From: Pseudomonadota bacterium
GTDB lineage: Bacteria; Desulfobacterota; Desulfobulbia; Desulfobulbales; JAGXFP01
Reading direction: 5' to 3'
Length of the DNA stretch: 64,000 nucleotides
Assembly (NCBI GenBank): GCA_018814305.1
Contig: JAHJAA010000080.1
Span: 1-64,000 of the forward strand
Positions 1 through 64,000 of this stretch are shown in pieces. The position numbers and the translations under genes are program-made. The number at the start of each line of letters is the position of its first letter. The stretch's first letter is position 1. The notes below the pieces were generated by a model. The model saw only the letters and a program-made list of their open reading frames with translations, had not been told where the DNA came from and searched no databases.

Positions 1-72
1 CTTATCGATCAAGTGACGTTTGAGTATGATTACTTTTTCTTCAGGCGTGTAATTGTGTCTTCTCTTTTTCAT
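1..72 (-). CDS. Transposase N-terminus (IS3/IS911 orfA-like), cut by window edge
   Basis: The first 24 codons of a minus-strand gene are visible and run off the left edge. The peptide starts MKKRRHNYTPEEKVIILKRH, which resembles the N-terminal helix-turn-helix of IS3/IS911-type transposase subunits. The ATG at 70-72 is preceded by AAAGGAG with 7 bases spacing. A short inverted repeat TGAGT/ACTCA (89-104) lies just upstream and could belong to the element end, but no full terminal repeat can be recognised. The rest of the element, and whether it is intact, lies outside the window. The family assignment rests on 24 residues only. Confidence 0.6.
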   Translation of the reverse strand, partial: MKKRRHNYTPEEKVIILKRHLIDK

Positions 73-306
73 TGAATTCTCCTTTGGCTGAGTATGTTAA
101 CTCAGACACCGGAAAATATCGATTCACGTTGAACCAAGACAGATAACCTTTGATGCTCTGCACAGTACATTCACCCATAAAAAACATAATTTTGTTTTAT
201 CAACGGAGAGGACTATAAAGATTAAAAGCAGATTGAATTGATCGCCATGAAAGATTAACCCTGTGAACTCGACAAAACAAATTCCCCCGGAAAACTGGAA
301 TATAAA

Positions 307-1002
307 ATGCCACCCTTGACCCGATTGATCTTACGACTCCTTCCGGATTCCTTTCAACAAATACTGAATAGAAAATTTCCCGACTGGCATCCCCTTTTAA
401 GGAAAGGGGAGATAGCCATAAGAAAATGGTACAATGAACTGATCAATCAGAGTCTCCGGCTCTTCTTCCTAGGATTGATAGTTACCTTCTTTTATACGGT
501 TTTTTTATATTTTCTGCAGGCCTGGTGGCAAATCTTTCAAAACACCCAGGTCGGTCGGCACTATATTCTGCTGGTGGATGCGAACCAGGCCCGGGAAATC
601 ACTTGGATTCTCTCCCGAAATTTAAGCATCCTCGCCCTTAATCTTACCCTTTCGGCCCTGGCGACTATCCTGATTATCGGGATCTGCTCCCAGTTGCTTT
701 TTCTGCGCAGATATTTCTATGTCGGCCGCTCCCTGCTCTTAAAACTTGCTTGGTTGCTTTGCAGCTGTTTTGTCGTTTCTCTGGTATTTGACGAATTTTA
801 TGCGTTAAAGCGGTCTGTTTCCTTTGGTCTCTGCCTCCCCCCCACCTTAGCTGTCTTCAGCAGTTGTTTCAACGCTGCAGGGCGCTTGATCCCTGAGTTG
901 AACTTTCTGGCTTTGTTGGGAGAATTTCGAGAAAAAAGGCAATTGAAAAACCTGTTGGATGACATTGATTTGATCCGCGCCGAAAAAGGGGATGATAATT
1001 AA
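307..1002 (+). CDS. Hypothetical multi-pass membrane protein
   Basis: This 231-residue protein has no family I recognise. After a basic N-terminal stretch of about 45 residues (rich in Arg, Lys and Trp) there are three clear hydrophobic segments near residues 50-72, 98-127 and 133-160. A weaker hydrophobic stretch at 165-205 and a charged C-terminal tail (EFREKRQLKNLL) follow. The ATG is preceded by GGA with 7 bases spacing. It stands alone between the transposase remnant and a convergent hemerythrin gene, so context gives no clue to function. Confidence 0.55.
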   Translation: MPPLTRLILRLLPDSFQQILNRKFPDWHPLLRKGEIAIRKWYNELINQSLRLFFLGLIVTFFYTVFLYFLQAWWQIFQNTQVGRHYILLVDANQAREITWILSRNLSILALNLTLSALATILIIGICSQLLFLRRYFYVGRSLLLKLAWLLCSCFVVSLVFDEFYALKRSVSFGLCLPPTLAVFSSCFNAAGRLIPELNFLALLGEFREKRQLKNLLDDIDLIRAEKGDDN

Positions 1003-1086
1003 AAGTAAAGCAAATCCGGTAATCTAGAGGAGATAGAGGGTCATCTTGGCCTTTGACAGAATTTTTCTGTTATATGGCCTCATTCA

Positions 1087-1488
1087 TCATGAAACCTTGT
1101 GCTTTAGGATGAATTGTGCCAGGTATTTGTCCGTTTCAAGGACATGGGTGACGAACCACTCCATGAGACTGCTGAGTAGTTCCTGAGATTTTTCCTTGTT
1201 ATTCTCCCCTTCCATGCTGAGCAACTTTTTCATATCCCGAATGAACTGGTGATGAGCCGCAATATGGTTTTTTGCTCGCGGGTACCCATGGGAGGTCATA
1301 TATGCTTCTTCAATTTTGAAATGGTTATTGCAGTACTGGATGACAAAATTAACCACCTTGTTAAATCCTTTTTCATCCCTTTCTTCGGAGACAACTAGAC
1401 GGATCAGCTCATTGATTTGATCCAGGAGTTGGTGGTGCTGAACATCCTGCCACAAAATGCCGTGCTCGTATTCTTTTTTCCATTCCAT
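1087..1488 (-). CDS. Bacteriohemerythrin
   Basis: This is a single-domain oxygen-binding di-iron protein of 133 residues, the usual length. All seven expected iron ligands are visible: His18 or His19, His56 and Glu60 (H-x3-E), His75 and His79, and His115 and Asp120 (H-x4-D). I chose the ATG at 1488 because the protein then starts MEWKKEYE, typical of the family, and AGGAG lies 10 bases upstream; an in-frame ATG at 1542 would add 18 residues without homology. In anaerobes such proteins are thought to carry or scavenge oxygen in the cytoplasm. It lies downstream of the MutS-like gene with a 133-base gap, so it probably has its own promoter. Confidence 0.93.
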   Translation of the reverse strand: MEWKKEYEHGILWQDVQHHQLLDQINELIRLVVSEERDEKGFNKVVNFVIQYCNNHFKIEEAYMTSHGYPRAKNHIAAHHQFIRDMKKLLSMEGENNKEKSQELLSSLMEWFVTHVLETDKYLAQFILKHKVS

Positions 1489-1621
1489 GGCCTGTTTTCT
1501 CCTGATCAGTTGATTGAGGGAGGAACTCTCTGCTATTCTCATAAAACTTCAATTTTATTTCTTAAGTCAAATTGCTTTATTCTTTCTTGAGGTATCTTTT
1601 ACTCTTTGCCTGCTGAAGAGG

Positions 1622-3295
1622 TTACCAATCCACTTCTATCTGGTAGCCCTTCTTCTTGAGATAATCGAGCATGTCCTGCCTGGAAAACCCAATTTTTTTA
1701 GCGACCCGTTCCGCATTGCTGTCATGGGATATTCCTTCGGTAATTTTGTGGGAAGGGAGGTCATCGAAAAACGAGATCTTCAGGAAAGAGCCCTTATTCA
1801 TCTGCTGAAAATAGTCAACCAGTTCATAGCTGTGGGTTACCAGCAAGGTGCTGTTGCCGATGGCATGGAAGCAATGCATGATATCGGTTGAAAATGAGAG
1901 CTTCTCGTGGGTGGTTGTGCCTTCGGCGATTTCATCAAGAATGGCCAGACTTTTGGGACTGACCTGGTAAAAAATATCCCTGGTCGTCTTCAGTTCGGTG
2001 CCGAACCGGCCTTCTTCATCTGCCAGGCTGTCAAAATTTGGGGCCTGATAAATAATCAGGTCGGCGATATTGATGGTTGCTTCAGTGGCCACAACCGGTG
2101 AGCCGATCTGGGCCAGAATCTGATTTTGGACAATGGATTTACAGTAGGTTGTCTTGCCGCCGCTGTTCGGCCCGGTAATAAAGGTGATGTTCTGGTTAGC
2201 CAGATTCACCTCGTTGGCCACAAAGTTGCGGTCTTTCAAGGCGATGATCGGGTTACACACTCCTTTGGCCATAAAATGATGCGAAGCCCCATCGGTGACG
2301 GTGGGAAGCACCATTGGGTGGGGCATTTCTTCCATAAAAGCGACCAGGGAAGTCAGTTCATCCAGTAAGGCGACCGATTCGATGGCCTTGATAAAGGAGT
2401 CCGACTCCAACAGCATCTGTCGGATGGGGAGAATCGCCGTGTCGAAATCGATTAATGGTTTTAGCAGCCATCCATAGGCCAGCCCGATGGCGCTCAGCCA
2501 GCTGGTGCTTAGAAAAAGTGTTTTAGCGATGGTCGGCTCCATGATGCCAAAGAGCCACGCCATTCCGAAGTAGATTGCGGGCAAAGAGGGCCAAAGTGAG
2601 CCAAAATCCACATGACGGGGGCGGAAACGCCACGATGGGGTGAAAAATGATCTTTCTCGGTGGCTTTTTATTCCTGCGAAGGTACGATAGGCCTGAACAG
2701 CTAGAATATCCCAAAGCGATTCATCTTGAAAACGAAGGATATTATCGATCAACTCCGAAAGGTAGCTGCTCACCGGACGTGGTAAATCCTTGGCAGCAGT
2801 CACCATGCTTTTAATGGCAACTACCGCCCGGCGATAATCTTCATAGGCGATCATGGGATCGGTGTGGGCGTTTAAAAAACCAAAGAGGTCGGTCTCATTT
2901 CTGCTGAATTCAGTCAAGAAGGATTGAAGCGCTGCGTAGAGTTGTTTATTGGAGCTCAGTTCGCGGATGACCTCCTGACGGGACTGGATCTGGTCAAGAG
3001 AGAACGACGGATCCAACATGGCAAGAAAAAGCCTGGTCGCCCCAACTCTGGAAAATGTATGGTCAACAGTTCTATAAAGATTAATTATTTCAGCCGCCCG
3101 CAACGTCCGGAGATCGGTAACGGTGGGTGGCAACAAGTCGATGATCCGGCGCATATCGAAACGGTGATCCGGCGATCGTTCATCGATGACATGGTGTTTG
3201 GCGTTGAAGGAGACCAGGAGTTTTTCTGTTGTTTCAGGAGCAGAAATTTTCTCATCCATGGCTAGCTGGTTCGGTGTCGGCACATCCTGCTTCAT
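1622..3295 (-). CDS. MutS-family ATPase with membrane segments
   Basis: The 557-residue protein ends in a complete MutS-type ATPase domain: Walker A GPNSGGKTT (375-383), Walker B AILDEI (451-456), the EGTTTHEK signature (458-465) and THSY (487-490). A helical lever-like region covers about residues 60-230. The N-terminal mismatch-recognition domain of true MutS is missing and the length is well below that of MutS. Two adjacent hydrophobic helices (about 236-257 and 259-282) lie between lever and ATPase, suggesting membrane attachment. It is therefore unlikely to do classical mismatch repair; its role is unknown. The ATG has AGAGGAG 7 bases upstream. Confidence 0.85.
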   Translation of the reverse strand: MKQDVPTPNQLAMDEKISAPETTEKLLVSFNAKHHVIDERSPDHRFDMRRIIDLLPPTVTDLRTLRAAEIINLYRTVDHTFSRVGATRLFLAMLDPSFSLDQIQSRQEVIRELSSNKQLYAALQSFLTEFSRNETDLFGFLNAHTDPMIAYEDYRRAVVAIKSMVTAAKDLPRPVSSYLSELIDNILRFQDESLWDILAVQAYRTFAGIKSHRERSFFTPSWRFRPRHVDFGSLWPSLPAIYFGMAWLFGIMEPTIAKTLFLSTSWLSAIGLAYGWLLKPLIDFDTAILPIRQMLLESDSFIKAIESVALLDELTSLVAFMEEMPHPMVLPTVTDGASHHFMAKGVCNPIIALKDRNFVANEVNLANQNITFITGPNSGGKTTYCKSIVQNQILAQIGSPVVATEATINIADLIIYQAPNFDSLADEEGRFGTELKTTRDIFYQVSPKSLAILDEIAEGTTTHEKLSFSTDIMHCFHAIGNSTLLVTHSYELVDYFQQMNKGSFLKISFFDDLPSHKITEGISHDSNAERVAKKIGFSRQDMLDYLKKKGYQIEVDW

Positions 3296-3453
3296 GAATA
3301 ACTCCTCTTGTCATGGGATGAGGGCGTATTTGGAGTACGTCATCAAGAGAAAAAACAGAACCATTGAGTGTTAATTCGAACCTGAAAACAGTTACCACTG
3401 AAGGAAGGTAAACGCTCTGTTTTTGAAAAATCGTTAATAAACCGGATCAGAGT

Positions 3454-3735
3454 TTATTTAAAAAGGGCCTCGAGCCTTCGTCGGGCCTCGTCAGGGGCCG
3501 AATCACCATCTGGTCTCTGCCCTTCCTTTACCGGCTGGAAATATTCGCAGAGGTTCTTGCGCTCCTTGTCGTGCACCGAATCGGGGATTGCCGGTTCCCG
3601 ACACTCTCGGGAAGCATGGGGATCATAAAAGGAGCAATTTATGCAAATATGCAGATCCCTCCCGCAGTTATCGCATTCGTCCCGGAACATTATTTTTCCC
3701 TCCGGGATTTTGTTTTTACAGAATGGACAGTTCAT
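3454..3735 (-). CDS. Small zinc-ribbon protein
   Basis: This 93-residue cytoplasmic protein has three CxxC pairs (Cys3/Cys6, Cys21/Cys24, Cys32/Cys35) plus single cysteines at 46 and 63, as expected of a multi-zinc ribbon. The C-terminal 30 residues are charged and probably flexible. I use the ATG at 3735, with AGGGAG 7 bases upstream, rather than a TTG two codons earlier. It is 159 bases upstream of the MutS-like gene on the same strand, but no shared promoter can be shown. Function is not known; metal binding is inferred from the cysteines. Confidence 0.75.
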   Translation of the reverse strand: MNCPFCKNKIPEGKIMFRDECDNCGRDLHICINCSFYDPHASRECREPAIPDSVHDKERKNLCEYFQPVKEGQRPDGDSAPDEARRRLEALFK

Positions 3736-3916
3736 GGGCAAACTCCCTGATGCTTTATTCTATCGTTTCGATATCGGGAATTTTTTCTGACACAACGCAG
3801 ACTCAGACCCAAGGGTAACTTTTCACGCCTGACGAGTCAAAGGGATTATAGGCCTTTCGTGAACAACTGCGGGGGGAGGTTCCTTTCTCTTGGTCTTTCA
3901 TCGTAAACGGCAATGT

Positions 3917-4307
3917 AATTAGTTTCCATCCAGAAACGGTCTTTTTCGAGAATCTCTGCGTCAAACAGCACAGTTGCTTGTGCGGCGTACCCATGTACGC
4001 CTCCGCGCAACTGTTTGTTTTTCTAGACCTTCTCGAAAAATCCTCGTTTCTGAATTGGAAACAACACGTTTTATCATCCATAAAGTCTACGACTTTCCGG
4101 ATGGAAACTAATTAGTTTCCATCCAGAAACGGTCTTTTTTGAGAATTTCTGCGTCAAACAGCACAGTTGCTTGTGCGGTGTACCCATGTACGCCGCACAA
4201 GCAACTGTTTGTTTTTCTAGACCTTCTCGAAAAATCCTCGTTTCTGAATTGGAAACAACACGTTTTATCATCCATAAAGTCTTCGACCTTCCGGATGGAA
4301 ACTAATT
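3917..4307. repeat. Tandem pair of ~192-bp palindromic repeat units
   Basis: Two near-identical units lie head to tail (3920-4110 and 4113-4304), period 193. Each starts TAGTTTCCATCC and ends GGATGGAAACTA, a perfect 12-base inverted repeat. Inside, each unit is itself an imperfect palindrome centred on CCCATG, with arms CAGTTGCTTGTGCGGCGTAC and its complement; these are nearly perfect in unit 2 and decayed on the right side of unit 1. The whole unit could fold into one long hairpin. There is no transposase. The 688-base stretch 3736-4423 holds no gene besides these repeats. Confidence 0.9.
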
Positions 4308-4423
4308 ATCATTGCTTTTGATCTGGTGTCGCATGATAGAATACCTAGGAGCCTGTCGAATTAAGACATGAATCTGCTGCAAATTCGAATATTCAACTGA
4401 ACCAAACGAAAAGAGGAAGCCCC

Positions 4424-6139
4424 ATGACGACCATCGGACTTTATGAAGAAAACATCGCCGCCTCAAGTAGGCTCCGGCTCACCGCCTTGATGGCCTATGC
4501 CAAAAACAATCTGAGGATCGATGATCCCCAAGAGTTGTATGATCTCTCCCTTGATATGGCAAATGTCATCCCCTTGGCCCGTCCCCTGCAGAATCCGGAT
4601 CGATATGGTTTTCGTGATGATGCGAGACAACTGGTCTGGAACCATGAAAGCCCCGTGGGGCGAACCGCCCGGGCTCGTCGATTTTGGCACGAGGCCAATG
4701 CCGATGAACAGAAAAATCTAAGTACCATTGCCCGGGATGCCATCCTTAAACTTCAGGAGACCGGATCCATTTCCTCAATGGCATATGCCGGGCTTGATCA
4801 GGAATTTTGCCTGGGGTTGCAGTTCATCGGCAATCGGAAATATCCCATTGCCGCCCTCTCCTTTCTATTAAACTTCCAGGCGTTTATTACCCCGGAACAG
4901 CACGATTTTTACCGGTCAAGCCGGCCGATCAATGAACCGGACATGCTGCTGGTTTATGAACCAGAGTGGAGTGATGCCAAGTATCCCGGTGGTCTGGTGA
5001 TCATCGACCGTGACTCCAAGACAATCATTGTTCTGGGCCTGCCTTATTTTGGTGAAATCAAGAAGGGCTTTTTGACCTTGATCTGGCACTCGGCCATTCA
5101 CGAACGAATTGAAGGTACTGAAATCAGACGCTTCCTGCCCATCCACGGTTCAATCTGTGTGATCAACGGCAAGACCGTAGTGATCATCGCGCTGTCGGGC
5201 AGCGGTAAATCTTCGCTCTCCAGTCGGGCGGAGAGCATCGCCCACGATGACGCCTTTGTGGTAAGCATGGTCACCGGTAAGGTCATTGTGCTGGAACCGA
5301 CCTTCTTTAATAAGACCGATGGTGACGACATTGATGATGAAACCACCCGTCGAGGGATAATTTTTTTCAATATGGGAGTGGCGGAGATTGGCGGTGGAGT
5401 GGATGTGGTCCCCGGCGACCGCTTGGTAGCCAACGGCCGGGTCATCCAGGAGCGGCCTGAAAATGCGGTGAATGGTTACGACCGGGTGGATATCGTCAGT
5501 CTGGTCATGAAGGATGACACCCTGCCGCCCATCTCACTCATCAACAACCCGGCTCTGTTCGTGGCCTTCGGGGCCTCGCTGATGACCAAGCGCACCCTGG
5601 CCGAGGCCTTGAAGTCCATCGAAGAGCAGTTCACCCTGGTTATCGAACCTTTTGCCCAACCCTTCCGGTCCTGGCGATTAAATACTGAATGCCGGATGTT
5701 CCAGCTCTTTTTGGAACTCTTCAAACCGGTGACGGTGATTTTAAATACCGGTGACTTCATGGGCAATGATATCACCCTGGCCCTGACCCGGGATCGTATC
5801 CTGCCGGCCTTGACTCGCGGTGAACTGGAGTTTCTGCCCTGGCGAATTGTCAGTGGTCGGATGGTATCATTAATTAAGAAAGGGACCCTGGGCAGCGACT
5901 ATAATCGCAAGTTTGTACCCAAATTGAGTGAACCGGCTTATGTGGCTCGATTTGTCCAGCGAATGCAGGCCAGGATTGATTTTCTCACCGAAATCAGGGA
6001 ACGAAATGAAATTCATGCCGATTTTGTCGATCCCCTGGTCCAGGTCCGAATCGCGCTGGATGAATTCCTCCAGCGCGATCCCATCGCCGGAGATTTTTCC
6101 TGGACCCGCGACGATCTGCTTAAACTCGGGTTGAAATAA
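4424..6139 (+). CDS. Phosphoenolpyruvate carboxykinase (ATP)-like protein, divergent
   Basis: The 571-residue protein matches the active-site plan of ATP-dependent PEP carboxykinase: YFGEIKKG (208-215, equivalent to the YAGEMKKG motif with the catalytic Lys), a His at 241 in the position of the metal-binding His, P-loop LSGSGKSSLS (257-266) and HDD (274-276) for the kinase-2 aspartates. NTGDFMGND and LTRDRILPAL near residues 440-465 resemble the NTGWNGTGK-ITRAIIDA region of PckA. Elsewhere it is strongly divergent, and the conserved RSPKDK arginine motif is not obvious. The reaction could be oxaloacetate/PEP interconversion or something different. The ATG has AGAGGAAG about 5 bases upstream. 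A perfect terminator follows the gene. Confidence 0.75.
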   Translation: MTTIGLYEENIAASSRLRLTALMAYAKNNLRIDDPQELYDLSLDMANVIPLARPLQNPDRYGFRDDARQLVWNHESPVGRTARARRFWHEANADEQKNLSTIARDAILKLQETGSISSMAYAGLDQEFCLGLQFIGNRKYPIAALSFLLNFQAFITPEQHDFYRSSRPINEPDMLLVYEPEWSDAKYPGGLVIIDRDSKTIIVLGLPYFGEIKKGFLTLIWHSAIHERIEGTEIRRFLPIHGSICVINGKTVVIIALSGSGKSSLSSRAESIAHDDAFVVSMVTGKVIVLEPTFFNKTDGDDIDDETTRRGIIFFNMGVAEIGGGVDVVPGDRLVANGRVIQERPENAVNGYDRVDIVSLVMKDDTLPPISLINNPALFVAFGASLMTKRTLAEALKSIEEQFTLVIEPFAQPFRSWRLNTECRMFQLFLELFKPVTVILNTGDFMGNDITLALTRDRILPALTRGELEFLPWRIVSGRMVSLIKKGTLGSDYNRKFVPKLSEPAYVARFVQRMQARIDFLTEIRERNEIHADFVDPLVQVRIALDEFLQRDPIAGDFSWTRDDLLKLGLK

Positions 6140-6142
6140 AAG

Positions 6143-6174
6143 TCAAGGCTCAGGGATAAACACCTGAGCCTTGA
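6143..6174. terminator. Bidirectional Rho-independent terminator
   Basis: A perfect 12-base stem TCAAGGCTCAGG / CCTGAGCCTTGA with an 8-base loop lies between two convergent genes. It sits between AAATAAAAG on the left and TAAATT on the right, so it can serve both directions. Confidence 0.85.
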
Positions 6175-6182
6175 TAAATTAA

Positions 6183-6746
6183 TCAGATCCCGTCCGCAGC
6201 GCTTAGAGGCATACTCTTGGCCTGACCATTGTTGAAATTACTGATTGCAGTGCGGACCTGCTCCAAACGGGGGGCGGCATAGTTTTCGCCTTTTCCATCG
6301 ATAACGGCGGTGGGAGTTAACCCTTTCATCCACTTCTCCACCTGGCCTTCATTGTACTGATCGCGAGAGACCGGATCCAGCGCAACCCTTGCCTTCCAGG
6401 CCCCCATAATGGGCCTGGCGATAACATAATAATGTCGTCCTGCCTGGAGTTCAGCATCCACACCGGACCAGTTTTCAGCCCGGGCCATCAGCATGTGTTT
6501 GCCGGGAGTAGCCTGGAATTGAATGTATGACTTGGCAGTCAAAATGCCCTGGAAGTTTTCTCCGTCCCAGAGGCTGAATTTGATCCCGCCCCCGAAAAGG
6601 GAAGGACGCATAACGGTCACCAGGGCCATGCCGGCATCTGGTTTTTCAATGGTCGGGACCCGGGTCATTATTGAACTGCCACAACCGGTCAACTGAAGGA
6701 TAAAAAACAAACCTGCTATAATTTGTAAGCCTATCTTCTTTTTCAT
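6183..6746 (-). CDS. Lipoprotein, DUF2846-like
   Basis: The 187-residue protein has a typical lipoprotein signal: MKKK, a hydrophobic core, and lipobox LTGC with the acylated Cys at 22. The mature part resembles the DUF2846 fold: a strand-rich core with DGENFQGIL, then TPGKHMLMARAENW and LQAGRHYYVIARP around residues 95-135. This predicts a small periplasmic domain on an outer or inner membrane lipid anchor. The role is unknown. It ends against the terminator shared with the PckA-like gene. Confidence 0.75.
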   Translation of the reverse strand: MKKKIGLQIIAGLFFILQLTGCGSSIMTRVPTIEKPDAGMALVTVMRPSLFGGGIKFSLWDGENFQGILTAKSYIQFQATPGKHMLMARAENWSGVDAELQAGRHYYVIARPIMGAWKARVALDPVSRDQYNEGQVEKWMKGLTPTAVIDGKGENYAAPRLEQVRTAISNFNNGQAKSMPLSAADGI

Positions 6747-7027
6747 CTGAACCCTCCTTTTTTTATTTGCCCCAGAACCTGGAAGCAGAGACTATACATT
6801 CCAACTTCACCTGACTATTGGCTACCATTGAATAATGGCCTTTTGGTTCGATCTCTGCGTTATATAAAAAAAATTTATCCTCAGAATATCAGATTGAACG
6901 ATAAATCCAATTGAAACATTTTCCTCTGAGTTGGGTCTTCCCGTGGGGAGATCATATTCAAAAAGGGAACTCAATATCCGGAATTGATCGATGAGAGCTT
7001 AAAAATCACGGCTTAGGCATATTTTGC

Positions 7028-8047
7028 TTACCCAAGCCTCACCACCGTTCTCCCCATGGCCCCGCCTTTCAATATTCGATCCAGGGCCGGAGAGAGTTCC
7101 TTTAGGGTAATTTCAGTGGCGATGAGGTCCAGTTGATCAATCTTCCACTCGTTGGCAATTCGTTGCCAGATCCGAATCCGCTCAGTCATGGGACATTCGG
7201 CGGAATCGATTCCGGCCAGGGTGATTCCCCGCAGGATGAAGGGATATACATTGGCTGAAAATTCCGGTCCGGCAACATTGCCGCAGCAGGTCACGACCCC
7301 GCCGTAACGGGTCGATCTCAGGGCGGTGGAGAGCATTTCACCGCCCACCGTGTCCACCACTCCTGCCCAACGTCCCTTCAAGACCAATTTACCTGAGGTA
7401 TCAACAGACTGGGAGCGGTTAATGATCTTTTCGGCACCGAGATCCTTCAGGAAGCTATGGCTTTCCGGTTTTCCGGTGACTGCGGTTACCCGGAAACCAA
7501 GACGAGCGAGGATGGCAACCGCAAAACAGCCGACCCCACCGGTAGCGCCGGTTACCAGAACCTTGCCCTGTTCCGGACGGACACCGAGACCGGTCAAACG
7601 ATCAACCGAATGGGCGGCGGTGAAGCCGCCGGTCCCGTAGATCATTGATTCCCGGGCCGTAAGATTATCCGGCCGGGTCATGATCCAGGCGGCTGGAACC
7701 CGGATATATCGGCCATAGCCACCGGAGGTATTCATCCCCAAATCATAACAGGAGACCACCACCATATCCCCTGGCCGAAATGAGGCTGAATCACTGGCAA
7801 CCACCTCTCCTGCGGCATCAACGCCCGGAGTGTGCGGATAACGCCTGGTTACCCCGCGATTACCCGTAGCCGAAAGGCCATCTTTGTAATTGATTGATGA
7901 GTAATCCACCTTTACCAGAACCTCTCCGGGTGGCAGTTCTCCAAGTTTTTTTTCTTCGATGGATCTGGTATACACCCCTCGTTCTGTTTCCCGGACTACC
8001 AGGGCCGGAAAGGTAAGCTCATTCATTGAAATATCATTACTTGGCAT
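7028..8047 (-). CDS. YhdH/AcuI-family NAD(P)H oxidoreductase
   Basis: This is a zinc-free medium-chain dehydrogenase/reductase of 339 residues. NYKDGL (53-58), the HTPGVDAAGEV motif (72-82) and the nucleotide-binding loop VTGATGGVG (165-173) are all present. YPHTPGVDAAG and the later KGGAMGRTVV are typical of the acrylyl-CoA reductase/quinone oxidoreductase branch (YhdH, AcuI). The expected reaction is NADPH-dependent reduction of an activated double bond such as acryloyl-CoA; the substrate here is inferred only from family. It is divergently oriented from the aldolase gene. Confidence 0.88.
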   Translation of the reverse strand: MPSNDISMNELTFPALVVRETERGVYTRSIEEKKLGELPPGEVLVKVDYSSINYKDGLSATGNRGVTRRYPHTPGVDAAGEVVASDSASFRPGDMVVVSCYDLGMNTSGGYGRYIRVPAAWIMTRPDNLTARESMIYGTGGFTAAHSVDRLTGLGVRPEQGKVLVTGATGGVGCFAVAILARLGFRVTAVTGKPESHSFLKDLGAEKIINRSQSVDTSGKLVLKGRWAGVVDTVGGEMLSTALRSTRYGGVVTCCGNVAGPEFSANVYPFILRGITLAGIDSAECPMTERIRIWQRIANEWKIDQLDLIATEITLKELSPALDRILKGGAMGRTVVRLG

Positions 8048-8188
8048 ATTAAAAACCTGACATATTTGTTTGGCATCTAGATGAAACTTCTGTATGAAAA
8101 ATCTTCCGGGCCTATCTCCGACTATGTGTTTGATATACTACTCTGCTTTTTTGGTGTAATCTCTTGATCTTCTTGACCTTTTTTTAAA

Positions 8189-8223
8189 TGTCTGCTTATG
8201 AGCAGACAAGCTGATGTGCTCAT
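8189..8223 (+). promoter_or_regulatory. Two mutually exclusive hairpins upstream of the aldolase gene
   Basis: A perfect inverted repeat TGTCTGCT-TATG-AGCAGACA (8189-8208) overlaps a second one, ATGAGCA (8198-8204) with TGCTCAT (8217-8223). The two share AGCA and cannot form together. They lie in the 338-base gene-free region 8048-8385 between divergent genes, about 160 bases before the aldolase start. This may be an operator or an attenuator-type switch. A further short repeat GTCCG-6-CGGAC is at 8299-8314. Confidence 0.35.
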
Positions 8224-8385
8224 AACCGGAAATAAACAATCTTTCCGATAGGGAACTCTTTATACTTTCGGTGCGATTATAGTACTATTGTTGAAATCGT
8301 CCGTACGACCGGACTGATTCAATAATACAAAAAACGTCGGTTTTCTCTTAGATAAATTTTAAACGAAGAAGGAAGGAGGACCCCC

Positions 8386-9669
8386 ATGTCGGTAAATTCT
8401 ACGGATTTTAATAAGGCCCTGGAAATCGGCCGCCCACCCACCATCAAAAAACTCTTCCCCAATTCCCGGGCCCTCATCGTCAGTGGGAAGGTCATCGACC
8501 GGGCCATGCTGGCCAAGGGGAAGGCCATGACCATCGCCGCCAACGGTCGTAATCATCTGATTATTCGTGGTGCCCTGCAGGCAGCTCAGAAGGCCAACGC
8601 CGCCATCATCATCGAAATTGCCCGGTCCGAGGGTGGTGCCAAATCGTATTGCCCCACCAATTACTGGAATATGGCCCGCCAGGCCGACGCCCTTTGTAAT
8701 GAACTAGGGATTACGGTCCCAGTCGCCATCCACGCCGATCATTACGGTATCAAGAAAGAGAGCGACCTGGATTTTGCCAAGGTGGAGATCCCCACCCTTT
8801 TCGAGGCCGGGATCACTTCCATTGCCATTGATGCCTCCCATATGCCGGATGACAAAAATTTACTGGCGAACCTGAGTCTCAACCATTTCATCCCCGCCTG
8901 GGCCGGGCTTGAAACCGAGGTAGGTGAAATCAAGGGGAGTCAGGGACTCTCCACAGCTGATGAGGCCTTGTTCCAGATCAGGGGGCTGAACGCCCATAAC
9001 ATCTTTCCCGACTGGATCGCCTTGAACAACGGCACCACCCATGGCATCGAGGCCAGTGACCAGGGCATCCAGGTGGAACTCACCGCCGATATCCATGAAC
9101 AGTTGAAGCCGTATGGAATCTCCGGGGCCCAGCACGGCACCTCCGGTAACAATTCAGACCGGCTTCGGGCCATTGCCGCCAATACCCATACCACCAAGGC
9201 CAATGTGGCCACCGCCTTACAGATGATCTCCTGGGGGCTTAAGGTTAATGATTACGGCAACGCCATCCTGGATGATAAAGGCACCTTCATCAAGGAAAAA
9301 GGTGAAGGCGTTACTGAAACCCTCTGGCAGGAGATGGTTGACCATGCCCAATCGAAAAGCTGGAAGCTTGGTGATTACAAAAATCTGAATCTCGCCTTTG
9401 AAAATCGAATCATGGGTCAACCCATGGCGATCCGGGAGAGAATGGCCAAACGGGTCGAGAATTTTATTTATACGCTTCTGGCCGAGGTATTTAACGCAAC
9501 TGATACCGCCCCTCTGGGTATTGAGGCCATTCTCAAGGCCGGTTCATATGATCTGGGTCCCAAATGCAAGAGAATTGAAGACCCTGCGGACTGGACCGGG
9601 GACAAGATCGCCACCCGAGCAGCAAAACTTGATTCCGACAAAGGGCCAGCCGGGAATTTTGATGATTGA
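8386..9669 (+). CDS. Class II (zinc) fructose-bisphosphate aldolase family protein
   Basis: The 427-residue protein keeps the class II aldolase metal site: IHADH (115-119), Glu176/Glu178 in GLETEVGEI, His219 in NGTTHG and His250 in GAQHGTSG, followed by the NTHTTKANVATALQ segment near 270. It is longer than typical 340-360-residue FbaA, with extra N- and C-terminal sequence. The expected reaction is reversible aldol cleavage of a ketose bisphosphate in glycolysis/gluconeogenesis, but sugar specificity cannot be read. GGAGGA lies 5 bases before the ATG. Confidence 0.9.
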   Translation: MSVNSTDFNKALEIGRPPTIKKLFPNSRALIVSGKVIDRAMLAKGKAMTIAANGRNHLIIRGALQAAQKANAAIIIEIARSEGGAKSYCPTNYWNMARQADALCNELGITVPVAIHADHYGIKKESDLDFAKVEIPTLFEAGITSIAIDASHMPDDKNLLANLSLNHFIPAWAGLETEVGEIKGSQGLSTADEALFQIRGLNAHNIFPDWIALNNGTTHGIEASDQGIQVELTADIHEQLKPYGISGAQHGTSGNNSDRLRAIAANTHTTKANVATALQMISWGLKVNDYGNAILDDKGTFIKEKGEGVTETLWQEMVDHAQSKSWKLGDYKNLNLAFENRIMGQPMAIRERMAKRVENFIYTLLAEVFNATDTAPLGIEAILKAGSYDLGPKCKRIEDPADWTGDKIATRAAKLDSDKGPAGNFDD

Positions 9670-9701
9670 TTCCAGCGTCGGATGATTGGAAACAACCAGT
9701 C

Positions 9702-10433
9702 ATGCCCCGTTCAGCAAAGAAGAAGGCTCCTCAACCAGAATATCGGGGCATTCCCACCCGTGAGGGCCGCATTATCATGCGCGTTTTTGCCGGTTGTTTT
9801 GCGGTCCCCGGGGCGGGAGCATTGATCTCCGCCATTTTAGGAATTCCTGTCCCCGGTGAACGCATAGCGGTGAGCATTTTTGGGATACTGTTTCTCCTGG
9901 TCGGTCTTTTTCTCATGGCTCCGGCCTGCCCTGGAATAGTTAATCGTCTTTTGAAGATCGACTCCCCTGCCCTGCAAAAGGTTTTTATCTCCCTGCCTCG
10001 GGCTGTGATTGCCTTAATTTTCTTTATCATGGGAGCGTACCCTATTCTCTGCGCAGTAAATATTATTCCCACCGATTCCTCCTTCTGGGGTGCCCCCCGT
10101 TGGGTTGGGGCAACAGCCGGGGTTCTCTTCCTGTTACCAGGCCTGTATCTAACCTTGGAACCGATTAAAAGGAAAAGCGGTCCCCGATTAACCCGTTTTA
10201 TGGAAGGGGTTTTTCCCTTGTTAATCATCACCTGCTTTGCATTAATTGCCAGTGGCATCGCCTTGGACCCAGGAGATTTACAGAGTGGATCAGGCGTGAG
10301 TTTTGGGCCTTTTTCCTATTTCGAATCAGGCGGGAATGGAATCATCGGACGAATCGTAATATCCTGTGTCGCGGTCTTCCTTGATTTGGCTACGCTTGTC
10401 GGTTGGTGGAAATTCATCCGGAATGACTGGTAG
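9702..10433 (+). CDS. Hypothetical multi-pass membrane protein
   Basis: The 243-residue protein has about six hydrophobic segments distributed over its whole length and a basic N-terminus (MPRSAKKK). I know no family for it. The frame is open from a TTG at 9666, but that would overlap the aldolase end, so I use the ATG at 9702; a convincing ribosome-binding site is lacking for either. The following mechanosensitive channel gene begins 28 bases after its stop, so the two may be co-transcribed. Confidence 0.6.
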   Translation: MPRSAKKKAPQPEYRGIPTREGRIIMRVFAGCFAVPGAGALISAILGIPVPGERIAVSIFGILFLLVGLFLMAPACPGIVNRLLKIDSPALQKVFISLPRAVIALIFFIMGAYPILCAVNIIPTDSSFWGAPRWVGATAGVLFLLPGLYLTLEPIKRKSGPRLTRFMEGVFPLLIITCFALIASGIALDPGDLQSGSGVSFGPFSYFESGGNGIIGRIVISCVAVFLDLATLVGWWKFIRNDW

Positions 10434-10461
10434 CAAAATAAGCGTCTAAATGGAGAAGGAA

Positions 10462-11787
10462 ATGAATCGGGTGGACCTCATTGATATATTGGACGCAGGG
10501 CGAAATTCCTTTGATCTTTTTTTGACCAAGAGAGTTTTAACTTTTCCGACTCTGATTCAGCTTATTCTGGTTCTGGGCGGTTTTCTGTTGGCCTTCCTGG
10601 TTGCCCGATCTATTCAGCAACACAGACGGACGATTGTCCGCCGTTTTACCAACCCATGGCTCCGCCATACTATTCTACTGTTCGTCGCCATGGCCTTACC
10701 CGCCATCTGGTTTATCACTCAGGCAGTCCTCTTTATCTTCCTTCATTCAATCGGTTGGCCCACTGATCTTCTTGGTACAGTGCTCAGTCTGCTCACGGCC
10801 TGGTTGGTTATTCAGCTTTTTGCCGGAATGTTTCAGGGCTCAGGTTGGGTCAGGGTTATAGCCTCACTGGCCTGGTTGATCGCGGCCTTGAACATCACCG
10901 GTCTATTGGTTCCGGTGGGCGAATTACTCGACAGCCTGGCCTTCAGAGTAGGGACCATGCGCCTTTCCATCCTCAGTCTGGTCAAAGGGGGGACTGTTCT
11001 CGGGGGCTTCCTGTGGCTGGCGAATGCTACTTTTCAGTTTTTTGAGCATCGAATATCGGTGTCATTGGATATCTCACCCTCAATCAGGGTCCTGATCTTC
11101 AAATTACTCAAAATCACCGTCATCACCGTTGCTATTCTTACCGCCATGGCCAGTATCGGGATCGACATCACCGGCTTTGCCGTGTTCACCGGAGCCATCG
11201 GGGTCGGTATTGGTTTCGGCCTGCAGAAAATCATCGGGAATCTGATCAGCGGAATTATTCTCCTCCTGGATAAATCGGTCAAACCTGGAGACGTCATCGC
11301 CATCAACGACAACTTCGGTTGGGTGAATTCGTTGAATGCCCGTTATACCTCTCTCCTCACCCGGGACGGGATCGAATACCTGATCCCCAACGAAGATATG
11401 ATTACCAACCGGGTGGAAAACTGGTCCCACAGCGATAATCTGGTTCGGATCAAGCTCCAGGTGGGGATTTCGTATGAGTCAGATGTCCACCTGGCCATTT
11501 CGCTCTGTCTTGATTCGGCCCTCAAGACCCCAAGAATTTTACCTGAACCGCAACCGGTTTGTCTTCTGACTGGATTTGGCGACAGCTCCGTCAATCTGGA
11601 ATTGAGGGCCTGGATCAATGACCCGGTCAGTGGTGTGGCCAACGTAAAAAGTGATATATTGTTAGCCATCTGGGATACGTTCCATACCAATAATATTCAA
11701 ATTCCCTTTCCTCAGCGGGATATCCATATCAAATCTTCCCCGGAATTTCTTAAGGACTCCTCGGGAAAAGAGCAAAAAACGGCGTAA
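10462..11787 (+). CDS. MscS-family mechanosensitive ion channel
   Basis: The 441-residue inner-membrane protein has an N-terminal set of hydrophobic helices and then the MscS core: the glycine-rich pore helix GAIGVGIGFGLQKIIGN, the KPGDVI beta-domain start, and GIEYLIPNEDMI with VENWSH. Such channels release solutes on hypo-osmotic shock. It is longer than E. coli MscS, with two to three additional N-terminal helices. The ATG at 10462 has GGAG 6 bases upstream; an ATG four codons earlier has none. The stop codon TAA is the first triplet of a 142-bp repeat. Confidence 0.92.
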   Translation: MNRVDLIDILDAGRNSFDLFLTKRVLTFPTLIQLILVLGGFLLAFLVARSIQQHRRTIVRRFTNPWLRHTILLFVAMALPAIWFITQAVLFIFLHSIGWPTDLLGTVLSLLTAWLVIQLFAGMFQGSGWVRVIASLAWLIAALNITGLLVPVGELLDSLAFRVGTMRLSILSLVKGGTVLGGFLWLANATFQFFEHRISVSLDISPSIRVLIFKLLKITVITVAILTAMASIGIDITGFAVFTGAIGVGIGFGLQKIIGNLISGIILLLDKSVKPGDVIAINDNFGWVNSLNARYTSLLTRDGIEYLIPNEDMITNRVENWSHSDNLVRIKLQVGISYESDVHLAISLCLDSALKTPRILPEPQPVCLLTGFGDSSVNLELRAWINDPVSGVANVKSDILLAIWDTFHTNNIQIPFPQRDIHIKSSPEFLKDSSGKEQKTA

Positions 11788-11926
11788 CTATCCAGTAGCA
11801 CCACATCTTGCTGCGATCGGGCCAGCTCACGTAGGCCGGCTACGCATCGCCAGCCCGCTTACCGCAAGCTGCGGCGCCGCTGAACAGTTACAGTCCCGGA
11901 TATTTGCTCCTTTTTTGGCAGGAGCT
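11785..11926. repeat. 142-bp palindromic repeat, copy A
   Basis: This copy and the one at 17602-17743 have identical length and differ at only about one position in nine. The unit starts TAACTATCC, has an inverted counterpart GAACAGTTA near 11882-11890, carries an inner GC-rich hairpin, and ends in the small hairpin GCTCC...GGAGC around TTTTTT. Its first three bases are the stop codon of the channel gene. No protein is encoded. After it, the gap to 12156 holds only another inverted repeat. Confidence 0.88.
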
Positions 11927-11929
11927 TCT

Positions 11930-11965
11930 AAGTAACAAATATGCAACATGTTGATTTTGTTACTT
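11930..11965 (+). terminator. Long inverted repeat, possible terminator
   Basis: AAGTAACAAA (11930-11939) pairs with TTTGTTACTT (11956-11965), and the loop contains the perfect palindrome CAACATGTTG (11944-11953). It lies 140 bases downstream of the MscS gene. The run of U residues expected after a terminator is short (TT), so termination is only a suggestion. Confidence 0.4.
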
Positions 11966-12156
11966 TTAAAGTAGAGGCCGGGCCAGCCCGGTTAGGAAAC
12001 GGGATAGTTACAAATCAGTAACGGAATAATCTCCCCAATCAGGACATGTGCTACCATTTTCATGGTGGAAGCCCATACTCTATGGTAAATGAATTTCGTA
12101 CTGCCTCTCCCTCTGGCTGACGGTCTTTGCCGGCCAAAATTTTATTGGAAACAACT

Positions 12157-14508
12157 ATGAACGGGCAACTTATCAAATCCCGCGGCACCCTGGGTACGGC
12201 GCCGGTCTTCCTGACTGCAATTTCCACCATCCTCGGGGCCGTCATGTTCCTAAGATTCGGCTATGCCGTGGGGAATGTGGGTTTTGTCGGAACGATGGTT
12301 ATTATATTGATCGGTCATGCCGTCACCATCCCTACGGCCATGGCGTTGGCTGAAATTGCCACCAATCAGAAGGTGGAAGGTGGCGGTGAATACTTTATCA
12401 TCTCTCGTTCCTTCGGGATTATCCCGGGGGCGGCCATCGGCATTTCGCTCTTTCTGTCCCAGGCCATCAGTGTCGCCTTTTACATCATTGCCTTTGCCGA
12501 GGCCTTTCGACCAGTTTTCGCGTGGTTGGCCGTAAGCTACGGGATTCATATTGCCGATGCCCGTATTGTCAGTGTCCCGGCAGTGATTCTCTTAGGGGTG
12601 GTGATTATTACCAAAGGGGCTGATGTGGGCCTGAAATTACTCTATGGCGTGGTGGGTATCCTCTTCCTTTCACTGGTCCTTTTCTTTCTCGGTTCCACCA
12701 ACTATACCTCGAGTTTAAGCTACACCAACTTCATTGACACAGTGGCCAATCCTAATGATTTTTTCCTGGTCTTTGCCATCTGCTTCCCGGCCTTCACTGG
12801 AATGACCGCTGGAGTGGGCCTCTCCGGGGATCTCCGTGACTCCAAACGCTCGATCCCCCTGGGCACCATGGCCGCTACCCTGACCGGGATGTTTATCTAT
12901 ATTGCCATTGCCTACAAACTGGCAATCTCAGCACACCCAACCGATCTCAATACTGATCAACTGATCATGGCCAAGATCGCCCTGTGGGGACCGATTATCC
13001 CCATCGGACTTGCCTGCGCCACCATTTCTTCAGCCTTAGGCTCAGCCTTGGTTGCTCCCCGCACCCTCCAGGCCATTGCCTCGGATGAAATTTTCCCTTT
13101 TAAATCACTGGCCGCCTGGCTGGCCCTGGGCAAAGGGCCGGCCAGTGAACCTCGCAACAGTTCCATCGTGGTGATCTGCATTGCTACGGTTTTTGTCATG
13201 ATGGGAGATGTGAATGTGGTCGCCCAGGTCATTTCCATGTTTTTCATGGTAACCTATGGTTCGATCTGCCTGATTTCATTTCTCGAACATTTTGCCGCCG
13301 ACCCCTCCTATCGTCCGGCATTTCGGTCCAAATGGTATATCTCCCTGTTTGGCGCCATGGCCTGTATCTGGCTGATGTTCAAAATGAGCATGTCTTATGC
13401 CATTGTTTCCATCCTGGTCATGGTGGCCCTCTACTTATGGATCAGTTACAATAATCCGGATCGCCGCGGGTTGGCCTCCATCTTCCAGGGTGCCATTTTT
13501 CAGATCAGCCGCCAGCTCCAGGTCTTTCTCCAAAAATCATCACGGCATACCACGGAAGAACGCTGGCGGCCGTCGGTGGTCTGTATCTCCAATCATTCCT
13601 TTGAACGGCTCAATGCCTTCAACCTTCTCCGCTGGATTGCCCATCGCTTTGGCTTTGGGACCTATATCCATTATCTTGAGGGTTATCTCAGCCGTGATAG
13701 TGTGGCGATATCCCAGGACGTTTTCCAGCGCTTGGTTCGCCTTACCGATGTCAGTCACTCCAACATTTACGTTGACACCCTGACCAGTCCTTCCTACACC
13801 ACAGCCGTCGCTCAGGTTGCCCAGCTTCCTGGAATCTCCGGCAAGGAAAACAACCTGATGCTCTTTGAGTTCGCCCAGGACCACCCGGAGGATTTGACCG
13901 ATATTATCACCAATTTCCGAATGGTGGCCGCTTCCGGTTTCGATGTCTGTATACTGGGGTCAACCTCCAGGGATTATGGATTTCACCGTGAAATCCATGT
14001 CTGGATCACCCCTGATGACTTTGATAACGCTGTTTTAATGATTCTTTTGGCTTACATCATCCTGGGGCATCCCGATTGGGACGAGGGCGAAATAAAACTC
14101 TTTGCCACCTTCCCAACCGATGAAATTGATGAACAAAAAGAACGTCTCCTCGGGCTGATCCGCGATGGACGACTGCCCATTTCGGCCAAGAATGTGGAGT
14201 TGATTCCGGCTGATACCGGTACCGGCCGGAAACAATTGATCTGCCGACAGTCTCGGGATGCCGATCTCATTATCCTTGGGTTGGTTGGGGAGGCCCTGCT
14301 CCATGAAAAGGAAAAGATTTTTAAAGGGTATGAGGCGTTGGGGAATATCCTCTGGGTAAATACCAAGAAAGAAATCCAATTGAGCCGAGAGGAAACCAGT
14401 GAGCCGGAACCAATGGATCCAGCTGCGACCAATGGTGAAACTCCGGAAATTGATCCGGGTGAACCATCCGAAAGTGATGCTTTGGCAATCGATAAAACGG
14501 ATGAATAA
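12157..14508 (+). CDS. SLC12/APC-type cation-chloride cotransporter-like permease
   Basis: The 783-residue inner-membrane protein has about twelve helices within residues 10-440, beginning with GTAPVFLTAISTILGAVMFLR, whose TILGAVMFLRFG motif is typical of the SLC12 (Na-K-Cl cotransporter) branch of the APC superfamily. A large soluble C-terminal part (about 440-783) resembles the cytosolic domain of the same branch; the last 40 residues are acidic. Ion specificity cannot be read. The start is the ATG at 12157 with a weak GGA upstream; a TTG at 12127 is the alternative. Its stop overlaps the next ATG (TAATG), which implies coupled translation. Confidence 0.82.
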   Translation: MNGQLIKSRGTLGTAPVFLTAISTILGAVMFLRFGYAVGNVGFVGTMVIILIGHAVTIPTAMALAEIATNQKVEGGGEYFIISRSFGIIPGAAIGISLFLSQAISVAFYIIAFAEAFRPVFAWLAVSYGIHIADARIVSVPAVILLGVVIITKGADVGLKLLYGVVGILFLSLVLFFLGSTNYTSSLSYTNFIDTVANPNDFFLVFAICFPAFTGMTAGVGLSGDLRDSKRSIPLGTMAATLTGMFIYIAIAYKLAISAHPTDLNTDQLIMAKIALWGPIIPIGLACATISSALGSALVAPRTLQAIASDEIFPFKSLAAWLALGKGPASEPRNSSIVVICIATVFVMMGDVNVVAQVISMFFMVTYGSICLISFLEHFAADPSYRPAFRSKWYISLFGAMACIWLMFKMSMSYAIVSILVMVALYLWISYNNPDRRGLASIFQGAIFQISRQLQVFLQKSSRHTTEERWRPSVVCISNHSFERLNAFNLLRWIAHRFGFGTYIHYLEGYLSRDSVAISQDVFQRLVRLTDVSHSNIYVDTLTSPSYTTAVAQVAQLPGISGKENNLMLFEFAQDHPEDLTDIITNFRMVAASGFDVCILGSTSRDYGFHREIHVWITPDDFDNAVLMILLAYIILGHPDWDEGEIKLFATFPTDEIDEQKERLLGLIRDGRLPISAKNVELIPADTGTGRKQLICRQSRDADLIILGLVGEALLHEKEKIFKGYEALGNILWVNTKKEIQLSREETSEPEPMDPAATNGETPEIDPGEPSESDALAIDKTDE

Positions 14509-15362
14509 TGAATCGAGGACGGATCGGATCCCTATCAGTACAGGAAAGTATTCCTGAAGATTGTTTTTTTCCCTTGCCCAATTTGCCCCCGGAGAATCAC
14601 ACGTTCACTACCTTCCCAATCGCTTCGGGAGGTTTCTGTAAACGCTGCAACCGTGGACACCTTATAGATTCTGGATCGGCTCTTCCCTATGGCCGTTTCC
14701 TTTTGGATCAACTGGAGAAAAACAAGCGACTTGATCTTGATATTGCAGATGACCAATCCGATTTCCGATTCACTCTGGCCCCCTTGTACGGCCCGTCTCG
14801 TGGGCAGATGTTCGGGGTGTTGATCTGCCGGCGGCAGGATGGGGTGAGCGGAATGCTCAAGGCTTTTTCCGGCCAATTTAACGGGGTATGGGAGGCGCCT
14901 GGCTGGGTCCCTCCCCTGCTCGATGTCGCCCTGTTTCAGCGGATCAGCGATCCGGTGGATCAAATGATTAAGAAATTGGGGAAGGAAATCGAAGGACTGG
15001 AAACCGACTCCCCCCAACGCCAGGAGTTAACCAATCACCGTCGAGAATTATCACGTAATCTGATGAGAGAGATCCACGACCTCTATGCGGTCACCAATTT
15101 TCGGGGGGAGACCGAAAAGCTCTCGCAGATTTATCGTGGTTCCGGGGGAATGCCCACCGGAACCGGTGACTGTTGCGCCCCCAAACTGTTAAATCATGCG
15201 GCCCGTCACCAACTTATTCCATTGGGGCTGACCGAATTCTATTTGGGTAGGGAAAATCGTTCCTCTACCCGCCATCATGGCCGGTTCTACCCGGCCTGTT
15301 CGGAAAAATGCCAGCCGATTATGGGATTCATGCTTTGCGGACTGGATCGTGAACATGGATGA
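14508..15362 (+). CDS. N-terminal half of a split RluA-type pseudouridine synthase
   Basis: The 284-residue protein has the features of the long N-terminal extension found in about 550-residue RluA-family synthases: FCKRCNRGHLID near residue 43, a coiled middle part with RRELSRNLMREIHDLY, and the signature MPTGTGDCCAPKLLNHAA followed by FYPACSEKCQPIMGFML near the end. In those proteins the catalytic domain follows directly in the same chain. Here a stop intervenes and the catalytic domain starts in another frame at 15355. The role of the extension (RNA binding, possibly zinc) is inferred. Confidence 0.75.
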   Translation: MNRGRIGSLSVQESIPEDCFFPLPNLPPENHTFTTFPIASGGFCKRCNRGHLIDSGSALPYGRFLLDQLEKNKRLDLDIADDQSDFRFTLAPLYGPSRGQMFGVLICRRQDGVSGMLKAFSGQFNGVWEAPGWVPPLLDVALFQRISDPVDQMIKKLGKEIEGLETDSPQRQELTNHRRELSRNLMREIHDLYAVTNFRGETEKLSQIYRGSGGMPTGTGDCCAPKLLNHAARHQLIPLGLTEFYLGRENRSSTRHHGRFYPACSEKCQPIMGFMLCGLDREHG

Positions 15363-15996
15363 AATGGAGCCGCAAATCATCTATCATGATGATTCCGTCG
15401 TGGTGGTGGAAAAACCCGGCGGTCTTCTGGCCGTGCCTGGCCGAGGCCCGGACAAACAAGACTGCGTGGTCAACCGGATCAAGGCGAAGTTCCCTCAGAT
15501 GATTGACCAACCTGCGGTGCATCGGTTGGATATGGCCACTTCAGGGTTGATGGTGTTGGCCGTCACCCAACAGGCCCATCGGCAACTCTCGAAGGATTTT
15601 GCCGCACGAAAAGTGACGAAGCGCTATTTAGCTGTGTTAGCTGGTCTGATTGCCGAGGATTCGGGACGAATAGAACTGGCCTTTCGCCTTAATCCGGATA
15701 ATCGTCCCCATCAGGTTTACGACCCTGTCCACGGCAAGATCGGGATCAGCCTCTGGCGAAATCTCGGCGCCGAAAACGGGAGGACCAGGGTGGAGTTTGC
15801 CCCATTGACCGGCCGAACCCACCAGTTACGGCTCCATGCCGTTCATCCCCTGGGGCTCGGTTGTCCGATCATTGGTGATCCCCTTTATGGAAACGGAAAA
15901 GAGGGAGACCGTCTCCTGCTCCATGCCTCCTTCCTTGAATTTCAACATCCACAGGACGGTCATCCTATGACCTTCACCTCTCCTCCACCCTTCTAA
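15355..15996 (+). CDS. RluA-family 23S rRNA/tRNA pseudouridine synthase, catalytic half
   Basis: The 213-residue protein is the RluA catalytic domain: VVVEKPGGLLAVPGRG (16-31), the catalytic motif HRLDMATSG with Asp59, KRYLAVLAG, and the GRTHQLRLHA motif near 150. It isomerises uridine to pseudouridine in a structured RNA. I use the ATG at 15355, which overlaps the stop of the previous gene by 8 bases, because upstream codons add unrelated residues. Together the two genes make the length of one long RluA-type protein. Confidence 0.88.
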   Translation: MDEMEPQIIYHDDSVVVVEKPGGLLAVPGRGPDKQDCVVNRIKAKFPQMIDQPAVHRLDMATSGLMVLAVTQQAHRQLSKDFAARKVTKRYLAVLAGLIAEDSGRIELAFRLNPDNRPHQVYDPVHGKIGISLWRNLGAENGRTRVEFAPLTGRTHQLRLHAVHPLGLGCPIIGDPLYGNGKEGDRLLLHASFLEFQHPQDGHPMTFTSPPPF

Positions 15997-16075
15997 ACCA
16001 AAGCAAATTGAGGCCAGGAATACAGTTTTTGGCTATCTTGAACAAGAGCATCAGGAGAAATATCCGGTGCCGCAT

Positions 16076-16780
16076 TCACCGTATATCATCATATAATTTA
16101 GCCACCATAATCTTTTGCCATATCTTTCTAGACAGCCCGGTGGTGAGAGATTCCAGTTCATTAATGGCATTTTGGGAGACTGGATCATCAAAATTCTGGG
16201 TGTACAGAAAGGCCACTTTGCTGGTTAAAGAGAGCATTTCAGAACAATAGTCGAGATATCGGCATAATTCGTATTTTGACAGATGATGCGTGGGAGAATG
16301 GGCGGTCCTCACCGAAACTTTTGAATATTCGTCAGGGTCCTTGGTTAACTGATGGGCGTCGATGATATGGGCTATGGAGCGAAGGTGATTGATGGCGATG
16401 ACGATACGTTTTCTTTTTCTTCTGGTTTCAACGGTAAATAAAAATACAAAGACTGCACCAACCAGAAAAACAGCATTAAGCCCTGCCTCAAAAACTTGAA
16501 TAAACTCAGGCAGCGTAAATGTGGTGAATTTAAAACCAAGTTCCTGGATGGTCAGAGATAACGTCATGATAATGGATGCTATGACCACGACAAAAAAAAT
16601 CCTCAGGAGGTAATTGGGTTTTTCAATCCAATTGATTGTTTTGTCTGTTTTTTGCGAAACCTTATGAAGCTTGCCACAGAGTTCAGCAAGACCGGATCCG
16701 GGGAATCTTTCCTCGATTCGGAAATGAAGATTTTTGATCGTCTCTATTATTTTTGATGAAAGTAATTTCTTGTTTTTCAT
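16076..16780 (-). CDS. Hypothetical membrane protein with two helices
   Basis: The 234-residue protein has a basic N-terminal region of about 55 residues, two hydrophobic segments near 58-80 and 95-116, a strongly basic stretch RRKRKRIV just after the second, and a helical C-terminal domain of about 110 residues. No family is recognised. The charge pattern predicts both ends in the cytoplasm. It is convergent with the pseudouridine synthase gene and divergent from the GbsR-type regulator across a 296-base region. Confidence 0.6.
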   Translation of the reverse strand: MKNKKLLSSKIIETIKNLHFRIEERFPGSGLAELCGKLHKVSQKTDKTINWIEKPNYLLRIFFVVVIASIIMTLSLTIQELGFKFTTFTLPEFIQVFEAGLNAVFLVGAVFVFLFTVETRRKRKRIVIAINHLRSIAHIIDAHQLTKDPDEYSKVSVRTAHSPTHHLSKYELCRYLDYCSEMLSLTSKVAFLYTQNFDDPVSQNAINELESLTTGLSRKIWQKIMVAKLYDDIR

Positions 16781-17007
16781 TTTTTTTTCAAAGTTTCAGG
16801 CCATAAATTTCAAACCTAATTTTTACTGACAATTGATCTGAAATTATTCGATTTGATTGATCTACGAAAGCATTATTTTGTTGCCAGGTTTTATTGAGAC
16901 TTTATATCCAGGTTGTTCCCGTAAAGTTGCTACTTTGCTTTCTGCTGGCATGCAATTCTATTCCAATCCTCATTAAAAAAATCAAAACTCATCCCTAATT
17001 TTACATC

Positions 17008-17056
17008 TTGACATTCATTTTTCGCATAGTTATACTTTGTTTAGTTTAAACTAAAC
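17008..17056 (+). promoter_or_regulatory. Promoter and 18-bp palindromic operator of the GbsR-type gene
   Basis: TTGACA (17008-17013) and TATACT (17031-17036) are separated by exactly 17 bases, a near-consensus sigma-70 promoter. A perfect 18-base palindrome GTTTAGTTTAAACTAAAC (17039-17056) covers the expected start point, 20 bases before the ATG. The position fits repression by the regulator it precedes, as is common for MarR-type proteins. Confidence 0.8.
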
Positions 17057-17076
17057 GTTCAATATATAGGTGGACC

Positions 17077-17604
17077 ATGGATGATCAACTTGTTGAAGCA
17101 AAAAGGCATTTTGTGGAAGGGATCAGTCGGATCAGTAATTTTTGGGGTTTTCCAAAGGCTATGGGGGCGCTCTTTGCGGTCATTTACCTCTCCCCTACTC
17201 CCTCGACCTTGGATGAGATGGTGGTTGAGGTTGGAGTCAGCAAGGGGGCGGTGAGCACCAATATTCGGAGTCTAGAACGACTGGGAATGGTTCATAAAAA
17301 ATTGGTGGTTGGAGATCGGAAGGATTATTACCTCGCCGAAACCGATTTCTGGAAAATCGTGAAGGGGATTTTGCGGGAACGGGAAAAAAATGAATTTGAT
17401 AAGGCCTTGCAGTCGGTGGGGGAAAGTTTGGAACTGGTAGAAGCAACTCCTGCCCATGAAGAAAGCCAGCAGACCCAGGCCTTTTACAAGGAGAGGATGA
17501 CCGCTCTGAAACAATTTTTTGACAGTCTGGATAATGTGGTCGCAACCTTGCTGGCCATTGATGACATCAAGAACAGTGTTCTGAAAGGTTTATTTAATAG
17601 GTAA
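17077..17604 (+). CDS. GbsR/MarR-family transcriptional regulator
   Basis: The 175-residue protein has a winged helix-turn-helix with the GbsR pattern: FWGFPKAMGALFAVIYLSP (23-41), then EVGVSKGAVSTNIRSLERLG as recognition helix (65-84) and a wing GDRKDYYLAE. A helical C-terminal part probably forms the dimer. AGGTGG lies just before the ATG. The perfect palindrome over its own promoter suggests autoregulation. The target may include the SDR gene downstream, separated by a repeat. Its TAA stop is the first triplet of that repeat. The ligand is unknown. Confidence 0.87.
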   Translation: MDDQLVEAKRHFVEGISRISNFWGFPKAMGALFAVIYLSPTPSTLDEMVVEVGVSKGAVSTNIRSLERLGMVHKKLVVGDRKDYYLAETDFWKIVKGILREREKNEFDKALQSVGESLELVEATPAHEESQQTQAFYKERMTALKQFFDSLDNVVATLLAIDDIKNSVLKGLFNR

Positions 17605-17743
17605 CTATCCATCAGCACCACATCTTGCGGCGATCGGGCCGGCTCACGTAAGCGGGTTACGCATCGCCAGCCCGCTTACCGCAATATGCGACGCTGATGA
17701 ACAGTTACAGTTCCAGATAATTGCTCCTTTTTTGGCAGGAGCT
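17602..17743. repeat. 142-bp palindromic repeat, copy B
   Basis: Second copy of the unit at 11785-11926, same orientation, same length, also starting TAACTATCC exactly at the stop codon of the gene in front. The inner stem AAGCGGG / CCCGCTT and the final GCTCC/GGAGC hairpin are kept. Confidence 0.88.
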
Positions 17744-17802
17744 GAGGTGGGTTAATTTTCAATGCCGATTGACAGTGAGTTCATCAACTATGGAGGTTTA
17801 CC

Positions 17803-18738
17803 ATGAAAAATGCTGGGATTCATATGGTAACGGGAGCGTTTGGGTTCAGTGGTAAGTATATTGCCCAGAATCTATTGCAGAAGGGTTTAAAGGTAGCCAC
17901 CTTGACCAATTCGCCCAACCGGCAAAGTGATTTTCACCAGACTATTGATGCCCTGCCCTTCAACTTTGATCAACCGGATAAACTGGTGGAATCACTGCAT
18001 GGGGTTGAGGTCCTCTACAATACCTATTGGGTTCGGTTCAATCACCGGACCTTTACCCATAATAAGGCGGTGGAAAACACATTGAAACTCTTCACTGCTG
18101 CGAAACGTGCTGGTGTTAAGAAAATCGTCCATACCAGCATCACCAATCCATCCCTGGACTCCGAGCTGGAATATTTTCAGGGGAAAGCGGTCCTCGAAGA
18201 GGCCCTGGTCAACTCAGGGATCAACTATTCCATTCTTCGGCCGGCGGTTATTTTCGGTCATGAGGATATTCTGATCAATAATATTGCCTGGGTCTTGCGG
18301 ACCCTGCCGGTTTTTCCAATCTTCGGGTACGGGAGTTATCGGTTGCAACCCATCTACGTGAGGGATTTTGCCGACCTGGCGGTTCAGGAGGGAGAAAATG
18401 GGCAATATACCATCATCAATGCCATCGGCCCTGAAACCTTCACCTACCGAGAACTGGTGGAGAAAATCGGCGATATCATCGGGGTCAATCGGCCGCTGAT
18501 CACCGTATCCCCTACCTTCGGTTATCTGGCCGGCGCCGTCATCAGTAAGTTTGTCAAGGATATCGTGGTCACCAGAGAGGAGATTGCCGGGCTGATGGCC
18601 GATCTGCTCTGTGTGGAGGACAACCCGACCGGAACAACCGCCCTGACCGCTTGGGTCCGGAAAAACAAAGAACTGCTGGGGAAAAAATATACCAGTGAGT
18701 TGGCCAGGAGAATCGACCGCAGCCGCGCTTATGCCTGA
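17803..18738 (+). CDS. Atypical short-chain dehydrogenase (NmrA/NDUFA9-like)
   Basis: The 311-residue protein has an N-terminal Rossmann motif, VTGAFGFSGKYIAQ (9-22, TGxxGxxG), and reads through as an atypical extended SDR: KIVHTSITNPS in place of the usual Ser-Tyr-Lys catalytic set, then ILRPAVIFG and YRLQPIYVRDFADLA near residue 190. Proteins of this type often bind NAD(P) without obvious catalysis (NmrA regulators, complex I NDUFA9). GGAGG lies 6 bases before the ATG. It follows the GbsR-type gene by 198 bases, so it may be its target; the substrate is unknown. Confidence 0.8.
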   Translation: MKNAGIHMVTGAFGFSGKYIAQNLLQKGLKVATLTNSPNRQSDFHQTIDALPFNFDQPDKLVESLHGVEVLYNTYWVRFNHRTFTHNKAVENTLKLFTAAKRAGVKKIVHTSITNPSLDSELEYFQGKAVLEEALVNSGINYSILRPAVIFGHEDILINNIAWVLRTLPVFPIFGYGSYRLQPIYVRDFADLAVQEGENGQYTIINAIGPETFTYRELVEKIGDIIGVNRPLITVSPTFGYLAGAVISKFVKDIVVTREEIAGLMADLLCVEDNPTGTTALTAWVRKNKELLGKKYTSELARRIDRSRAYA

Positions 18739-18962
18739 TTTCATCGGATCATTCTTTTTTCCCGATTCGCTTTGTATCTTGGCGAAATGAGTTGGTTGTG
18801 TTCACTGAGGGGCAGATCAGAGTTATCACTTCCCCTTGACCGGTTAGGGAAAATAGTTTAGAGCAAGAAAGAAAGACTCCGCTGATATGATAGATGGCTG
18901 TTCTTTTCGAATTATTCAAAGTACCCCAACGTAGTATAAAAAATCAGACAACAGGTGGCGAC

Positions 18963-20387
18963 ATGCTAACGCTGCTGCGAATATTCTTCCGCAGCCCGGC
19001 AGCCCTTGTCGGTGCGACAATCCTCGCCCTGGTCTTCCCCATCCTGGTCATTTCCACTTTTTTTGACCTGCAAGGCGGCATCGAAAACCCTTACTTTAGT
19101 CTCCTGATCTATCTGGTCCTGGGGCCGCTTGTGGCGGTCGCTTTCATCCTGGTCGTCGCCGGTCTCATCCGCGCTCGCGGTGATGACAATACGGTTCCGT
19201 ATACCTATGAGTTTTTTAAAAGGCAACTCACCAGCCCGGCAAGCTATAATCGAGTTCGTCGGCTGGTGTACATCTCTATCCTGCTCATTTCATCATTTCT
19301 CCTCGTTCTGGGAATTGTTGCCTATTCCGGTCACCGTTATACCGATTCGATGCAGTTCTGCGGGAATTTCTGCCACATCATGTCCCCCGAGTTCATCACC
19401 CATCAGAATTCCCCCCATTCCCGAGTAAGCTGTGTGGCCTGCCATATCGGTAAAGATGTGGCAGGCATTGCAACGGCAAAATTCACCGGACTAAAACAGC
19501 TTTATGCCACCGCCACCGACACCTTTCTCCGACCGCTGCCAACGCCGCTCGACAACCTGCGACCTACCCGAAAAACCTGTGAAGAGTGCCATCGTCCCGA
19601 AAAATTCCATGGTCAGAAACTCTACGTTATCGACACCTTTCTACCGGATCTGGACAATACCCATGTCCAGACTGCCATGATCATGAAAATCGGCTCCGGC
19701 GGGTATCTGGGGCGCTCGGCCCAGGGCATTCACTGGCACATTTCCGAGCAGCACCAACTCTTTTACGGCACCGCCACCGTGGACCGACAGGAGATCGTCC
19801 GGGTGGCACTAACGGATGCCGCCGGTAACCGTACGGTCTATTTCCGAAAAGGTTCCGACCCGGGCCAGATTAAGTCTGAGGAGCATTTGATGGATTGCAT
19901 CGATTGCCATAATCGCCCAACGCACATCTACCTTTCCCCCGACGCGGCCCTGGACCAGCTCCTCCTGGCCCGAAGGATTCCGGTTGCATTGCCTTTTATC
20001 AAACGCGAAGCCCTGATCGCCCTCACCCGGCCCTACCCAACAACCCAAAAAGCCGTCGCCGGGATTGACGAGCAACTCCGGCAAAGGTATCTCACCAACA
20101 ACCCAAACAGGAATGAGCATGAGCGTGACCTGATCGAACAGGCCATTCGTGGGGTTCAGCAGGCCTATACCGAAAATGTCTTTCCGGAAATGCACATTAA
20201 TTGGGGGACCTATCAAAATTTTATCGGCCACCGGGACGGCAGCGGTTGTTTCCGCTGCCATGACGGATCATTTGTAAGCGCCGCCGGGAAAACCATTTCC
20301 CGCGACTGCGATTTATGTCACATCATCCTGGCCGAGAACGAATCGCCGGAAAATATCGTAGAGATGATGCATTCGATCCGACGCTGA
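18963..20387 (+). CDS. Membrane-anchored six-heme cytochrome c (NapC/NirT-related)
   Basis: The 474-residue protein has three N-terminal membrane helices (12-34, 45-70, 101-123) and a periplasmic domain with six heme sites: an unusual CX3CH, CGNFCH (133-138), then CVACH (157-161), CEECH (206-210), CIDCH (312-316), CFRCH (429-433) and CDLCH (449-453). The first two sites with HIMSPEF resemble the NapC/NrfH quinol-oxidising head. The likely role is electron transfer from menaquinol to a periplasmic acceptor. I start at the ATG at 18963 with AGGTGG upstream; an ATG at 18894 would add 23 non-matching residues. A histidine kinase gene follows 30 bases later. Confidence 0.88.
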   Translation: MLTLLRIFFRSPAALVGATILALVFPILVISTFFDLQGGIENPYFSLLIYLVLGPLVAVAFILVVAGLIRARGDDNTVPYTYEFFKRQLTSPASYNRVRRLVYISILLISSFLLVLGIVAYSGHRYTDSMQFCGNFCHIMSPEFITHQNSPHSRVSCVACHIGKDVAGIATAKFTGLKQLYATATDTFLRPLPTPLDNLRPTRKTCEECHRPEKFHGQKLYVIDTFLPDLDNTHVQTAMIMKIGSGGYLGRSAQGIHWHISEQHQLFYGTATVDRQEIVRVALTDAAGNRTVYFRKGSDPGQIKSEEHLMDCIDCHNRPTHIYLSPDAALDQLLLARRIPVALPFIKREALIALTRPYPTTQKAVAGIDEQLRQRYLTNNPNRNEHERDLIEQAIRGVQQAYTENVFPEMHINWGTYQNFIGHRDGSGCFRCHDGSFVSAAGKTISRDCDLCHIILAENESPENIVEMMHSIRR

Positions 20388-20417
20388 GGAAAACTTGAGA
20401 ATGGACCTGCGTTTATC

Positions 20418-21233
20418 ATGAAAACAAGCCTGTTTACCGTTCTTCTCTTTGGGGTCTTCATCATTATTATCACCACCATCTTCCTGCTTTCCTTCGAGCT
20501 GATCTTCCGCCTCGGGCAAAAACTCATGGAGAAGAGCAATGCCCTGGAGGATGAAATCATTCAGCGGCAGGAGGCCCAGAATCAGGCGGAAACCTCGCTC
20601 AAGGAAAGGGAACTGCTCCTCCAGGAAATTCACCACCGGGTCAAAAACAACCTGCAGATCATCTCCAGTCTGTTGCGGCTCCAATCACATCACCTTGGCG
20701 ATCCCAAGATCGAGGCGATCCTTAACGACAGTCGCAGTCGCATCGGTGCCATGTCGCTGATCCATAAGACCCTCTATAAACCAACCAATCTGGCCAGCGT
20801 CTCCTTTCATGACTACATCAATGAGTTGGCTCTGCAACTCTTTGATTTTTACGCCGTCGACCCCAACCGGATAACCCTGGCCACGGATCTGGAGTCGATT
20901 TCCCTCAACATCGAAACCGCCACCCCCTGTGGCCTGATCATTAACGAACTGGTCACAAACGCCCTCAAGTATGCCTTTCCGGAAAACCGTAAAGGCCTCA
21001 TCTCCGTGGTCCTCAAACGAAACGACCAAGGCAGCGGCTACCTGTTGCGGATCAGCGATAACGGCGTCGGTCTGCCGGCCGGGCTTGATATCCGCCACAT
21101 CGAATCCCTCGGCCTGTCCCTGGCCGTCAATCTCGCCGAAAAGCAGTTGCAGGGACAGGTTGACATATCACGTAACCAGGGAACCACGTTCGACATCACC
21201 TTTCAGGAAATTGGCTATCCGCAACGGCTATAA
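20418..21233 (+). CDS. Sensor histidine kinase, HisKA_2 type
   Basis: The 271-residue protein has one N-terminal membrane helix (6-28), a coiled linker, the phosphoacceptor motif EIHHRVKNNLQIISSLL (70-86, acceptor His72 or His73), and an ATPase domain with NELVTNALKYAFP (N box) and ISDNGVGLP (G1 box). There is no periplasmic sensor domain of any size, so it may sense through its helix or through a partner. It follows the multiheme cytochrome by 30 bases, probably in one operon. No response regulator is encoded next to it. Confidence 0.88.
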   Translation: MKTSLFTVLLFGVFIIIITTIFLLSFELIFRLGQKLMEKSNALEDEIIQRQEAQNQAETSLKERELLLQEIHHRVKNNLQIISSLLRLQSHHLGDPKIEAILNDSRSRIGAMSLIHKTLYKPTNLASVSFHDYINELALQLFDFYAVDPNRITLATDLESISLNIETATPCGLIINELVTNALKYAFPENRKGLISVVLKRNDQGSGYLLRISDNGVGLPAGLDIRHIESLGLSLAVNLAEKQLQGQVDISRNQGTTFDITFQEIGYPQRL

Positions 21234-21319
21234 TCATGCAATAACCCAATAATCCACAACCGGGAGAAATTGCCAGTGGAGGGCGAGAATGACGGTGTTT
21301 TCGTTGCCGCCTTTGCCGG

Positions 21320-21508
21320 TTAGGCGAGATCCTTGTTGATCATCAGGAAGACGCCCACGACAACGTAGCCCGACCTGGCAGCGAAGAAGATGACCAGTTT
21401 GGTAGGAAAAGGGAAATAATATCGTTGCGGACCAAGATCAAGTTGCCGCTTTTGGAAAAGTTCGGTCTGGTCCCGTTTATTGGTCAAAGACAGGTGAATA
21501 TGCTTGGT
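21320..21508 (-). pseudogene. Possible remnant of a membrane protein gene
   Basis: In the 363-base stretch 21234-21596, which has no intact gene, one minus-strand frame is open for 62 codons with no start codon. It encodes a basic stretch (LTNKRDQTELFQKRQ), a PFP motif and one good membrane helix (KLVIFFAARSGYVVVGVFLM), then a stop. This looks like the tail of a small membrane protein whose start has been lost. I do not recognise the family, and chance cannot be excluded. Confidence 0.25.
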
Positions 21509-21596
21509 TTATTATGCTTATCCCCAATTCGGCTCCAATATGGGCATGCGTTCTGACCCTTTCACTCTGCAGTCCCTTTGTTACCTCTTCATTCCC

Positions 21597-22301
21597 TTAT
21601 TTCTTATTGAGACTATCGCAGCGAGCCAAAAAAGCGAGGGTCTTTTTCCCCCGCTGATTGCTTGATTCTTGGTTTTCGCTCAACCGTTTATAGAAGACAA
21701 CCAGATCATCAAAGGTATCAAGGTCATTCCAGTAAGGGAGAAAGGTTGCCTTAAAGCCGAGGGTGCCAGCCTTTGCCAGAGTGACTTCAAGTACCGCGGA
21801 TGTGCTCCAGGGAATATTTTCAAACAGTTCTGGATGGGGCTTTTGCATACCGACTAAATAATATCCGCCGTCATGGCATGGTCCGAAAACCACCTCTGTG
21901 CCGTTTGTCTGGATGAGCCGAAACGATTCCAGGATGATCGATTTGGGCAGATCGGGGCTGTCGCTGTCAACAATCGAGACGGCCCCATAACCGGCGGCAA
22001 AGGCATCAATGAAAATATTATGAAGGCGCTCTCCTATATCTTTACCCCGTTGGGCAAAAAGGTCAAAACCGGTCGACGCCAATGGGATGAAGGTCGCTTT
22101 AGCATTTGATGGGGTATAGGCGATGGCCAGATCGATGTTTGCAAGCCCGCTGATCTCCCGGAGACGATCGGCGATCATGCACTGGTAGAGATTGGCTGCC
22201 TCTTCCGGGGTAAAGGCCGGTGAAAGTCGGGTTTTCACCTTGCCGGCAACCGGTTCTTTGGCAACCACCACCAAGAGTCTTTTTTCTACTGAGTGGTTCA
22301 T
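21597..22301 (-). CDS. DUF2064/TIGR04282-family glycosyltransferase-like protein
   Basis: The 234-residue cytoplasmic protein shows the nucleotidyl/glycosyltransferase pattern of this family: VVVAKEPVAGKVKTRLSP (10-27), the metal-site motif DSDSPDLP, PCHDGGYYLVG and the IPWST signature. Members are annotated as glycosyltransferases involved in arsenosugar or other sugar transfer; the actual donor and acceptor are not known here. It is monocistronic, on the minus strand downstream of the tat terminator. Confidence 0.85.
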   Translation of the reverse strand: MNHSVEKRLLVVVAKEPVAGKVKTRLSPAFTPEEAANLYQCMIADRLREISGLANIDLAIAYTPSNAKATFIPLASTGFDLFAQRGKDIGERLHNIFIDAFAAGYGAVSIVDSDSPDLPKSIILESFRLIQTNGTEVVFGPCHDGGYYLVGMQKPHPELFENIPWSTSAVLEVTLAKAGTLGFKATFLPYWNDLDTFDDLVVFYKRLSENQESSNQRGKKTLAFLARCDSLNKK

Positions 22302-22493
22302 TTAAAGACTCTGGAAGATGTCGCATCCCTTACAAGATACGGTTGGTACAGGAGGCAAATGACGTTGTTGTCGGAACCAACTGTTCTTTGGTGACGGACC
22401 ATAGGTGGGCAAGGGATTCAGCAAAAAACATTGCCTTAATAGCTTGATAATTGTTGGTGCAAAAGGAGAAAAGCATCAAAACAGAATATTAAA

Positions 22494-22513
22494 GAGCCGC
22501 CCTCGGGCGGCTC
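22494..22513 (-). terminator. Terminator of the tatA genes
   Basis: GAGCCGCCC-TC-GGGCGGCTC is a perfect GC-rich hairpin starting 28 bases past the stop of the distal tatA gene. On the minus strand it is followed by TTTAATATT, as expected for Rho-independent termination of the two tatA genes. Confidence 0.85.
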
Positions 22514-22540
22514 GCATAAACTTGTATGTTGGTGAGGCTC

Positions 22541-22768
22541 TTATTTCCCGACCAACCGCCCCAGGTCTTTGACCTTGTCGACCTCTTCTTTTATGGCGAC
22601 AGCCTCCTTGACCCCGGGGACAGACTCCTCAACGTCCTTCAGGCCTTTCTTGAAGGAGCTGATGCCCTTACCGAGGCCGGCGCCGAGTTCCGGCAATTTT
22701 TTGCCGCCGAAGACCAGAAAGGCGATTGCCAGTATTACCATAAGTTCTGGGGTTCCGAGTCCAAACAT
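22541..22768 (-). CDS. tatA: Twin-arginine translocase subunit TatA/TatE (first copy)
   Basis: The 75-residue protein starts MFGLGTPELMVILAIAFLVF, the typical TatA membrane helix, followed by GGKKLPELGAGLGKGI and an amphipathic charged helix. It forms the pore-like component that carries folded, twin-arginine-signal proteins across the inner membrane. The ATG at 22768 (with AAGGTG upstream) gives the standard N-terminus; the open frame extends further but unrelated. It lies 78 bases downstream of a second tatA gene. tatB and tatC are not in this window. Confidence 0.93.
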   Translation of the reverse strand: MFGLGTPELMVILAIAFLVFGGKKLPELGAGLGKGISSFKKGLKDVEESVPGVKEAVAIKEEVDKVKDLGRLVGK

Positions 22769-22846
22769 AGTGTCACCTTCAGCAAACAACCTGTGCGGCT
22801 TGACCGGGATGGTCACGTCGAACAGGTAATTGTTTTTTAAAACACC

Positions 22847-23044
22847 TCACGTCTCCGAGGTGTTGTTCTTGTCATCCTGATCATGCTGAATTTTTTCCTT
22901 TTCAGCCGCTTCCTTGGAGGCATCTTTGAAATTCTTGATCCCCTTGCCGATACCCGAACCAATCTCCGGCAGTTTCCCCGCCCCGAAGATGATCACGATA
23001 ATCACCAGAATAACAACTAATTCCGGCATGCCAAGTCCAAACAT
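22847..23044 (-). CDS. tatA: Twin-arginine translocase subunit TatA/TatE (second copy)
   Basis: The 65-residue protein has the same layout: [20 protein letters not shown] helix, [20 protein letters not shown], then a short charged tail ending in KNNTSET. It is a clear paralogue of its neighbour, with a shorter tail. GGAGAG lies before the ATG. It is the promoter-proximal gene of the pair and diverges from the phosphatase gene at 23209. Confidence 0.93.
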
Positions 23045-23208
23045 AATCTCTCCACCATTTCCGTATTGTGGATTAATGAAAGCACATCTTAATACCTATC
23101 ATTACTTGAAAAAGAGTGGTTTCGCAAAAAAAATCAGCATGATCGTCATAAGCAAACGATGTTTCACCTTTTTCGAGGTTTGCAATAATCCCTGGTAATG
23201 ATACATTT

Positions 23209-23877
23209 ATGGTCATGAAACCTAGAACGGAAAAAATCTTCGCCATCGGCGACATTCACGGATGTCTTGATAAACTTCAGAATCTGCTGGCCCGGTTACC
23301 CTATGACTCAACCTGCGACCGTCTGGTGTTCTTGGGTGATTACATCAATCGTGGGCCTGATACCGCCGGTGTTCTTGATCGGCTGGTGGAACTCAAAAAT
23401 CAAAACCCGAGAGTGGTTGCCCTGATGGGCAACCACGAGTACCTCTTGCTTGAGTACCACCGGACCGGCGATCCGGCCCTGCTCCCCTATCTGCGGAAAA
23501 TGAGCATTGACGCAACCCTCAAAAGCTACGGAATTCACACTGCTTTCAGCTTGCAGTCCCTGAATTTTCTCCCTGAGTCCCACCTGGCCTTTTTGTACAA
23601 CCTGCGACTCTATTGGGAAACGGATGAGTATATCTTCGTTCACGCCGGGATGGAAGCCGATCTGCCCCTGCCCGAGCAGGATGCCACTTCTTTTTGCGAG
23701 GCCAGAGACAGCTTTATCAGCTCGGACCGTGATTTTGGTAAAAAGGTTATTTTCGGTCATACCGAATTTGAAATGCCCTTGGTCACTGCCACCAAAATCG
23801 GAATCGATACCGGCGCCATCCATGGAAATTTCCTTACCGCTGTGGAGCTCCCGGGAAACACCTTTTATCACGCTTAG
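23209..23877 (+). CDS. PPP-family metallophosphoesterase (Ser/Thr phosphatase or Ap4A hydrolase-like)
   Basis: The 222-residue protein has the PPP metal-site motifs in order: GDIHG (17-21), GDYINRGPDT (about 45-54) and GNHEYLL (about 76-82), with FVHAGM and GHTEFE further on. These bind two metals and hydrolyse phosphoesters; the substrate may be a phosphoprotein or a dinucleoside polyphosphate. The ribosome-binding site is weak, and ATG codons at 23209 and 23215 are both possible. The stop TAG falls inside a palindromic repeat. Confidence 0.88.
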   Translation: MVMKPRTEKIFAIGDIHGCLDKLQNLLARLPYDSTCDRLVFLGDYINRGPDTAGVLDRLVELKNQNPRVVALMGNHEYLLLEYHRTGDPALLPYLRKMSIDATLKSYGIHTAFSLQSLNFLPESHLAFLYNLRLYWETDEYIFVHAGMEADLPLPEQDATSFCEARDSFISSDRDFGKKVIFGHTEFEMPLVTATKIGIDTGAIHGNFLTAVELPGNTFYHA

Positions 23878-23947
23878 GGGTTCGGAAAATCCTGATGGCC
23901 CAAAGGCGGGATGCGTTGTGGTATATCAGCATTTTCTGAGCCCCTTA
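23874..23947. repeat. 74-bp palindromic repeat with long terminal inverted repeats
   Basis: The unit runs from TTAGGGG to CCCCTTA(AG), with ends that pair over about 25 bases (CGGAAAATCCTGAT against ATCAGCATTTTCTG). Its right half matches the complement of the left half of the element at 39024-39232, including the GGCGGGATGCGTT segment. It appears to be a shortened, foldback version of that element. It contains the TAG stop of the phosphatase gene and lies between convergent genes. Confidence 0.8.
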
Positions 23948-24044
23948 AGAGAGTAGCTTCATCTATCAGCCTGGACCTCCTCGGGTATTCCGGGTTGGTT
24001 CTGTCCACCGGCACTTCGGTCTCCGCTCGGTATAGGTCAGCTCA

Positions 24045-25280
24045 TCACCGCCGGCGGCGCTGATCATCATCCTGATTATCAGGGGTGGTGCCATCCCGTT
24101 GAATGACCTGCCCTTGGGTAGGGCCTCGACTTCCTTGGTCGCGGGGACCTGAGCGGTTTTCTACCCGGTCATTGTCAACCCCATCGGGAATTGTCACGAT
24201 TTCCCTGCCTTGATTCTGGTCCCCACGCACCACCGGCCTTGGGGTCTGATCCCTCGGAGTAACGTTAGCCGGAGAGGATCGTACCGTCGTTGGAGAAACA
24301 ACGGTTGACTGTCTGGTTGAGTTTGGTTGGCGACCGGGTCCATCATCTCTGTTCCCACGAGTCGAACGATTGGTTCCTTTATCAGCGGAGTCACCCCGAT
24401 CCCGGCGGTCGTATACCCTGTTTCGGGATGCAGGCTGCCCATATCGTTCAGCCGTCCGGCGGTCACGGTAAATCACCCCCCGCCGATGGTGGGGTTCATG
24501 ATGCCATCGGCCCCGGTATGAGTCCCAGTCATAATCATGACGGATAAAACGCGGCCGATGCTGGACGTTGATGATGATGGTTCGGTGGGGCCAATCAAAG
24601 GAACTCCAGTAACCGAAACCAAGGCCGAATCCCACATAGTAGTCAGGCCAGAAAAAAATCCCGGCGCCGACCACGGTTTCCTGGGGTCCCCAGTACCAGG
24701 GTGGCCAGTCTGGATAACCCCAGGAACCATAGACATACCTGGTATTATAATAAGGGACATAAACAATCTGCGGATCAGACGGTTCGATGACAATGATCTT
24801 GGTTTCATTCCGGGTCACTTTCTGTTGATCGGTGGATTTGAGATTGCCCTCCTGATAAGCCTGGTCTCGTAATTCCTGAATGACCTCCATTACTTCACCT
24901 TCCTGGGCAAGGAAGGCATTCCCCAGGTTGGTGGTCTCGGCCAGCCTTTCACTCATCAAGGCCAGCATTTTGGGGACATGACAAAGCGCTTTGACACTCA
25001 CATCCCAGTCCTTCTCGACCAGGGCCTCATCTATCCCCTCTCTGGTCAGGAGACCGCTTTTTTTGAGCCACCGCTCCGCTTCAACAATTTCTAAGGGATA
25101 GGTCGCGGCTATGAGCACCTGGGAGAGGAGGGCATCCGGATACAGGGCAATGGGCGCCACCATCTGGGCCAGATGTTCCCGGGTGTAATTTTCCTGGGGC
25201 TCCTCGGCCGATACCGGCAGGGACATGGTCATAAAAAAGAAAAGCACGGTGATTACCCAGGTACTATGTAATTTCAGCAT
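24045..25280 (-). CDS. DUF3300 family secreted protein
   Basis: The 411-residue protein begins with a signal peptide (MLKLHSTWVITVLFFFMTMS, cleavage near residue 25). The DUF3300 region follows: LAQMVAPIALYPDALLSQVLIA near 37-58, and SDPQIVYVPYYNTRYVYGSW near 150. The middle is rich in Trp, Tyr and Gly; the last 150 residues are a low-complexity Arg/Asp/Pro/Gln tail with RRRR at the end. It is predicted to be periplasmic or envelope-associated; function unknown. AAGGAGAG sits 3 bases before the ATG. It follows the hydrolase gene by 28 bases. Confidence 0.87.
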   Translation of the reverse strand: MLKLHSTWVITVLFFFMTMSLPVSAEEPQENYTREHLAQMVAPIALYPDALLSQVLIAATYPLEIVEAERWLKKSGLLTREGIDEALVEKDWDVSVKALCHVPKMLALMSERLAETTNLGNAFLAQEGEVMEVIQELRDQAYQEGNLKSTDQQKVTRNETKIIVIEPSDPQIVYVPYYNTRYVYGSWGYPDWPPWYWGPQETVVGAGIFFWPDYYVGFGLGFGYWSSFDWPHRTIIINVQHRPRFIRHDYDWDSYRGRWHHEPHHRRGVIYRDRRTAERYGQPASRNRVYDRRDRGDSADKGTNRSTRGNRDDGPGRQPNSTRQSTVVSPTTVRSSPANVTPRDQTPRPVVRGDQNQGREIVTIPDGVDNDRVENRSGPRDQGSRGPTQGQVIQRDGTTPDNQDDDQRRRR

Positions 25281-25308
25281 AATCTCTCCTTCCCAAAGCC
25301 AGGACTTT

Positions 25309-26049
25309 TTACTTTTTAAGAACCTCATCAAGAAACTCAGTAAACCGCTGCCATGATTTACGGTCGGTCTCCGCCCGATATCCAGGTGAATCGTAAACCG
25401 TAAAGGCGTGGGGCGCCCCACCATAGGTAATCAATTCATGGGGAATATCATTTTCTTCCAGTTCAAGTGCCAAACCAGCAAACAGATCCATGGTTATATT
25501 GGTATCGGCCGTACCATGAAGAATGAGCAGTTGCCCCTTGGTTTTGGCATAGTCCTGCCCTTCCGGGGTGGCCAGGCCGCCATGGAAGGTGACAAATCCT
25601 TTCATGGCCGCTCCGGAGCGGGCGAGTTCCAGCACGGCCGCCCCCCCGAAACAGTACCCCATGGTCACTCCGTTATCCACGTGAGCCCCCAGAGATTTGG
25701 CGGTTTTTAAAGCTCCGTTCATTAACGCGAGCATTTTTGCCCGATCTTTATACAGCTCTCCGGTGTGTTGCTTTTTATCAGTCACTTCCGTTGGCCTGAC
25801 CCCGGCTCCGAAAAGATCGGCGGCGAAAACCGCATAGCCCAGGTCGGCCAGCATCCCGGCCCGTTTTATTTCGTAGTCGGTAAGTCCATCCCAGTCATGA
25901 ATCAAGAGGATAAACGGTGCTGTCGGAGCTGGGGTGATATAATAACCTTCATAGGTTTGTCCGTTCACTTCGTAGTTAATGGTCTTGCCGGTGACGGCAA
26001 AGGCAGGGGAAGCAACCAGCAGGATGAGCAATAAAATGACTTTTCCCAT
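25309..26049 (-). CDS. Secreted dienelactone hydrolase-family protein
   Basis: The 246-residue alpha/beta-hydrolase has a signal peptide (MGKVILLLILLVASPAFA) and the Cys-type nucleophile elbow GYCFGG, with Asp in HGTADTN and His in GGAPHAF completing a Cys-Asp-His triad. HDWDGL near residue 55 is the oxyanion region. It should hydrolyse an ester or lactone in the periplasm. I use the ATG at 26049, which has GGAGG 7 bases upstream; the frame extends 15 codons further without support. It is the first gene of a likely pair with the DUF3300 gene. Confidence 0.88.
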   Translation of the reverse strand: MGKVILLLILLVASPAFAVTGKTINYEVNGQTYEGYYITPAPTAPFILLIHDWDGLTDYEIKRAGMLADLGYAVFAADLFGAGVRPTEVTDKKQHTGELYKDRAKMLALMNGALKTAKSLGAHVDNGVTMGYCFGGAAVLELARSGAAMKGFVTFHGGLATPEGQDYAKTKGQLLILHGTADTNITMDLFAGLALELEENDIPHELITYGGAPHAFTVYDSPGYRAETDRKSWQRFTEFLDEVLKK

Positions 26050-26314
26050 TTCGGTCCTCCATTTGAGTTCATTGTAATTTGATTCATTTCTCAAAAAACA
26101 CGAAAACTAAGATTTTTTTTGATCATCGATAATCGTAGACTTCTAAAAAGTATGGTTCAATTTATCATGAATTCCAAGGTACAGAAAAGGTAATGATCTA
26201 TCGTGTTACCGGCAAGGCCCACAACCCTCAGGATGGTCCATTAGCTCAGATCATTCTTAATTCGAAAGACATTTGATCTTGACACTAGATCTGTCAAAGG
26301 CGCCGAATAATTTC

Positions 26315-27061
26315 TCAGGGACGAATCCGTAATGCCTTTGAGCTGTTTTTTGAGGGGCGGCGTGGTTCACTGCCTCCGGGGGGTAAGGCCCGGGTGCTTG
26401 AAGAAGCAACCCAGATAAAACGGGATTGGGTTTTACTTCCCTTAAAGGCGGGAACCCGAAAACGGCGGACCTGAAAGCCGCAAGAGAGCATCAGATGTTC
26501 GAAATCCTTGCTCGGTTTGGCCGACCAGATCGCCAGACAGCCTCTGGGACGAAGGGCTCGCTGACAGGCCACAAGCCCCTCTACTCCATAGAGACGTGCA
26601 TTCCCTGAAGCGGTCATGGCATCAGGACCATTATCGACATCAAGGAGAATAGCATCGAATCGGTTCTTGCTCCCTGAGATCAACTTGACGATATCACCGG
26701 TATTCAGTTCAACCCGCGGATCGGTAAGGGGGTGGTTATTGAGTTCACCAAGGAATTTTTGATTCCATTCAACAACGGCTGCCATCAACTCACCCACCAT
26801 TACTCGGGCATCGGGGCCGAGCAGATCAAGCGTCCCACGCAAGGTATAGCCCATACCCAACCCGCCGATGAGGACAGACGCTTCACGGCTGTCCAGGTGG
26901 GCACAGCCAAGCCGGGCCAGTTCCAGTTCTGACTCATGATGGCGACTGTTCATCAAATCCTGGCCGTTGACCTCAATCAGGAAATCACGGTCATGCCGGA
27001 ACAGAAACATCTCATCACCGTCCGGGGTTTGGGTGGTGGCTAATTTTACTCTTGGTTTCAT
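26315..27061 (-). CDS. Spermidine synthase-like methyltransferase-fold protein
   Basis: The 248-residue protein has the Rossmann-like core of spermidine synthases: VLIGGLGMGYTLRGTLD (63-79, nucleotide/AdoMet loop), VMVGELMAAVVEW with an acidic residue ending strand 2, and FDAILLDVDNGP (about 135-146) at the active site. The gatekeeping residues for polyamine substrates are not clearly present, so it may be a related methyltransferase. The last 40 residues are basic and low-complexity. AGGAG lies 10 bases before the ATG. Confidence 0.8.
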   Translation of the reverse strand: MKPRVKLATTQTPDGDEMFLFRHDRDFLIEVNGQDLMNSRHHESELELARLGCAHLDSREASVLIGGLGMGYTLRGTLDLLGPDARVMVGELMAAVVEWNQKFLGELNNHPLTDPRVELNTGDIVKLISGSKNRFDAILLDVDNGPDAMTASGNARLYGVEGLVACQRALRPRGCLAIWSAKPSKDFEHLMLSCGFQVRRFRVPAFKGSKTQSRFIWVASSSTRALPPGGSEPRRPSKNSSKALRIRP

Positions 27062-27130
27062 GTGATACGCACTCCTAGATCTTTTAAAAATTCAGTCGAC
27101 ATCGTTGTAATTTCATAATCATAGCACCAT

Positions 27131-27162
27131 TTCAATCACACCCGATGGGGGGTGTGATTGAA
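27131..27162 (-). terminator. Perfect 13-bp stem, terminator-like
   Basis: TTCAATCACACCC pairs perfectly with GGGTGTGATTGAA around a 6-base loop, 15 bases past the stop of the cupin gene (minus strand). No U-run follows, so it could also protect the mRNA end or be an operator for the next gene. Confidence 0.55.
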
Positions 27163-27176
27163 GTACTGACCAGCTG

Positions 27177-27611
27177 TTAAGCCGGACTCATCGACCAGAT
27201 CCTCCGGGTTAAAGAAAGAATTTCTAGCTGCTGTACTGAGGTTAATGGGCAAAACGGTGAGTTGTCAAAGGTAGTATCACAATTTTCAACCACCAGGACC
27301 ATGGCATCTTCACTCAAGGTGTGATGGTGCCAGACCGCTTTTTTGACGTTATAAATCGTGTGCGGCAGCAGATCCTGGGCATGAATCATGTTTACGGAAG
27401 ATTCTCCCTCGCCAACGAAGAGAATACAGCGTCCCTTAAGCAGCACGAAAACCTCATCGGTTTCATTGTGGCGCTGCATCTTGGTAATATTTTCCGGACG
27501 CAAATCGTCGGCGAAATTCAGGATAGCCACCCGCCAGCTCGAATAATCGACCAGGGGTTGATAGCCTGAGCCGTGGTATTCCCGTGATTCCAACAACCGC
27601 TCGCTGATCAT
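27177..27611 (-). CDS. Cupin-domain protein
   Basis: The 144-residue protein has a small beta-barrel cupin: HNETDEVFVLLKG (about 48-60, motif 1 with His and Glu metal ligands) and an HHHTLSEDA stretch near residue 95. Substrate and metal are unknown; small cupins act as sugar isomerases, dioxygenases or ligand sensors. AAGGAG lies 10 bases before the ATG. It is followed by a strong hairpin and then the spermidine synthase-like gene. Confidence 0.75.
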   Translation of the reverse strand: MISERLLESREYHGSGYQPLVDYSSWRVAILNFADDLRPENITKMQRHNETDEVFVLLKGRCILFVGEGESSVNMIHAQDLLPHTIYNVKKAVWHHHTLSEDAMVLVVENCDTTFDNSPFCPLTSVQQLEILSLTRRIWSMSPA

Positions 27612-27692
27612 GGGGACAGATCTCCTTTATTGCCCGAGTGTTTTCCATTAATATCCTCAACCCAATCAATGATCAGACTCTATCATCACAAG

Positions 27693-27730
27693 ACAAAAGG
27701 GGCCATTTCTTTCGGAACAGCCCCTTTTGT
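27693..27730. terminator. 11-bp stem hairpin in gene-poor region
   Basis: ACAAAAGGGGC pairs with GCCCCTTTTGT around a 16-base loop and is followed on the plus strand by TTATTCTT. It lies within the 553-base stretch 27612-28164 that has no convincing gene. The direction of transcription it would end is unclear. Confidence 0.5.
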
Positions 27731-27765
27731 TTATTCTTCTTAAGAGTGATTCAATCAACCACGGC

Positions 27766-27957
27766 TCAGTCGTTGCGGCGTGATCGGTGTCTCTGCCGAG
27801 AAGACCGTTCAGTCGCTTCATCTTCTTCCTCTTTCTGACTGGTTTCTTGGAGCTGTCGGTCAACAAAACGGTCGTCAACGGTGGTGATTCGAATCCACTT
27901 GGTTGCTCCATCGATACCCTCAACATGGTGGTCCGAACCTTGGCCCGGCCCTGGATT
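27766..27957 (-). other. Possible frame-disrupted short coding region
   Basis: One minus-strand frame is open for 63 codons without any ATG or GTG. It ends in a protein-like stretch (ATKWIRITTVDDRFVDRQLQ, then an acidic segment and a basic tail). A neighbouring frame supplies ATG codons, so a single frameshift could join them. It may be a decayed small gene read toward the hairpin at 27693-27730; chance is not excluded. Confidence 0.2.
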
Positions 27958-28164
27958 TCACGTTTGTGGTCACCATTTCATGAAACCGATACGTATAATA
28001 GCTTGCCTTGGTTCCTAAGCAAGACAAGCGGAATATTACGGATTCACAATGTAAAAAGAAGGTGCCCGGACATGAAAACTGTTAGATTGGAATGTCGATC
28101 CCTTCGTCATAAGGTAGTAAGAGGCTCGGTATGATAGATTCAAGCGTCTCATGAGGTAGCTGCT

Positions 28165-29100
28165 TTGCTCACTTTTATCAAGCATCAGGCCGGCCAGATT
28201 TTCGATGTCCCTGTTTTAGAAGATGGGGAGATTGTCAGGGCTGTTGCCCCGACGGCTCAAGAGGTGGAGTTTCTCGGGAAGAGCCTCAAAATTCCGGAAG
28301 ATTTTCTGGTTGCAGCCTTGGATCGTGACGAACGACCTCGGATTGAGACTGATGATGACTGCCGCTTGTTGATTGTTCGGATTCCTCATCATAATGCCGC
28401 ATCAGACACCCCGTATCTGACCATTGCTTTGGCCTTTATCCTTACCCCGACCCACGTGGTCACCGTCTGTTCCGAAGAGTCGCTTTTATGGAATGATTTT
28501 TTGTCGGGGAAACGACGGCATCGGTTGCCTTCACCCAACGAACGAGTGGCCTTCCTCACCTTTTTGTTTCTCCATGTGGCCCGGCAGTATCTGATCTCCA
28601 TTCGCCATATCAGGGAAGAGGCAGACGCTGCAGAAAAAGCCATCCATGGTTCCATGAAGAACGAGATGTTGATTCGCATGCTCAACCTGGAAAAATGCCT
28701 GGTTTTCTTCACCACCTCACTAAGGGCCAATGAACCACTGTGGGACCGCTTCCGTAAAATCCACGGTCGAGAGTTAACTGACGAGGAGAAGGATCTGGTG
28801 GAAGACGTCAAGATTGAATTCCGCCAGGCCCAAGAACTTGCTGACATCTACAGTAATATTTTAAGCGGGATGATGGATGCCTTTGCCTCGATCATCGCCA
28901 ATAACCTGAATGTGGTCATGAAACTTTTGACCCTGATCACAATCATCCTGATGCTGCCCACCCTGATCGCCAGCATTTACGGGATGAATGTAGAACTCCC
29001 CTGGCAACATTCACCCCACGCCTTCCTGATTCCCATGGTCCTGTCACTGGTAATTTCGGCGGTGGGCATCTTTGTCTTCGTGAAAAAAAGGTGGTTTTGA
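28165..29100 (+). CDS. CorA-family magnesium/divalent cation transporter
   Basis: The 311-residue protein has a cytoplasmic N-terminal domain and two C-terminal membrane helices (about 245-270 and 285-307) with the pore-mouth motif YGMNV between them. This is the CorA signature for Mg2+ or other divalent metals. The frame begins with TTG preceded by GAGGT at 8 bases; no ATG is near. It ends in KKRWF, usual for the family. It stands alone, convergent with the hybrid kinase. Confidence 0.92.
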   Translation: MLTFIKHQAGQIFDVPVLEDGEIVRAVAPTAQEVEFLGKSLKIPEDFLVAALDRDERPRIETDDDCRLLIVRIPHHNAASDTPYLTIALAFILTPTHVVTVCSEESLLWNDFLSGKRRHRLPSPNERVAFLTFLFLHVARQYLISIRHIREEADAAEKAIHGSMKNEMLIRMLNLEKCLVFFTTSLRANEPLWDRFRKIHGRELTDEEKDLVEDVKIEFRQAQELADIYSNILSGMMDAFASIIANNLNVVMKLLTLITIILMLPTLIASIYGMNVELPWQHSPHAFLIPMVLSLVISAVGIFVFVKKRWF

Positions 29101-29195
29101 GGAATATTATTTCAAATCGTATTTCATCCTGGAGCATGGGACAAAGGGTTTTACAAACAACCATGCCCAAAAATTGGGCAACACCTCTTCATGGT

Positions 29196-31616
29196 TCAAT
29201 CGGCACCAAAAGGCTCATTTGGCAGCACCTTCTGCAGACAACTTCTCAATTCATCCCTGGTATATGGTTTGTTCAGGATGGCGACGAACCCGTATTCTTG
29301 GAAATTGGATAGTATCGGATTATCCGAATAACCACTTGAAACAATCACCTTCACATTGGGATCAAATACCTGCAACTGCTTCATCGTCTCCTCCCCGCCC
29401 ATCCCTCCTTTGATAGTCAGATCAAGAATAATGAGATCATAATGTTTATCCGCCGCAAGCGCCCGTTGGTATTCTTCCAGGGTTTTTTCGCCATCGGCAG
29501 TGCAAACTACTTCATGGCCAAGGGACTGAATCATCCTTTGAGCCAGATTACGGACCATTACCTCATCATCCATCACCAGGATTCTGGCGGAATATTTGGG
29601 AACGACCTCTTGGCTTTTTTGTAGGCTGTCCTTCGGTTGAGCCTCGACGGCGGCCAGGGTGATGGTAAAGGTTGTCCCTTGATCCTTATTTGAACGAACC
29701 TCAATAATCCCGCCATGGTTTTTGATAATCGAATATGAAGTGGCAAGTCCCAGCCCGCTCCCGCTCTGTTTCGTTGTAAAATATGGGTCAAAAATTCTGG
29801 ACAGATATCTTTCCGGGATGCCGACCCCGTGGTCGGTAATTTTAATGCGGATGGATTTTCCCTTATTATGGTGATGACCAAGGTCATTTTCCGGCAAAAT
29901 AACGTTTTCGGCGGTTATATCGATTGAACCGCCATCCGGCATCGATTCGCAGGCATTCAGAACCATATTCTGGATCACCTGCGCTAATTGGCCGGCATCA
30001 ACATTGGCATGCCAGAGGGTATCGGGTATATTCGGGCGGCATTCACAATGTGAGCCACTCAGAGCGAATTTTGAGGCACTCTCAATCAACGGTTTCAGTG
30101 AGACCTGTTTAACAACGGGTTTTCCGCCCTTGGCAAAAGTCAAAAGCTGATGTGTCAGGTTGACGGAAAGAGACAAGGCATGTTCGGCCTGTTCGAGCAT
30201 CTCGGCGGCTTCAAGGGGATTATCCAGGGTGATTTTAGCCAAGGATACGAAGCCGAACACCCCCTGGAGGAGGTTGTTGAAATCATGGGCAATACCACCG
30301 GCCAGGGTACCGATGGCCTCAAGTTTCTGAAGCTTGAGTTGTTCTTCTTCCTGTTTCCGTTGTTTGGTGATGTCGTGATGCACTTCAACGGCGGCAATAA
30401 TCTCCCCCGAGGAATCTTTTAAAGGATACGCCTTGGCTTCTATGAAGATCTCATTATTGAGCACATCAAGGTATTGATGGACCGTCGACTCGACATATTC
30501 GCCATCAAACACCTGTTTTACCGGACAAACGCCCCCTGCCTCATAACAAGGAATGTTGATCCTGTGGGAAATCTCATAGCAGGTGCAACCGATTGCCTCC
30601 TTCATGGAAATCCCGTTATTACGACAAAATGACTGATTGGCAGAAATAATTTTTAAATCGCGGTCAACCACAATAAAGCCTTCATCAACCGAGTCGAGAA
30701 TCGTCCGGATAAACTCTCCATTACTGCGCAATTGTTCTTCTGCCTGTTTCCGTCTGGTGATGTCCTGGGCGGTTCCGACGTACCTTATGGGTTTATTGTT
30801 CTCATCACGATAGATCTCAACTTCTTCATGGATGAATTTGTTCCGGTTATCCGGCAGGATGATTCTATAATCGGAACGATACGCACTTCCTGAAGCTATC
30901 TGGGCTTGAATATTAGCGCGATCATCCGGATGGATTTTTTCAAGGAAACGTTCAATGGTTGGCGGCCCTTCCTCAGGACTCATGGCAAATATCCGATAGA
31001 GTTCATCAGACCACCACAGTGAGTCGGACTGGAGATTATATTGCCAACTGCCGATTCCGGCGATCTGCTGGGCCTTGTTCAGTCGATCTTCACTTTCGCG
31101 TAACGCCTTTTCGGCCCGTTTACGGTCGGTGATGTCGATGAACGAACCCACAATACCCTCGGCGTTTCCATGTTCGTCGTAAAAAACATCCTTACTGAAC
31201 AGGGCGTCACGAATATCACCGTTTTTATCAATGATGGTAAACTCATATTCTTGATGGGTAAGATCCTTAAGCAGGTTTTCGTCCTGTTGGTGGTATCTCC
31301 GAGACTGTTGCTCTGGCCAGAGGTCATAAGCCGTTTTGCCGATAATGTCCTCAGGGCCAACCCCCATAGCCTCGGTAAAAGCCCGATTACATCCCAGATA
31401 TCGACCTTGGATATCTTTATAGAAAACCGGGATCGGAACGGATTCCAACAGGGCTTCATTAAAACGAAGCTGTTGGACCAGATCCACGGCACCTCCCTGG
31501 GATTTCTCCTCGTTGAGATGAACACCTTCAAGGGGAGCTTCCAACTCGGTTTTAATGAATTCACCGGTGGTTTCGTCAATGATCTTCGTCGTTCCAGGAG
31601 ATTTCCCTGAATCCAT
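29196..31616 (-). CDS. PAS-containing hybrid histidine kinase with receiver
   Basis: The roughly 806-residue cytoplasmic protein has three PAS domains (about 50-170, 175-297 and 302-427), a HisKA phosphoacceptor motif GGIAHDFNNLLQGVFG, an ATPase domain (DHGVGIP, SGSGLGLATSYSI) and a C-terminal receiver with acceptor Asp in LIILDLTI and KPYTRDEL. PAS 3 contains a cysteine-rich segment (CTCYEI, IPCYEAGGVCP) that may bind a metal or cofactor. No membrane helix is seen. I start at the ATG at 31616, with GAGG 8 bases upstream; an ATG at 31685 has no such site. The input signal is unknown. Confidence 0.9.
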   Translation of the reverse strand: MDSGKSPGTTKIIDETTGEFIKTELEAPLEGVHLNEEKSQGGAVDLVQQLRFNEALLESVPIPVFYKDIQGRYLGCNRAFTEAMGVGPEDIIGKTAYDLWPEQQSRRYHQQDENLLKDLTHQEYEFTIIDKNGDIRDALFSKDVFYDEHGNAEGIVGSFIDITDRKRAEKALRESEDRLNKAQQIAGIGSWQYNLQSDSLWWSDELYRIFAMSPEEGPPTIERFLEKIHPDDRANIQAQIASGSAYRSDYRIILPDNRNKFIHEEVEIYRDENNKPIRYVGTAQDITRRKQAEEQLRSNGEFIRTILDSVDEGFIVVDRDLKIISANQSFCRNNGISMKEAIGCTCYEISHRINIPCYEAGGVCPVKQVFDGEYVESTVHQYLDVLNNEIFIEAKAYPLKDSSGEIIAAVEVHHDITKQRKQEEEQLKLQKLEAIGTLAGGIAHDFNNLLQGVFGFVSLAKITLDNPLEAAEMLEQAEHALSLSVNLTHQLLTFAKGGKPVVKQVSLKPLIESASKFALSGSHCECRPNIPDTLWHANVDAGQLAQVIQNMVLNACESMPDGGSIDITAENVILPENDLGHHHNKGKSIRIKITDHGVGIPERYLSRIFDPYFTTKQSGSGLGLATSYSIIKNHGGIIEVRSNKDQGTTFTITLAAVEAQPKDSLQKSQEVVPKYSARILVMDDEVMVRNLAQRMIQSLGHEVVCTADGEKTLEEYQRALAADKHYDLIILDLTIKGGMGGEETMKQLQVFDPNVKVIVSSGYSDNPILSNFQEYGFVAILNKPYTRDELRSCLQKVLPNEPFGAD

Positions 31617-31915
31617 CCCAATACCCTCGATTAAGGGATTCAACTTTTTTAGAAATTGCGGTCTCAAAAAGAACTGCCTGAACATTCAGCGATGTCATCT
31701 CTGCTTCCGATGATTTTCTCACTTTATAACGATAGCTGTCAATCTTGAATTCAGGTTTGATTCTTGATAAATAAGGGGAGCTGGTAATTGAGGCGGAGGC
31801 TGGTTTGAAAAAAACAAGGGTAAAAGATAATTGAGGGGTTATCCCTGATGGGTCGAAATGAGACGTCCGCAGATTTTAAAACGAAGTTCTTTACGGATTA
31901 ATGATCAGACTTCAC

Positions 31916-34540
31916 TTAAGATCGTTGAGCTTGATCCTTCGATGTATCCAAATTCAGGCCGGCCAAGATATAATCCCCGGCCATGAAGGCCTGGGCAACC
32001 TTGGAAATCATCTCGTCGGTCCGCATGGCCGCATCCAGTAATCTGGAGAAACCGAGAATCCGCCCCACGACCCGCAACTTTTCTTCCATGATTTCAGAGG
32101 ATCCGCCCTGAATGGAAGCAGTTAACAGATCATCCCGTTGGTCACAGAAAAATCCGGCCTCGCCCAGGATTTCGGCCAGACAGCGTACTCTCCGGTTCCG
32201 TTGTTCTGCTCCGGTGCCACCGCCTTTGAAACGGAACTTGATATAATTGGCTTGGGGATCAATACCACAGATGGCATCAACCATGGTGAAATGGAAGTCC
32301 ATTCGGGCATTGAGGTTGAGGAAATCTCTGGTAACCAGGGCGTAGTTGGGCAGGCCGATTGGTCTGGCCGAGCGATGATCGGTGATAAAACGGGAAACCA
32401 CAGATCCGACCGCAACTCCACCGGCCACCGTCCCCCAGTTGAGGCCTTCAGTTATGATTCCTTCCCAAAGGGCTGTAAAGGGACGGGAGAGCACCCGCTT
32501 TGGTTTTACCCAACGCCCACTTCCCCCCATGATTCCTCCACCCAGATCAATGAGAGAGACGTGGAAGGGGATCTCGCTTTCCAGGTTCAAAATTACCCCG
32601 GAGGCATTTTCCACCGCCTCGTCCCCTGCCTCGAACATGGCCAAGACCGCCTTCTCATGGGCATAGCGGACCAGATCATGGATGGACTGACACTCGGCAA
32701 TGGTGAAGGTGGGACCATATGCATCAGTAAGATTGAGGGGTATCAACCGGTCATAGATTGCGGCAAGGATCGGTTCCGTGGGTCTGGCCTCGTGGTCGTG
32801 CCATTTTTCCTTCCGGGCAAGATGGAGTTGACGATGCCGAACCAGTTCCTCTCCAATGGCAGTATAGACCTCACCACGATCGGTATCGACCAGAATTGCC
32901 TCAACTCCATTCAGGACCTCTGTGGCCCGAACCAGGCCAGTTAACATGGGAATCCCATATTCTCGGGCAACGCAGGAGAGATGATCAGCCGGATTCCCCA
33001 GATCGACCAGCAGGGCCTCAACCTCGCGTAAGGCAGCCACGGCTTCAACCAGACTCTGGTGCATGACCAGAACGTAGGGTGGATCATTCAAGTTTTCCAG
33101 GTCTTCACGGCTCCGCACGATTCGGACCAATCCAACCCCTCGACCGGGTGAAGCGGTGAGTCCATTGGTCAACAATGATATTCGTCCGGGACCTAAATTA
33201 ACCCGGCGGCCGGTATGGGCGGCAATCTTCAAGGGTCTGGCTTGAAGAATAACCACTCTCCCTTCCAGGTCCACCGCCCACTCGATATCCTGGGGACCAC
33301 CCAGGCGGTCTTCCGCCTCACGTCCCAGATGGACCAGTGTCATTATTTCTTCTTCTCGTAACACCGGAGCGTTGGCCGTATTCTGGTCCAAGGTTTCTTC
33401 CTGAACTCCGCCGCCAACCATACTCATCAGTCGACGACTCTTGACCGCCACCCGACTCTCGCCGGGGCCTGATCCATCGCGGGGAGGAAGATAGACATCG
33501 GCAGCTTCACTCCCCCCTACCGCTAATTCACCCAGACCATGCACGGCGCTGATCAACATCCGTCCATCAGTGGAGTAGTTAGGATCAACGGTAAAGAGAA
33601 TCCCGGCTGCCCGGACCTCGACCATCTCCAGGCAGAGGACAGCCAGATCAAACTCGTAGGGCGATAACCCGGCATTTTTGCGATAGGAGATATTGCGAAG
33701 ATTGAAGGCACTTGCAACCACGGTTTTAAAGGCCTCCTCCAACTGGGCCTCCGTGACCACATTCAGCACCGAAACATATTGACCGGCAAAGGAATGGGAG
33801 AGGGTATCCTCGCCAACTGCACTGCTGCGTACGGCCAGGCCACGTCCTGCGGCAAAGAGCGGGGCGGCGGCTTCAGTCAAGGCGTGGGTTAATTCGGTCG
33901 GTAAGGGAGTCGCCATGATCTGCTGTTTCACTGCCTCAACAACCAGCCGATGAGGAAGGCCATCATGGTCCTTTTCCGCCCCATTGAGCTTGGTCACCAG
34001 TCGCAGATAAAGATCCTTTTGTTCAAGGAATAGACGGCAAACTGATACCGGCACAACAAAACCGCTCGGAACCGCAAAAATGGCGTACCGTTGAAGCCGG
34101 GCCAGGTTGGCGGCCTTGCCGCCCACCGCCCTGAGCATGGTCGGGGCAATTTGAGCAAGAGGAAGACAGGCAGGAAGATGTTCATGGGACGGCAAACGAG
34201 CAAACTCGGCTCGGATCTCCCGGGCCAGTCGCTCCTGTCGTCTGGTCAGTCCTTCAGAACGCCCAGAGGTGAGATGTTCCAACTTTTCAACGAGATCGGC
34301 CGTTACCTCAAGGACTTCCTGAAGACCTCCAGCCATGGCCCCGGACCAGAAATTGGAAGAACGGAGGGCAATACCCAGCTCGGTCAACAGTTCCACCGCC
34401 CGATGGTTATCATCCAGCAGGGCGCGAAAGACCTGGTACCTGGCCCTCAGCATGGAAAGTTGTTCAGCTCGCCGTTCATCCTGAAAAAGACGCCAGGTTG
34501 CAAGTGGCTGAGACAGCCATTCATGCCAGGTCCCGAACAT
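31916..34540 (-). CDS. PPDK/PEP-synthase-like phosphotransferase, paralogue 1
   Basis: The 874-residue protein consists of a helical N-terminal domain (30-100), a PPDK/PEP-synthase ATP-grasp domain (about 130-440) with GGKAANLARL (140-149), AVRSSAVGED (236-245), QDIEW (417-421) and LQARP (432-436), and a phosphohistidine domain with His520 in ADHLSCVAREYGIP. Then follows a C-terminal domain (590-860) shared with two neighbours, marked by CQSIHDLVRYAHEKAV and FHFTMVDA...NYIKFRFKGG. The PEP/pyruvate TIM barrel is absent. The layout predicts ATP-driven phosphorylation of the His and transfer to an unknown acceptor. It is the last gene of the unit, 17 bases after paralogue 2; its N-terminal domain is the most divergent of the three. 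Confidence 0.85.
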   Translation of the reverse strand: MFGTWHEWLSQPLATWRLFQDERRAEQLSMLRARYQVFRALLDDNHRAVELLTELGIALRSSNFWSGAMAGGLQEVLEVTADLVEKLEHLTSGRSEGLTRRQERLAREIRAEFARLPSHEHLPACLPLAQIAPTMLRAVGGKAANLARLQRYAIFAVPSGFVVPVSVCRLFLEQKDLYLRLVTKLNGAEKDHDGLPHRLVVEAVKQQIMATPLPTELTHALTEAAAPLFAAGRGLAVRSSAVGEDTLSHSFAGQYVSVLNVVTEAQLEEAFKTVVASAFNLRNISYRKNAGLSPYEFDLAVLCLEMVEVRAAGILFTVDPNYSTDGRMLISAVHGLGELAVGGSEAADVYLPPRDGSGPGESRVAVKSRRLMSMVGGGVQEETLDQNTANAPVLREEEIMTLVHLGREAEDRLGGPQDIEWAVDLEGRVVILQARPLKIAAHTGRRVNLGPGRISLLTNGLTASPGRGVGLVRIVRSREDLENLNDPPYVLVMHQSLVEAVAALREVEALLVDLGNPADHLSCVAREYGIPMLTGLVRATEVLNGVEAILVDTDRGEVYTAIGEELVRHRQLHLARKEKWHDHEARPTEPILAAIYDRLIPLNLTDAYGPTFTIAECQSIHDLVRYAHEKAVLAMFEAGDEAVENASGVILNLESEIPFHVSLIDLGGGIMGGSGRWVKPKRVLSRPFTALWEGIITEGLNWGTVAGGVAVGSVVSRFITDHRSARPIGLPNYALVTRDFLNLNARMDFHFTMVDAICGIDPQANYIKFRFKGGGTGAEQRNRRVRCLAEILGEAGFFCDQRDDLLTASIQGGSSEIMEEKLRVVGRILGFSRLLDAAMRTDEMISKVAQAFMAGDYILAGLNLDTSKDQAQRS

Positions 34541-34557
34541 TAGATCAATCCCATGGC

Positions 34558-37080
34558 TTATGGTTCCTTCCGGATTCGTTCCAGGAAGGTAGTGAAAAAA
34601 CGATCCACCGCTCCGGAGTCGGCCATTTTGACATCCAACTGCCGGGTAAAGGCGATCAACTCGCCCAGGTGGGTCAAAATCGATTCCATATGACTTCGTT
34701 CCAGCATCTTGGCCTTGGCCAGGACCAGGTCACCCTTCCGCTCTACCTTGAAATGTAGTCCGGATAGAATCTGGTCAATCAGCACCGCTCTCCGTTCACG
34801 TTTATCGTTTTCGGCAAAGCCACCGACAAAACGGAAATAGATATAGTTATCATCAGCTTCGTCGGAGAGATAACTGTCAATGATATTGAAATGATATCCC
34901 AATCTCAGGCTGAGATTACAATAATTGTCAGCGATGATGGCCAAATTTTCGCCGGCGTAGTTTGGGGTATGGGTCAGCATGGTCAGGGGACGGCTCAAGC
35001 CGGAGAGAAAATCTTTAACCCCAAATGGCGCCGGTTCTCGATCCCAGGCCTCTTCATTCAAAAGGCCCCGAAGGATCTGGCGGAAAGGTAAACTGGTCAC
35101 CCGATTGACCGTCATCGCCCCGCCCGGGGTTCCGTCCAGACCGCCACCGATATCAATCAGGCGAATTTTCAAAGGGATATTCGCTTCCAGCAGGGGTGCG
35201 CCCTTGGCGCCCACCATCCGGCCGGAGAGATGAAAATCAATGAGTTCGGCCACGGCCCGTTCGTGGGAAAAACGGAGAAAATCGTGGATGGTCTGACAGT
35301 TATCCAGTTTGAAGGAAGGTGAACCGGGGTCAATCAGGTTGAGGGGGGCAATTAAACGGAGGAGACGCCGGAGGATACTGGCTTCAGGTTGTCCTGCCAA
35401 CGGTTCAAAACCGCCGAATTCACACATGTCGGGAGGTAAATCAACCCGACCGGCATAAATCGTGCGTTCTTCAACATCCACCACCACTTCGGTGCCTGGA
35501 GGCAGCAGTCTGGTCGCCTCGCCGGTACCGAATAAAGCCGGAGTCCGGTATTCTCTGGTAATGGTTGCCAGATGACCGGTGGGACTGCCGATATCGGTAA
35601 TGACAGCGGCAGCCCGGCGGACTATTTCGGCCAGACGCGGGTTGGCATAGCGACTCACTGCCACTGCGCCTATTGGAAAACTATCAGCCGGGGTATTCTC
35701 ATCGACGTGGACCACCGGCCCACAGGTCAGACCCAACTGACAGACATGACCTTGACCGGAGAGCAGTACCGGCAGTTGGGAAAGTTCTTCCGCAAGCGCG
35801 GCCGGGGTTTTACACTCACCATAGGTCCGCACATGGAGAGGTCTGGTCTGGAGAATCCAGATTTTTTCCTCGCCATCGATACACCATTCGATATCCTGAG
35901 GCATTTCAAAGCGTTTTTCCAGGAGTAGTCCGTACTCAGCCAGTTTCTTTAAGACCCCCAAACCCACCACCCCGGCACCACGACGTAACCCGTTCTCCCC
36001 TCTGCCACTCGGGATTCCCGTCACTGGAGCGAGATGGCTGGTTACAGGAAAGAAGGGGTGATGACGGCTCAAGCTTAACCGATCTCCGCTCTGTTTGCCG
36101 GAAACCAGTTCTTCCCCACGACCGGCTACAGCCGAGATCACCATGGTTTCCGAACCAGGGGCGATGGGATCGCGGGTATACAGTACCCCGGCTGCCCGGG
36201 CTTCAATCATTGGCTGGACGACCACCGCCATGGGCACTTCTTCGGCAGAACTATCTGGCTCGAGATAGCGAAGAAGACGCTCGGAAAATCGAGAGGCCAT
36301 GACCTTGACTATGGCCGCGGGCACCTCACCTGCCACCACCCCGATAAAGGACTGGAATTGGCCGGCGTAACTTCGTTCACCATCCTCACCAACGCCACTG
36401 CTACGAACCGCAAAAAACTTGGCCCCCCCCGGTTCGGCACAAATCTTTTTCAGCCTTTTATTGATTACTCCCGCCAGATCACCCGGCACTTTTGCCTTCA
36501 TAAAAAGGGCGTTAATCCTGGTGCTTCGCCCAACAGGGTCGGACTCTTTACTGAGGATCTGATCAATCCGGGTGAAGAGATCATTGGTCTCCATGAAATG
36601 ACGATAGCCGGTGGTACTGACCACGAAGCCGACCGGGGCCGGCATTTTAAGGCTATTGACCAGTTCACCCAGATTGGCCCCTTTGCCCCCGGCCAGGTGG
36701 ACCAGATCGCGATGCAGAACCTCCCAGTCCAAAACTAGAAATGGCCCATACGGACCGAGCCCCCCGGCCAGGATGTCTACCAGATGGTCACCGGTGCTGG
36801 TGAAACGATCATAGAGCCTGGCGTAACGATCACCAGACATGGCATTTAAGTGATAGATAACCTGACGCCCTTTTTCAATGATCCCGGTCACCGAGCTTTT
36901 GAGAAAAGACCGGTCATAGATGTATTCACCGCCCAATGCAAACTCCAGATCAGCGACCATCTCTAGGACCTGGTTATTCAAACTGAGGATCCGTCGGAAA
37001 TGGCGGAAGATGGCACTGAAGGTTGCCCCCCCCTCTCCCTCCCGTCCTTGAGGCTGACTGCCGGTGAATATGGAGCTCAT
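34558..37080 (-). CDS. PPDK/PEP-synthase-like phosphotransferase, paralogue 2
   Basis: The 840-residue protein has the same plan: N-terminal helical domain (24-100, LSLNNQVLEMVADLE and YIYDRSF), ATP-grasp domain with GGKGANLGEL (131-140), AVRSSGVGED (224-233), QDIEW (395-399) and LQTRP (410-414), and phosphohistidine motif SPTGHLATITREYRTP with His503. The C-terminal domain starts with CQTIHDFLRFSHERAV and contains GYHFNIIDSY and NYIYFRFVGG. A short insertion near 340-370 (FFPVTSHLAPVTGIPSGR) differs from the others. Its ATG overlaps the stop of the kinase gene by four bases (ATGA), so it is translated with it. Confidence 0.86.
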   Translation of the reverse strand: MSSIFTGSQPQGREGEGGATFSAIFRHFRRILSLNNQVLEMVADLEFALGGEYIYDRSFLKSSVTGIIEKGRQVIYHLNAMSGDRYARLYDRFTSTGDHLVDILAGGLGPYGPFLVLDWEVLHRDLVHLAGGKGANLGELVNSLKMPAPVGFVVSTTGYRHFMETNDLFTRIDQILSKESDPVGRSTRINALFMKAKVPGDLAGVINKRLKKICAEPGGAKFFAVRSSGVGEDGERSYAGQFQSFIGVVAGEVPAAIVKVMASRFSERLLRYLEPDSSAEEVPMAVVVQPMIEARAAGVLYTRDPIAPGSETMVISAVAGRGEELVSGKQSGDRLSLSRHHPFFPVTSHLAPVTGIPSGRGENGLRRGAGVVGLGVLKKLAEYGLLLEKRFEMPQDIEWCIDGEEKIWILQTRPLHVRTYGECKTPAALAEELSQLPVLLSGQGHVCQLGLTCGPVVHVDENTPADSFPIGAVAVSRYANPRLAEIVRRAAAVITDIGSPTGHLATITREYRTPALFGTGEATRLLPPGTEVVVDVEERTIYAGRVDLPPDMCEFGGFEPLAGQPEASILRRLLRLIAPLNLIDPGSPSFKLDNCQTIHDFLRFSHERAVAELIDFHLSGRMVGAKGAPLLEANIPLKIRLIDIGGGLDGTPGGAMTVNRVTSLPFRQILRGLLNEEAWDREPAPFGVKDFLSGLSRPLTMLTHTPNYAGENLAIIADNYCNLSLRLGYHFNIIDSYLSDEADDNYIYFRFVGGFAENDKRERRAVLIDQILSGLHFKVERKGDLVLAKAKMLERSHMESILTHLGELIAFTRQLDVKMADSGAVDRFFTTFLERIRKEP

Positions 37081-38582
37081 GGTTTCGTCACATCGTTAGC
37101 GTTTTCGTCAAGGAGCGGCAAGGTAATTCGAAAGGTGGTCCCCTCTCCCTGGACACTTTCCAGGGTAATCGAACCATCATGCTTTTCGATGATGGAATAA
37201 CTCACCGAAAGCCCCAGGCCGGTACCGTCATTCTTGGTGGTGAAAAAAGGATCGAAAATCCGTTTCTTATCTTCAAGGCTGATGCCTGGCCCGTTGTCGC
37301 TGATTTCCACAAGACCCACGCCTTCCTCGGGTCGGGCCAGGACTCGAACGGTCAGGCGACCACCGGGTGGCATGGCCTGAATCCCATTGAGCATGATATT
37401 GATCAACACCTGCTCAATCTGGCTTGGGAAGCCAAGGGAGAAAACCGGGGTTAAGGAAAAATCTGATTCCACCAGAATCTGGCTCAGACGAATCTGATTT
37501 TTCAGAAGGCCGATGGAATCCTCGGAGATCTGGACCAGATCAAGCCGGACCGGTTCCGTGGTCTTGGCCATTCGGATAAAGACCAGGAGATTTTGCACAA
37601 CCTCCCTGGCCCGTTCGGTCTGGGCCAGGATCTCGGATACCATCTCGCGGGTGGAGTCTTCACCTTCCTCGGGTAAATCCTCAAGGAGCACTTCTGCGGT
37701 CAACGAAATATTATTTAAAGGGTTATTGACCTCATGGGCCAAACCGGCGGTTACCTGGCCGATGGTAGCCAGCTTGGCTGACTGGATCAGGGCCTCTTGT
37801 TTTTCAACCAGGCTCCGCAGCATCATATTCAAGGAATTGACCAACTCAACTCCTTCCAGTGAACCACGAACTGCAGGGGCCATGGGAATGGCGCTCAACT
37901 CACCATTCATGATTCTGGTTGCGGCCCGACGTAAATAATCCAACGGCTGCGTCACCCAGCGGACCAGCAGAGTGGCAAAGATTGCCCCCATTACAAAGGT
38001 TATTCCCATGGCAATCAAGGAGAAGCGGCGGAAACGCCGACTATCCTCCTCGGCCTCAAGCCGGGCCTCCGCATCCCGATCCAGAACGTATTCGGTAAAG
38101 GATTGCCCCTCTTCCCGAACTTTGGTCATGAGCTTTCTGGGCGGCGGCATTTTCGTCAAGCTCTTGATTTGCAACAGGACATCAGCGTATTTTTCAAGTC
38201 TGGTTCGATATTCGGTTATCTCTTCATTTGACAAAACATCGGTATCTTTCAACTGGCTGACCTGAGCCCGGACCTGATCGATATAGTCTAAGGCACTGAT
38301 CAGATCGGTCTGGTTATGATAGAGCAGGAAGTTCTTCTCGTAGCGCCGGGTCTCCAGCACCTTCTGGTTCAACTCATAGGAGAGTTCGATGAGCTTAAGC
38401 TTATCGGCAATCCGGGACAGGGAATAAAGGGCATTCACCGTGGCGAAACACCCCAGGCCAAAAATAATGGCCAGGCTGATCACCATTTTTCGCCGCAGGG
38501 AACGGGCCTTGCGCCGGACCGGACGATGCAACTCACAGGACGGGCCGGTCGGATTGGAGCTATTGTTTGCGGCTTGAACCAT
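37077..38582 (-). CDS. Membrane sensor histidine kinase of the PPDK-like cluster
   Basis: The 501-residue protein has two membrane helices (about 31-53 and 189-211) enclosing a helical periplasmic sensor of about 135 residues, then a HAMP linker, HisKA with acceptor His in LAHEVNNPLNNISLT, and an ATPase domain ending in DGTGLGLSVSYSI. The ATG at 38582 overlaps the receiver gene's stop (TGATG); a TTG one codon earlier is ignored. The overlap arrangement, receiver then kinase then paralogue 2, makes a functional link among them very likely. The signal is unknown. Confidence 0.9.
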   Translation of the reverse strand: MVQAANNSSNPTGPSCELHRPVRRKARSLRRKMVISLAIIFGLGCFATVNALYSLSRIADKLKLIELSYELNQKVLETRRYEKNFLLYHNQTDLISALDYIDQVRAQVSQLKDTDVLSNEEITEYRTRLEKYADVLLQIKSLTKMPPPRKLMTKVREEGQSFTEYVLDRDAEARLEAEEDSRRFRRFSLIAMGITFVMGAIFATLLVRWVTQPLDYLRRAATRIMNGELSAIPMAPAVRGSLEGVELVNSLNMMLRSLVEKQEALIQSAKLATIGQVTAGLAHEVNNPLNNISLTAEVLLEDLPEEGEDSTREMVSEILAQTERAREVVQNLLVFIRMAKTTEPVRLDLVQISEDSIGLLKNQIRLSQILVESDFSLTPVFSLGFPSQIEQVLINIMLNGIQAMPPGGRLTVRVLARPEEGVGLVEISDNGPGISLEDKKRIFDPFFTTKNDGTGLGLSVSYSIIEKHDGSITLESVQGEGTTFRITLPLLDENANDVTKP

Positions 38583-38980
38583 CAACCATCTCCAGCCATA
38601 TCGCTCACTGCCCTAAGAATGGCATCCTTGATCTCATCCAACCGGAATGGTTTGGGAATAAAGTCAAAGACCCCCCCGCTGAAGGCGGCATCGGCCGTAT
38701 CCATCTCGGCATATCCGGTGATAATGATCACCCTGGTTCGAGGATTGATTTTCTTGACCCTTCTCAGTACCTCCAAACCATCCATCCCCTGCATCTTGAG
38801 GTCGGTGACCACGATATCAAAGGGGTGCTGTTCTGCTGCGGCCACGGCCTGAACAGGATCGATGTGGGCTTCAACCACATATCCCATCTTGGTGAAAATC
38901 TGGTTCAGCCGTTTGCCGACAATTGCTTCGTCATCGATGATCAGCAACCTGCGGGGTTCGCTGTTTGATCCAACAACCAT
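38582..38980 (-). CDS. Single-domain response regulator
   Basis: The 132-residue protein is a bare receiver: acidic pair in IIDDEAIV (19-20 region), acceptor Asp in VVTDLKMQGMDGLEVL, Thr in IITGYAEM and Lys in PKPFRLDEI. It has no output domain, so it must act by protein contact, perhaps on the PPDK-like enzymes or in a phosphorelay. AAGGAGGAG precedes the ATG, the best ribosome-binding site of the cluster. It starts a block of overlapping genes. Confidence 0.92.
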   Translation of the reverse strand: MVVGSNSEPRRLLIIDDEAIVGKRLNQIFTKMGYVVEAHIDPVQAVAAAEQHPFDIVVTDLKMQGMDGLEVLRRVKKINPRTRVIIITGYAEMDTADAAFSGGVFDFIPKPFRLDEIKDAILRAVSDMAGDG

Positions 38981-39023
38981 TATTACTCCTCCTTGTGAGA
39001 CCCTTGAGCGTTGTCATCCGCTT

Positions 39024-39232
39024 TTAGGGGCACGGAAAATGCTGATATACCATAACGCATCCCGCCTTCGGGTCATCTTGGGTCGCGTCTCAATCGCAGG
39101 TAAGCGAGGAATCGAGACTCCGAAATCCTCGCCGTAGCGCTGCTACGCCTGTGGTTTTACTCAATCGGCGCAACCCAACCTGACCCAAATTCGGGCGCGA
39201 TCCAGGTACATCAGTATTTTCCGAGCCCCTTA
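39024..39232. repeat. 209-bp element with ~28-bp terminal inverted repeats
   Basis: The left end TTAGGGGCACGGAAAATGCT and right end AGTATTTTCCGAGCCCCTTA (in complement) pair over about 28 bases with few mismatches. The interior holds a hairpin around GTAGCGCTGCTAC. No reading frame. The shortened relative is at 23874-23947. It lies between paralogue 3 and the receiver gene, starting 10 bases after the former's stop, and may separate two transcripts. Confidence 0.82.
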
Positions 39233-39241
39233 TTCGTTTGT

Positions 39242-41815
39242 TCATTCGTCCGAGACCACGCTGTAATTACCCATGAGAAATGCCTCCACATAGTAATCAA
39301 CTGCCGCCTCACTGTCCAGACGGACATCAAGTTGCCGGGTATAACCGACCAGTCGACCGAGAATATCCAGCACCCGTTCCATTTCACTCTGGAGCATATT
39401 GCTGGCTCGGGCGATCACCAGGTCGCCTCGGGTCCGGACGTTGAAGTCAAAAGCGGTCAGGATTTCGGCAATCATCCGGGCCCGCCGACTGCGCTTAGTC
39501 AGGTCGGTGGCCCCGCCGAGAAAACGAAAATAAATATGATTGTCGCGTTCACGTTCATCGCAATGGGCATCGATGATATTAAAATGATACCCGAAACGGA
39601 AACAGAGATTGACATAATTCCGACTGACCACCGCGATGTTATGACCGGTATATTGGCCTTCCAGGGCATCGGTCGGCACCGAAAGCATGCTGCTCATCAG
39701 GTCGTGAAAGCCCACCGGCATGGTGGCTCGATGCCAGACTTCGGGATAGAGCATGCCCCGGAGAATGGCCCGGAAAGGGATGGAGGTAAGGGCAGAAAAA
39801 GGCACCTGGCTGGTCGGGGCCTCGGGGGCCAAACCACCGCCGATATCGATGATCATGATCCCTGCCGGAATGGGAAGTTCCAGACTGCGGGCCAGGTTAT
39901 GGCGCAACAGGCTGCGTTCATCCTTACCCATGTTGACCAGGGTAATTACTGCGGTTTCATGGATGTAGCGCAAAAGGTCGTGGTAGGTCAGGCAGTTTTC
40001 CGGGGTGAACTGATCCATCAACGGATCAACCAGGTGTAAACGGGCCACAGAGTTTAACAACCTTCGCAATAGACGAAACTCCCAGGTGGCGCCAAGATTG
40101 ATGCTGGTGGAGAGTTGATAGGCCAGCAATTCCTTGACCCTTCCCCGAAATATTCGCCGGTCTTCGGTATCGACGGTAATTTCCTGGCCATTTTTAACCA
40201 GGGAGAGGATGTCGTGGACATTGACCAGACAGGGCACCTGCATTTCCCTGCAGAGGGTGGCCATGTGACTGACCGGGGTTCCGATTTCCGTGACAATGGC
40301 GGCGGCACGGTGCATGACCCGAACAAAATGGGAAGAATCGCGACGCCCGACCAGGATAGCACCATCAGGGAAATCTTCCAGATCGGTATCCTGGCGGACC
40401 ACATGCACTTTCCCTGCCCCAATCCCCTGCTGGGCGACCTGCCCCCGATCCACCACCAGAAGCTCATAATGTTTGAGGGCTTCGATCAGATCCCGCCGGA
40501 GATCACGGGTTACTGGAACCAGCAGTGGCCTGGACTGAAGGATAAAGAGACGCCCTTGTTGATCAAAGGTCCATTCGATATCCTGGGGTCGTTTGAAATA
40601 ATTTTCCAGTTGGATGACCCGATGACCGAGTTCAAGCAATTGGGCCTCGTCAAGGCACGCCTCGTCCTGGAGTTCAGCAGGCAGCGGCTTTTCAATTAAT
40701 CCTCCTTCGACAGCCAGATAGAGTCCGCTTGCCTTACGGGAAAGGTTTCTTTCTCGAATGGTGGCTGGATCACCCTTGTGAAGTAAGAAGGTATCCCCAG
40801 GGAATTCACCTTCGGCGATGCCGGCTCCCTGCCCCCAAGTCCCGACCACAATCATGGTTTCTCCCCCGGGATTCCCCGGATCGGTGGAATAGGCAACGCC
40901 GCTGACCAGAGAATCCACCATGATCTGGATCCCCGCCCCGATGGACATCTTGCCGTCTTCGGGGAAGAGCCAATGACGATAGTCCACGGCCTTGCGACTA
41001 AAGAGACTGGCCGCCACCCTTCGATAGGCGGCAAAGACCGCCCGGGGCGTGGGTGCAACATTTAAGACCGAGAGAAACTGTCCGGCAAACGAGAAATCGA
41101 GGTCCTCCTCTTGGGCGCTGCTCCGGACCGCAAGGGTAAAAGGGGAAGGAGTCTTAGCGGTCATGGCCGCCAACTGTTGATTAATTTCTTCTAAAAAATC
41201 GGACGGTGGCTTGGCGATTTCCAAGGCTGCCTCCAGCCTTAAACGAACCTCTTCCAGTTCATCCGGGCGGTCTCCGAGAATCCACAGGGACTCGAATTGA
41301 TCCACCAGGGAACGTAATCCATTGTATTCAATCAATTCATGGTAGGTCCGGGTGGTGATGGCGAAACCAGGGGGAATATCGATCTTGAGGTGATGAATCA
41401 GTTCGGCGAGATGGGCATTCTTTCCTCCGACAATGCTCCACTGGAGAGGATCAACCTCCTCCAGAGAGACCAGCCTGGGACCCTGGCGGTCATCTTCACG
41501 CAACATGATGGCTCGCAGATGTTCGGTAAGTCGGGTGTGAACTGCAAAGAGTTCCTGGTGATGGGGGTCGAGATGATTGAGAGCGACCACCGAGTCATGA
41601 AGGGTAGTGATCAACTCCTCAACGCTCTCTCCAATATATTGTCGATCAAAGATATAGTTGCCGCTGAGTTTTTCACCCAGGTCGGCTATTATTTCAAGGG
41701 CTCGATTGTTGCTGCGGAGAACAGTACGAAAACGTTCAAAGACCTGGCGGGGATCCAGATTGTGGTGGTCAGTCCTGCCAAAGAACCGGGCTATTATCTG
41801 CCAAAAAGAATGCAC
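39242..41815 (-). CDS. PPDK/PEP-synthase-like phosphotransferase, paralogue 3
   Basis: The 857-residue protein shares all domains: N-terminal helical region (25-105, LRSNNRALEIIADLGEKLSG and YIFDRQY), ATP-grasp with GGKNAHLAEL (130-139), AVRSSAQEED (229-238), QDIEW (411-415) and LQSRP (426-430), phosphohistidine motif TPVSHMATLCREMQVP with His517, and C-terminal domain with CLTYHDLLRYIHETAV, GYHFNIIDAH and NHIYFRFLGG. The start is GTG with GAGG 12 bases upstream; no ATG is suitable. It follows the TIGR02186 gene by 77 bases and is separated from the kinase block by a repeat. Confidence 0.86.
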   Translation of the reverse strand: MHSFWQIIARFFGRTDHHNLDPRQVFERFRTVLRSNNRALEIIADLGEKLSGNYIFDRQYIGESVEELITTLHDSVVALNHLDPHHQELFAVHTRLTEHLRAIMLREDDRQGPRLVSLEEVDPLQWSIVGGKNAHLAELIHHLKIDIPPGFAITTRTYHELIEYNGLRSLVDQFESLWILGDRPDELEEVRLRLEAALEIAKPPSDFLEEINQQLAAMTAKTPSPFTLAVRSSAQEEDLDFSFAGQFLSVLNVAPTPRAVFAAYRRVAASLFSRKAVDYRHWLFPEDGKMSIGAGIQIMVDSLVSGVAYSTDPGNPGGETMIVVGTWGQGAGIAEGEFPGDTFLLHKGDPATIRERNLSRKASGLYLAVEGGLIEKPLPAELQDEACLDEAQLLELGHRVIQLENYFKRPQDIEWTFDQQGRLFILQSRPLLVPVTRDLRRDLIEALKHYELLVVDRGQVAQQGIGAGKVHVVRQDTDLEDFPDGAILVGRRDSSHFVRVMHRAAAIVTEIGTPVSHMATLCREMQVPCLVNVHDILSLVKNGQEITVDTEDRRIFRGRVKELLAYQLSTSINLGATWEFRLLRRLLNSVARLHLVDPLMDQFTPENCLTYHDLLRYIHETAVITLVNMGKDERSLLRHNLARSLELPIPAGIMIIDIGGGLAPEAPTSQVPFSALTSIPFRAILRGMLYPEVWHRATMPVGFHDLMSSMLSVPTDALEGQYTGHNIAVVSRNYVNLCFRFGYHFNIIDAHCDERERDNHIYFRFLGGATDLTKRSRRARMIAEILTAFDFNVRTRGDLVIARASNMLQSEMERVLDILGRLVGYTRQLDVRLDSEAAVDYYVEAFLMGNYSVVSDE

Positions 41816-41892
41816 GTTGCCGGCGGACCTCGAAAAGTGTCCGGCTGCCCGAGGGGCAACCGGACGGAATTTTTATGTATTATACAAGGTTC

Positions 41893-42678
41893 TTAATGGG
41901 CGCCGCCCCCTTTCTTGAAGATCATTCCTACGGCGAATCCGGCAATGATCGCGATGATTACGGCCATCATACCATAGAGGGCTGCATTGTTGAAAGCCAA
42001 GTCGGAGAGTTTGGCAACAACGCCGGACCGTTCAACGGTGAACTGAGCACGTGAACGCTCTACCACTTGGCCGTTACGAACTGCCATGGCCTCCACGGTA
42101 TATTCACCGGGAGGGGCCTGAAAGGGCCAGGCCACTTCCACCTGATAGGTGTCGTTGGTCTGCCCGTGCTGTCGGGTCACGGTGCCGGTATGGATAGCGT
42201 AGAGATTCTGCTTCTCTTTAAAGCGAATAAACTCATTTTTCCAACGGGCCTCATCGCCCTTCAGTTCGGCGCTGGGGGTTTCCATTTCGGCAACCTCGGT
42301 CAGGGCCTTATACCCAATCAGGTTGGCCGTCTGGGCTGCATCATCCAGCAGATTTTCCAATTCTCGAGAACTATAGAGCAGGTAGACACCGGGAACATTT
42401 TTAAAGGAGACATCACCTTTTTTCATCCAGAACAGGCCACCGGCTTTACCCATATATTTGTAATGGGCGTCATCCGCTTCGTTGCCGATGCGGATGATCA
42501 GATCATCACCGGCAACGTTCTCACCGGTTACCGACAAGGTGGCGCCGTGATAGGTGAGGTTGATTTTAATATTATCAGGACTCACCTTGCTGGTCACGGC
42601 ATGGGCCGGAGCAGGAGTAAAAGTCAGACCAATGAGCACGAGAAGAACAGCGAACCGGGAGATCAATGTAGTATTCAT
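41893..42678 (-). CDS. TIGR02186 family membrane-anchored periplasmic protein
   Basis: The 261-residue protein has a signal peptide (cleavage after HAVTS or AHA, about residue 27), a strand-rich periplasmic domain with VSPDNIKINLTYHGATLSV at its start, and one C-terminal helix (about 232-254, MMAVIIAIIAGFAVGMIF) before KKGGGAH. This matches the TIGR02186 family, whose genes usually neighbour a TauE/SafE exporter, as here (3 bases apart). It may form a periplasmic partner of the exporter; the substrate is not known. Confidence 0.82.
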   Translation of the reverse strand: MNTTLISRFAVLLVLIGLTFTPAPAHAVTSKVSPDNIKINLTYHGATLSVTGENVAGDDLIIRIGNEADDAHYKYMGKAGGLFWMKKGDVSFKNVPGVYLLYSSRELENLLDDAAQTANLIGYKALTEVAEMETPSAELKGDEARWKNEFIRFKEKQNLYAIHTGTVTRQHGQTNDTYQVEVAWPFQAPPGEYTVEAMAVRNGQVVERSRAQFTVERSGVVAKLSDLAFNNAALYGMMAVIIAIIAGFAVGMIFKKGGGAH

Positions 42679-42681
42679 GGA

Positions 42682-43614
42682 TTAATGTCCTCCCTTCATG
42701 GCCAACATCATGGAAGGTTCCAACACCAGTTCCAGAACTATTTTGGCAGTCACGGCAAGAACGATAATGGCCAGCAGGATCTTCAATTGATCACCATGCA
42801 GCTTTTTACCGAGAATGGTACCAACCTGGGCACCGAAAACCGAACCAACCAGCAACAGAAGAGCCAACAGGAAGTCAACCGTGTGGTTGGAATAGGCCTG
42901 GAGAAAGGTGACCTCAATACAGGTGAACATGATCTGGAAAAGGCTGGTGCCGACCACCACATGCATGGGCATCCGCAACATGTAGATCATTACCGGCACC
43001 ATCAGGAAACCGCCACCGACGCCCATAATGGCCGCCAGGATTCCGACAAAGGCACCTAAAACAACCGGGACCAGAGCTGAATGGGTTACCCCTGATTTAT
43101 CAAAATAGGTCTGCAGGGGCAGAGAGCCGAAAAACCCTTTTTTCTTCTCAACCGGAGCAGATGACTTGGTCTCCTCGACGGTTGCGGCATTCTTATTCTT
43201 GCGGAGGGCGTTTAAACTTTCGAAGAACATAAAGGTGCCGACCACACCGAGCATAACCACATAGGTCATCTTGATCAAAAAGTCGGCGCCGCCGGTGGCC
43301 CGTAACACTTTAATGATCTGAACACCAAAAGCCCCGCCGACAAAACCGCCGATCAGCAGGTAGATGCCCATCTTATAGTCAACATTGCCCAAACGCCAAT
43401 GGGCGTAGGTCCCTGAGGCTGAGGCCGCAACAATCTGGTTGGCATCAGTGGCAGCGGCAATGGTCGGCGGGATACCGATCATCATCAAGAGCGGCGTCAT
43501 CAAAAAACCGCCCCCAACCCCGAAGAGGCCCGACAGCAGGCCGACTCCAAGTCCCAAACCCACGACCAGCAGCCAGTTGACGCTGGTCAGGGCGATTGGC
43601 AAGTACATGTACAT
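42682..43614 (-). CDS. TauE/SafE (TSUP) family anion exporter
   Basis: The 310-residue inner-membrane protein has about eight helices in two repeats, each opening with the glycine-rich motif: GLLSGLFGVGGGFLMTPLL (24-42) and GILAAIMGVGGGFLMVPVM (about 190-208). This is typical of TSUP transporters for sulfite, sulfonates or other sulfur anions. A charged cytoplasmic loop lies between the halves (KNKNAATVEETKSSAPVEKK). AAGGAG lies 7 bases before the ATG. It heads a probable unit with TIGR02186 and paralogue 3. Confidence 0.92.
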   Translation of the reverse strand: MYMYLPIALTSVNWLLVVGLGLGVGLLSGLFGVGGGFLMTPLLMMIGIPPTIAAATDANQIVAASASGTYAHWRLGNVDYKMGIYLLIGGFVGGAFGVQIIKVLRATGGADFLIKMTYVVMLGVVGTFMFFESLNALRKNKNAATVEETKSSAPVEKKKGFFGSLPLQTYFDKSGVTHSALVPVVLGAFVGILAAIMGVGGGFLMVPVMIYMLRMPMHVVVGTSLFQIMFTCIEVTFLQAYSNHTVDFLLALLLLVGSVFGAQVGTILGKKLHGDQLKILLAIIVLAVTAKIVLELVLEPSMMLAMKGGH

Positions 43615-43740
43615 GGTTTCACTCCTTTGATTAAGTTTAGTTGATTATTAAAAACAATATAATGAATCTTCATAAATTCATAATTTCCTGCCGAAGATCC
43701 TCATCTTTAGGATACGGCGAATGTATCATTTTCTCCTTCT

Positions 43741-44250
43741 TCATTTTTTTTGGGTGGAAATCTTTTTTAAAAGTCGAGACTGACTCATAACCCTATTTAC
43801 ATCTTTGTCTTGAAGGGTAGGCGCCTTGATAATCTGCAGATCTTTTTGAAAGCGATTGGGGGCTGCCTGTAACTTCTTCTGCAGTTCACCAAGCAATTCA
43901 TTCTGTTTTGCCCTTTGTTTGTCGGGCCAGGTTCCAATTACCAGCCAGGTGATGGAATTGGAAATAATGAAATCCGCAAGTTGCTCTATTGAATCTTCAT
44001 CTACAAGATGGCAACTGGCTTGAACACCTTCAAGTTCGGCAAATTCAGCAACAAAAACAAAGTCATTTAGGGATTCATCCTTCGGCGACTTGTCATCCGC
44101 TGTCCTCTCTGCTGATCTCCAACCTCCAACAAATTGGGTCCGAATCACATACAGCCGGCCTTCTGCTCTTCCAGCCAATTGCACCGCACTGATGCTGGCA
44201 GAAAGATCAGAATGGAAACCATTCAAGATTAAAACAATATTTGGTCCCAA
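43741..44250 (-). CDS. Small UspA-like protein (weak match)
   Basis: The 169-residue cytoplasmic protein alternates strands and helices like a universal-stress fold: NIVLILNGFHSDLSASISAV at the start, LADFIISNSITWLVIGTW near 95-112, and a basic C-terminal tail ending in KKISTQKK. The ATP-binding GxxG motif of UspA is missing. The frame starts with TTG, preceded by AGGTG; the next internal ATG is near the end. It precedes the TSUP gene by 126 bases. Confidence 0.6.
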   Translation of the reverse strand: MGPNIVLILNGFHSDLSASISAVQLAGRAEGRLYVIRTQFVGGWRSAERTADDKSPKDESLNDFVFVAEFAELEGVQASCHLVDEDSIEQLADFIISNSITWLVIGTWPDKQRAKQNELLGELQKKLQAAPNRFQKDLQIIKAPTLQDKDVNRVMSQSRLLKKISTQKK

Positions 44251-44460
44251 AAAACACCTATCAGGTAAACAGAGAAAAATTCACTTCAGTCATTGTGGTC
44301 GCGTATTGTATGCACTAGTCATGCCACTATATGCAACTTATTGTTTTTGTGGGTTTTTTAAAATAAGTCAGAGTGAGATGTCAGAGAGGACAAACATTCC
44401 CTTGTACAACTGTTTCAAAAACCAACAACTTTTTTTTATCATGTTGTTTTGAGGTGATTT

Positions 44461-44490
44461 TTCAACATGAAACACATGTTTCATGTTGAA
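44461..44490. promoter_or_regulatory. Perfect 13-bp inverted repeat
   Basis: TTCAACATGAAAC (44461-44473) and GTTTCATGTTGAA (44478-44490) are perfect complements around ACAT. It lies 32 bases after the sigma-54 regulator's stop and 211 bases before the UspA-like start (both minus). No U-run follows in either direction, so an operator or mRNA-end hairpin are both possible. The remaining sequence of 44251-44521 is AT-rich with nothing else recognisable. Confidence 0.5.
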
Positions 44491-44521
44491 ACACACAAGG
44501 AAAAGAAAACTATAGGGGGAA

Positions 44522-45910
44522 TCAGGGTTGATTGGGGGAGATATTACGAAGACGTCGCCAGAGAGTGGTTCGTGATATGCCCAAGCGACGGGCCGTTTCG
44601 GTCTGATTGTAACCGGTTTCACGGTAGACTTTGGAAATATGGCTCATTTCCAAATCTTTGATTTCAACGGAGTCGGGAGCAGTTTGAGGTTGCTCAACGA
44701 TCCCGGTCTGATAAAGCATATCAGGAGGAAGATTTGCCAGTTTCAAAGTGTTTCCCTGGCATAGGGCCACGGCCCGTTCCATGATATTTTCCAACTCCCG
44801 AACGTTTCCGGGAAAACTGTAGCGGGCCAGTTCACTGAGTACATCCTTGCTCAGGATCGGGACTTTCTTGCTGAACCTGGCCGCCGCCTTCCGCACAAAA
44901 TGTCCGGCTAACAGTGGAATATCTTCGATCCGTTGGCGGAGCGTAGGAAGTTCGATCATCACCACCTTGAGACGGTAGTAAAGATCCTGACGAAATTCCT
45001 TGGCCACCACCATTTTTTCCAGATTCCGGTTGGTGGCGGCAATAAAACGGACATCAATGGCGACCGATGCGGTCCCACCAACCCGCATATAATTCCGCTC
45101 CTGAATAACCCTCAGCAGTTTCACCTGCAGGGCAAGGGGCATTTCGCCAATCTCATCCAGGAAAACGGTCCCCCCCTCGGCAGTTTCAAGAAGTCCGAGT
45201 TTGGTACTGACCGCTCCGGTGAAGGCACCTTTTTCATGGCCAAAGAGTTCGTTGGCAATTAATTCATCGGTAAAAGCGCCGCAATTAAAAGAAACAAATG
45301 GTTTATCACGGCGAGGACTGTTGCCGTGCAGAGCCCGGGCAATCAATTCCTTGCCGGTCCCGGACTCTCCCTGCAGCAGGACACTACAATCCAGAGGTGC
45401 CACCTGAGTAATTGTCTTAAAAATGGATTTCATGGCAGGAGAAGCGCCGATGATCTCACCGAATTGCTCGGTGCCACGGATTTCCTGATAGATTCGATTT
45501 TTTTGCCGCTTTTGCCGAACCATGACCAGGGCCTCGTTGATGGCATCCCTGACGGTTTGGAGTTTGATCGGCTTTTCCAGGTAATTGAAGGCGCCTTTCT
45601 TGGTAGCTTCAACTGCTTGGTCGATGGCGGCGTAACCGGTCATCAGGATCACTTCCATATCCGGGGCGGCAGCCCGCATCCGCTGCATGAGATCAATACC
45701 GTCGGCATCCTGCAACCGGATATCCATCAGAATCAGATCCGGGGGGGCGCTCAAAACCTTATTCAAGGCCTCCTTGCCCGAGATAAAACCCTCCACCTCG
45801 TAGTCTCCTTTACCTAATGCCTTGACCAGACGTTGGACGGTAATCACCTCGTCATCCAGAATATAGATCTTGGGGACGGGTGGAATTTTATGTTTGGAAA
45901 CAGGGCTCAT
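44522..45910 (-). CDS. NtrC-family sigma-54-dependent response regulator
   Basis: The 462-residue protein has a receiver with acceptor Asp63 (LILMDIRLQDADG), an AAA+ domain with Walker A GESGTGKE (181-188), the sigma-54 contact loop GAFTGA (228-233) and NPRNLEKM-type downstream parts, and a Fis-type helix-turn-helix, NQTETARRLGISRTTLWRRL, at the end. It activates sigma-54 promoters when phosphorylated. The nearest orphan kinase is the one at 37077-38582, but that has its own receiver. No clear -24/-12 site was found nearby. Confidence 0.93.
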   Translation of the reverse strand: MSPVSKHKIPPVPKIYILDDEVITVQRLVKALGKGDYEVEGFISGKEALNKVLSAPPDLILMDIRLQDADGIDLMQRMRAAAPDMEVILMTGYAAIDQAVEATKKGAFNYLEKPIKLQTVRDAINEALVMVRQKRQKNRIYQEIRGTEQFGEIIGASPAMKSIFKTITQVAPLDCSVLLQGESGTGKELIARALHGNSPRRDKPFVSFNCGAFTDELIANELFGHEKGAFTGAVSTKLGLLETAEGGTVFLDEIGEMPLALQVKLLRVIQERNYMRVGGTASVAIDVRFIAATNRNLEKMVVAKEFRQDLYYRLKVVMIELPTLRQRIEDIPLLAGHFVRKAAARFSKKVPILSKDVLSELARYSFPGNVRELENIMERAVALCQGNTLKLANLPPDMLYQTGIVEQPQTAPDSVEIKDLEMSHISKVYRETGYNQTETARRLGISRTTLWRRLRNISPNQP

Positions 45911-46162
45911 CGGTCTTTTTCTCTAAGGGGAGCATTATAGAACGGGTGGTCAAATTAGCACTTTCAAAGAGGTGTGACAAGGGTAAATCAGGGGATTCTT
46001 GCAGTTGAAGAGACCAGTATAACTCACCGTTGCTCCATACGTCCTGATTCAAATAAATAATTTGACTCTGTCCTTCATTCTATGACATCTTCAAAAACTT
46101 CTCTTGAAGCGTTGATTCCTCATTCAGAAAGGACAATGCCTCCCGCCGATAAAAACTTTGAT

Positions 46163-46822
46163 TCATTTTTTTACTGTAGCGGATAGCGCGTTTTCATCCT
46201 TTTCCAAAGGTACGACCATCCCCCCTGAGATGATCAGCTTAAAGGCCTCATCGGTGGTCATATCGAGGGCAATCATCTCATCTTCCGGAACCATTATATA
46301 GAAACCGGAAGTGGGATTGGGGGTGGTGGGCAGAAAGATGTTCACCACCTTTTTTTCGGTAATCCGCTGGATTTCACCCTGGGTGACCCCGGTAACGAAA
46401 CCGATGGCCCAGATTCCCTTGCGGGGATATTCAATGAGCACGACTCGGCGAAAGCCTTTTTTATCCTGTCCGAAAGTGGTATCTGCTACCTGCTTGAACA
46501 GGGTATAGATGCTTTTGATCAGGGGAATCCGGTACATGAGGCGCTCGAACAGACCAACGGCGAAACGGCCCAGAACATTGGCGGTTAACATCCCGGTCAG
46601 GATGATCAACAAAATGCTGATGATAACCCCCAACCCAGGAATTTTAAAACCGAACAACCTCTCGGGTTGCAGTGCAAGTGGGATGAAACGGTAGAACAGG
46701 ATATCAACCCGGCTCACCACGGCATGGACGACCATGAGGGTCAAACCGATGGGGCCTGCCACTAGGAGCCCGGTGACAAAATAGGTTTTGAGCAGTTTTT
46801 TGATAAAGTTTTTTACCGGCAT
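46163..46822 (-). CDS. DUF502 family membrane protein
   Basis: The 219-residue protein has two N-terminal membrane helices (about 12-35 and 60-86) and the DUF502 pattern: KTYFVTGLLVAGPIGLTLMV at the start, RIPLIKSIYTLFKQVADT near 100-117, and FLPTTPNPTSGFYIMVPEDE near 165. The C-terminal half is cytoplasmic. Function is not established for the family; some members relate to envelope or stress traits. The gene is 96 bases downstream of the ATPase operon end. Confidence 0.88.
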   Translation of the reverse strand: MPVKNFIKKLLKTYFVTGLLVAGPIGLTLMVVHAVVSRVDILFYRFIPLALQPERLFGFKIPGLGVIISILLIILTGMLTANVLGRFAVGLFERLMYRIPLIKSIYTLFKQVADTTFGQDKKGFRRVVLIEYPRKGIWAIGFVTGVTQGEIQRITEKKVVNIFLPTTPNPTSGFYIMVPEDEMIALDMTTDEAFKLIISGGMVVPLEKDENALSATVKK

Positions 46823-46918
46823 AGCTTGTCTTCAGAATATCCCTTTCGCCCACGAAGAACTCGGCCCTTCACCCCGCAGACTGTCGCCAAAAGAAGCCCC
46901 CTAGGAGCGCCTCCATAA

Positions 46919-49342
46919 TCAGTTCAAAGCCTTGATATCCGCCTTGTTTATCCCGCAAACAGGACAATGACTCCACTCTTCTTCCAGGGGAATATTGCAC
47001 CGATTGCAGAAATTGCTTTTCATATTACCGCAGAGCGGGCAAAACAGGAAATTCGCGTCGATCATGGTCTGGCATTTGCTGCATTGCTTTTCATAACGGG
47101 ACTGGGAACCGATGACCCGCAGCAACTCATCCAAGGTTGTAAAACCGGCCTTCACCTTTTCTATTCCGTCCTCAATCAGGGTGTGCATCCCGGCGTCCCG
47201 AGCCATCTTAATAAGTTGCGACTCCTTGTAATTGGTACTGATCTGTTGGCGGAACTCATCATTCATCACAAAGAGTTCAAATACCCCGATCCGGCCAAGA
47301 TAGCCGGTATGGTCACAATGATCGCACCCTTTGCCCCGGGAAACCGAACCACCCAAGGTGTTGACCGGTATTTTGAGCAGGTCAAGAATAAGAGGATCCG
47401 GCGTTTCTTCCTGTTTGCAGTGTTTGCAGATTTTCCGCACCAGCCGCTGGGCAAAAATTCCTTCAATGGCCGAGGCGATCAGATAGGGTCTGATCCCGAT
47501 ATCGATCAGTCTGGTGATCGAGGCCACTGAGTTGTTGGTATGCAGCGTTGAAAGAACCATATGGCCGGTGAGTGCGGCCTTGAAGGCCACATCCGCCGTT
47601 TCCAGATCCCGCATCTCCCCCACCAGAATAACATCAGGGTCCTGTCGCAGGGTCGCCTTCAAAATCGAGGAGAAGGTCATTCCGGTCTTTTCCTTGATGA
47701 AGACCTGACTGGCCTCTTCAAGATAATACTCCACCGGGTCCTCGATAGTCTCAAAATTCTTGGTGGACTGGAGCATGGAACCGAGGATCGAGTAGAGCAT
47801 GGTGGTTTTGCCGCTGCCGGTTGGGCCGGTGGCGATAATGATCCCCTGGGGTTTCTTGGTCAGGATATTGATCCCGGTAAGGTCATACTCCAAAATCCCC
47901 AATTCATCGAGACTCTTGATGGAGGCATTCTTATCGAGCACCCGCATCACCACCTTTTCACCGTTGATGGTCGGCATGGTGGAGACCCGGATATCGACCA
48001 GCCTGGTTCCTGATTTCACCGAGATTCTCCCGTCCTGGGGCAGCCTGCGCTCGGCAATATCCATCTTGGCCAGGATTTTTATGCGGGAGATGGTGGCCGG
48101 ATGATAGTCCGCCGGTATTTTTATCTTACTGTGCAGCATGCCGTCCACCCGATAACGGATCACGGTATACTTGGTTTTGGGCTCAATATGGATATCGCTG
48201 GCCTTATGCCGGACTGCCTCGGAGATAATGGCATTCACCACCCGGATAATCGGCGGAATTTCAGAAGAACCGATTAACTCCGAGAGATTGACCCGTTCAT
48301 CATCCTCGACGATGATGATATCGATCTCATCCAGGGGGTCAATATCGGTTAGCCCTTCCAGATCACAGGACAGCTCGCCATCCCGCTCTCCATAGAGTTT
48401 TTTCAACTGGGCCAGGATATTCGTGGTCGTCGAGAGCAGGGGCACCACCTGCATGGAGGTCATCATGGCGATGTTGTCACACTTGAAGATATCCGAGGGA
48501 TCGGCCATGGCCACGGTAATCTTCTTACTGTCGAGCTTGATGGGCAGGATCCGATTCCGTTCGCAGAGTTCACGGGGGAGAAACTTGCCGACGCTGGGAT
48601 GGACCCGGGTTTCTTTCAGGTCGATGAATTCGATTTTGCCGTATTTCAGGAATGCCTGCACGATAGCGGTTTCGCTGACCATTTCCAACCTGACCAGGGT
48701 GTCAACCAAAAGTTCGCCCCGTTCCATTTCTTTTAAAGCCTGGGCCAGCTTCTCTTTTTCAAGGACGCCTGATTTGACCAGATAGCTACCGATCAGGCTC
48801 TTATTGTCGTCAAGGACCGCCGAGTATTGGCGGATCTTGGCCTGTTGTTTCTTGGTGACCTCTTTGAGTTGTTTGTTTTCACTGATCAGCACATATTGCT
48901 GGAGGGCCAGACTAACTGTAAGTCGAAGGTCTTCATCATTCCATGGTTTGGTAATAAACTTGAAAACCGCCCCCTCGTTGACTGCCACCATGATCGACAG
49001 AATATCAGCAAACCCGGTCAACATGATCCGGATGGTCTCAGGCCATCTTTTTTTAATTTCTCTTAAAAGATCAGCCCCGGTCATTCCGGGCATCCGATGA
49101 TCCGAAACCACCAATTGGATCTTTTGCCGGGCCATGATCAACAGGGCCTCATCGGCATTATTGGCGGTCAGGATCGTGTAGTTTTCTTCAAAAAATATCC
49201 TCATCATCGCCTTGAGGATATCCGGTTCATCATCAACGAAGAGGATGGTAAAACCACCTTCCGGTCTGGACTCTGAAAATTCCTCGCTATCAGTCCCCTT
49301 TTTGCCGGCTGATTTTTTGAAAAGATCAGCATATTTAGACAT
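46919..49342 (-). CDS. Receiver-PilB/GspE ATPase fusion with C-terminal zinc ribbons
   Basis: The 807-residue protein carries a receiver (32-150, acceptor Asp81 in VVSDHRMPGMTG), an MshEN/T2SSE N-domain (about 165-320), and a full PilB/GspE ATPase (350-745): Walker A GPTGSGKTT (506-514), the Asp box in ETIEDPVEY, Walker B VILVGEMRD (571-579), His box STLHTN and the usual CxxC pairs (639/642, 673/676). A further eight cysteines (754, 757, 768, 771, 779, 782, 793, 796) form double zinc ribbons at the end. It should power assembly of a type IV pilus or secretion pseudopilus under phosphorylation control. No pilin genes are near. Its ATG overlaps the kinase stop by 8 bases. Confidence 0.9.
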   Translation of the reverse strand: MSKYADLFKKSAGKKGTDSEEFSESRPEGGFTILFVDDEPDILKAMMRIFFEENYTILTANNADEALLIMARQKIQLVVSDHRMPGMTGADLLREIKKRWPETIRIMLTGFADILSIMVAVNEGAVFKFITKPWNDEDLRLTVSLALQQYVLISENKQLKEVTKKQQAKIRQYSAVLDDNKSLIGSYLVKSGVLEKEKLAQALKEMERGELLVDTLVRLEMVSETAIVQAFLKYGKIEFIDLKETRVHPSVGKFLPRELCERNRILPIKLDSKKITVAMADPSDIFKCDNIAMMTSMQVVPLLSTTTNILAQLKKLYGERDGELSCDLEGLTDIDPLDEIDIIIVEDDERVNLSELIGSSEIPPIIRVVNAIISEAVRHKASDIHIEPKTKYTVIRYRVDGMLHSKIKIPADYHPATISRIKILAKMDIAERRLPQDGRISVKSGTRLVDIRVSTMPTINGEKVVMRVLDKNASIKSLDELGILEYDLTGINILTKKPQGIIIATGPTGSGKTTMLYSILGSMLQSTKNFETIEDPVEYYLEEASQVFIKEKTGMTFSSILKATLRQDPDVILVGEMRDLETADVAFKAALTGHMVLSTLHTNNSVASITRLIDIGIRPYLIASAIEGIFAQRLVRKICKHCKQEETPDPLILDLLKIPVNTLGGSVSRGKGCDHCDHTGYLGRIGVFELFVMNDEFRQQISTNYKESQLIKMARDAGMHTLIEDGIEKVKAGFTTLDELLRVIGSQSRYEKQCSKCQTMIDANFLFCPLCGNMKSNFCNRCNIPLEEEWSHCPVCGINKADIKALN

Positions 49343-50612
49343 TTACTGCCTCCGAGACCGGAAAAGTTATGATAAATATGGAACCGCAACCAGGTTTACT
49401 GTCCACCTCGATTCTCCCGCCGAGGCTCTGCATCGTTTCATAGGCAGTGGCAAGGCCCATCCCGGTTCCTTTACCGACCTCGCGGGTGGTAAAAAACGGA
49501 TCAAAAATTCGTTTGACGACTTCCGGTGCCATCCCGGGACCATTATCACTGATGATGACTTTAATCTTGTTTCTATCGTGGATGGTTTCAAGATCCAGCT
49601 GCAGTCCAGACTCCCTGGTCTGGATGGCGTTCTGGATAATATTTAAAAAAACCTGGCTTACCGCCGCGGCGTCACAGGGATATCCCGGGAGGTCGGCGAA
49701 TTTTTTTTGAATAACTGCATCGGCTGGTATCCAATGGGAGAGAACATTGAGAATTCTTTCCAGCTCCGTGTTGATATCTATGACGACGATTCCACCATCG
49801 TCAATATGGGAAAAGGCCTTGAGGTCGGCCACTATTTTGGTGACCCTTTTGCATCCGTCAAGACTCTGGATCAGGAGCTCTTCGGTATCGGCAATGATAA
49901 AATCCATTTTCAACTTCCGCCAGGTATCGTCGAATTCAACCGCAGTCTCACGGGGAAGACTCAGTTTTCCAATGGTTTGCCGATAGAGGGCAATCATCTC
50001 GATAAATCTTTCGGAATATTTTTTGAGACTGTTCAGATTGCTGGCGATAAAACCCAGGGGATTGTTGATTTCATGGGCGACCCCGGCGGCCAGTTGGCCG
50101 ATGGCCGCCATCTTTTCCTGCTGCAGGAGGATGGTATGGGCCTGTTTGAGATCGCTCGTTCGCTGTTCGACCTTGACCTCCAGTTTTTCGGCCAGATCCC
50201 GATATTTGGCCTCGGAGGCGGCAAGTTCTTCGTATGATTGATTAACAATGGTCGTATGAATCTCGGTGGTCAGCATCCTTTTGAGATTGTTGACGATCAT
50301 GGCGTTAACCGTTCCGGCTATGAATTCGGCAATAATCAGTAATTCTGATTGCCGGTTTTCGTGGCCAAAGAGAACTATCTGCCCGGTTTTTTCTCCTTCC
50401 AGATAGAGGGGGCAGTTGACCGAAAGCACCTTTTCGGTTTCAACGTGTCCGACTCCCCATAAAACAGTGCCGATCTGATCCAATAGCCTGGCGGCCAGGG
50501 GACCGACCTTCAGCGCTCTTTCCAGGAGGGGTAGAATCTCTTCTCCCGTAAGGATATCCCGGAGCTCTTTCTCCTCGCCAATAATGAAACTGAGGCGTTC
50601 TTCTATACTCAT
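49335..50612 (-). CDS. Soluble histidine kinase partner of the ATPase
   Basis: The 425-residue protein has no membrane helix. The N-terminal 120 residues look like a GAF-type sensor, followed by a coiled segment (EAKYRDLAEKLEVKVEQRT), HisKA with LAAGVAHEINNPLGFIASNL, and an ATPase domain with DNGPGMAPE and GKGTGMGLATAYE. It overlaps both neighbours (ATGA with the GTPase, 8 bases with the receiver-ATPase), so it is the likely donor for that receiver. Confidence 0.9.
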   Translation of the reverse strand: MSIEERLSFIIGEEKELRDILTGEEILPLLERALKVGPLAARLLDQIGTVLWGVGHVETEKVLSVNCPLYLEGEKTGQIVLFGHENRQSELLIIAEFIAGTVNAMIVNNLKRMLTTEIHTTIVNQSYEELAASEAKYRDLAEKLEVKVEQRTSDLKQAHTILLQQEKMAAIGQLAAGVAHEINNPLGFIASNLNSLKKYSERFIEMIALYRQTIGKLSLPRETAVEFDDTWRKLKMDFIIADTEELLIQSLDGCKRVTKIVADLKAFSHIDDGGIVVIDINTELERILNVLSHWIPADAVIQKKFADLPGYPCDAAAVSQVFLNIIQNAIQTRESGLQLDLETIHDRNKIKVIISDNGPGMAPEVVKRIFDPFFTTREVGKGTGMGLATAYETMQSLGGRIEVDSKPGCGSIFIITFPVSEAVNV

Positions 50613-51259
50613 CGTTTTGTAGTCATTTTTTTGAGAAATGTTTCCCGTTCCAGCCCATGTTTGGCCAAGAGCCCGTACTGCCGGTCGATATTGTCATACA
50701 TCAGGCCAAGAAGTCCGCTGAAGGTTTCAATCACCCCATTACCTTCCAGAGCCGAGGCAAGAAAAAAGGGCAAACCGGTTGGGGTCCAGGTTGTTTTGAT
50801 TTCCGGCTCCGGAATGATCCTTTCAAGATCCCGCTTATTGAATTGAATGACCAGGGGAGTCTTGTCGATATTAAGCCCGACAATTGACAGATTTTTTTCC
50901 AGATTATCAAAGCTTTCTGAATTATTGACCTTCTCGGTTAACTGGGAGTCGGCGATAAAGGCAACCCCATCCGCCCTCTGCAGCACCGCCTTGCGGGTCG
51001 CATCATGGCGGACTTGTCCTGGCACGGTATAGACCTTTACCTTGATTCTCAGGCCACTGGGAGCCATGAGGAAAAACGGCAGGAGATCAAAATAGATGGT
51101 GCGATCGTCCTGGGTATCCAGCACCATTAACCCGCCCCGTCCTTCATCGCTCAACAGGTCATGGAGCTTCAACAGGTTGGTGGTCTTGCCGGAACGGGCG
51201 GGACCGTAATAGACCAGTTTGAGCACCATTTTTTTTTCAAGTTCATCAAACTCGATCAT
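50609..51259 (-). CDS. MglA-like small Ras-type GTPase
   Basis: The 216-residue protein has a P-loop GPARSGKTTN (19-28), the MglA-type switch region TVPGQVRHDATRKAVL (about 78-93), DGVAFIADSQ, and NKRD (G4) near residue 142. These are the marks of the MglA/Arf-like bacterial GTPases that set polarity of motility machines in Myxococcus. The linkage to a pilus-type ATPase fits such a role. It is first of a three-gene overlapping unit. No MglB-type activator is seen nearby. Confidence 0.88.
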   Translation of the reverse strand: MIEFDELEKKMVLKLVYYGPARSGKTTNLLKLHDLLSDEGRGGLMVLDTQDDRTIYFDLLPFFLMAPSGLRIKVKVYTVPGQVRHDATRKAVLQRADGVAFIADSQLTEKVNNSESFDNLEKNLSIVGLNIDKTPLVIQFNKRDLERIIPEPEIKTTWTPTGLPFFLASALEGNGVIETFSGLLGLMYDNIDRQYGLLAKHGLERETFLKKMTTKR

Positions 51260-51321
51260 TCATCGTATCTCTCAAGTCTATGAGGCAGAAGCAAGGTATC
51301 AGGGAAGCAGCCTGTCGCTCT

Positions 51322-52335
51322 TCATGACCAGACTCCTTCAATCGCTTCTTTACAGGAAGGACAGTGGCCATCTTCAAGACGATTATCGATAATTTTAAAG
51401 CCCAGCCTTTCGATGAGCAGCGTTCCGCACGAGGGACAGGTGGTATTTTCTCCACCGGCCCCGGGAATATTTCCGTTATAGACAAACCGCAGGCCTTCCT
51501 CATGGCCGATCTCTCTGGCCTTATGGAGGATTGATGCTGGAGTCGGTTGGCGATCCAGCATTTTGTAGGTCGGATGAAAGGCGGTGACATGCCAGGGCAT
51601 GGCTGGATCAACAGAATAGATGAAACGGGCTATCTCTCTGAGTTCGGCCAGAGAATCGTTCAGACCGGGGATAATCAAGGTGGTTATTTCCACCCAGACT
51701 CCAAGCCCATGGAGCAGACGAACCGTGTCCAGAACCGGAGCCAGGCGGGCCTTGCAGACCTGGTGGTAAAACTGTTCCGTAAAGGCCTTGATGTCAATAT
51801 TGATCCCATCAAGGACCGGCGCCAGATCCCGACCCGCCGCTGGAGACATATACCCGTTACTGACAAAAACATTCTTCAGGCCGCTCTGCCTGGCCGCAAC
51901 CGCGCAATCATAGGCAAATTCATAAAAGATGGTCGGTTCCACATAGGTGTAACTGATACTTCGGCATCGGGCCGCTTCGGCTGCGGCAACAATCTCAGCC
52001 GGAGTTCGAAGATGCCCGGTAATCTCCGCTGCCCCCTTTTGCGGGGATTGGGAGATCTCAAAATTCTGGCAATGATCACACTTGAAATTACAACCGACCG
52101 TGGAGATTGAGTACGAAAGGGAACCGGGGAGAACATGGAAGAGCGGCTTTTTTTCAATGGGATCGATATGTTCCGCCACCGTCTTCCCGTAGACCAGACT
52201 GAACAAACTCCCCCCCCGGTTCTCCCGGACCCCGCAGAGTCCACGCTTGGTGTCGACAATGGTGCAGTGATGATTACAGAGTCCGCAACGAATCTGATTC
52301 GCGGAGAGTTTTTCATAGAAACGAGCTTCATGCAT
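51322..52335 (-). CDS. Radical SAM enzyme, AmmeMemoRadiSam/COG1180 type
   Basis: The 337-residue protein has the radical SAM cluster motif CNFKCDHC (CxxxCxxC) near residue 82, preceded by a cysteine-rich N-terminus (CGLCNHHC, KRGLCGVREN) and ending in a zinc-ribbon pair (CPSCGTLL, CPSCKEAI). This matches the PflA-like/AmmeMemoRadiSam family. The other members (Memo, AmmeA) are not adjacent. The ATG at 52335 has GGAG 9 bases upstream; a TTG eight codons earlier is less likely. It is divergent from the antiporter operon. Confidence 0.87.
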   Translation of the reverse strand: MHEARFYEKLSANQIRCGLCNHHCTIVDTKRGLCGVRENRGGSLFSLVYGKTVAEHIDPIEKKPLFHVLPGSLSYSISTVGCNFKCDHCQNFEISQSPQKGAAEITGHLRTPAEIVAAAEAARCRSISYTYVEPTIFYEFAYDCAVAARQSGLKNVFVSNGYMSPAAGRDLAPVLDGINIDIKAFTEQFYHQVCKARLAPVLDTVRLLHGLGVWVEITTLIIPGLNDSLAELREIARFIYSVDPAMPWHVTAFHPTYKMLDRQPTPASILHKAREIGHEEGLRFVYNGNIPGAGGENTTCPSCGTLLIERLGFKIIDNRLEDGHCPSCKEAIEGVWS

Positions 52336-52635
52336 GGAATATGACTCCAGCGTTGACAAGATAAAAACGATACTTGAAAGTCCTTTACCGAATAAGCCAC
52401 CCGGATACCTCTATCATCGGGATAAACCCTCATCATTGTCAAGGAGAACAATCTAACACTGATCGGCAAATTCCCCTTCCACTCGGTTGAAGAATGTTCA
52501 TCTTCAATCTCCTCGGTTTCCATAAAGATGCCCCTCGGGAAATACGAAAAACTTCATTCAAATACGATGTTGTGATAGCCTGTATGGAGAGTGAGTTCCG
52601 CGCTTCCTAAATTTGAATTGATTCGGAGGCCTTAT

Positions 52636-53163
52636 ATGGATGGGAGTATGGCCCGGCCAGCTCTTCATAAGTATTTTGGACAGAGGGTACTCCCTCGCCT
52701 CATTTTGTTTGAGTTGTTGTGGCTTGTTTTGGCTGGGACCTCACCCCAGAGTATTATGATCAGCCTTCCCGTTGTAATCGTGGCAACCATTGCCAGCCTG
52801 ATTCTTGCGCCCACCCTCAGGTATCCGATTAGTCCACTCCCGCTTATCCGCTCACTCCCCCTTTTTTTGTTTCTGTCGCTGGTCAGCGGTTTTGATGTGA
52901 TGAAAAGGGTCTTCCATCCTGATCTGCCGATCCGTCCAGGCCTGATCTCCTATCACACCCGGTTACCCCATGGTCCGCCCTTGGCCCTGCTCCTCAACTG
53001 TATCAGCCTGCTGCCGGGCACCATCAGCGCCGATTATCGGGACAGTTGTATTTTGGTTCACACCATCGACACGGAGCAACCAGCGGAAAAAGTCATTAAA
53101 AAACTTGAAGATAGAATCGGGGAAATATTCAGGGTGGACCCAGCCTCGGGAGGTGCACTGTGA
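52636..53163 (+). CDS. mrpE: Mrp-type antiporter subunit E
   Basis: The 175-residue membrane protein has an N-terminal hydrophobic region (about 20-75) and the MrpE pattern: LPRLILFELLWLVLAGTSP, SGFDVMKRVFHPDLPIRPG and NCISLLPGTISADYR. It starts a nine-gene operon. CGGAGG lies 6 bases before the ATG at 52636; the frame from 52591 (GTG) is less supported. The stop overlaps the next GTG (GTGA). Confidence 0.9.
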   Translation: MDGSMARPALHKYFGQRVLPRLILFELLWLVLAGTSPQSIMISLPVVIVATIASLILAPTLRYPISPLPLIRSLPLFLFLSLVSGFDVMKRVFHPDLPIRPGLISYHTRLPHGPPLALLLNCISLLPGTISADYRDSCILVHTIDTEQPAEKVIKKLEDRIGEIFRVDPASGGAL

Positions 53164-53417
53164 CCATTGTTTCCTTGGGGGGGAGTTTCATCCTGCTGCT
53201 CACGGTTATCATCGGATTGATCAGAATCCATCGGGGTCCGACCCCCGCTGACCGCATGATGGCGGCTCAGCTTTTCGGGACCTGCGGGGTGGCGATTCTG
53301 CTGCTGCTCGCCGAGGGCCTCGCCATGCCGGTCCTTCGGGACTGTGCCCTGGTTTTTGCCCTTCTGGCGGCAATGACCGTCGTGGCCTTTGTCAAACGGG
53401 CCTGGAGAAACAAATAA
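53160..53417 (+). CDS. mrpF: Mrp-type antiporter subunit F
   Basis: The 85-residue protein has three membrane helices and the MrpF motif RIHRGPTPADRMMAAQLFGT. The start is a GTG overlapping the MrpE stop by four bases, and its stop overlaps the next ATG (TAATG). Confidence 0.9.
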   Translation: MTIVSLGGSFILLLTVIIGLIRIHRGPTPADRMMAAQLFGTCGVAILLLLAEGLAMPVLRDCALVFALLAAMTVVAFVKRAWRNK

Positions 53418-53719
53418 TGGCAATAGTCCATGGTTTCGCTCTTTTTATGATTCTTCTGGGGATCCCCTTTTTCATTTCCGGGACCATCGGCCTGCTTCGT
53501 CTCCCCGATATCTATACCCGCCTGCATGCCTTAACCAAGGCCGACAACCTCGGTCTTGGCCTGATTATTCTCGGTCTGATCCTTGAGGCGAAGGATTTGG
53601 CTACCATTGCCCGATTGCTCTTTATCTGGTTCCTGGTCCTCACGGCAAGTTCCGCCTCCTGCCATCTGATCGCCAACACCGCCTTAAAAAACAAAATAAC
53701 CCCCTGGAAACGACCATGA
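53417..53719 (+). CDS. mrpG: Mrp-type antiporter subunit G
   Basis: The 100-residue protein has three helices and the MrpG motif GLLRLPDIYTRLHALTKADN near residue 26-45. It overlaps the following gene by four bases. Confidence 0.9.
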   Translation: MAIVHGFALFMILLGIPFFISGTIGLLRLPDIYTRLHALTKADNLGLGLIILGLILEAKDLATIARLLFIWFLVLTASSASCHLIANTALKNKITPWKRP

Positions 53720-54018
53720 TTCTCATCCTCTTCGATTTCGTGCTGATCATAACCCTGCCCCTGCTTGGTTGGGCCGTCCTGGCCACCGAAGATATCTTTA
53801 AGGCTGTGGTGCTTTTTGTCTCGTTCGGGCTACTCATGTCGTTGGCCTGGGTCCGGCTTAACGCTCCGGATGTGGCCCTGGCAGAGGCCGCCATCGGTGC
53901 AGGAGTCACCGGCGCTCTTTTTCTCTCGGCTTTAAACAAGCTAGAAAGGTCCGTAAAACATGAACGGCGGATTAACCGGGATGAAGAAAAGGAAGCAATC
54001 AATGAAAGGGAAATTTAA
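53716..54018 (+). CDS. MbhD-like subunit (MrpA C-terminal module)
   Basis: The 100-residue protein has three helices and the DUF4040/MbhD motif LNAPDVALAEAAIGAGVTGALFL (53-75), which in bacterial Mrp complexes forms the C-terminal part of MrpA. Here, as in archaeal Mbh hydrogenases, it is a separate gene. The last 25 residues are very charged. It overlaps the next gene by 17 bases. Confidence 0.85.
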   Translation: MILILFDFVLIITLPLLGWAVLATEDIFKAVVLFVSFGLLMSLAWVRLNAPDVALAEAAIGAGVTGALFLSALNKLERSVKHERRINRDEEKEAINEREI

Positions 54019-54754
54019 ACGAAAAGATTGGCAGTTCGCCACCTTGACCTCTTTATTGATCGCAACCCTGGTCACCTTCCTCTGTTGGGCAATACTGAAG
54101 GAACCACCCGGAGAAGATTTAACGGCAGAGGCCCTTGCGCCACTTTTTGTTCAGTCTGGAGTAACCAGCCCGGTTACTGCAATTTTACTTAATTTCCGGG
54201 GATATGACACCCTGCTTGAGGTCATGGTTCTCTTCCTTGCCGGGCTAGGCATCTGGTCCCAGGCCACGGTTGATCCCACCAACCCCTTGGTCTTCTCTTC
54301 ACCTGCCACCCATCCGACCAAACCGAATTTCCATGGACCAGGGCCGGAATTGATCCTTGCCACCCTGGTCAGGATTCTCATCCCCTTAATGGTCCTGGTA
54401 GCGGGCTACCTGACCTGGGCCGGCGGATTCCAGGCGGGAGGGGCCTTTCAGGGGGGGGCCTTACTTGGGGGAGCCGGGATTCTGCTGATCCTTGCCGAAC
54501 CGCAACGAATAAGCACAATCCCTCCTGCTCTTATTCGCTTCGGGATTGTTCTTGGTCCTGCCATCTTTCTGCTGGTGGGAGTCAGCTGTTTCGGGTACGG
54601 CGGAAACTTTCTTCAATATCCCCAACCGGGAGCAGGTTCCTGGTTGTTACTTATCGAATTCGGGGCCGCTATCTCCATCGGCATCACCTTGACGACCCTC
54701 TTTGTCGGGGGACGTCCCGACCCCAAGAGATTAAAGGGTACGGATCAGCCATGA
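54002..54754 (+). CDS. MrpB/MbhE-F-like subunit
   Basis: The 250-residue membrane protein appears to fuse an MbhE-like N-terminal part (SPVTAILLNFRGYDTLLEVMVLF, about 60-82) with an MrpB-type part (ILIPLMVLVAGYLTWAGGFQAGGAFQGGALL). The ATG at 54002, preceded by AAGGAAG 6 bases upstream, is favoured over ATGs at 53960 and 53981. It ends in an ATGA overlap with the next gene. Confidence 0.82.
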   Translation: MKGKFKRKDWQFATLTSLLIATLVTFLCWAILKEPPGEDLTAEALAPLFVQSGVTSPVTAILLNFRGYDTLLEVMVLFLAGLGIWSQATVDPTNPLVFSSPATHPTKPNFHGPGPELILATLVRILIPLMVLVAGYLTWAGGFQAGGAFQGGALLGGAGILLILAEPQRISTIPPALIRFGIVLGPAIFLLVGVSCFGYGGNFLQYPQPGAGSWLLLIEFGAAISIGITLTTLFVGGRPDPKRLKGTDQP

Positions 54755-55068
54755 CCATCACCACCGGGTACATCATTTCCGCCCTGCTCCTCTTTGGAAT
54801 CGGCATGAACGGACTCATGACCTGTTCCCATCAACTGCGGAAAATCCTCGCCGTCAACTTGATGGCCAGTGGCGTTTTTCTCATTCTTATTGTAACCGGA
54901 TTCGGGACTGACGGTTCTGCCATTGACCATGTTCCCCATGCCATGGTGTTAACCGGGATTGTTATATCCGTCAGCACCACCGCCCTGGCCCTCACCTTGG
55001 CCTGCCGTATCCAGCAACGGTTGAACAGGTCGGCTGACGAAACTGCAGAAGGAAACGATGATGATTGA
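54751..55068 (+). CDS. mrpC: Mrp-type antiporter subunit C (NuoK-like)
   Basis: The 105-residue protein has three helices with the NuoK/MrpC pattern: GIGMNGLMTCSHQLRKILAVNLMASGV and DHVPHAMVLTGIVISVSTTALALTLA. The end is acidic (EGNDDD). It overlaps the next gene by 11 bases. Confidence 0.9.
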   Translation: MTITTGYIISALLLFGIGMNGLMTCSHQLRKILAVNLMASGVFLILIVTGFGTDGSAIDHVPHAMVLTGIVISVSTTALALTLACRIQQRLNRSADETAEGNDDD

Positions 55069-56566
55069 ACCGGCGTCACTTGCTCCCTGGTTGATTATCA
55101 TTCCCCTGGCCGGGGGACTTCTGGCCTTTCTTCTGCCGTCCCGGTCAGTTCTGATCGGTTTATCTGCCACCGTGGCCAATGGTTTACTGGCACTCGCTAT
55201 AACCTTTTATTCTATAAACACGATCCCTCTTGAATACGCCCTGGGCGGGTGGCCGCCACCGGCAGGCATTCTCCTGCGAATTGACGGCCTCACCCTGGTG
55301 ATGCTTACCATGACCGCCATCACCGGGCTGGCGATTTCCATTTATGCCCAGGGATATTTTCCGGCGCGTATCGGCTCCGGCAACGGTGTTTCACGCCATG
55401 GACCGCAGCAGGATTTTTTCTGGCCCCTTTGGTTGATGCTGCTGGCTGGTTTGAATGGACTTTTCCTTGCCGGAGACCTGTTCAATCTCTATGTGACCCT
55501 GGAGGTAACCGCTCTCGCCGCCGTCGCCTTAACCGCCCTCTCCGGCAAACACACCTCTGAAGTCGCCGCCCTGCGTTATCTTCTGGTCAGCCTCCTCGGT
55601 TCTTTGAGTTATCTGTTCGGCACAGTACTCCTGTATCGAGCCTGTCACGTCCTCCATCTTGCCACCCTTGGCGCCCTGATCGTCTCTTCACCGGTGGTCT
55701 GGTCGGGACTTGCCCTGATCACCGTGGGCCTTCTTTTGAAAACCGCCTTGTTTCCCATGCATTTCTGGCTGCCACCGGCCCATGTCAATGCCCTGACCCC
55801 GGTGAGCGCCATCCTTTCGGCGCTGGTGATCAAGGCCTCTTTTTATCTGATCTTTCGATTTTGGGGAGACGTTTTCATGCGGATTCTTCCCCTGGGAGGA
55901 TATTCCCTGCTGGGAGGTCTGGGCGCTGCCGCGGTCCTCTGGGGTGGGATCCAGGCCCTGCGTCAGAAAAGGCTGAAGATGCTGATCGCCTATTCCACCG
56001 TGGCCCAGCTTGGCTATCTGTTCATCGCCTTGCCGATCATCAGGCACGATGCCGGTCCCTCCTCACGATTTGCCCTGGTCTATCTCATCATCTCCCATGC
56101 CGGAGCGAAGGCGGCCATGTTCCTGGCCGCCGGCAACGTGTTTCTCCATTTCGGTCATGACCGGATTAATGAGCTGGCCGGGGTCAAGGACGCCCTGCCC
56201 ATGACCTCCTTCGCTTTAGCGGTGGCAGGGGTCAGCCTGATGGGTCTACCGCCCAGCGGCGGGTTCATCGGCAAATGGCTGCTGCTGACCGCCTCTTTTG
56301 CAAGTGGCCAGTGGTGGTGGGGAATCATTTTGATCGCAGGCAGTCTCCTGGCGGTGGCCTATATCTATCGGGTCGTGCGACATCTTTTTACTAAGGCTCC
56401 CGGGCCCTCTTCGGGAAAAAGGCAGGTTGCCAGGACCATGGAAGCCAGCTCCTTGTTCCTGGCTGTGCTTTCACTGGTCATGGGGATCTTTGCTCCGCTG
56501 GTTTCAAAACTCATCGCCTCGGATGCGGTCAGCCTGGCGTCCTTGCTTGCGGGGGTGGTTCCATGA
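55058..56566 (+). CDS. MrpD-like proton-conducting subunit (NuoN/M family), first
   Basis: The 502-residue protein has about 14 helices and the family core: LAGDLFNLYVTLEVTALAAVAL (conserved Glu), LKTALFPMHFWLPPAHVNALTPVSAILSA (conserved Lys and the His-rich loop) and KRLKMLIAYSTVAQLGYL. These form the proton channel shared with complex I. It is the first of three such subunits in the operon. The ends overlap neighbours. Confidence 0.9.
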   Translation: MMIEPASLAPWLIIIPLAGGLLAFLLPSRSVLIGLSATVANGLLALAITFYSINTIPLEYALGGWPPPAGILLRIDGLTLVMLTMTAITGLAISIYAQGYFPARIGSGNGVSRHGPQQDFFWPLWLMLLAGLNGLFLAGDLFNLYVTLEVTALAAVALTALSGKHTSEVAALRYLLVSLLGSLSYLFGTVLLYRACHVLHLATLGALIVSSPVVWSGLALITVGLLLKTALFPMHFWLPPAHVNALTPVSAILSALVIKASFYLIFRFWGDVFMRILPLGGYSLLGGLGAAAVLWGGIQALRQKRLKMLIAYSTVAQLGYLFIALPIIRHDAGPSSRFALVYLIISHAGAKAAMFLAAGNVFLHFGHDRINELAGVKDALPMTSFALAVAGVSLMGLPPSGGFIGKWLLLTASFASGQWWWGIILIAGSLLAVAYIYRVVRHLFTKAPGPSSGKRQVARTMEASSLFLAVLSLVMGIFAPLVSKLIASDAVSLASLLAGVVP

Positions 56567-58056
56567 ATCAGAGTGGCAATCTCCTGATCTTTATCTTGCT
56601 CAGTTCGCTCCTGCCGGGGCTGATCATTTTTAGTCTGCCGGAAAAAAGTCACCGGATCAGGACCATTTTGAACCTGGGAGGGGCATTGACCAAACTGAGC
56701 CTCATTCTGCTGATGATCTTAGGGATTTACCAAGGGTTCTATTATGAGTTTCGCTGGACGCTGTTTCCCGGGACTGACCTGGTCTTGAATGCCGACCCCC
56801 TTTCAGCGCTTTTTGCCACCCTTTCCGCGGTGCTCTGGTTGCTCACCACCATCTATGCCATCGGCTATCTGGAACAATCACCCAACCGCAGCCGTTTCTT
56901 TGGCTACTTCAGCCTCTGTGTGTCAGTAACGGTGGGGATTGCCCTGGCCGGCAATCTCCTGACCTTTTTGATCTTTTACGAAATGCTCACCTTAACGACC
57001 TACCCCCTGGTGATTCATCGCGGCACCCCGGAGGCCATGGCCGCCGGAAGAGTTTATCTTTGCTACACCCTGGGTGGAGGGGCCGCATTTATGGCAGGAG
57101 TCGCCTGGCTCACCGCCCTAGTCGGACCGCTTAATTTTCATGTGGATGGATTGTTGCTGCCGGTGGTCGAGACCCACCGGGTCAGCCTTACTCTGATCTT
57201 CATCCTGCTGATTGGCGGGGTCGGGGTTAAGGCCGCCCTGTTTCCTCTCCACGGCTGGCTTCCCCGGGCCATGGTGGCTCCCGCCCCGGTGAGCGCCCTG
57301 CTCCATGCCGTTGCCGTGGTCAAGGCCGGGGTCTTCGGGATTATCCGGATTGTCCACGATATCTACTCCATCGACCTGGCCTCCCAGCTCGGGTTGCTCT
57401 TTCCCCTTTCCCTGCTCACCTCGCTGACCATTCTCTACGGATCATGGCGGGCCTTGCAGGAAGATGATCTCAAACGGCGACTGGCCTATTCCACCATCAG
57501 CCAGGTATCCTATATTGCCCTGGGGATCAGTCTCGCCCACCCCCTTGCCGCCATGGGCGGACTCGTCCATCTGGTCCATCAGGGGATTATGAAGATCACC
57601 CTGTTCTTCTGCGCCGGCAATCTGGCCGAAACCCTGGGGATCCACCGGATCAGCGAGATGAACGGGGTGGCCCGTCGAATGCCCTTGACCATGGCGGCCT
57701 TCAGTATCGGGGCGCTGGGCATGATCGGGCTGCCGCCCCTGGCCGGGTTCGTCAGTAAATGGTATCTGGGACTGGGGGCCCTGGCCGCCGACCAGGGTTG
57801 GGTCATCGTCATCCTGATCACCAGCACCCTGCTCAATGCCCTCTATTTTCTGCCGATTGTTCATCACGCCTGGTTCAGTTCCCAGGAACATCCCTGGCCG
57901 ACCCGGAAGGCCGGAAAACTGGAGGCCCATTGGATGCTCCTGCTCCCCTCTTTGATTACGGCCTTTCTGGTCCTGATTATCGGTCTCCTGGCCAATTCAG
58001 AGATGAGCCCGATGGCCTGGGCCAGGTTGATCATGAATAAGGAGTCCCTGCAATGA
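56563..58056 (+). CDS. MrpD/A-like proton-conducting subunit (NuoM/L family), second
   Basis: The 497-residue protein has about 14 helices and the same core: NLLTFLIFYEMLTLTTYPLVIH, VKAALFPLHGWLPRAMVAPAPVSALLHAVAVVKAG, and DDLKRRLAYSTISQVSYIALG. Its overlap with the first paralogue's gene is four bases (ATGA). It is closer to NuoM/L than the first copy. Confidence 0.9.
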   Translation: MNQSGNLLIFILLSSLLPGLIIFSLPEKSHRIRTILNLGGALTKLSLILLMILGIYQGFYYEFRWTLFPGTDLVLNADPLSALFATLSAVLWLLTTIYAIGYLEQSPNRSRFFGYFSLCVSVTVGIALAGNLLTFLIFYEMLTLTTYPLVIHRGTPEAMAAGRVYLCYTLGGGAAFMAGVAWLTALVGPLNFHVDGLLLPVVETHRVSLTLIFILLIGGVGVKAALFPLHGWLPRAMVAPAPVSALLHAVAVVKAGVFGIIRIVHDIYSIDLASQLGLLFPLSLLTSLTILYGSWRALQEDDLKRRLAYSTISQVSYIALGISLAHPLAAMGGLVHLVHQGIMKITLFFCAGNLAETLGIHRISEMNGVARRMPLTMAAFSIGALGMIGLPPLAGFVSKWYLGLGALAADQGWVIVILITSTLLNALYFLPIVHHAWFSSQEHPWPTRKAGKLEAHWMLLLPSLITAFLVLIIGLLANSEMSPMAWARLIMNKESLQ

Positions 58057-59810
58057 CCGGGATCAACTTTCAGAGCGGACTCCACATCCTGCTGCTTTCA
58101 AGCGGTGCCGGGTTGCCCCTCCTTTTTGTTTTATTCCTGTGGTGGAGGCCCTGCCGAAAAACCGTTTATGCTCTGCTGCCCCTCACAACCCTTCCCGCCC
58201 TATTGATTGTCCTGTTTGTCCCCTCGGAGGTGGTGGTGGAAGTCCCCTGGTTTTTCATGGGTGGCCGGATGGGCATTGATCCCATCGGGCGGGCCTTCCT
58301 GTTTTTCACGGCCCTGGTCTGGTGCTTTTCAACCCTGTTCGGGCAGGCGTCACTCTCGGATGATCCCAATCGATATCGATTTTTCGGTTATTTTCTGGTT
58401 GCCATGGCCGGCAACTTCGGCCTGATTCTCGCCCAGGACGGCCTGGGCTTTTATCTCTTTTTTGCCATGATGAGTTTTGCCGCCTATGGTCTGATTATCC
58501 ACGACGATACCCCTGAAGCGCTTCGGGCCGGCAGAATATATCTGGGGTTGGTGATCATCGGCGAGGTTCTGCTCTTTGCCGCGCTCCTGATGATCGCCGG
58601 CATGGCTCCGGGACTCCTCTTCAGCACTGGCCAACCCGGGACCGGGGGCGCCCTGCTGTTTGTCCTGCTCTTTCTGGGTTTCGGGATCAAGGCCGGGGCC
58701 TTACCGGTGCATTTCTGGCTGCCGCTGGCCCATCCCGTTGCCCCGACCGCGGCCAGTGCCGTCTTGAGTGGCGCCATGATCAAGGCGGGACTTTTGGGCT
58801 GGCTTCGTTTCTACCCCCTTGGCCTGAGTAATCCCGGTGATTATGGGGAAATCGTGATTGTCTTGGGGCTCATTGCCGCATTTTATGGGGTCGTGGTCGG
58901 CCTCGGTCAACGGGAAGCCAAAACCGTGCTGGCCTATTCAAGTATCAGTCAGATGGGTTTAATGACCATCCTGACCGGCTGCGCCATGCTGACCCCAACA
59001 TACCGGGCCACGATCTTCAGCGTCATTGCCCTGTATGCCATTCATCACGGCCTGGCCAAGAGCACGCTCTTCTTGGGAACCGGTCTGCTGAAGTCCTCCA
59101 AAAATCAGTATTCTCAACGCTGTTGGCTGACCGCCGGACTCATCTTTATCGCCCTGACCCTTGCCGGATTCCCCTTCACCTCCGGGGCCATGGTCAAGAC
59201 CGCCCTGAAAAATGTAAGTGGCTCTCTTGCTCCGCCATGGTCGGGCATCCTTCATCTCCTCCTTCCTTTAACCGCAGTCGCCACCATGGTGCTCATGGTC
59301 CATTTTTTCACAGTCATGCCCACCGGGAAAGCTTCATCATCAAAAAGAAAGCAATGGCGGGAGATGCTGGCCTGGGGAGCCGGGCTTCTCGGGGTTGTGG
59401 CAGGTCTCCGGCTATGGCCTGAGGCCGCCCGGTTCCATTATGGAATTCTTGACTCTGCTGTACTCTGGAATGGGTTGTGGCCGATACTCATGGGGAGCGT
59501 TATTGGCTGGCTGATTCATCGAATGGCCTTGCGGGCTGAGAAGGAATCGATCTTTGAACTGCCGCCCGGTGATATTGTGGGTGTGGAAGGTTATTGGAAC
59601 CAAAGAAAAATTATTCCATGGTTCACCAGTATTCAGCAGACACCTCCAGGCGACACTCAAATATTTGGCACACCGGGATTTATCTCTTTTTTTTCGAAAT
59701 ACCAGGGTGAATTGGGTAAACGGGAAAAAATTCTGATGCGGTGGAAAGTAATCGGTATTCTCTATCTGACCTTATGTCTTTGCTTAATCGTACTCTTCGC
59801 TTTTTATTAA
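58053..59810 (+). CDS. MrpD/A-like proton-conducting subunit, third
   Basis: The 585-residue protein has the core FYLFFAMMSFAAYGLIIHDDTP, IKAGALPVHFWLPLAHPVAPTAASAVLSGAMIKAG and EAKTVLAYSSISQMGLM, followed by an extra C-terminal part of about 120 residues with helices at about 430-490 and 565-584. In FFAMMSF the conserved Glu of the family seems to be replaced by Met, so this copy may not conduct protons by itself. It ends the operon, 7 bases from a convergent gene. Confidence 0.87.
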   Translation: MTGINFQSGLHILLLSSGAGLPLLFVLFLWWRPCRKTVYALLPLTTLPALLIVLFVPSEVVVEVPWFFMGGRMGIDPIGRAFLFFTALVWCFSTLFGQASLSDDPNRYRFFGYFLVAMAGNFGLILAQDGLGFYLFFAMMSFAAYGLIIHDDTPEALRAGRIYLGLVIIGEVLLFAALLMIAGMAPGLLFSTGQPGTGGALLFVLLFLGFGIKAGALPVHFWLPLAHPVAPTAASAVLSGAMIKAGLLGWLRFYPLGLSNPGDYGEIVIVLGLIAAFYGVVVGLGQREAKTVLAYSSISQMGLMTILTGCAMLTPTYRATIFSVIALYAIHHGLAKSTLFLGTGLLKSSKNQYSQRCWLTAGLIFIALTLAGFPFTSGAMVKTALKNVSGSLAPPWSGILHLLLPLTAVATMVLMVHFFTVMPTGKASSSKRKQWREMLAWGAGLLGVVAGLRLWPEAARFHYGILDSAVLWNGLWPILMGSVIGWLIHRMALRAEKESIFELPPGDIVGVEGYWNQRKIIPWFTSIQQTPPGDTQIFGTPGFISFFSKYQGELGKREKILMRWKVIGILYLTLCLCLIVLFAFY

Positions 59811-59816
59811 AAAACC

Positions 59817-61097
59817 TTACTCCGCAGACGGATCACTGACGGGAATAATAATTGTAAAACAGGTTCCCTTGCCAACCTCACTGGTTACTTCGATTGTCCC
59901 ATGATGTTTCTCGACAATTTCCTTAACAATACTGAGTCCCAGGCCCGTTCCCTGGCCGACGGGTTTGGTGGTGAAGAAGGGCTCAAAGATTTTTCCCAGC
60001 GATTCCTCTGAAATCCCGGAACCGCTATCTGAAATGGCAATGACGATTATTCCGTTCTGATGACTGGTCTTGAGGTTAATTTCCCCTCTGGTCTCAATGG
60101 CATGGGCAGCATTGACCAACAGATTCATGAAGACCTGACTCAACTGCTGGGGGTAGCATTTAAGCTCTGGGAGTTCACCAAAGTCCTTGCTTACCGTTGA
60201 TTTATATTTCAGTTCATTCCAGATAATATTCAAGGTGTTTTCCAGGCAGTCATTGATATTGGCCATGACCGCCTCGTTTTCGTCCTTCCGGGAAAAATTC
60301 TTCAAACCCTGAACGATTTTTTTGATCCGTTCGGTTCCTTCCAGAGATTCATCGATAAGGTCTTTGATATCGTCAGCTATAAAATCAATTTTAAATTTTT
60401 TCCTGAGTTCCTTAAGCGCCGAGAGTTTCTCTTCAGTATCATCCCCGGTGGCGCAGACATCGGTCTGGGTATTGATAAAATCGATCAGCTTTTTACTGTA
60501 TTTAAGCAGGGTGCCAAGATTACTGGAGATATAGCCGGTGGGGTTGTTTATTTCATGGGCCACCCCTGCCGCCAATTGACCGATTGCCGCCAGTTTTTCC
60601 TGTTGGATGGTCCGTTCCTGGGAGGATTTCAGGTCCTGATAGGCCTTTTCAAGTTCGCTGGTCCGCTCATAGACCAGGTGTTCAAGCTCCATCTGATAGG
60701 CCCGGTTGTCGATTTCAAGCTCCCGACGGCGGAGGGCATTTTTGATATTGACCAGGACCTCCAGCGGGTCAATGGGCTTGACGACATAGCCAAAGGCGCC
60801 ACGCTCCAGAGCGCCATAGATCACCTCATGATCGGTTTCTGCCGAAACCATGATCACCGCCAGCTCGGGATATTTGAGATGCACCATTTTCTGAAGTTCG
60901 ATTCCGCTCATCTCAGGCATTTGCACATCCAGCAGCATCAGGGCAAAATCGTTCTCACCAAGAAGCTGGAGGGCCACTTTGGCACTATGGGCGTGAAAAT
61001 TTGGAAACCCCTCCTCGGTCAACAAACGGGACAACATGATACAGACCATCGGCTCATCGTCAACAATCAAAATTCTTTCCCGTTCAGAATCAGCCAT
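59817..61097 (-). CDS. Receiver-histidine kinase fusion
   Basis: The 426-residue soluble protein has a receiver (8-125, Asp57 in LMLLDVQMPEMSG), a coiled linker, HisKA with LAAGVAHEINNPTGYISSNL and an ATPase domain with DSGSGISEE and GQGTGLGLSIVKEIVEKH. The ATG at 61097 has GGGGAGGG upstream and gives a normal receiver start; an ATG at 61130 overlapping the previous stop lacks a site. It is the last gene of a four-gene signalling unit. Confidence 0.9.
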   Translation of the reverse strand: MADSERERILIVDDEPMVCIMLSRLLTEEGFPNFHAHSAKVALQLLGENDFALMLLDVQMPEMSGIELQKMVHLKYPELAVIMVSAETDHEVIYGALERGAFGYVVKPIDPLEVLVNIKNALRRRELEIDNRAYQMELEHLVYERTSELEKAYQDLKSSQERTIQQEKLAAIGQLAAGVAHEINNPTGYISSNLGTLLKYSKKLIDFINTQTDVCATGDDTEEKLSALKELRKKFKIDFIADDIKDLIDESLEGTERIKKIVQGLKNFSRKDENEAVMANINDCLENTLNIIWNELKYKSTVSKDFGELPELKCYPQQLSQVFMNLLVNAAHAIETRGEINLKTSHQNGIIVIAISDSGSGISEESLGKIFEPFFTTKPVGQGTGLGLSIVKEIVEKHHGTIEVTSEVGKGTCFTIIIPVSDPSAE

Positions 61098-61126
61098 AGT
61101 TCCCTCCCCTTGCCGGTCTGCCTTGG

Positions 61127-63178
61127 TCATGGTTTTGTCGGAACTGCATTAAGAATTTCCCGGATCTTTTCGGCCAGGGTCTCTTTGGTAAAAGGTTTCG
61201 GGATAAACATATTGCCCTTGGCAAGATTAATGGCTATCAGATTCGAGGCGTAGCCAGACATGAAAAGAGTTTTGATCTCGGGCCTGATCTCCTTGATCTT
61301 TTCATGCAGTTCCAAGCCGTTCATGGTGGGCATAACCACATCGGTCAACAGCAGATGAATGGGCTGGGCATGGGTTTCGGCAATCCGGCAAGCCTCGGAA
61401 GGGGTTGAGGCGGTGAGAACCTGATAGCCGAATCCTTTCAGCATTTTTTTCACCAGGCCCAGAATTTGTTCCTCATCTTCGGCAATCAACACGGTTTCTG
61501 TGCCACTCAACGGTTTTTGCTCAACGGACTTGATCATTTCAACCGGATCTTCAGTGGTTCTCGGTAGATAAATTTTAAAGGTGGTTCCCTTGCCGAGCGC
61601 ACTCTCAACCTGAATAAAGCCATTGCTCTGCTTGACCACCCCGTAGAGGATGGAAAGCCCGAGTCCGGTCCCCTTGCCTTCTTCCTTGGTGGTAAAAAAA
61701 GGTTCGAATATATGATCCAGAACGTCCTGATTCATGCCATGGCCGCTATCACAAAAGGAAAGCATGACATACTGGCCGGGAGTAACGTCAACGAGATAGC
61801 GGCAGAAGGCACCGTCAAGCTCAATATTTGTGGTCTGAACGGTCATTTGCCCCACTCCCTCAATGGCGTCTCTGGCATTGACTGTTAAATTGGCCATGAT
61901 CTGGTCAAGCTGAGAAGAATCCATGAGCACATTCCAGAGATCATCCTGGGGCAAAAACTGGAGATCAATATCTTCACCGATCAATCGTTTCAGCATCTTT
62001 TGGGAGAGTGTAATCACCTCATTGAGGTTCAAGATCCCGGGATTAACCACCTGCTTTCTGGAAAAGGCAAGGAGTTGCCGGGTCAGTTGGGCGGCCCGCT
62101 TGCCGGCCTTGACCACTTCTTCGAGGTCATTCCGTATGGGATCCTCCGGGGGAAGATTCACCAAGGCCATGTTGGAATAGCCGGTGATAATGGTCAGCAT
62201 ATTATTAAAGTCATGGGCCACCCCCCCGGCAAGTCTGCCGACGGCCTCCAGTTTCTGGGCCTGATTCAATTGTTTTTGCAGTTCTTTTCGGAGGGTAATG
62301 TCGGTGGCGATATGGATAATTTTCGTCAACTCACCACCTTCATCAAAGATCGGGGTACAGGAGACGATATAGTTTTTACCCAACACCTCAACTTCCGCCT
62401 GAGTATGTTGTATGGGTGTCCCAGCCATCATGATGGCATTCGGACATCCGTCGGGAGGAGCGGTGAGACCATGAAAAACGTCGTAGCATTTACGGCCGAC
62501 AATGGCCTCCATCGGTAACCCGGTTCGTTCCAGAGTGGATCTGTTCGCCGCAACAATCGTATACTCTTTATCAAGGATCATGGTCATATGACCGATGGCC
62601 TCGAAGATCTCTTCCCATTCTTTTTTGGCCTTGAGGATCCCCTTTTCCGCCTGTTCTCTCTTGTCGATTTCGATATAGAGATCCTTATTCGTTTTCTCAA
62701 GATCGCGAGTCCTCTCCCGCACCCTGGATTCCAAGGTGCCGTTTAAAGCGGCAAGTTTAAAAGAAGATTCCTGCAACAATTGCTGTTGGTGATCAAGCCG
62801 GAGAAAGACCTTGACCTTATTGAGCAAAATCTGGGGATTATACGGTTTGACCATAAAATCAACCGCCCCGGACTCATACCCTTTGAACACATGATAGTCG
62901 CTGGAATAGACCGCCGAGACGAAGATAATGGGCAACATACTGACCTTTTTTTCGCTGCGGATCAGCTCAGCCAGTTCATAGCCGTCCATCTCCGGCATCT
63001 GCACATCAAGGATGGCCAGGGCGAAAGTATGGTTCAGAATGGCGACCAGGGCCTCGTTGCCGTTGCGAGCCTGGATAATCTCAATTGAGGCCAACTCTTT
63101 GAGAATCAACTCGAGGGTGAAGAGGTTCTCAGGCCTATCATCAACGATGAGGATCTTCTGTTTCTCAATCATGGGCAT
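61127..63178 (-). CDS. REC-PAS-kinase-REC hybrid
   Basis: The 683-residue soluble protein has an N-terminal receiver (Asp58 in LAILDVQMPEMDGYEL), a coiled region, one PAS domain (about 190-305, with GRKCYDVFHGLTAPPDGCP), HisKA with LAGGVAHDFNNMLTIITGYS, an ATPase domain (DSGHGMNQD, GKGTGLGLSILYG) and a second receiver (Asp in LLLTDVVMPTMNGLEL). Two receivers suggest a phosphorelay with the neighbouring protein. Its start overlaps the CheB gene by 14 bases. Confidence 0.9.
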   Translation of the reverse strand: MPMIEKQKILIVDDRPENLFTLELILKELASIEIIQARNGNEALVAILNHTFALAILDVQMPEMDGYELAELIRSEKKVSMLPIIFVSAVYSSDYHVFKGYESGAVDFMVKPYNPQILLNKVKVFLRLDHQQQLLQESSFKLAALNGTLESRVRERTRDLEKTNKDLYIEIDKREQAEKGILKAKKEWEEIFEAIGHMTMILDKEYTIVAANRSTLERTGLPMEAIVGRKCYDVFHGLTAPPDGCPNAIMMAGTPIQHTQAEVEVLGKNYIVSCTPIFDEGGELTKIIHIATDITLRKELQKQLNQAQKLEAVGRLAGGVAHDFNNMLTIITGYSNMALVNLPPEDPIRNDLEEVVKAGKRAAQLTRQLLAFSRKQVVNPGILNLNEVITLSQKMLKRLIGEDIDLQFLPQDDLWNVLMDSSQLDQIMANLTVNARDAIEGVGQMTVQTTNIELDGAFCRYLVDVTPGQYVMLSFCDSGHGMNQDVLDHIFEPFFTTKEEGKGTGLGLSILYGVVKQSNGFIQVESALGKGTTFKIYLPRTTEDPVEMIKSVEQKPLSGTETVLIAEDEEQILGLVKKMLKGFGYQVLTASTPSEACRIAETHAQPIHLLLTDVVMPTMNGLELHEKIKEIRPEIKTLFMSGYASNLIAINLAKGNMFIPKPFTKETLAEKIREILNAVPTKP

Positions 63179-63779
63179 TCACCTTTTTAAGCTCAGGCAC
63201 AGTGTTATGTCCCAGACAAGCCTGTAGAAATAAGCCGATCCCGGCCACCGGCAGAATTTTATCGACACAGCCGGTGGTGATGGCCGCCTGGGGCATTATC
63301 GGATAGGTCGCTTCGTCAGGATTCTGGGCAATGGTCAACCCGCCGTACTTATGGATGGCCCTGACTCCATCGGATCCATCATGGCTGGCGCCGGTCAATA
63401 CTATCCCGATTAAACGATCATTCCAGGCCATGGCGGCACTTTCAAAGAGCACATCAATGGACGGGCGTGAATATTTGACTTTCCGGTCGATGGAGAGGGA
63501 AAAAGTCAGATCCGACTCCACCAGTAAATGATAATCGGCCGGCGGTACATAAATTGTTCCGCCCTCAATATGTTCCTTGTCAGCCGCCTCCTCCACCCGT
63601 AGAGCTGTCTGGCAAGAAAGATACTCCACCAAACCACCGTCATCTTCCGGGTGAAGATGATTGACAAAGATGATCGGCAGTTCCAGTCGTTCAGGAAGGT
63701 ATGAAAACAGCTTTACCATCACTTCCGTTGATCCGGCGGACCCTCCTATCACCACAGCTTTAAATGATTGAACATTCAT
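63165..63779 (-). CDS. cheB: CheB-type protein methylesterase without receiver
   Basis: The 204-residue protein is only the CheB catalytic domain: GGSAGS with Ser14, VNHLHPEDDGG with His41, and LTGASHDGSDG with Asp134, the expected Ser-His-Asp triad. The receiver of classical CheB is missing, so it must be controlled otherwise, perhaps by the adjacent kinases. It hydrolyses glutamyl methyl esters on chemoreceptors. Its ATG overlaps the CheR stop (TGATG). Confidence 0.92.
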   Translation of the reverse strand: MNVQSFKAVVIGGSAGSTEVMVKLFSYLPERLELPIIFVNHLHPEDDGGLVEYLSCQTALRVEEAADKEHIEGGTIYVPPADYHLLVESDLTFSLSIDRKVKYSRPSIDVLFESAAMAWNDRLIGIVLTGASHDGSDGVRAIHKYGGLTIAQNPDEATYPIMPQAAITTGCVDKILPVAGIGLFLQACLGHNTVPELKKVNAHD

Positions 63780-64000
63780 CAGTCGATTTTCTGAAAAATC
63801 TTATTTTTTTTATCAATCGTCTTGAAACGGTCCTCAACCCTGGAGAACATTAAACTTTCCTTGGTCCCAAGGCATAAGAATCCACCATGGACCAGACTCT
63901 CATGAAAAAGCTGCAGCACCCGGTCCTGAAGCTCCCGATTGAAATAAATCAGCACATTCCGGCAGAAAATGAGATGGGTTTCGGAAAAGACCTGATCGAC
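63779..64000 (-). CDS. cheR: CheR-type protein methyltransferase, C-terminal part
   Basis: The last 73 codons of a gene cut by the right edge. The peptide contains the CheR motif ETHLIFCRNVLIYFNRE and LVHGGFLCLGTKESL, then a short tail KNKIFQKID. CheR methylates receptor glutamates with AdoMet. It is the first visible gene of the minus-strand signalling unit. Confidence 0.88.
   Translation of the reverse strand, partial: VDQVFSETHLIFCRNVLIYFNRELQDRVLQLFHESLVHGGFLCLGTKESLMFSRVEDRFKTIDKKNKIFQKID

Follow-up and report, generated by a model that had tools for sequence, protein, structure and literature searches.

The three dikinase paralogues encoded in the window (the whole stretch of 64,000 nucleotides that was analysed) end in a common domain, here called the CTD, which on balance we take to be the second active site, the putative phosphoryl acceptor, of a new dikinase subfamily. 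Since no relative of known chemistry could be detected for the CTD, the case for catalysis is made from residue types and conservation. Dikinases combine one ATP/phosphohistidine engine with exchangeable acceptor domains, and the CTD adds to them an acceptor-position domain of unrecognised fold.

Three dikinase paralogues and their common C-terminal domain

The paralogues (P1, P2 and P3) all lie on the minus strand:

31916..34540 (-): paralogue 1 (P1, P0001), 874 aa; helical N-terminal region 1-120, PPDK_N 138-440, PEP-utilizers 487-556 with H520, then the CTD
31919..32785 (-): CTD of P1, residues 586-874
34558..37080 (-): paralogue 2 (P2, P0002), 840 aa; PPDK_N 128-419, PEP-utilizers 471-537, CTD 563-840 (34561-35394)
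39242..41815 (-): paralogue 3 (P3, P0003), 857 aa; PPDK_N 128-431, PEP-utilizers 482-551 with H517, CTD 574-857 (39245-40096)

Positions 31961-32773 of the window, read on the minus strand, are exactly residues 590-860 of the 874-aa ORF at 31916-34540 (-). Pfam placed PPDK_N (ATP-grasp) above the gathering score in all three paralogues (224, 196 and 220 bits vs 27), and PF00391 (PEP-utilizers, the swivel domain) was above its cut-off in each. All three window copies have the ATP-site residues K132, R231, E414, Q427 and R429 and the swivel H517 (P3 numbering). By both domains, P1, P2 and P3 are members of the PPDK/PEP-synthase dikinase superfamily, predicted to convert ATP to AMP via a phosphohistidine. 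Pfam found nothing in any of them past about residue 556, and the C-terminal PEP-utilizing (barrel) domain had no Pfam match in the paralogues. A full-length model of P1 (pLDDT 88.4, pTM 0.69) matched structures of rifampin phosphotransferase (RPH), PEP synthase, HpeI and PPDK with its front part. The helical N-terminal region before the ATP-grasp domain (P1 residues 1-120, 34181-34540 (-)) is likewise without a Pfam match; it is also found in P2 and P3, and its F38, N45 and L59 (P1 numbering) are kept across the family.

An earlier note had claimed that a C-terminal domain of about 270 residues with a set of landmark motifs is common to the three PPDK-like proteins, and the translations bear this out. 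The motifs are CQSIHDLVRYAHEKAV, IDLGGG, NLNARMDFHFTMVD, NYIKFRFKGG and RNRR in P1; CQTIHDFLRFSHERAV, IDIGGG, NLSLRLGYHFNIID, NYIYFRFVGG and RERR in P2; and CLTYHDLLRYIHETAV, IDIGGG, NLCFRFGYHFNIID, NHIYFRFLGG and RSRR in P3. All the landmarks thus occur in all three proteins, except that the NYI of the note is NHI in P3. The CTDs of P2 and P3 are both 30-31% identical to that of P1. The shared pattern is not due to chance: searching with a three-row profile recovered the domain from 127 stretches of genome_contigs and from 44 of 58 related genomes, often in several copies.

Positions invariant or nearly so in the CTD of P1 are C617, H621, D622, H628, E629, D665, P687, H750, D755, N765, R770, R784, D804, R833 and D836. 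In an alignment of 152 full-length sequences, columns conserved to at least 97% numbered 25 of 262 in the CTD, 7 of 306 in the ATP-grasp domain and 8 of 107 in the His (swivel) domain. H612, H619, H744, R778, D798 and D830 (P3 numbering) were invariant across the 151-152 aligned sequences, and the swivel H517 was kept in 151 of 152. The CTD therefore has the densest invariant His, Asp and Arg columns, which supports the earlier suggestion that its conservation marks functional residues. A distant family member, L045:6228-8810, has Tyr in place of the swivel His and Lys in place of a following Arg, and with these replacements it may be inactive as a phosphocarrier.

Comparison with known folds and dikinases

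The statement that the CTD belongs to no named family held across Pfam, NCBIfam, PHROGs, PADLOC, PDB sequences, PDB folds and viral folds; a confident match to a described domain was looked for by profile and by fold (Foldseek), and none was found. Pfam gave no meaningful match to the CTD in any of 91 members, and neither the single sequence nor a 91-row profile had a PDB sequence relative of note. PHROGs had no match for the CTD, and PADLOC had none for the whole proteins. A CTD model (AlphaFold2, 91-row alignment; mean pLDDT 87.2, pTM 0.80) runs from N-terminal helices through strands and helices to a four-strand run (153-193), a helix, two strands and further helices. When this model was compared with the PDB by Foldseek, the best E was 0.05 and no listed match exceeded a query-normalised TM of 0.24. 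T4 MotA C-terminal domain, the C-Ala domain of alanyl-tRNA synthetase and arginine kinase, at E of about 0.05 or worse and within the same TM bound, were dismissed as noise. Viral structure models offered nothing convincing for the CTD, and the modelled fold is apparently an unrecognised one.

With no fold relative of known catalytic function, the CTD could also be a regulatory or assembly domain, concerned with ligand sensing or oligomerisation, that receives no phosphate, the acceptor binding elsewhere or on a separate subunit; the occurrence of the paralogues in trios, which suggests a multi-subunit assembly, is in keeping with this. We regard it as quite improbable, however, given that charged and His residues are conserved in the CTD above the level of the ATP-grasp domain and that the CTD occupies the position of the acceptor barrel in PEP synthase and PPDK.

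That position after the swivel domain raises another alternative, in which the paralogues would be ordinary PEP synthases and the CTD their PEP/pyruvate TIM barrel in a highly diverged form. The best partial NCBIfam matches are indeed to PEP synthase, but at 230-274 bits they are far below the cut-off of 598 (NF005057) and end at about residue 572. A profile comparison (hhalign) of the CTD with the barrel of the canonical PEP synthase encoded separately in the same genome (locus L004) gave a probability of 0.1%, and the CTD model contains antiparallel hairpins and lacks (beta-alpha)8 order. With these results, and with a canonical PEP synthase already in the genome, a diverged barrel is effectively excluded. 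Automatic annotation will nevertheless tend to label CTD dikinases as PEP synthase.

PEP synthase itself (pyruvate, water dikinase; NF005057/TIGR01418; PDB 2ols, 8a8e, 9dae) has the ATP-grasp domain followed by the swivel His, in the same order as here, and a sequence profile compared with its structures covers positions of about 103-572 and ends there. Where PEP synthase has its C-terminal PEP/pyruvate barrel, the paralogues have the unrelated CTD, and they add the unannotated helical N-terminal region of about 120 aa. The family also differs from PEP synthase in that several copies per genome are common and in its linkage to TauE, PF09608 and two-component genes. PPDK (PDB 1kbl, 1dik) has the ATP-grasp and phosphoryl-carrier domains, arranged in the same order, and the swivel mechanism in common with the paralogues, but profile similarity stops at the carrier domain and the C-terminal barrel of PPDK is unmatched.

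RPH (NF041857, PDB 5hv1, 5fbs) is a small-molecule dikinase of three domains, one of them an acceptor domain of its own (PMC4844700). It resembles the paralogues in its ATP-grasp domain (5hv6, TMt 0.85-0.88) and swivel His, whereas its order is ATP, rifampin domain, His and theirs is ATP, His, CTD. An assignment of P1 as RPH was rejected: P1 scored 203 bits against a cut-off of 999 for NF041857, and its His domain is central with the CTD after it. RPH was also absent from the best fold matches of the CTD alone. Lys22, Arg117 and the swivel His matter in RPH (PMC4844700), and judging by order and spacing, we infer that the first two correspond to K132 and R231 (P3 numbering).

Some dikinases are split and act as two proteins, as HpeHI and PpsAB do (PMC12167813). 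In HpeHI, CreHI and the phenylphosphate synthase PpsAB, the ATP-grasp part and the swivel/acceptor parts are on two cooperating proteins (PMC12167813), a division that parallels the ATP-dead middle paralogues described below. The substrates of these three systems are aromatic, and the architecture of HpeH is that of the swivel and rifampin-binding parts of RPH; no relative of the CTD was found.

ATP-dead paralogues and the predicted acceptor site

Six ATP-site residues were checked (K132, R231, D238, E414, Q427 and R429, P3 numbering; a gap was not counted as a loss), and in nine middle (P2-type) copies between three and six of them are gone. All nine retain the swivel H517 and the CTD set, with rare changes in the latter (D613E in one copy, N759D in two, R827K in one), and in 9 of 9 loci the ATP site is intact in the other two copies of the same operon. 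The tree, which included seven of the nine, groups these seven in a single clade (SH-aLRT 94). Identity in the ATP-grasp domain is 34% among ATP-dead copies vs 49% in intact orthologues, whereas in the CTD it is 55% vs 57%. Because the CTD and the swivel His are both preserved in copies with a decayed ATP-grasp site, they appear to be the selected core of the protein, and because one paralogue can lose its ATP site, the three probably act together. In the ATP-dead copies, the swivel His and CTD probably still work, being charged in trans by a neighbour. The retention of the CTD and swivel His despite this decay, together with the dense invariant His, Asp and Arg residues, indirectly strengthens the acceptor-site reading.

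In the mechanism that we propose, the ATP-grasp domain would phosphorylate the swivel His (H520 in P1) with release of AMP, and the swivel domain would then turn to the CTD, which would take the phosphoryl group or, in the reverse direction, give it back. The CTD would bind the acceptor through its invariant His, Asp and Arg set, residues that would fit an acceptor that is probably anionic and perhaps bound to a metal. The three paralogues would probably cooperate, in trans, and control of the system probably lies with the adjacent pair of receiver and histidine kinase.

Gene cluster, distribution and link to sulfur metabolism

The paralogues belong to a conserved cluster with the order TauE, PF09608, dikinase, receiver, His kinase, dikinase, dikinase. 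Its further members in the window are:

37077..38585 (-): HAMP sensor histidine kinase, between P2 and P3
38582..38980 (-): single-domain response regulator RR132, with conserved D60, T88 and K110
41893..42678 (-): PF09608/TIGR02186-type membrane protein, upstream partner in 34 of 36 loci
42682..43614 (-): TauE/SafE family exporter, upstream partner in 33 of 36 loci
43741..44250 (-): 169-aa protein with no convincing Pfam match, kept upstream of TauE in 12 loci
44522..45910 (-): NtrC-type sigma-54 response regulator of the cluster

The denominators for PF09608 and TauE are the 36 loci with room upstream. The searches made of the literature found none on this dikinase gene cluster. The order P3, RR132, His kinase, P2, P1 is conserved across loci, and at least three dikinase copies lie on one strand in 27 of 80 loci. 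In a tree of 102 CTDs, P1, P2 and P3 fall into three separate clades with matching neighbours, so the triplication is old and the three are orthologous groups.

In 60 of 78 loci the gene immediately downstream of a dikinase encodes an RR132 orthologue, with the phosphorylation residues retained. This leads to the alternative that the acceptor is a protein: the CTD would dock a partner, likeliest RR132, to which the swivel phosphohistidine gives phosphate or from which it removes it, making the dikinase an energy-state input to signalling. Transfer from phosphohistidine to aspartate is ordinary phosphorelay chemistry, and a histidine kinase and a sigma-54 regulator occur in the same clusters. 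But the CTD invariants are His, Asp and Arg of active-site type and are spread over the whole domain, and RR132 adjoins P3- or P2-type genes, whereas P1-type genes are usually without a receiver yet have the same CTD set. We therefore consider a receiver acceptor unlikely, and we favour an acceptor site within the CTD itself.

The CTD occurred in 107 of 297 sampled genomes of the host phylum. No free-standing or otherwise fused CTD was found among the strongest matches listed in this sample, and nearly all listed frames were of dikinase length, the few short ones being mostly near contig ends. The frames of 982-1714 aa that suggested fusions seem to owe their length to running stop to stop upstream of the gene and not to an added domain, and an in-frame TAG in four genomes of one genus proved to be the ordinary terminal stop. 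Plasmid-borne copies were searched for and none was found.

In the same phylum sample, DsrA (TIGR02064) was above cut-off in 143 of 297 genomes, and it was present in 102 of the 107 CTD carriers; the five carriers without it are incomplete genomes (62-80% complete). PF09608 was found in 51 genomes, 50 of which carry the CTD. The Fisher values (3e-38 and 2e-25; the DsrA set behind them contained one genome slightly below the cut-off) take no account of shared ancestry and are not independent evidence, and the association with DsrA owes part of its strength to common ancestry within one phylum. It is also one-way, as about 42 genomes with DsrA have no CTD. DsrA was also present in ten of eleven further carriers, the exception being an Abyssobacteria MAG (L013); most of the eleven bear the labels of other phyla (Acidobacteriota, Nitrospirae, Gemmatimonadetes, Deferribacteres, Actinomycetes and others). 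CTD dikinases are thus spread, often in multiple copies, through bacteria with dissimilatory sulfite reductase.

This near restriction to DsrA carriers, together with the TauE neighbour, ties the dikinase system to dissimilatory sulfur metabolism, and from these associations the CTD is probably the hallmark of a new kinase, in sulfur-breathing microbes, for a small molecule that may be a sulfur compound. Sulfate activation leaves AMP and pyrophosphate, which a dikinase working in reverse could use. We put forward, tentatively and as a possibility well short of even, a guild-specific sulfur dikinase system: the CTD would be a new fold serving as phosphoryl acceptor or, in reverse, donor for a sulfur compound or high-energy intermediate, the reverse reaction might regenerate ATP from the AMP and PPi/Pi that sulfate activation leaves, the ATP-dead paralogue would be served in trans, and the dedicated receiver would act as a switch. 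Should the DsrA association prove functional, these microbes would have a phosphotransfer step, related to energy or to sulfur, that has so far been overlooked.

Several other genes recur around the dikinases. A calcineurin-like metallophosphoesterase (PF00149) lies at 23209-23877 (+) of the window, 8 kb away from the dikinases, and its relatives are directly beside the P1-type gene in many other loci (a cluster of 18 loci). In one group (L058, L059, L062, L068, L072, L075 and L084), a repeated-DUF202 protein adjoins the P1-type gene downstream, that of L075 having an additional weak MshEN match. In some other clusters, a Usp protein takes the place of the 169-aa protein upstream of TauE, and in L024, L026 and L029 a transporter-like gene, a double Usp protein and an FGE-sulfatase-type protein recur upstream of the TauE cluster.
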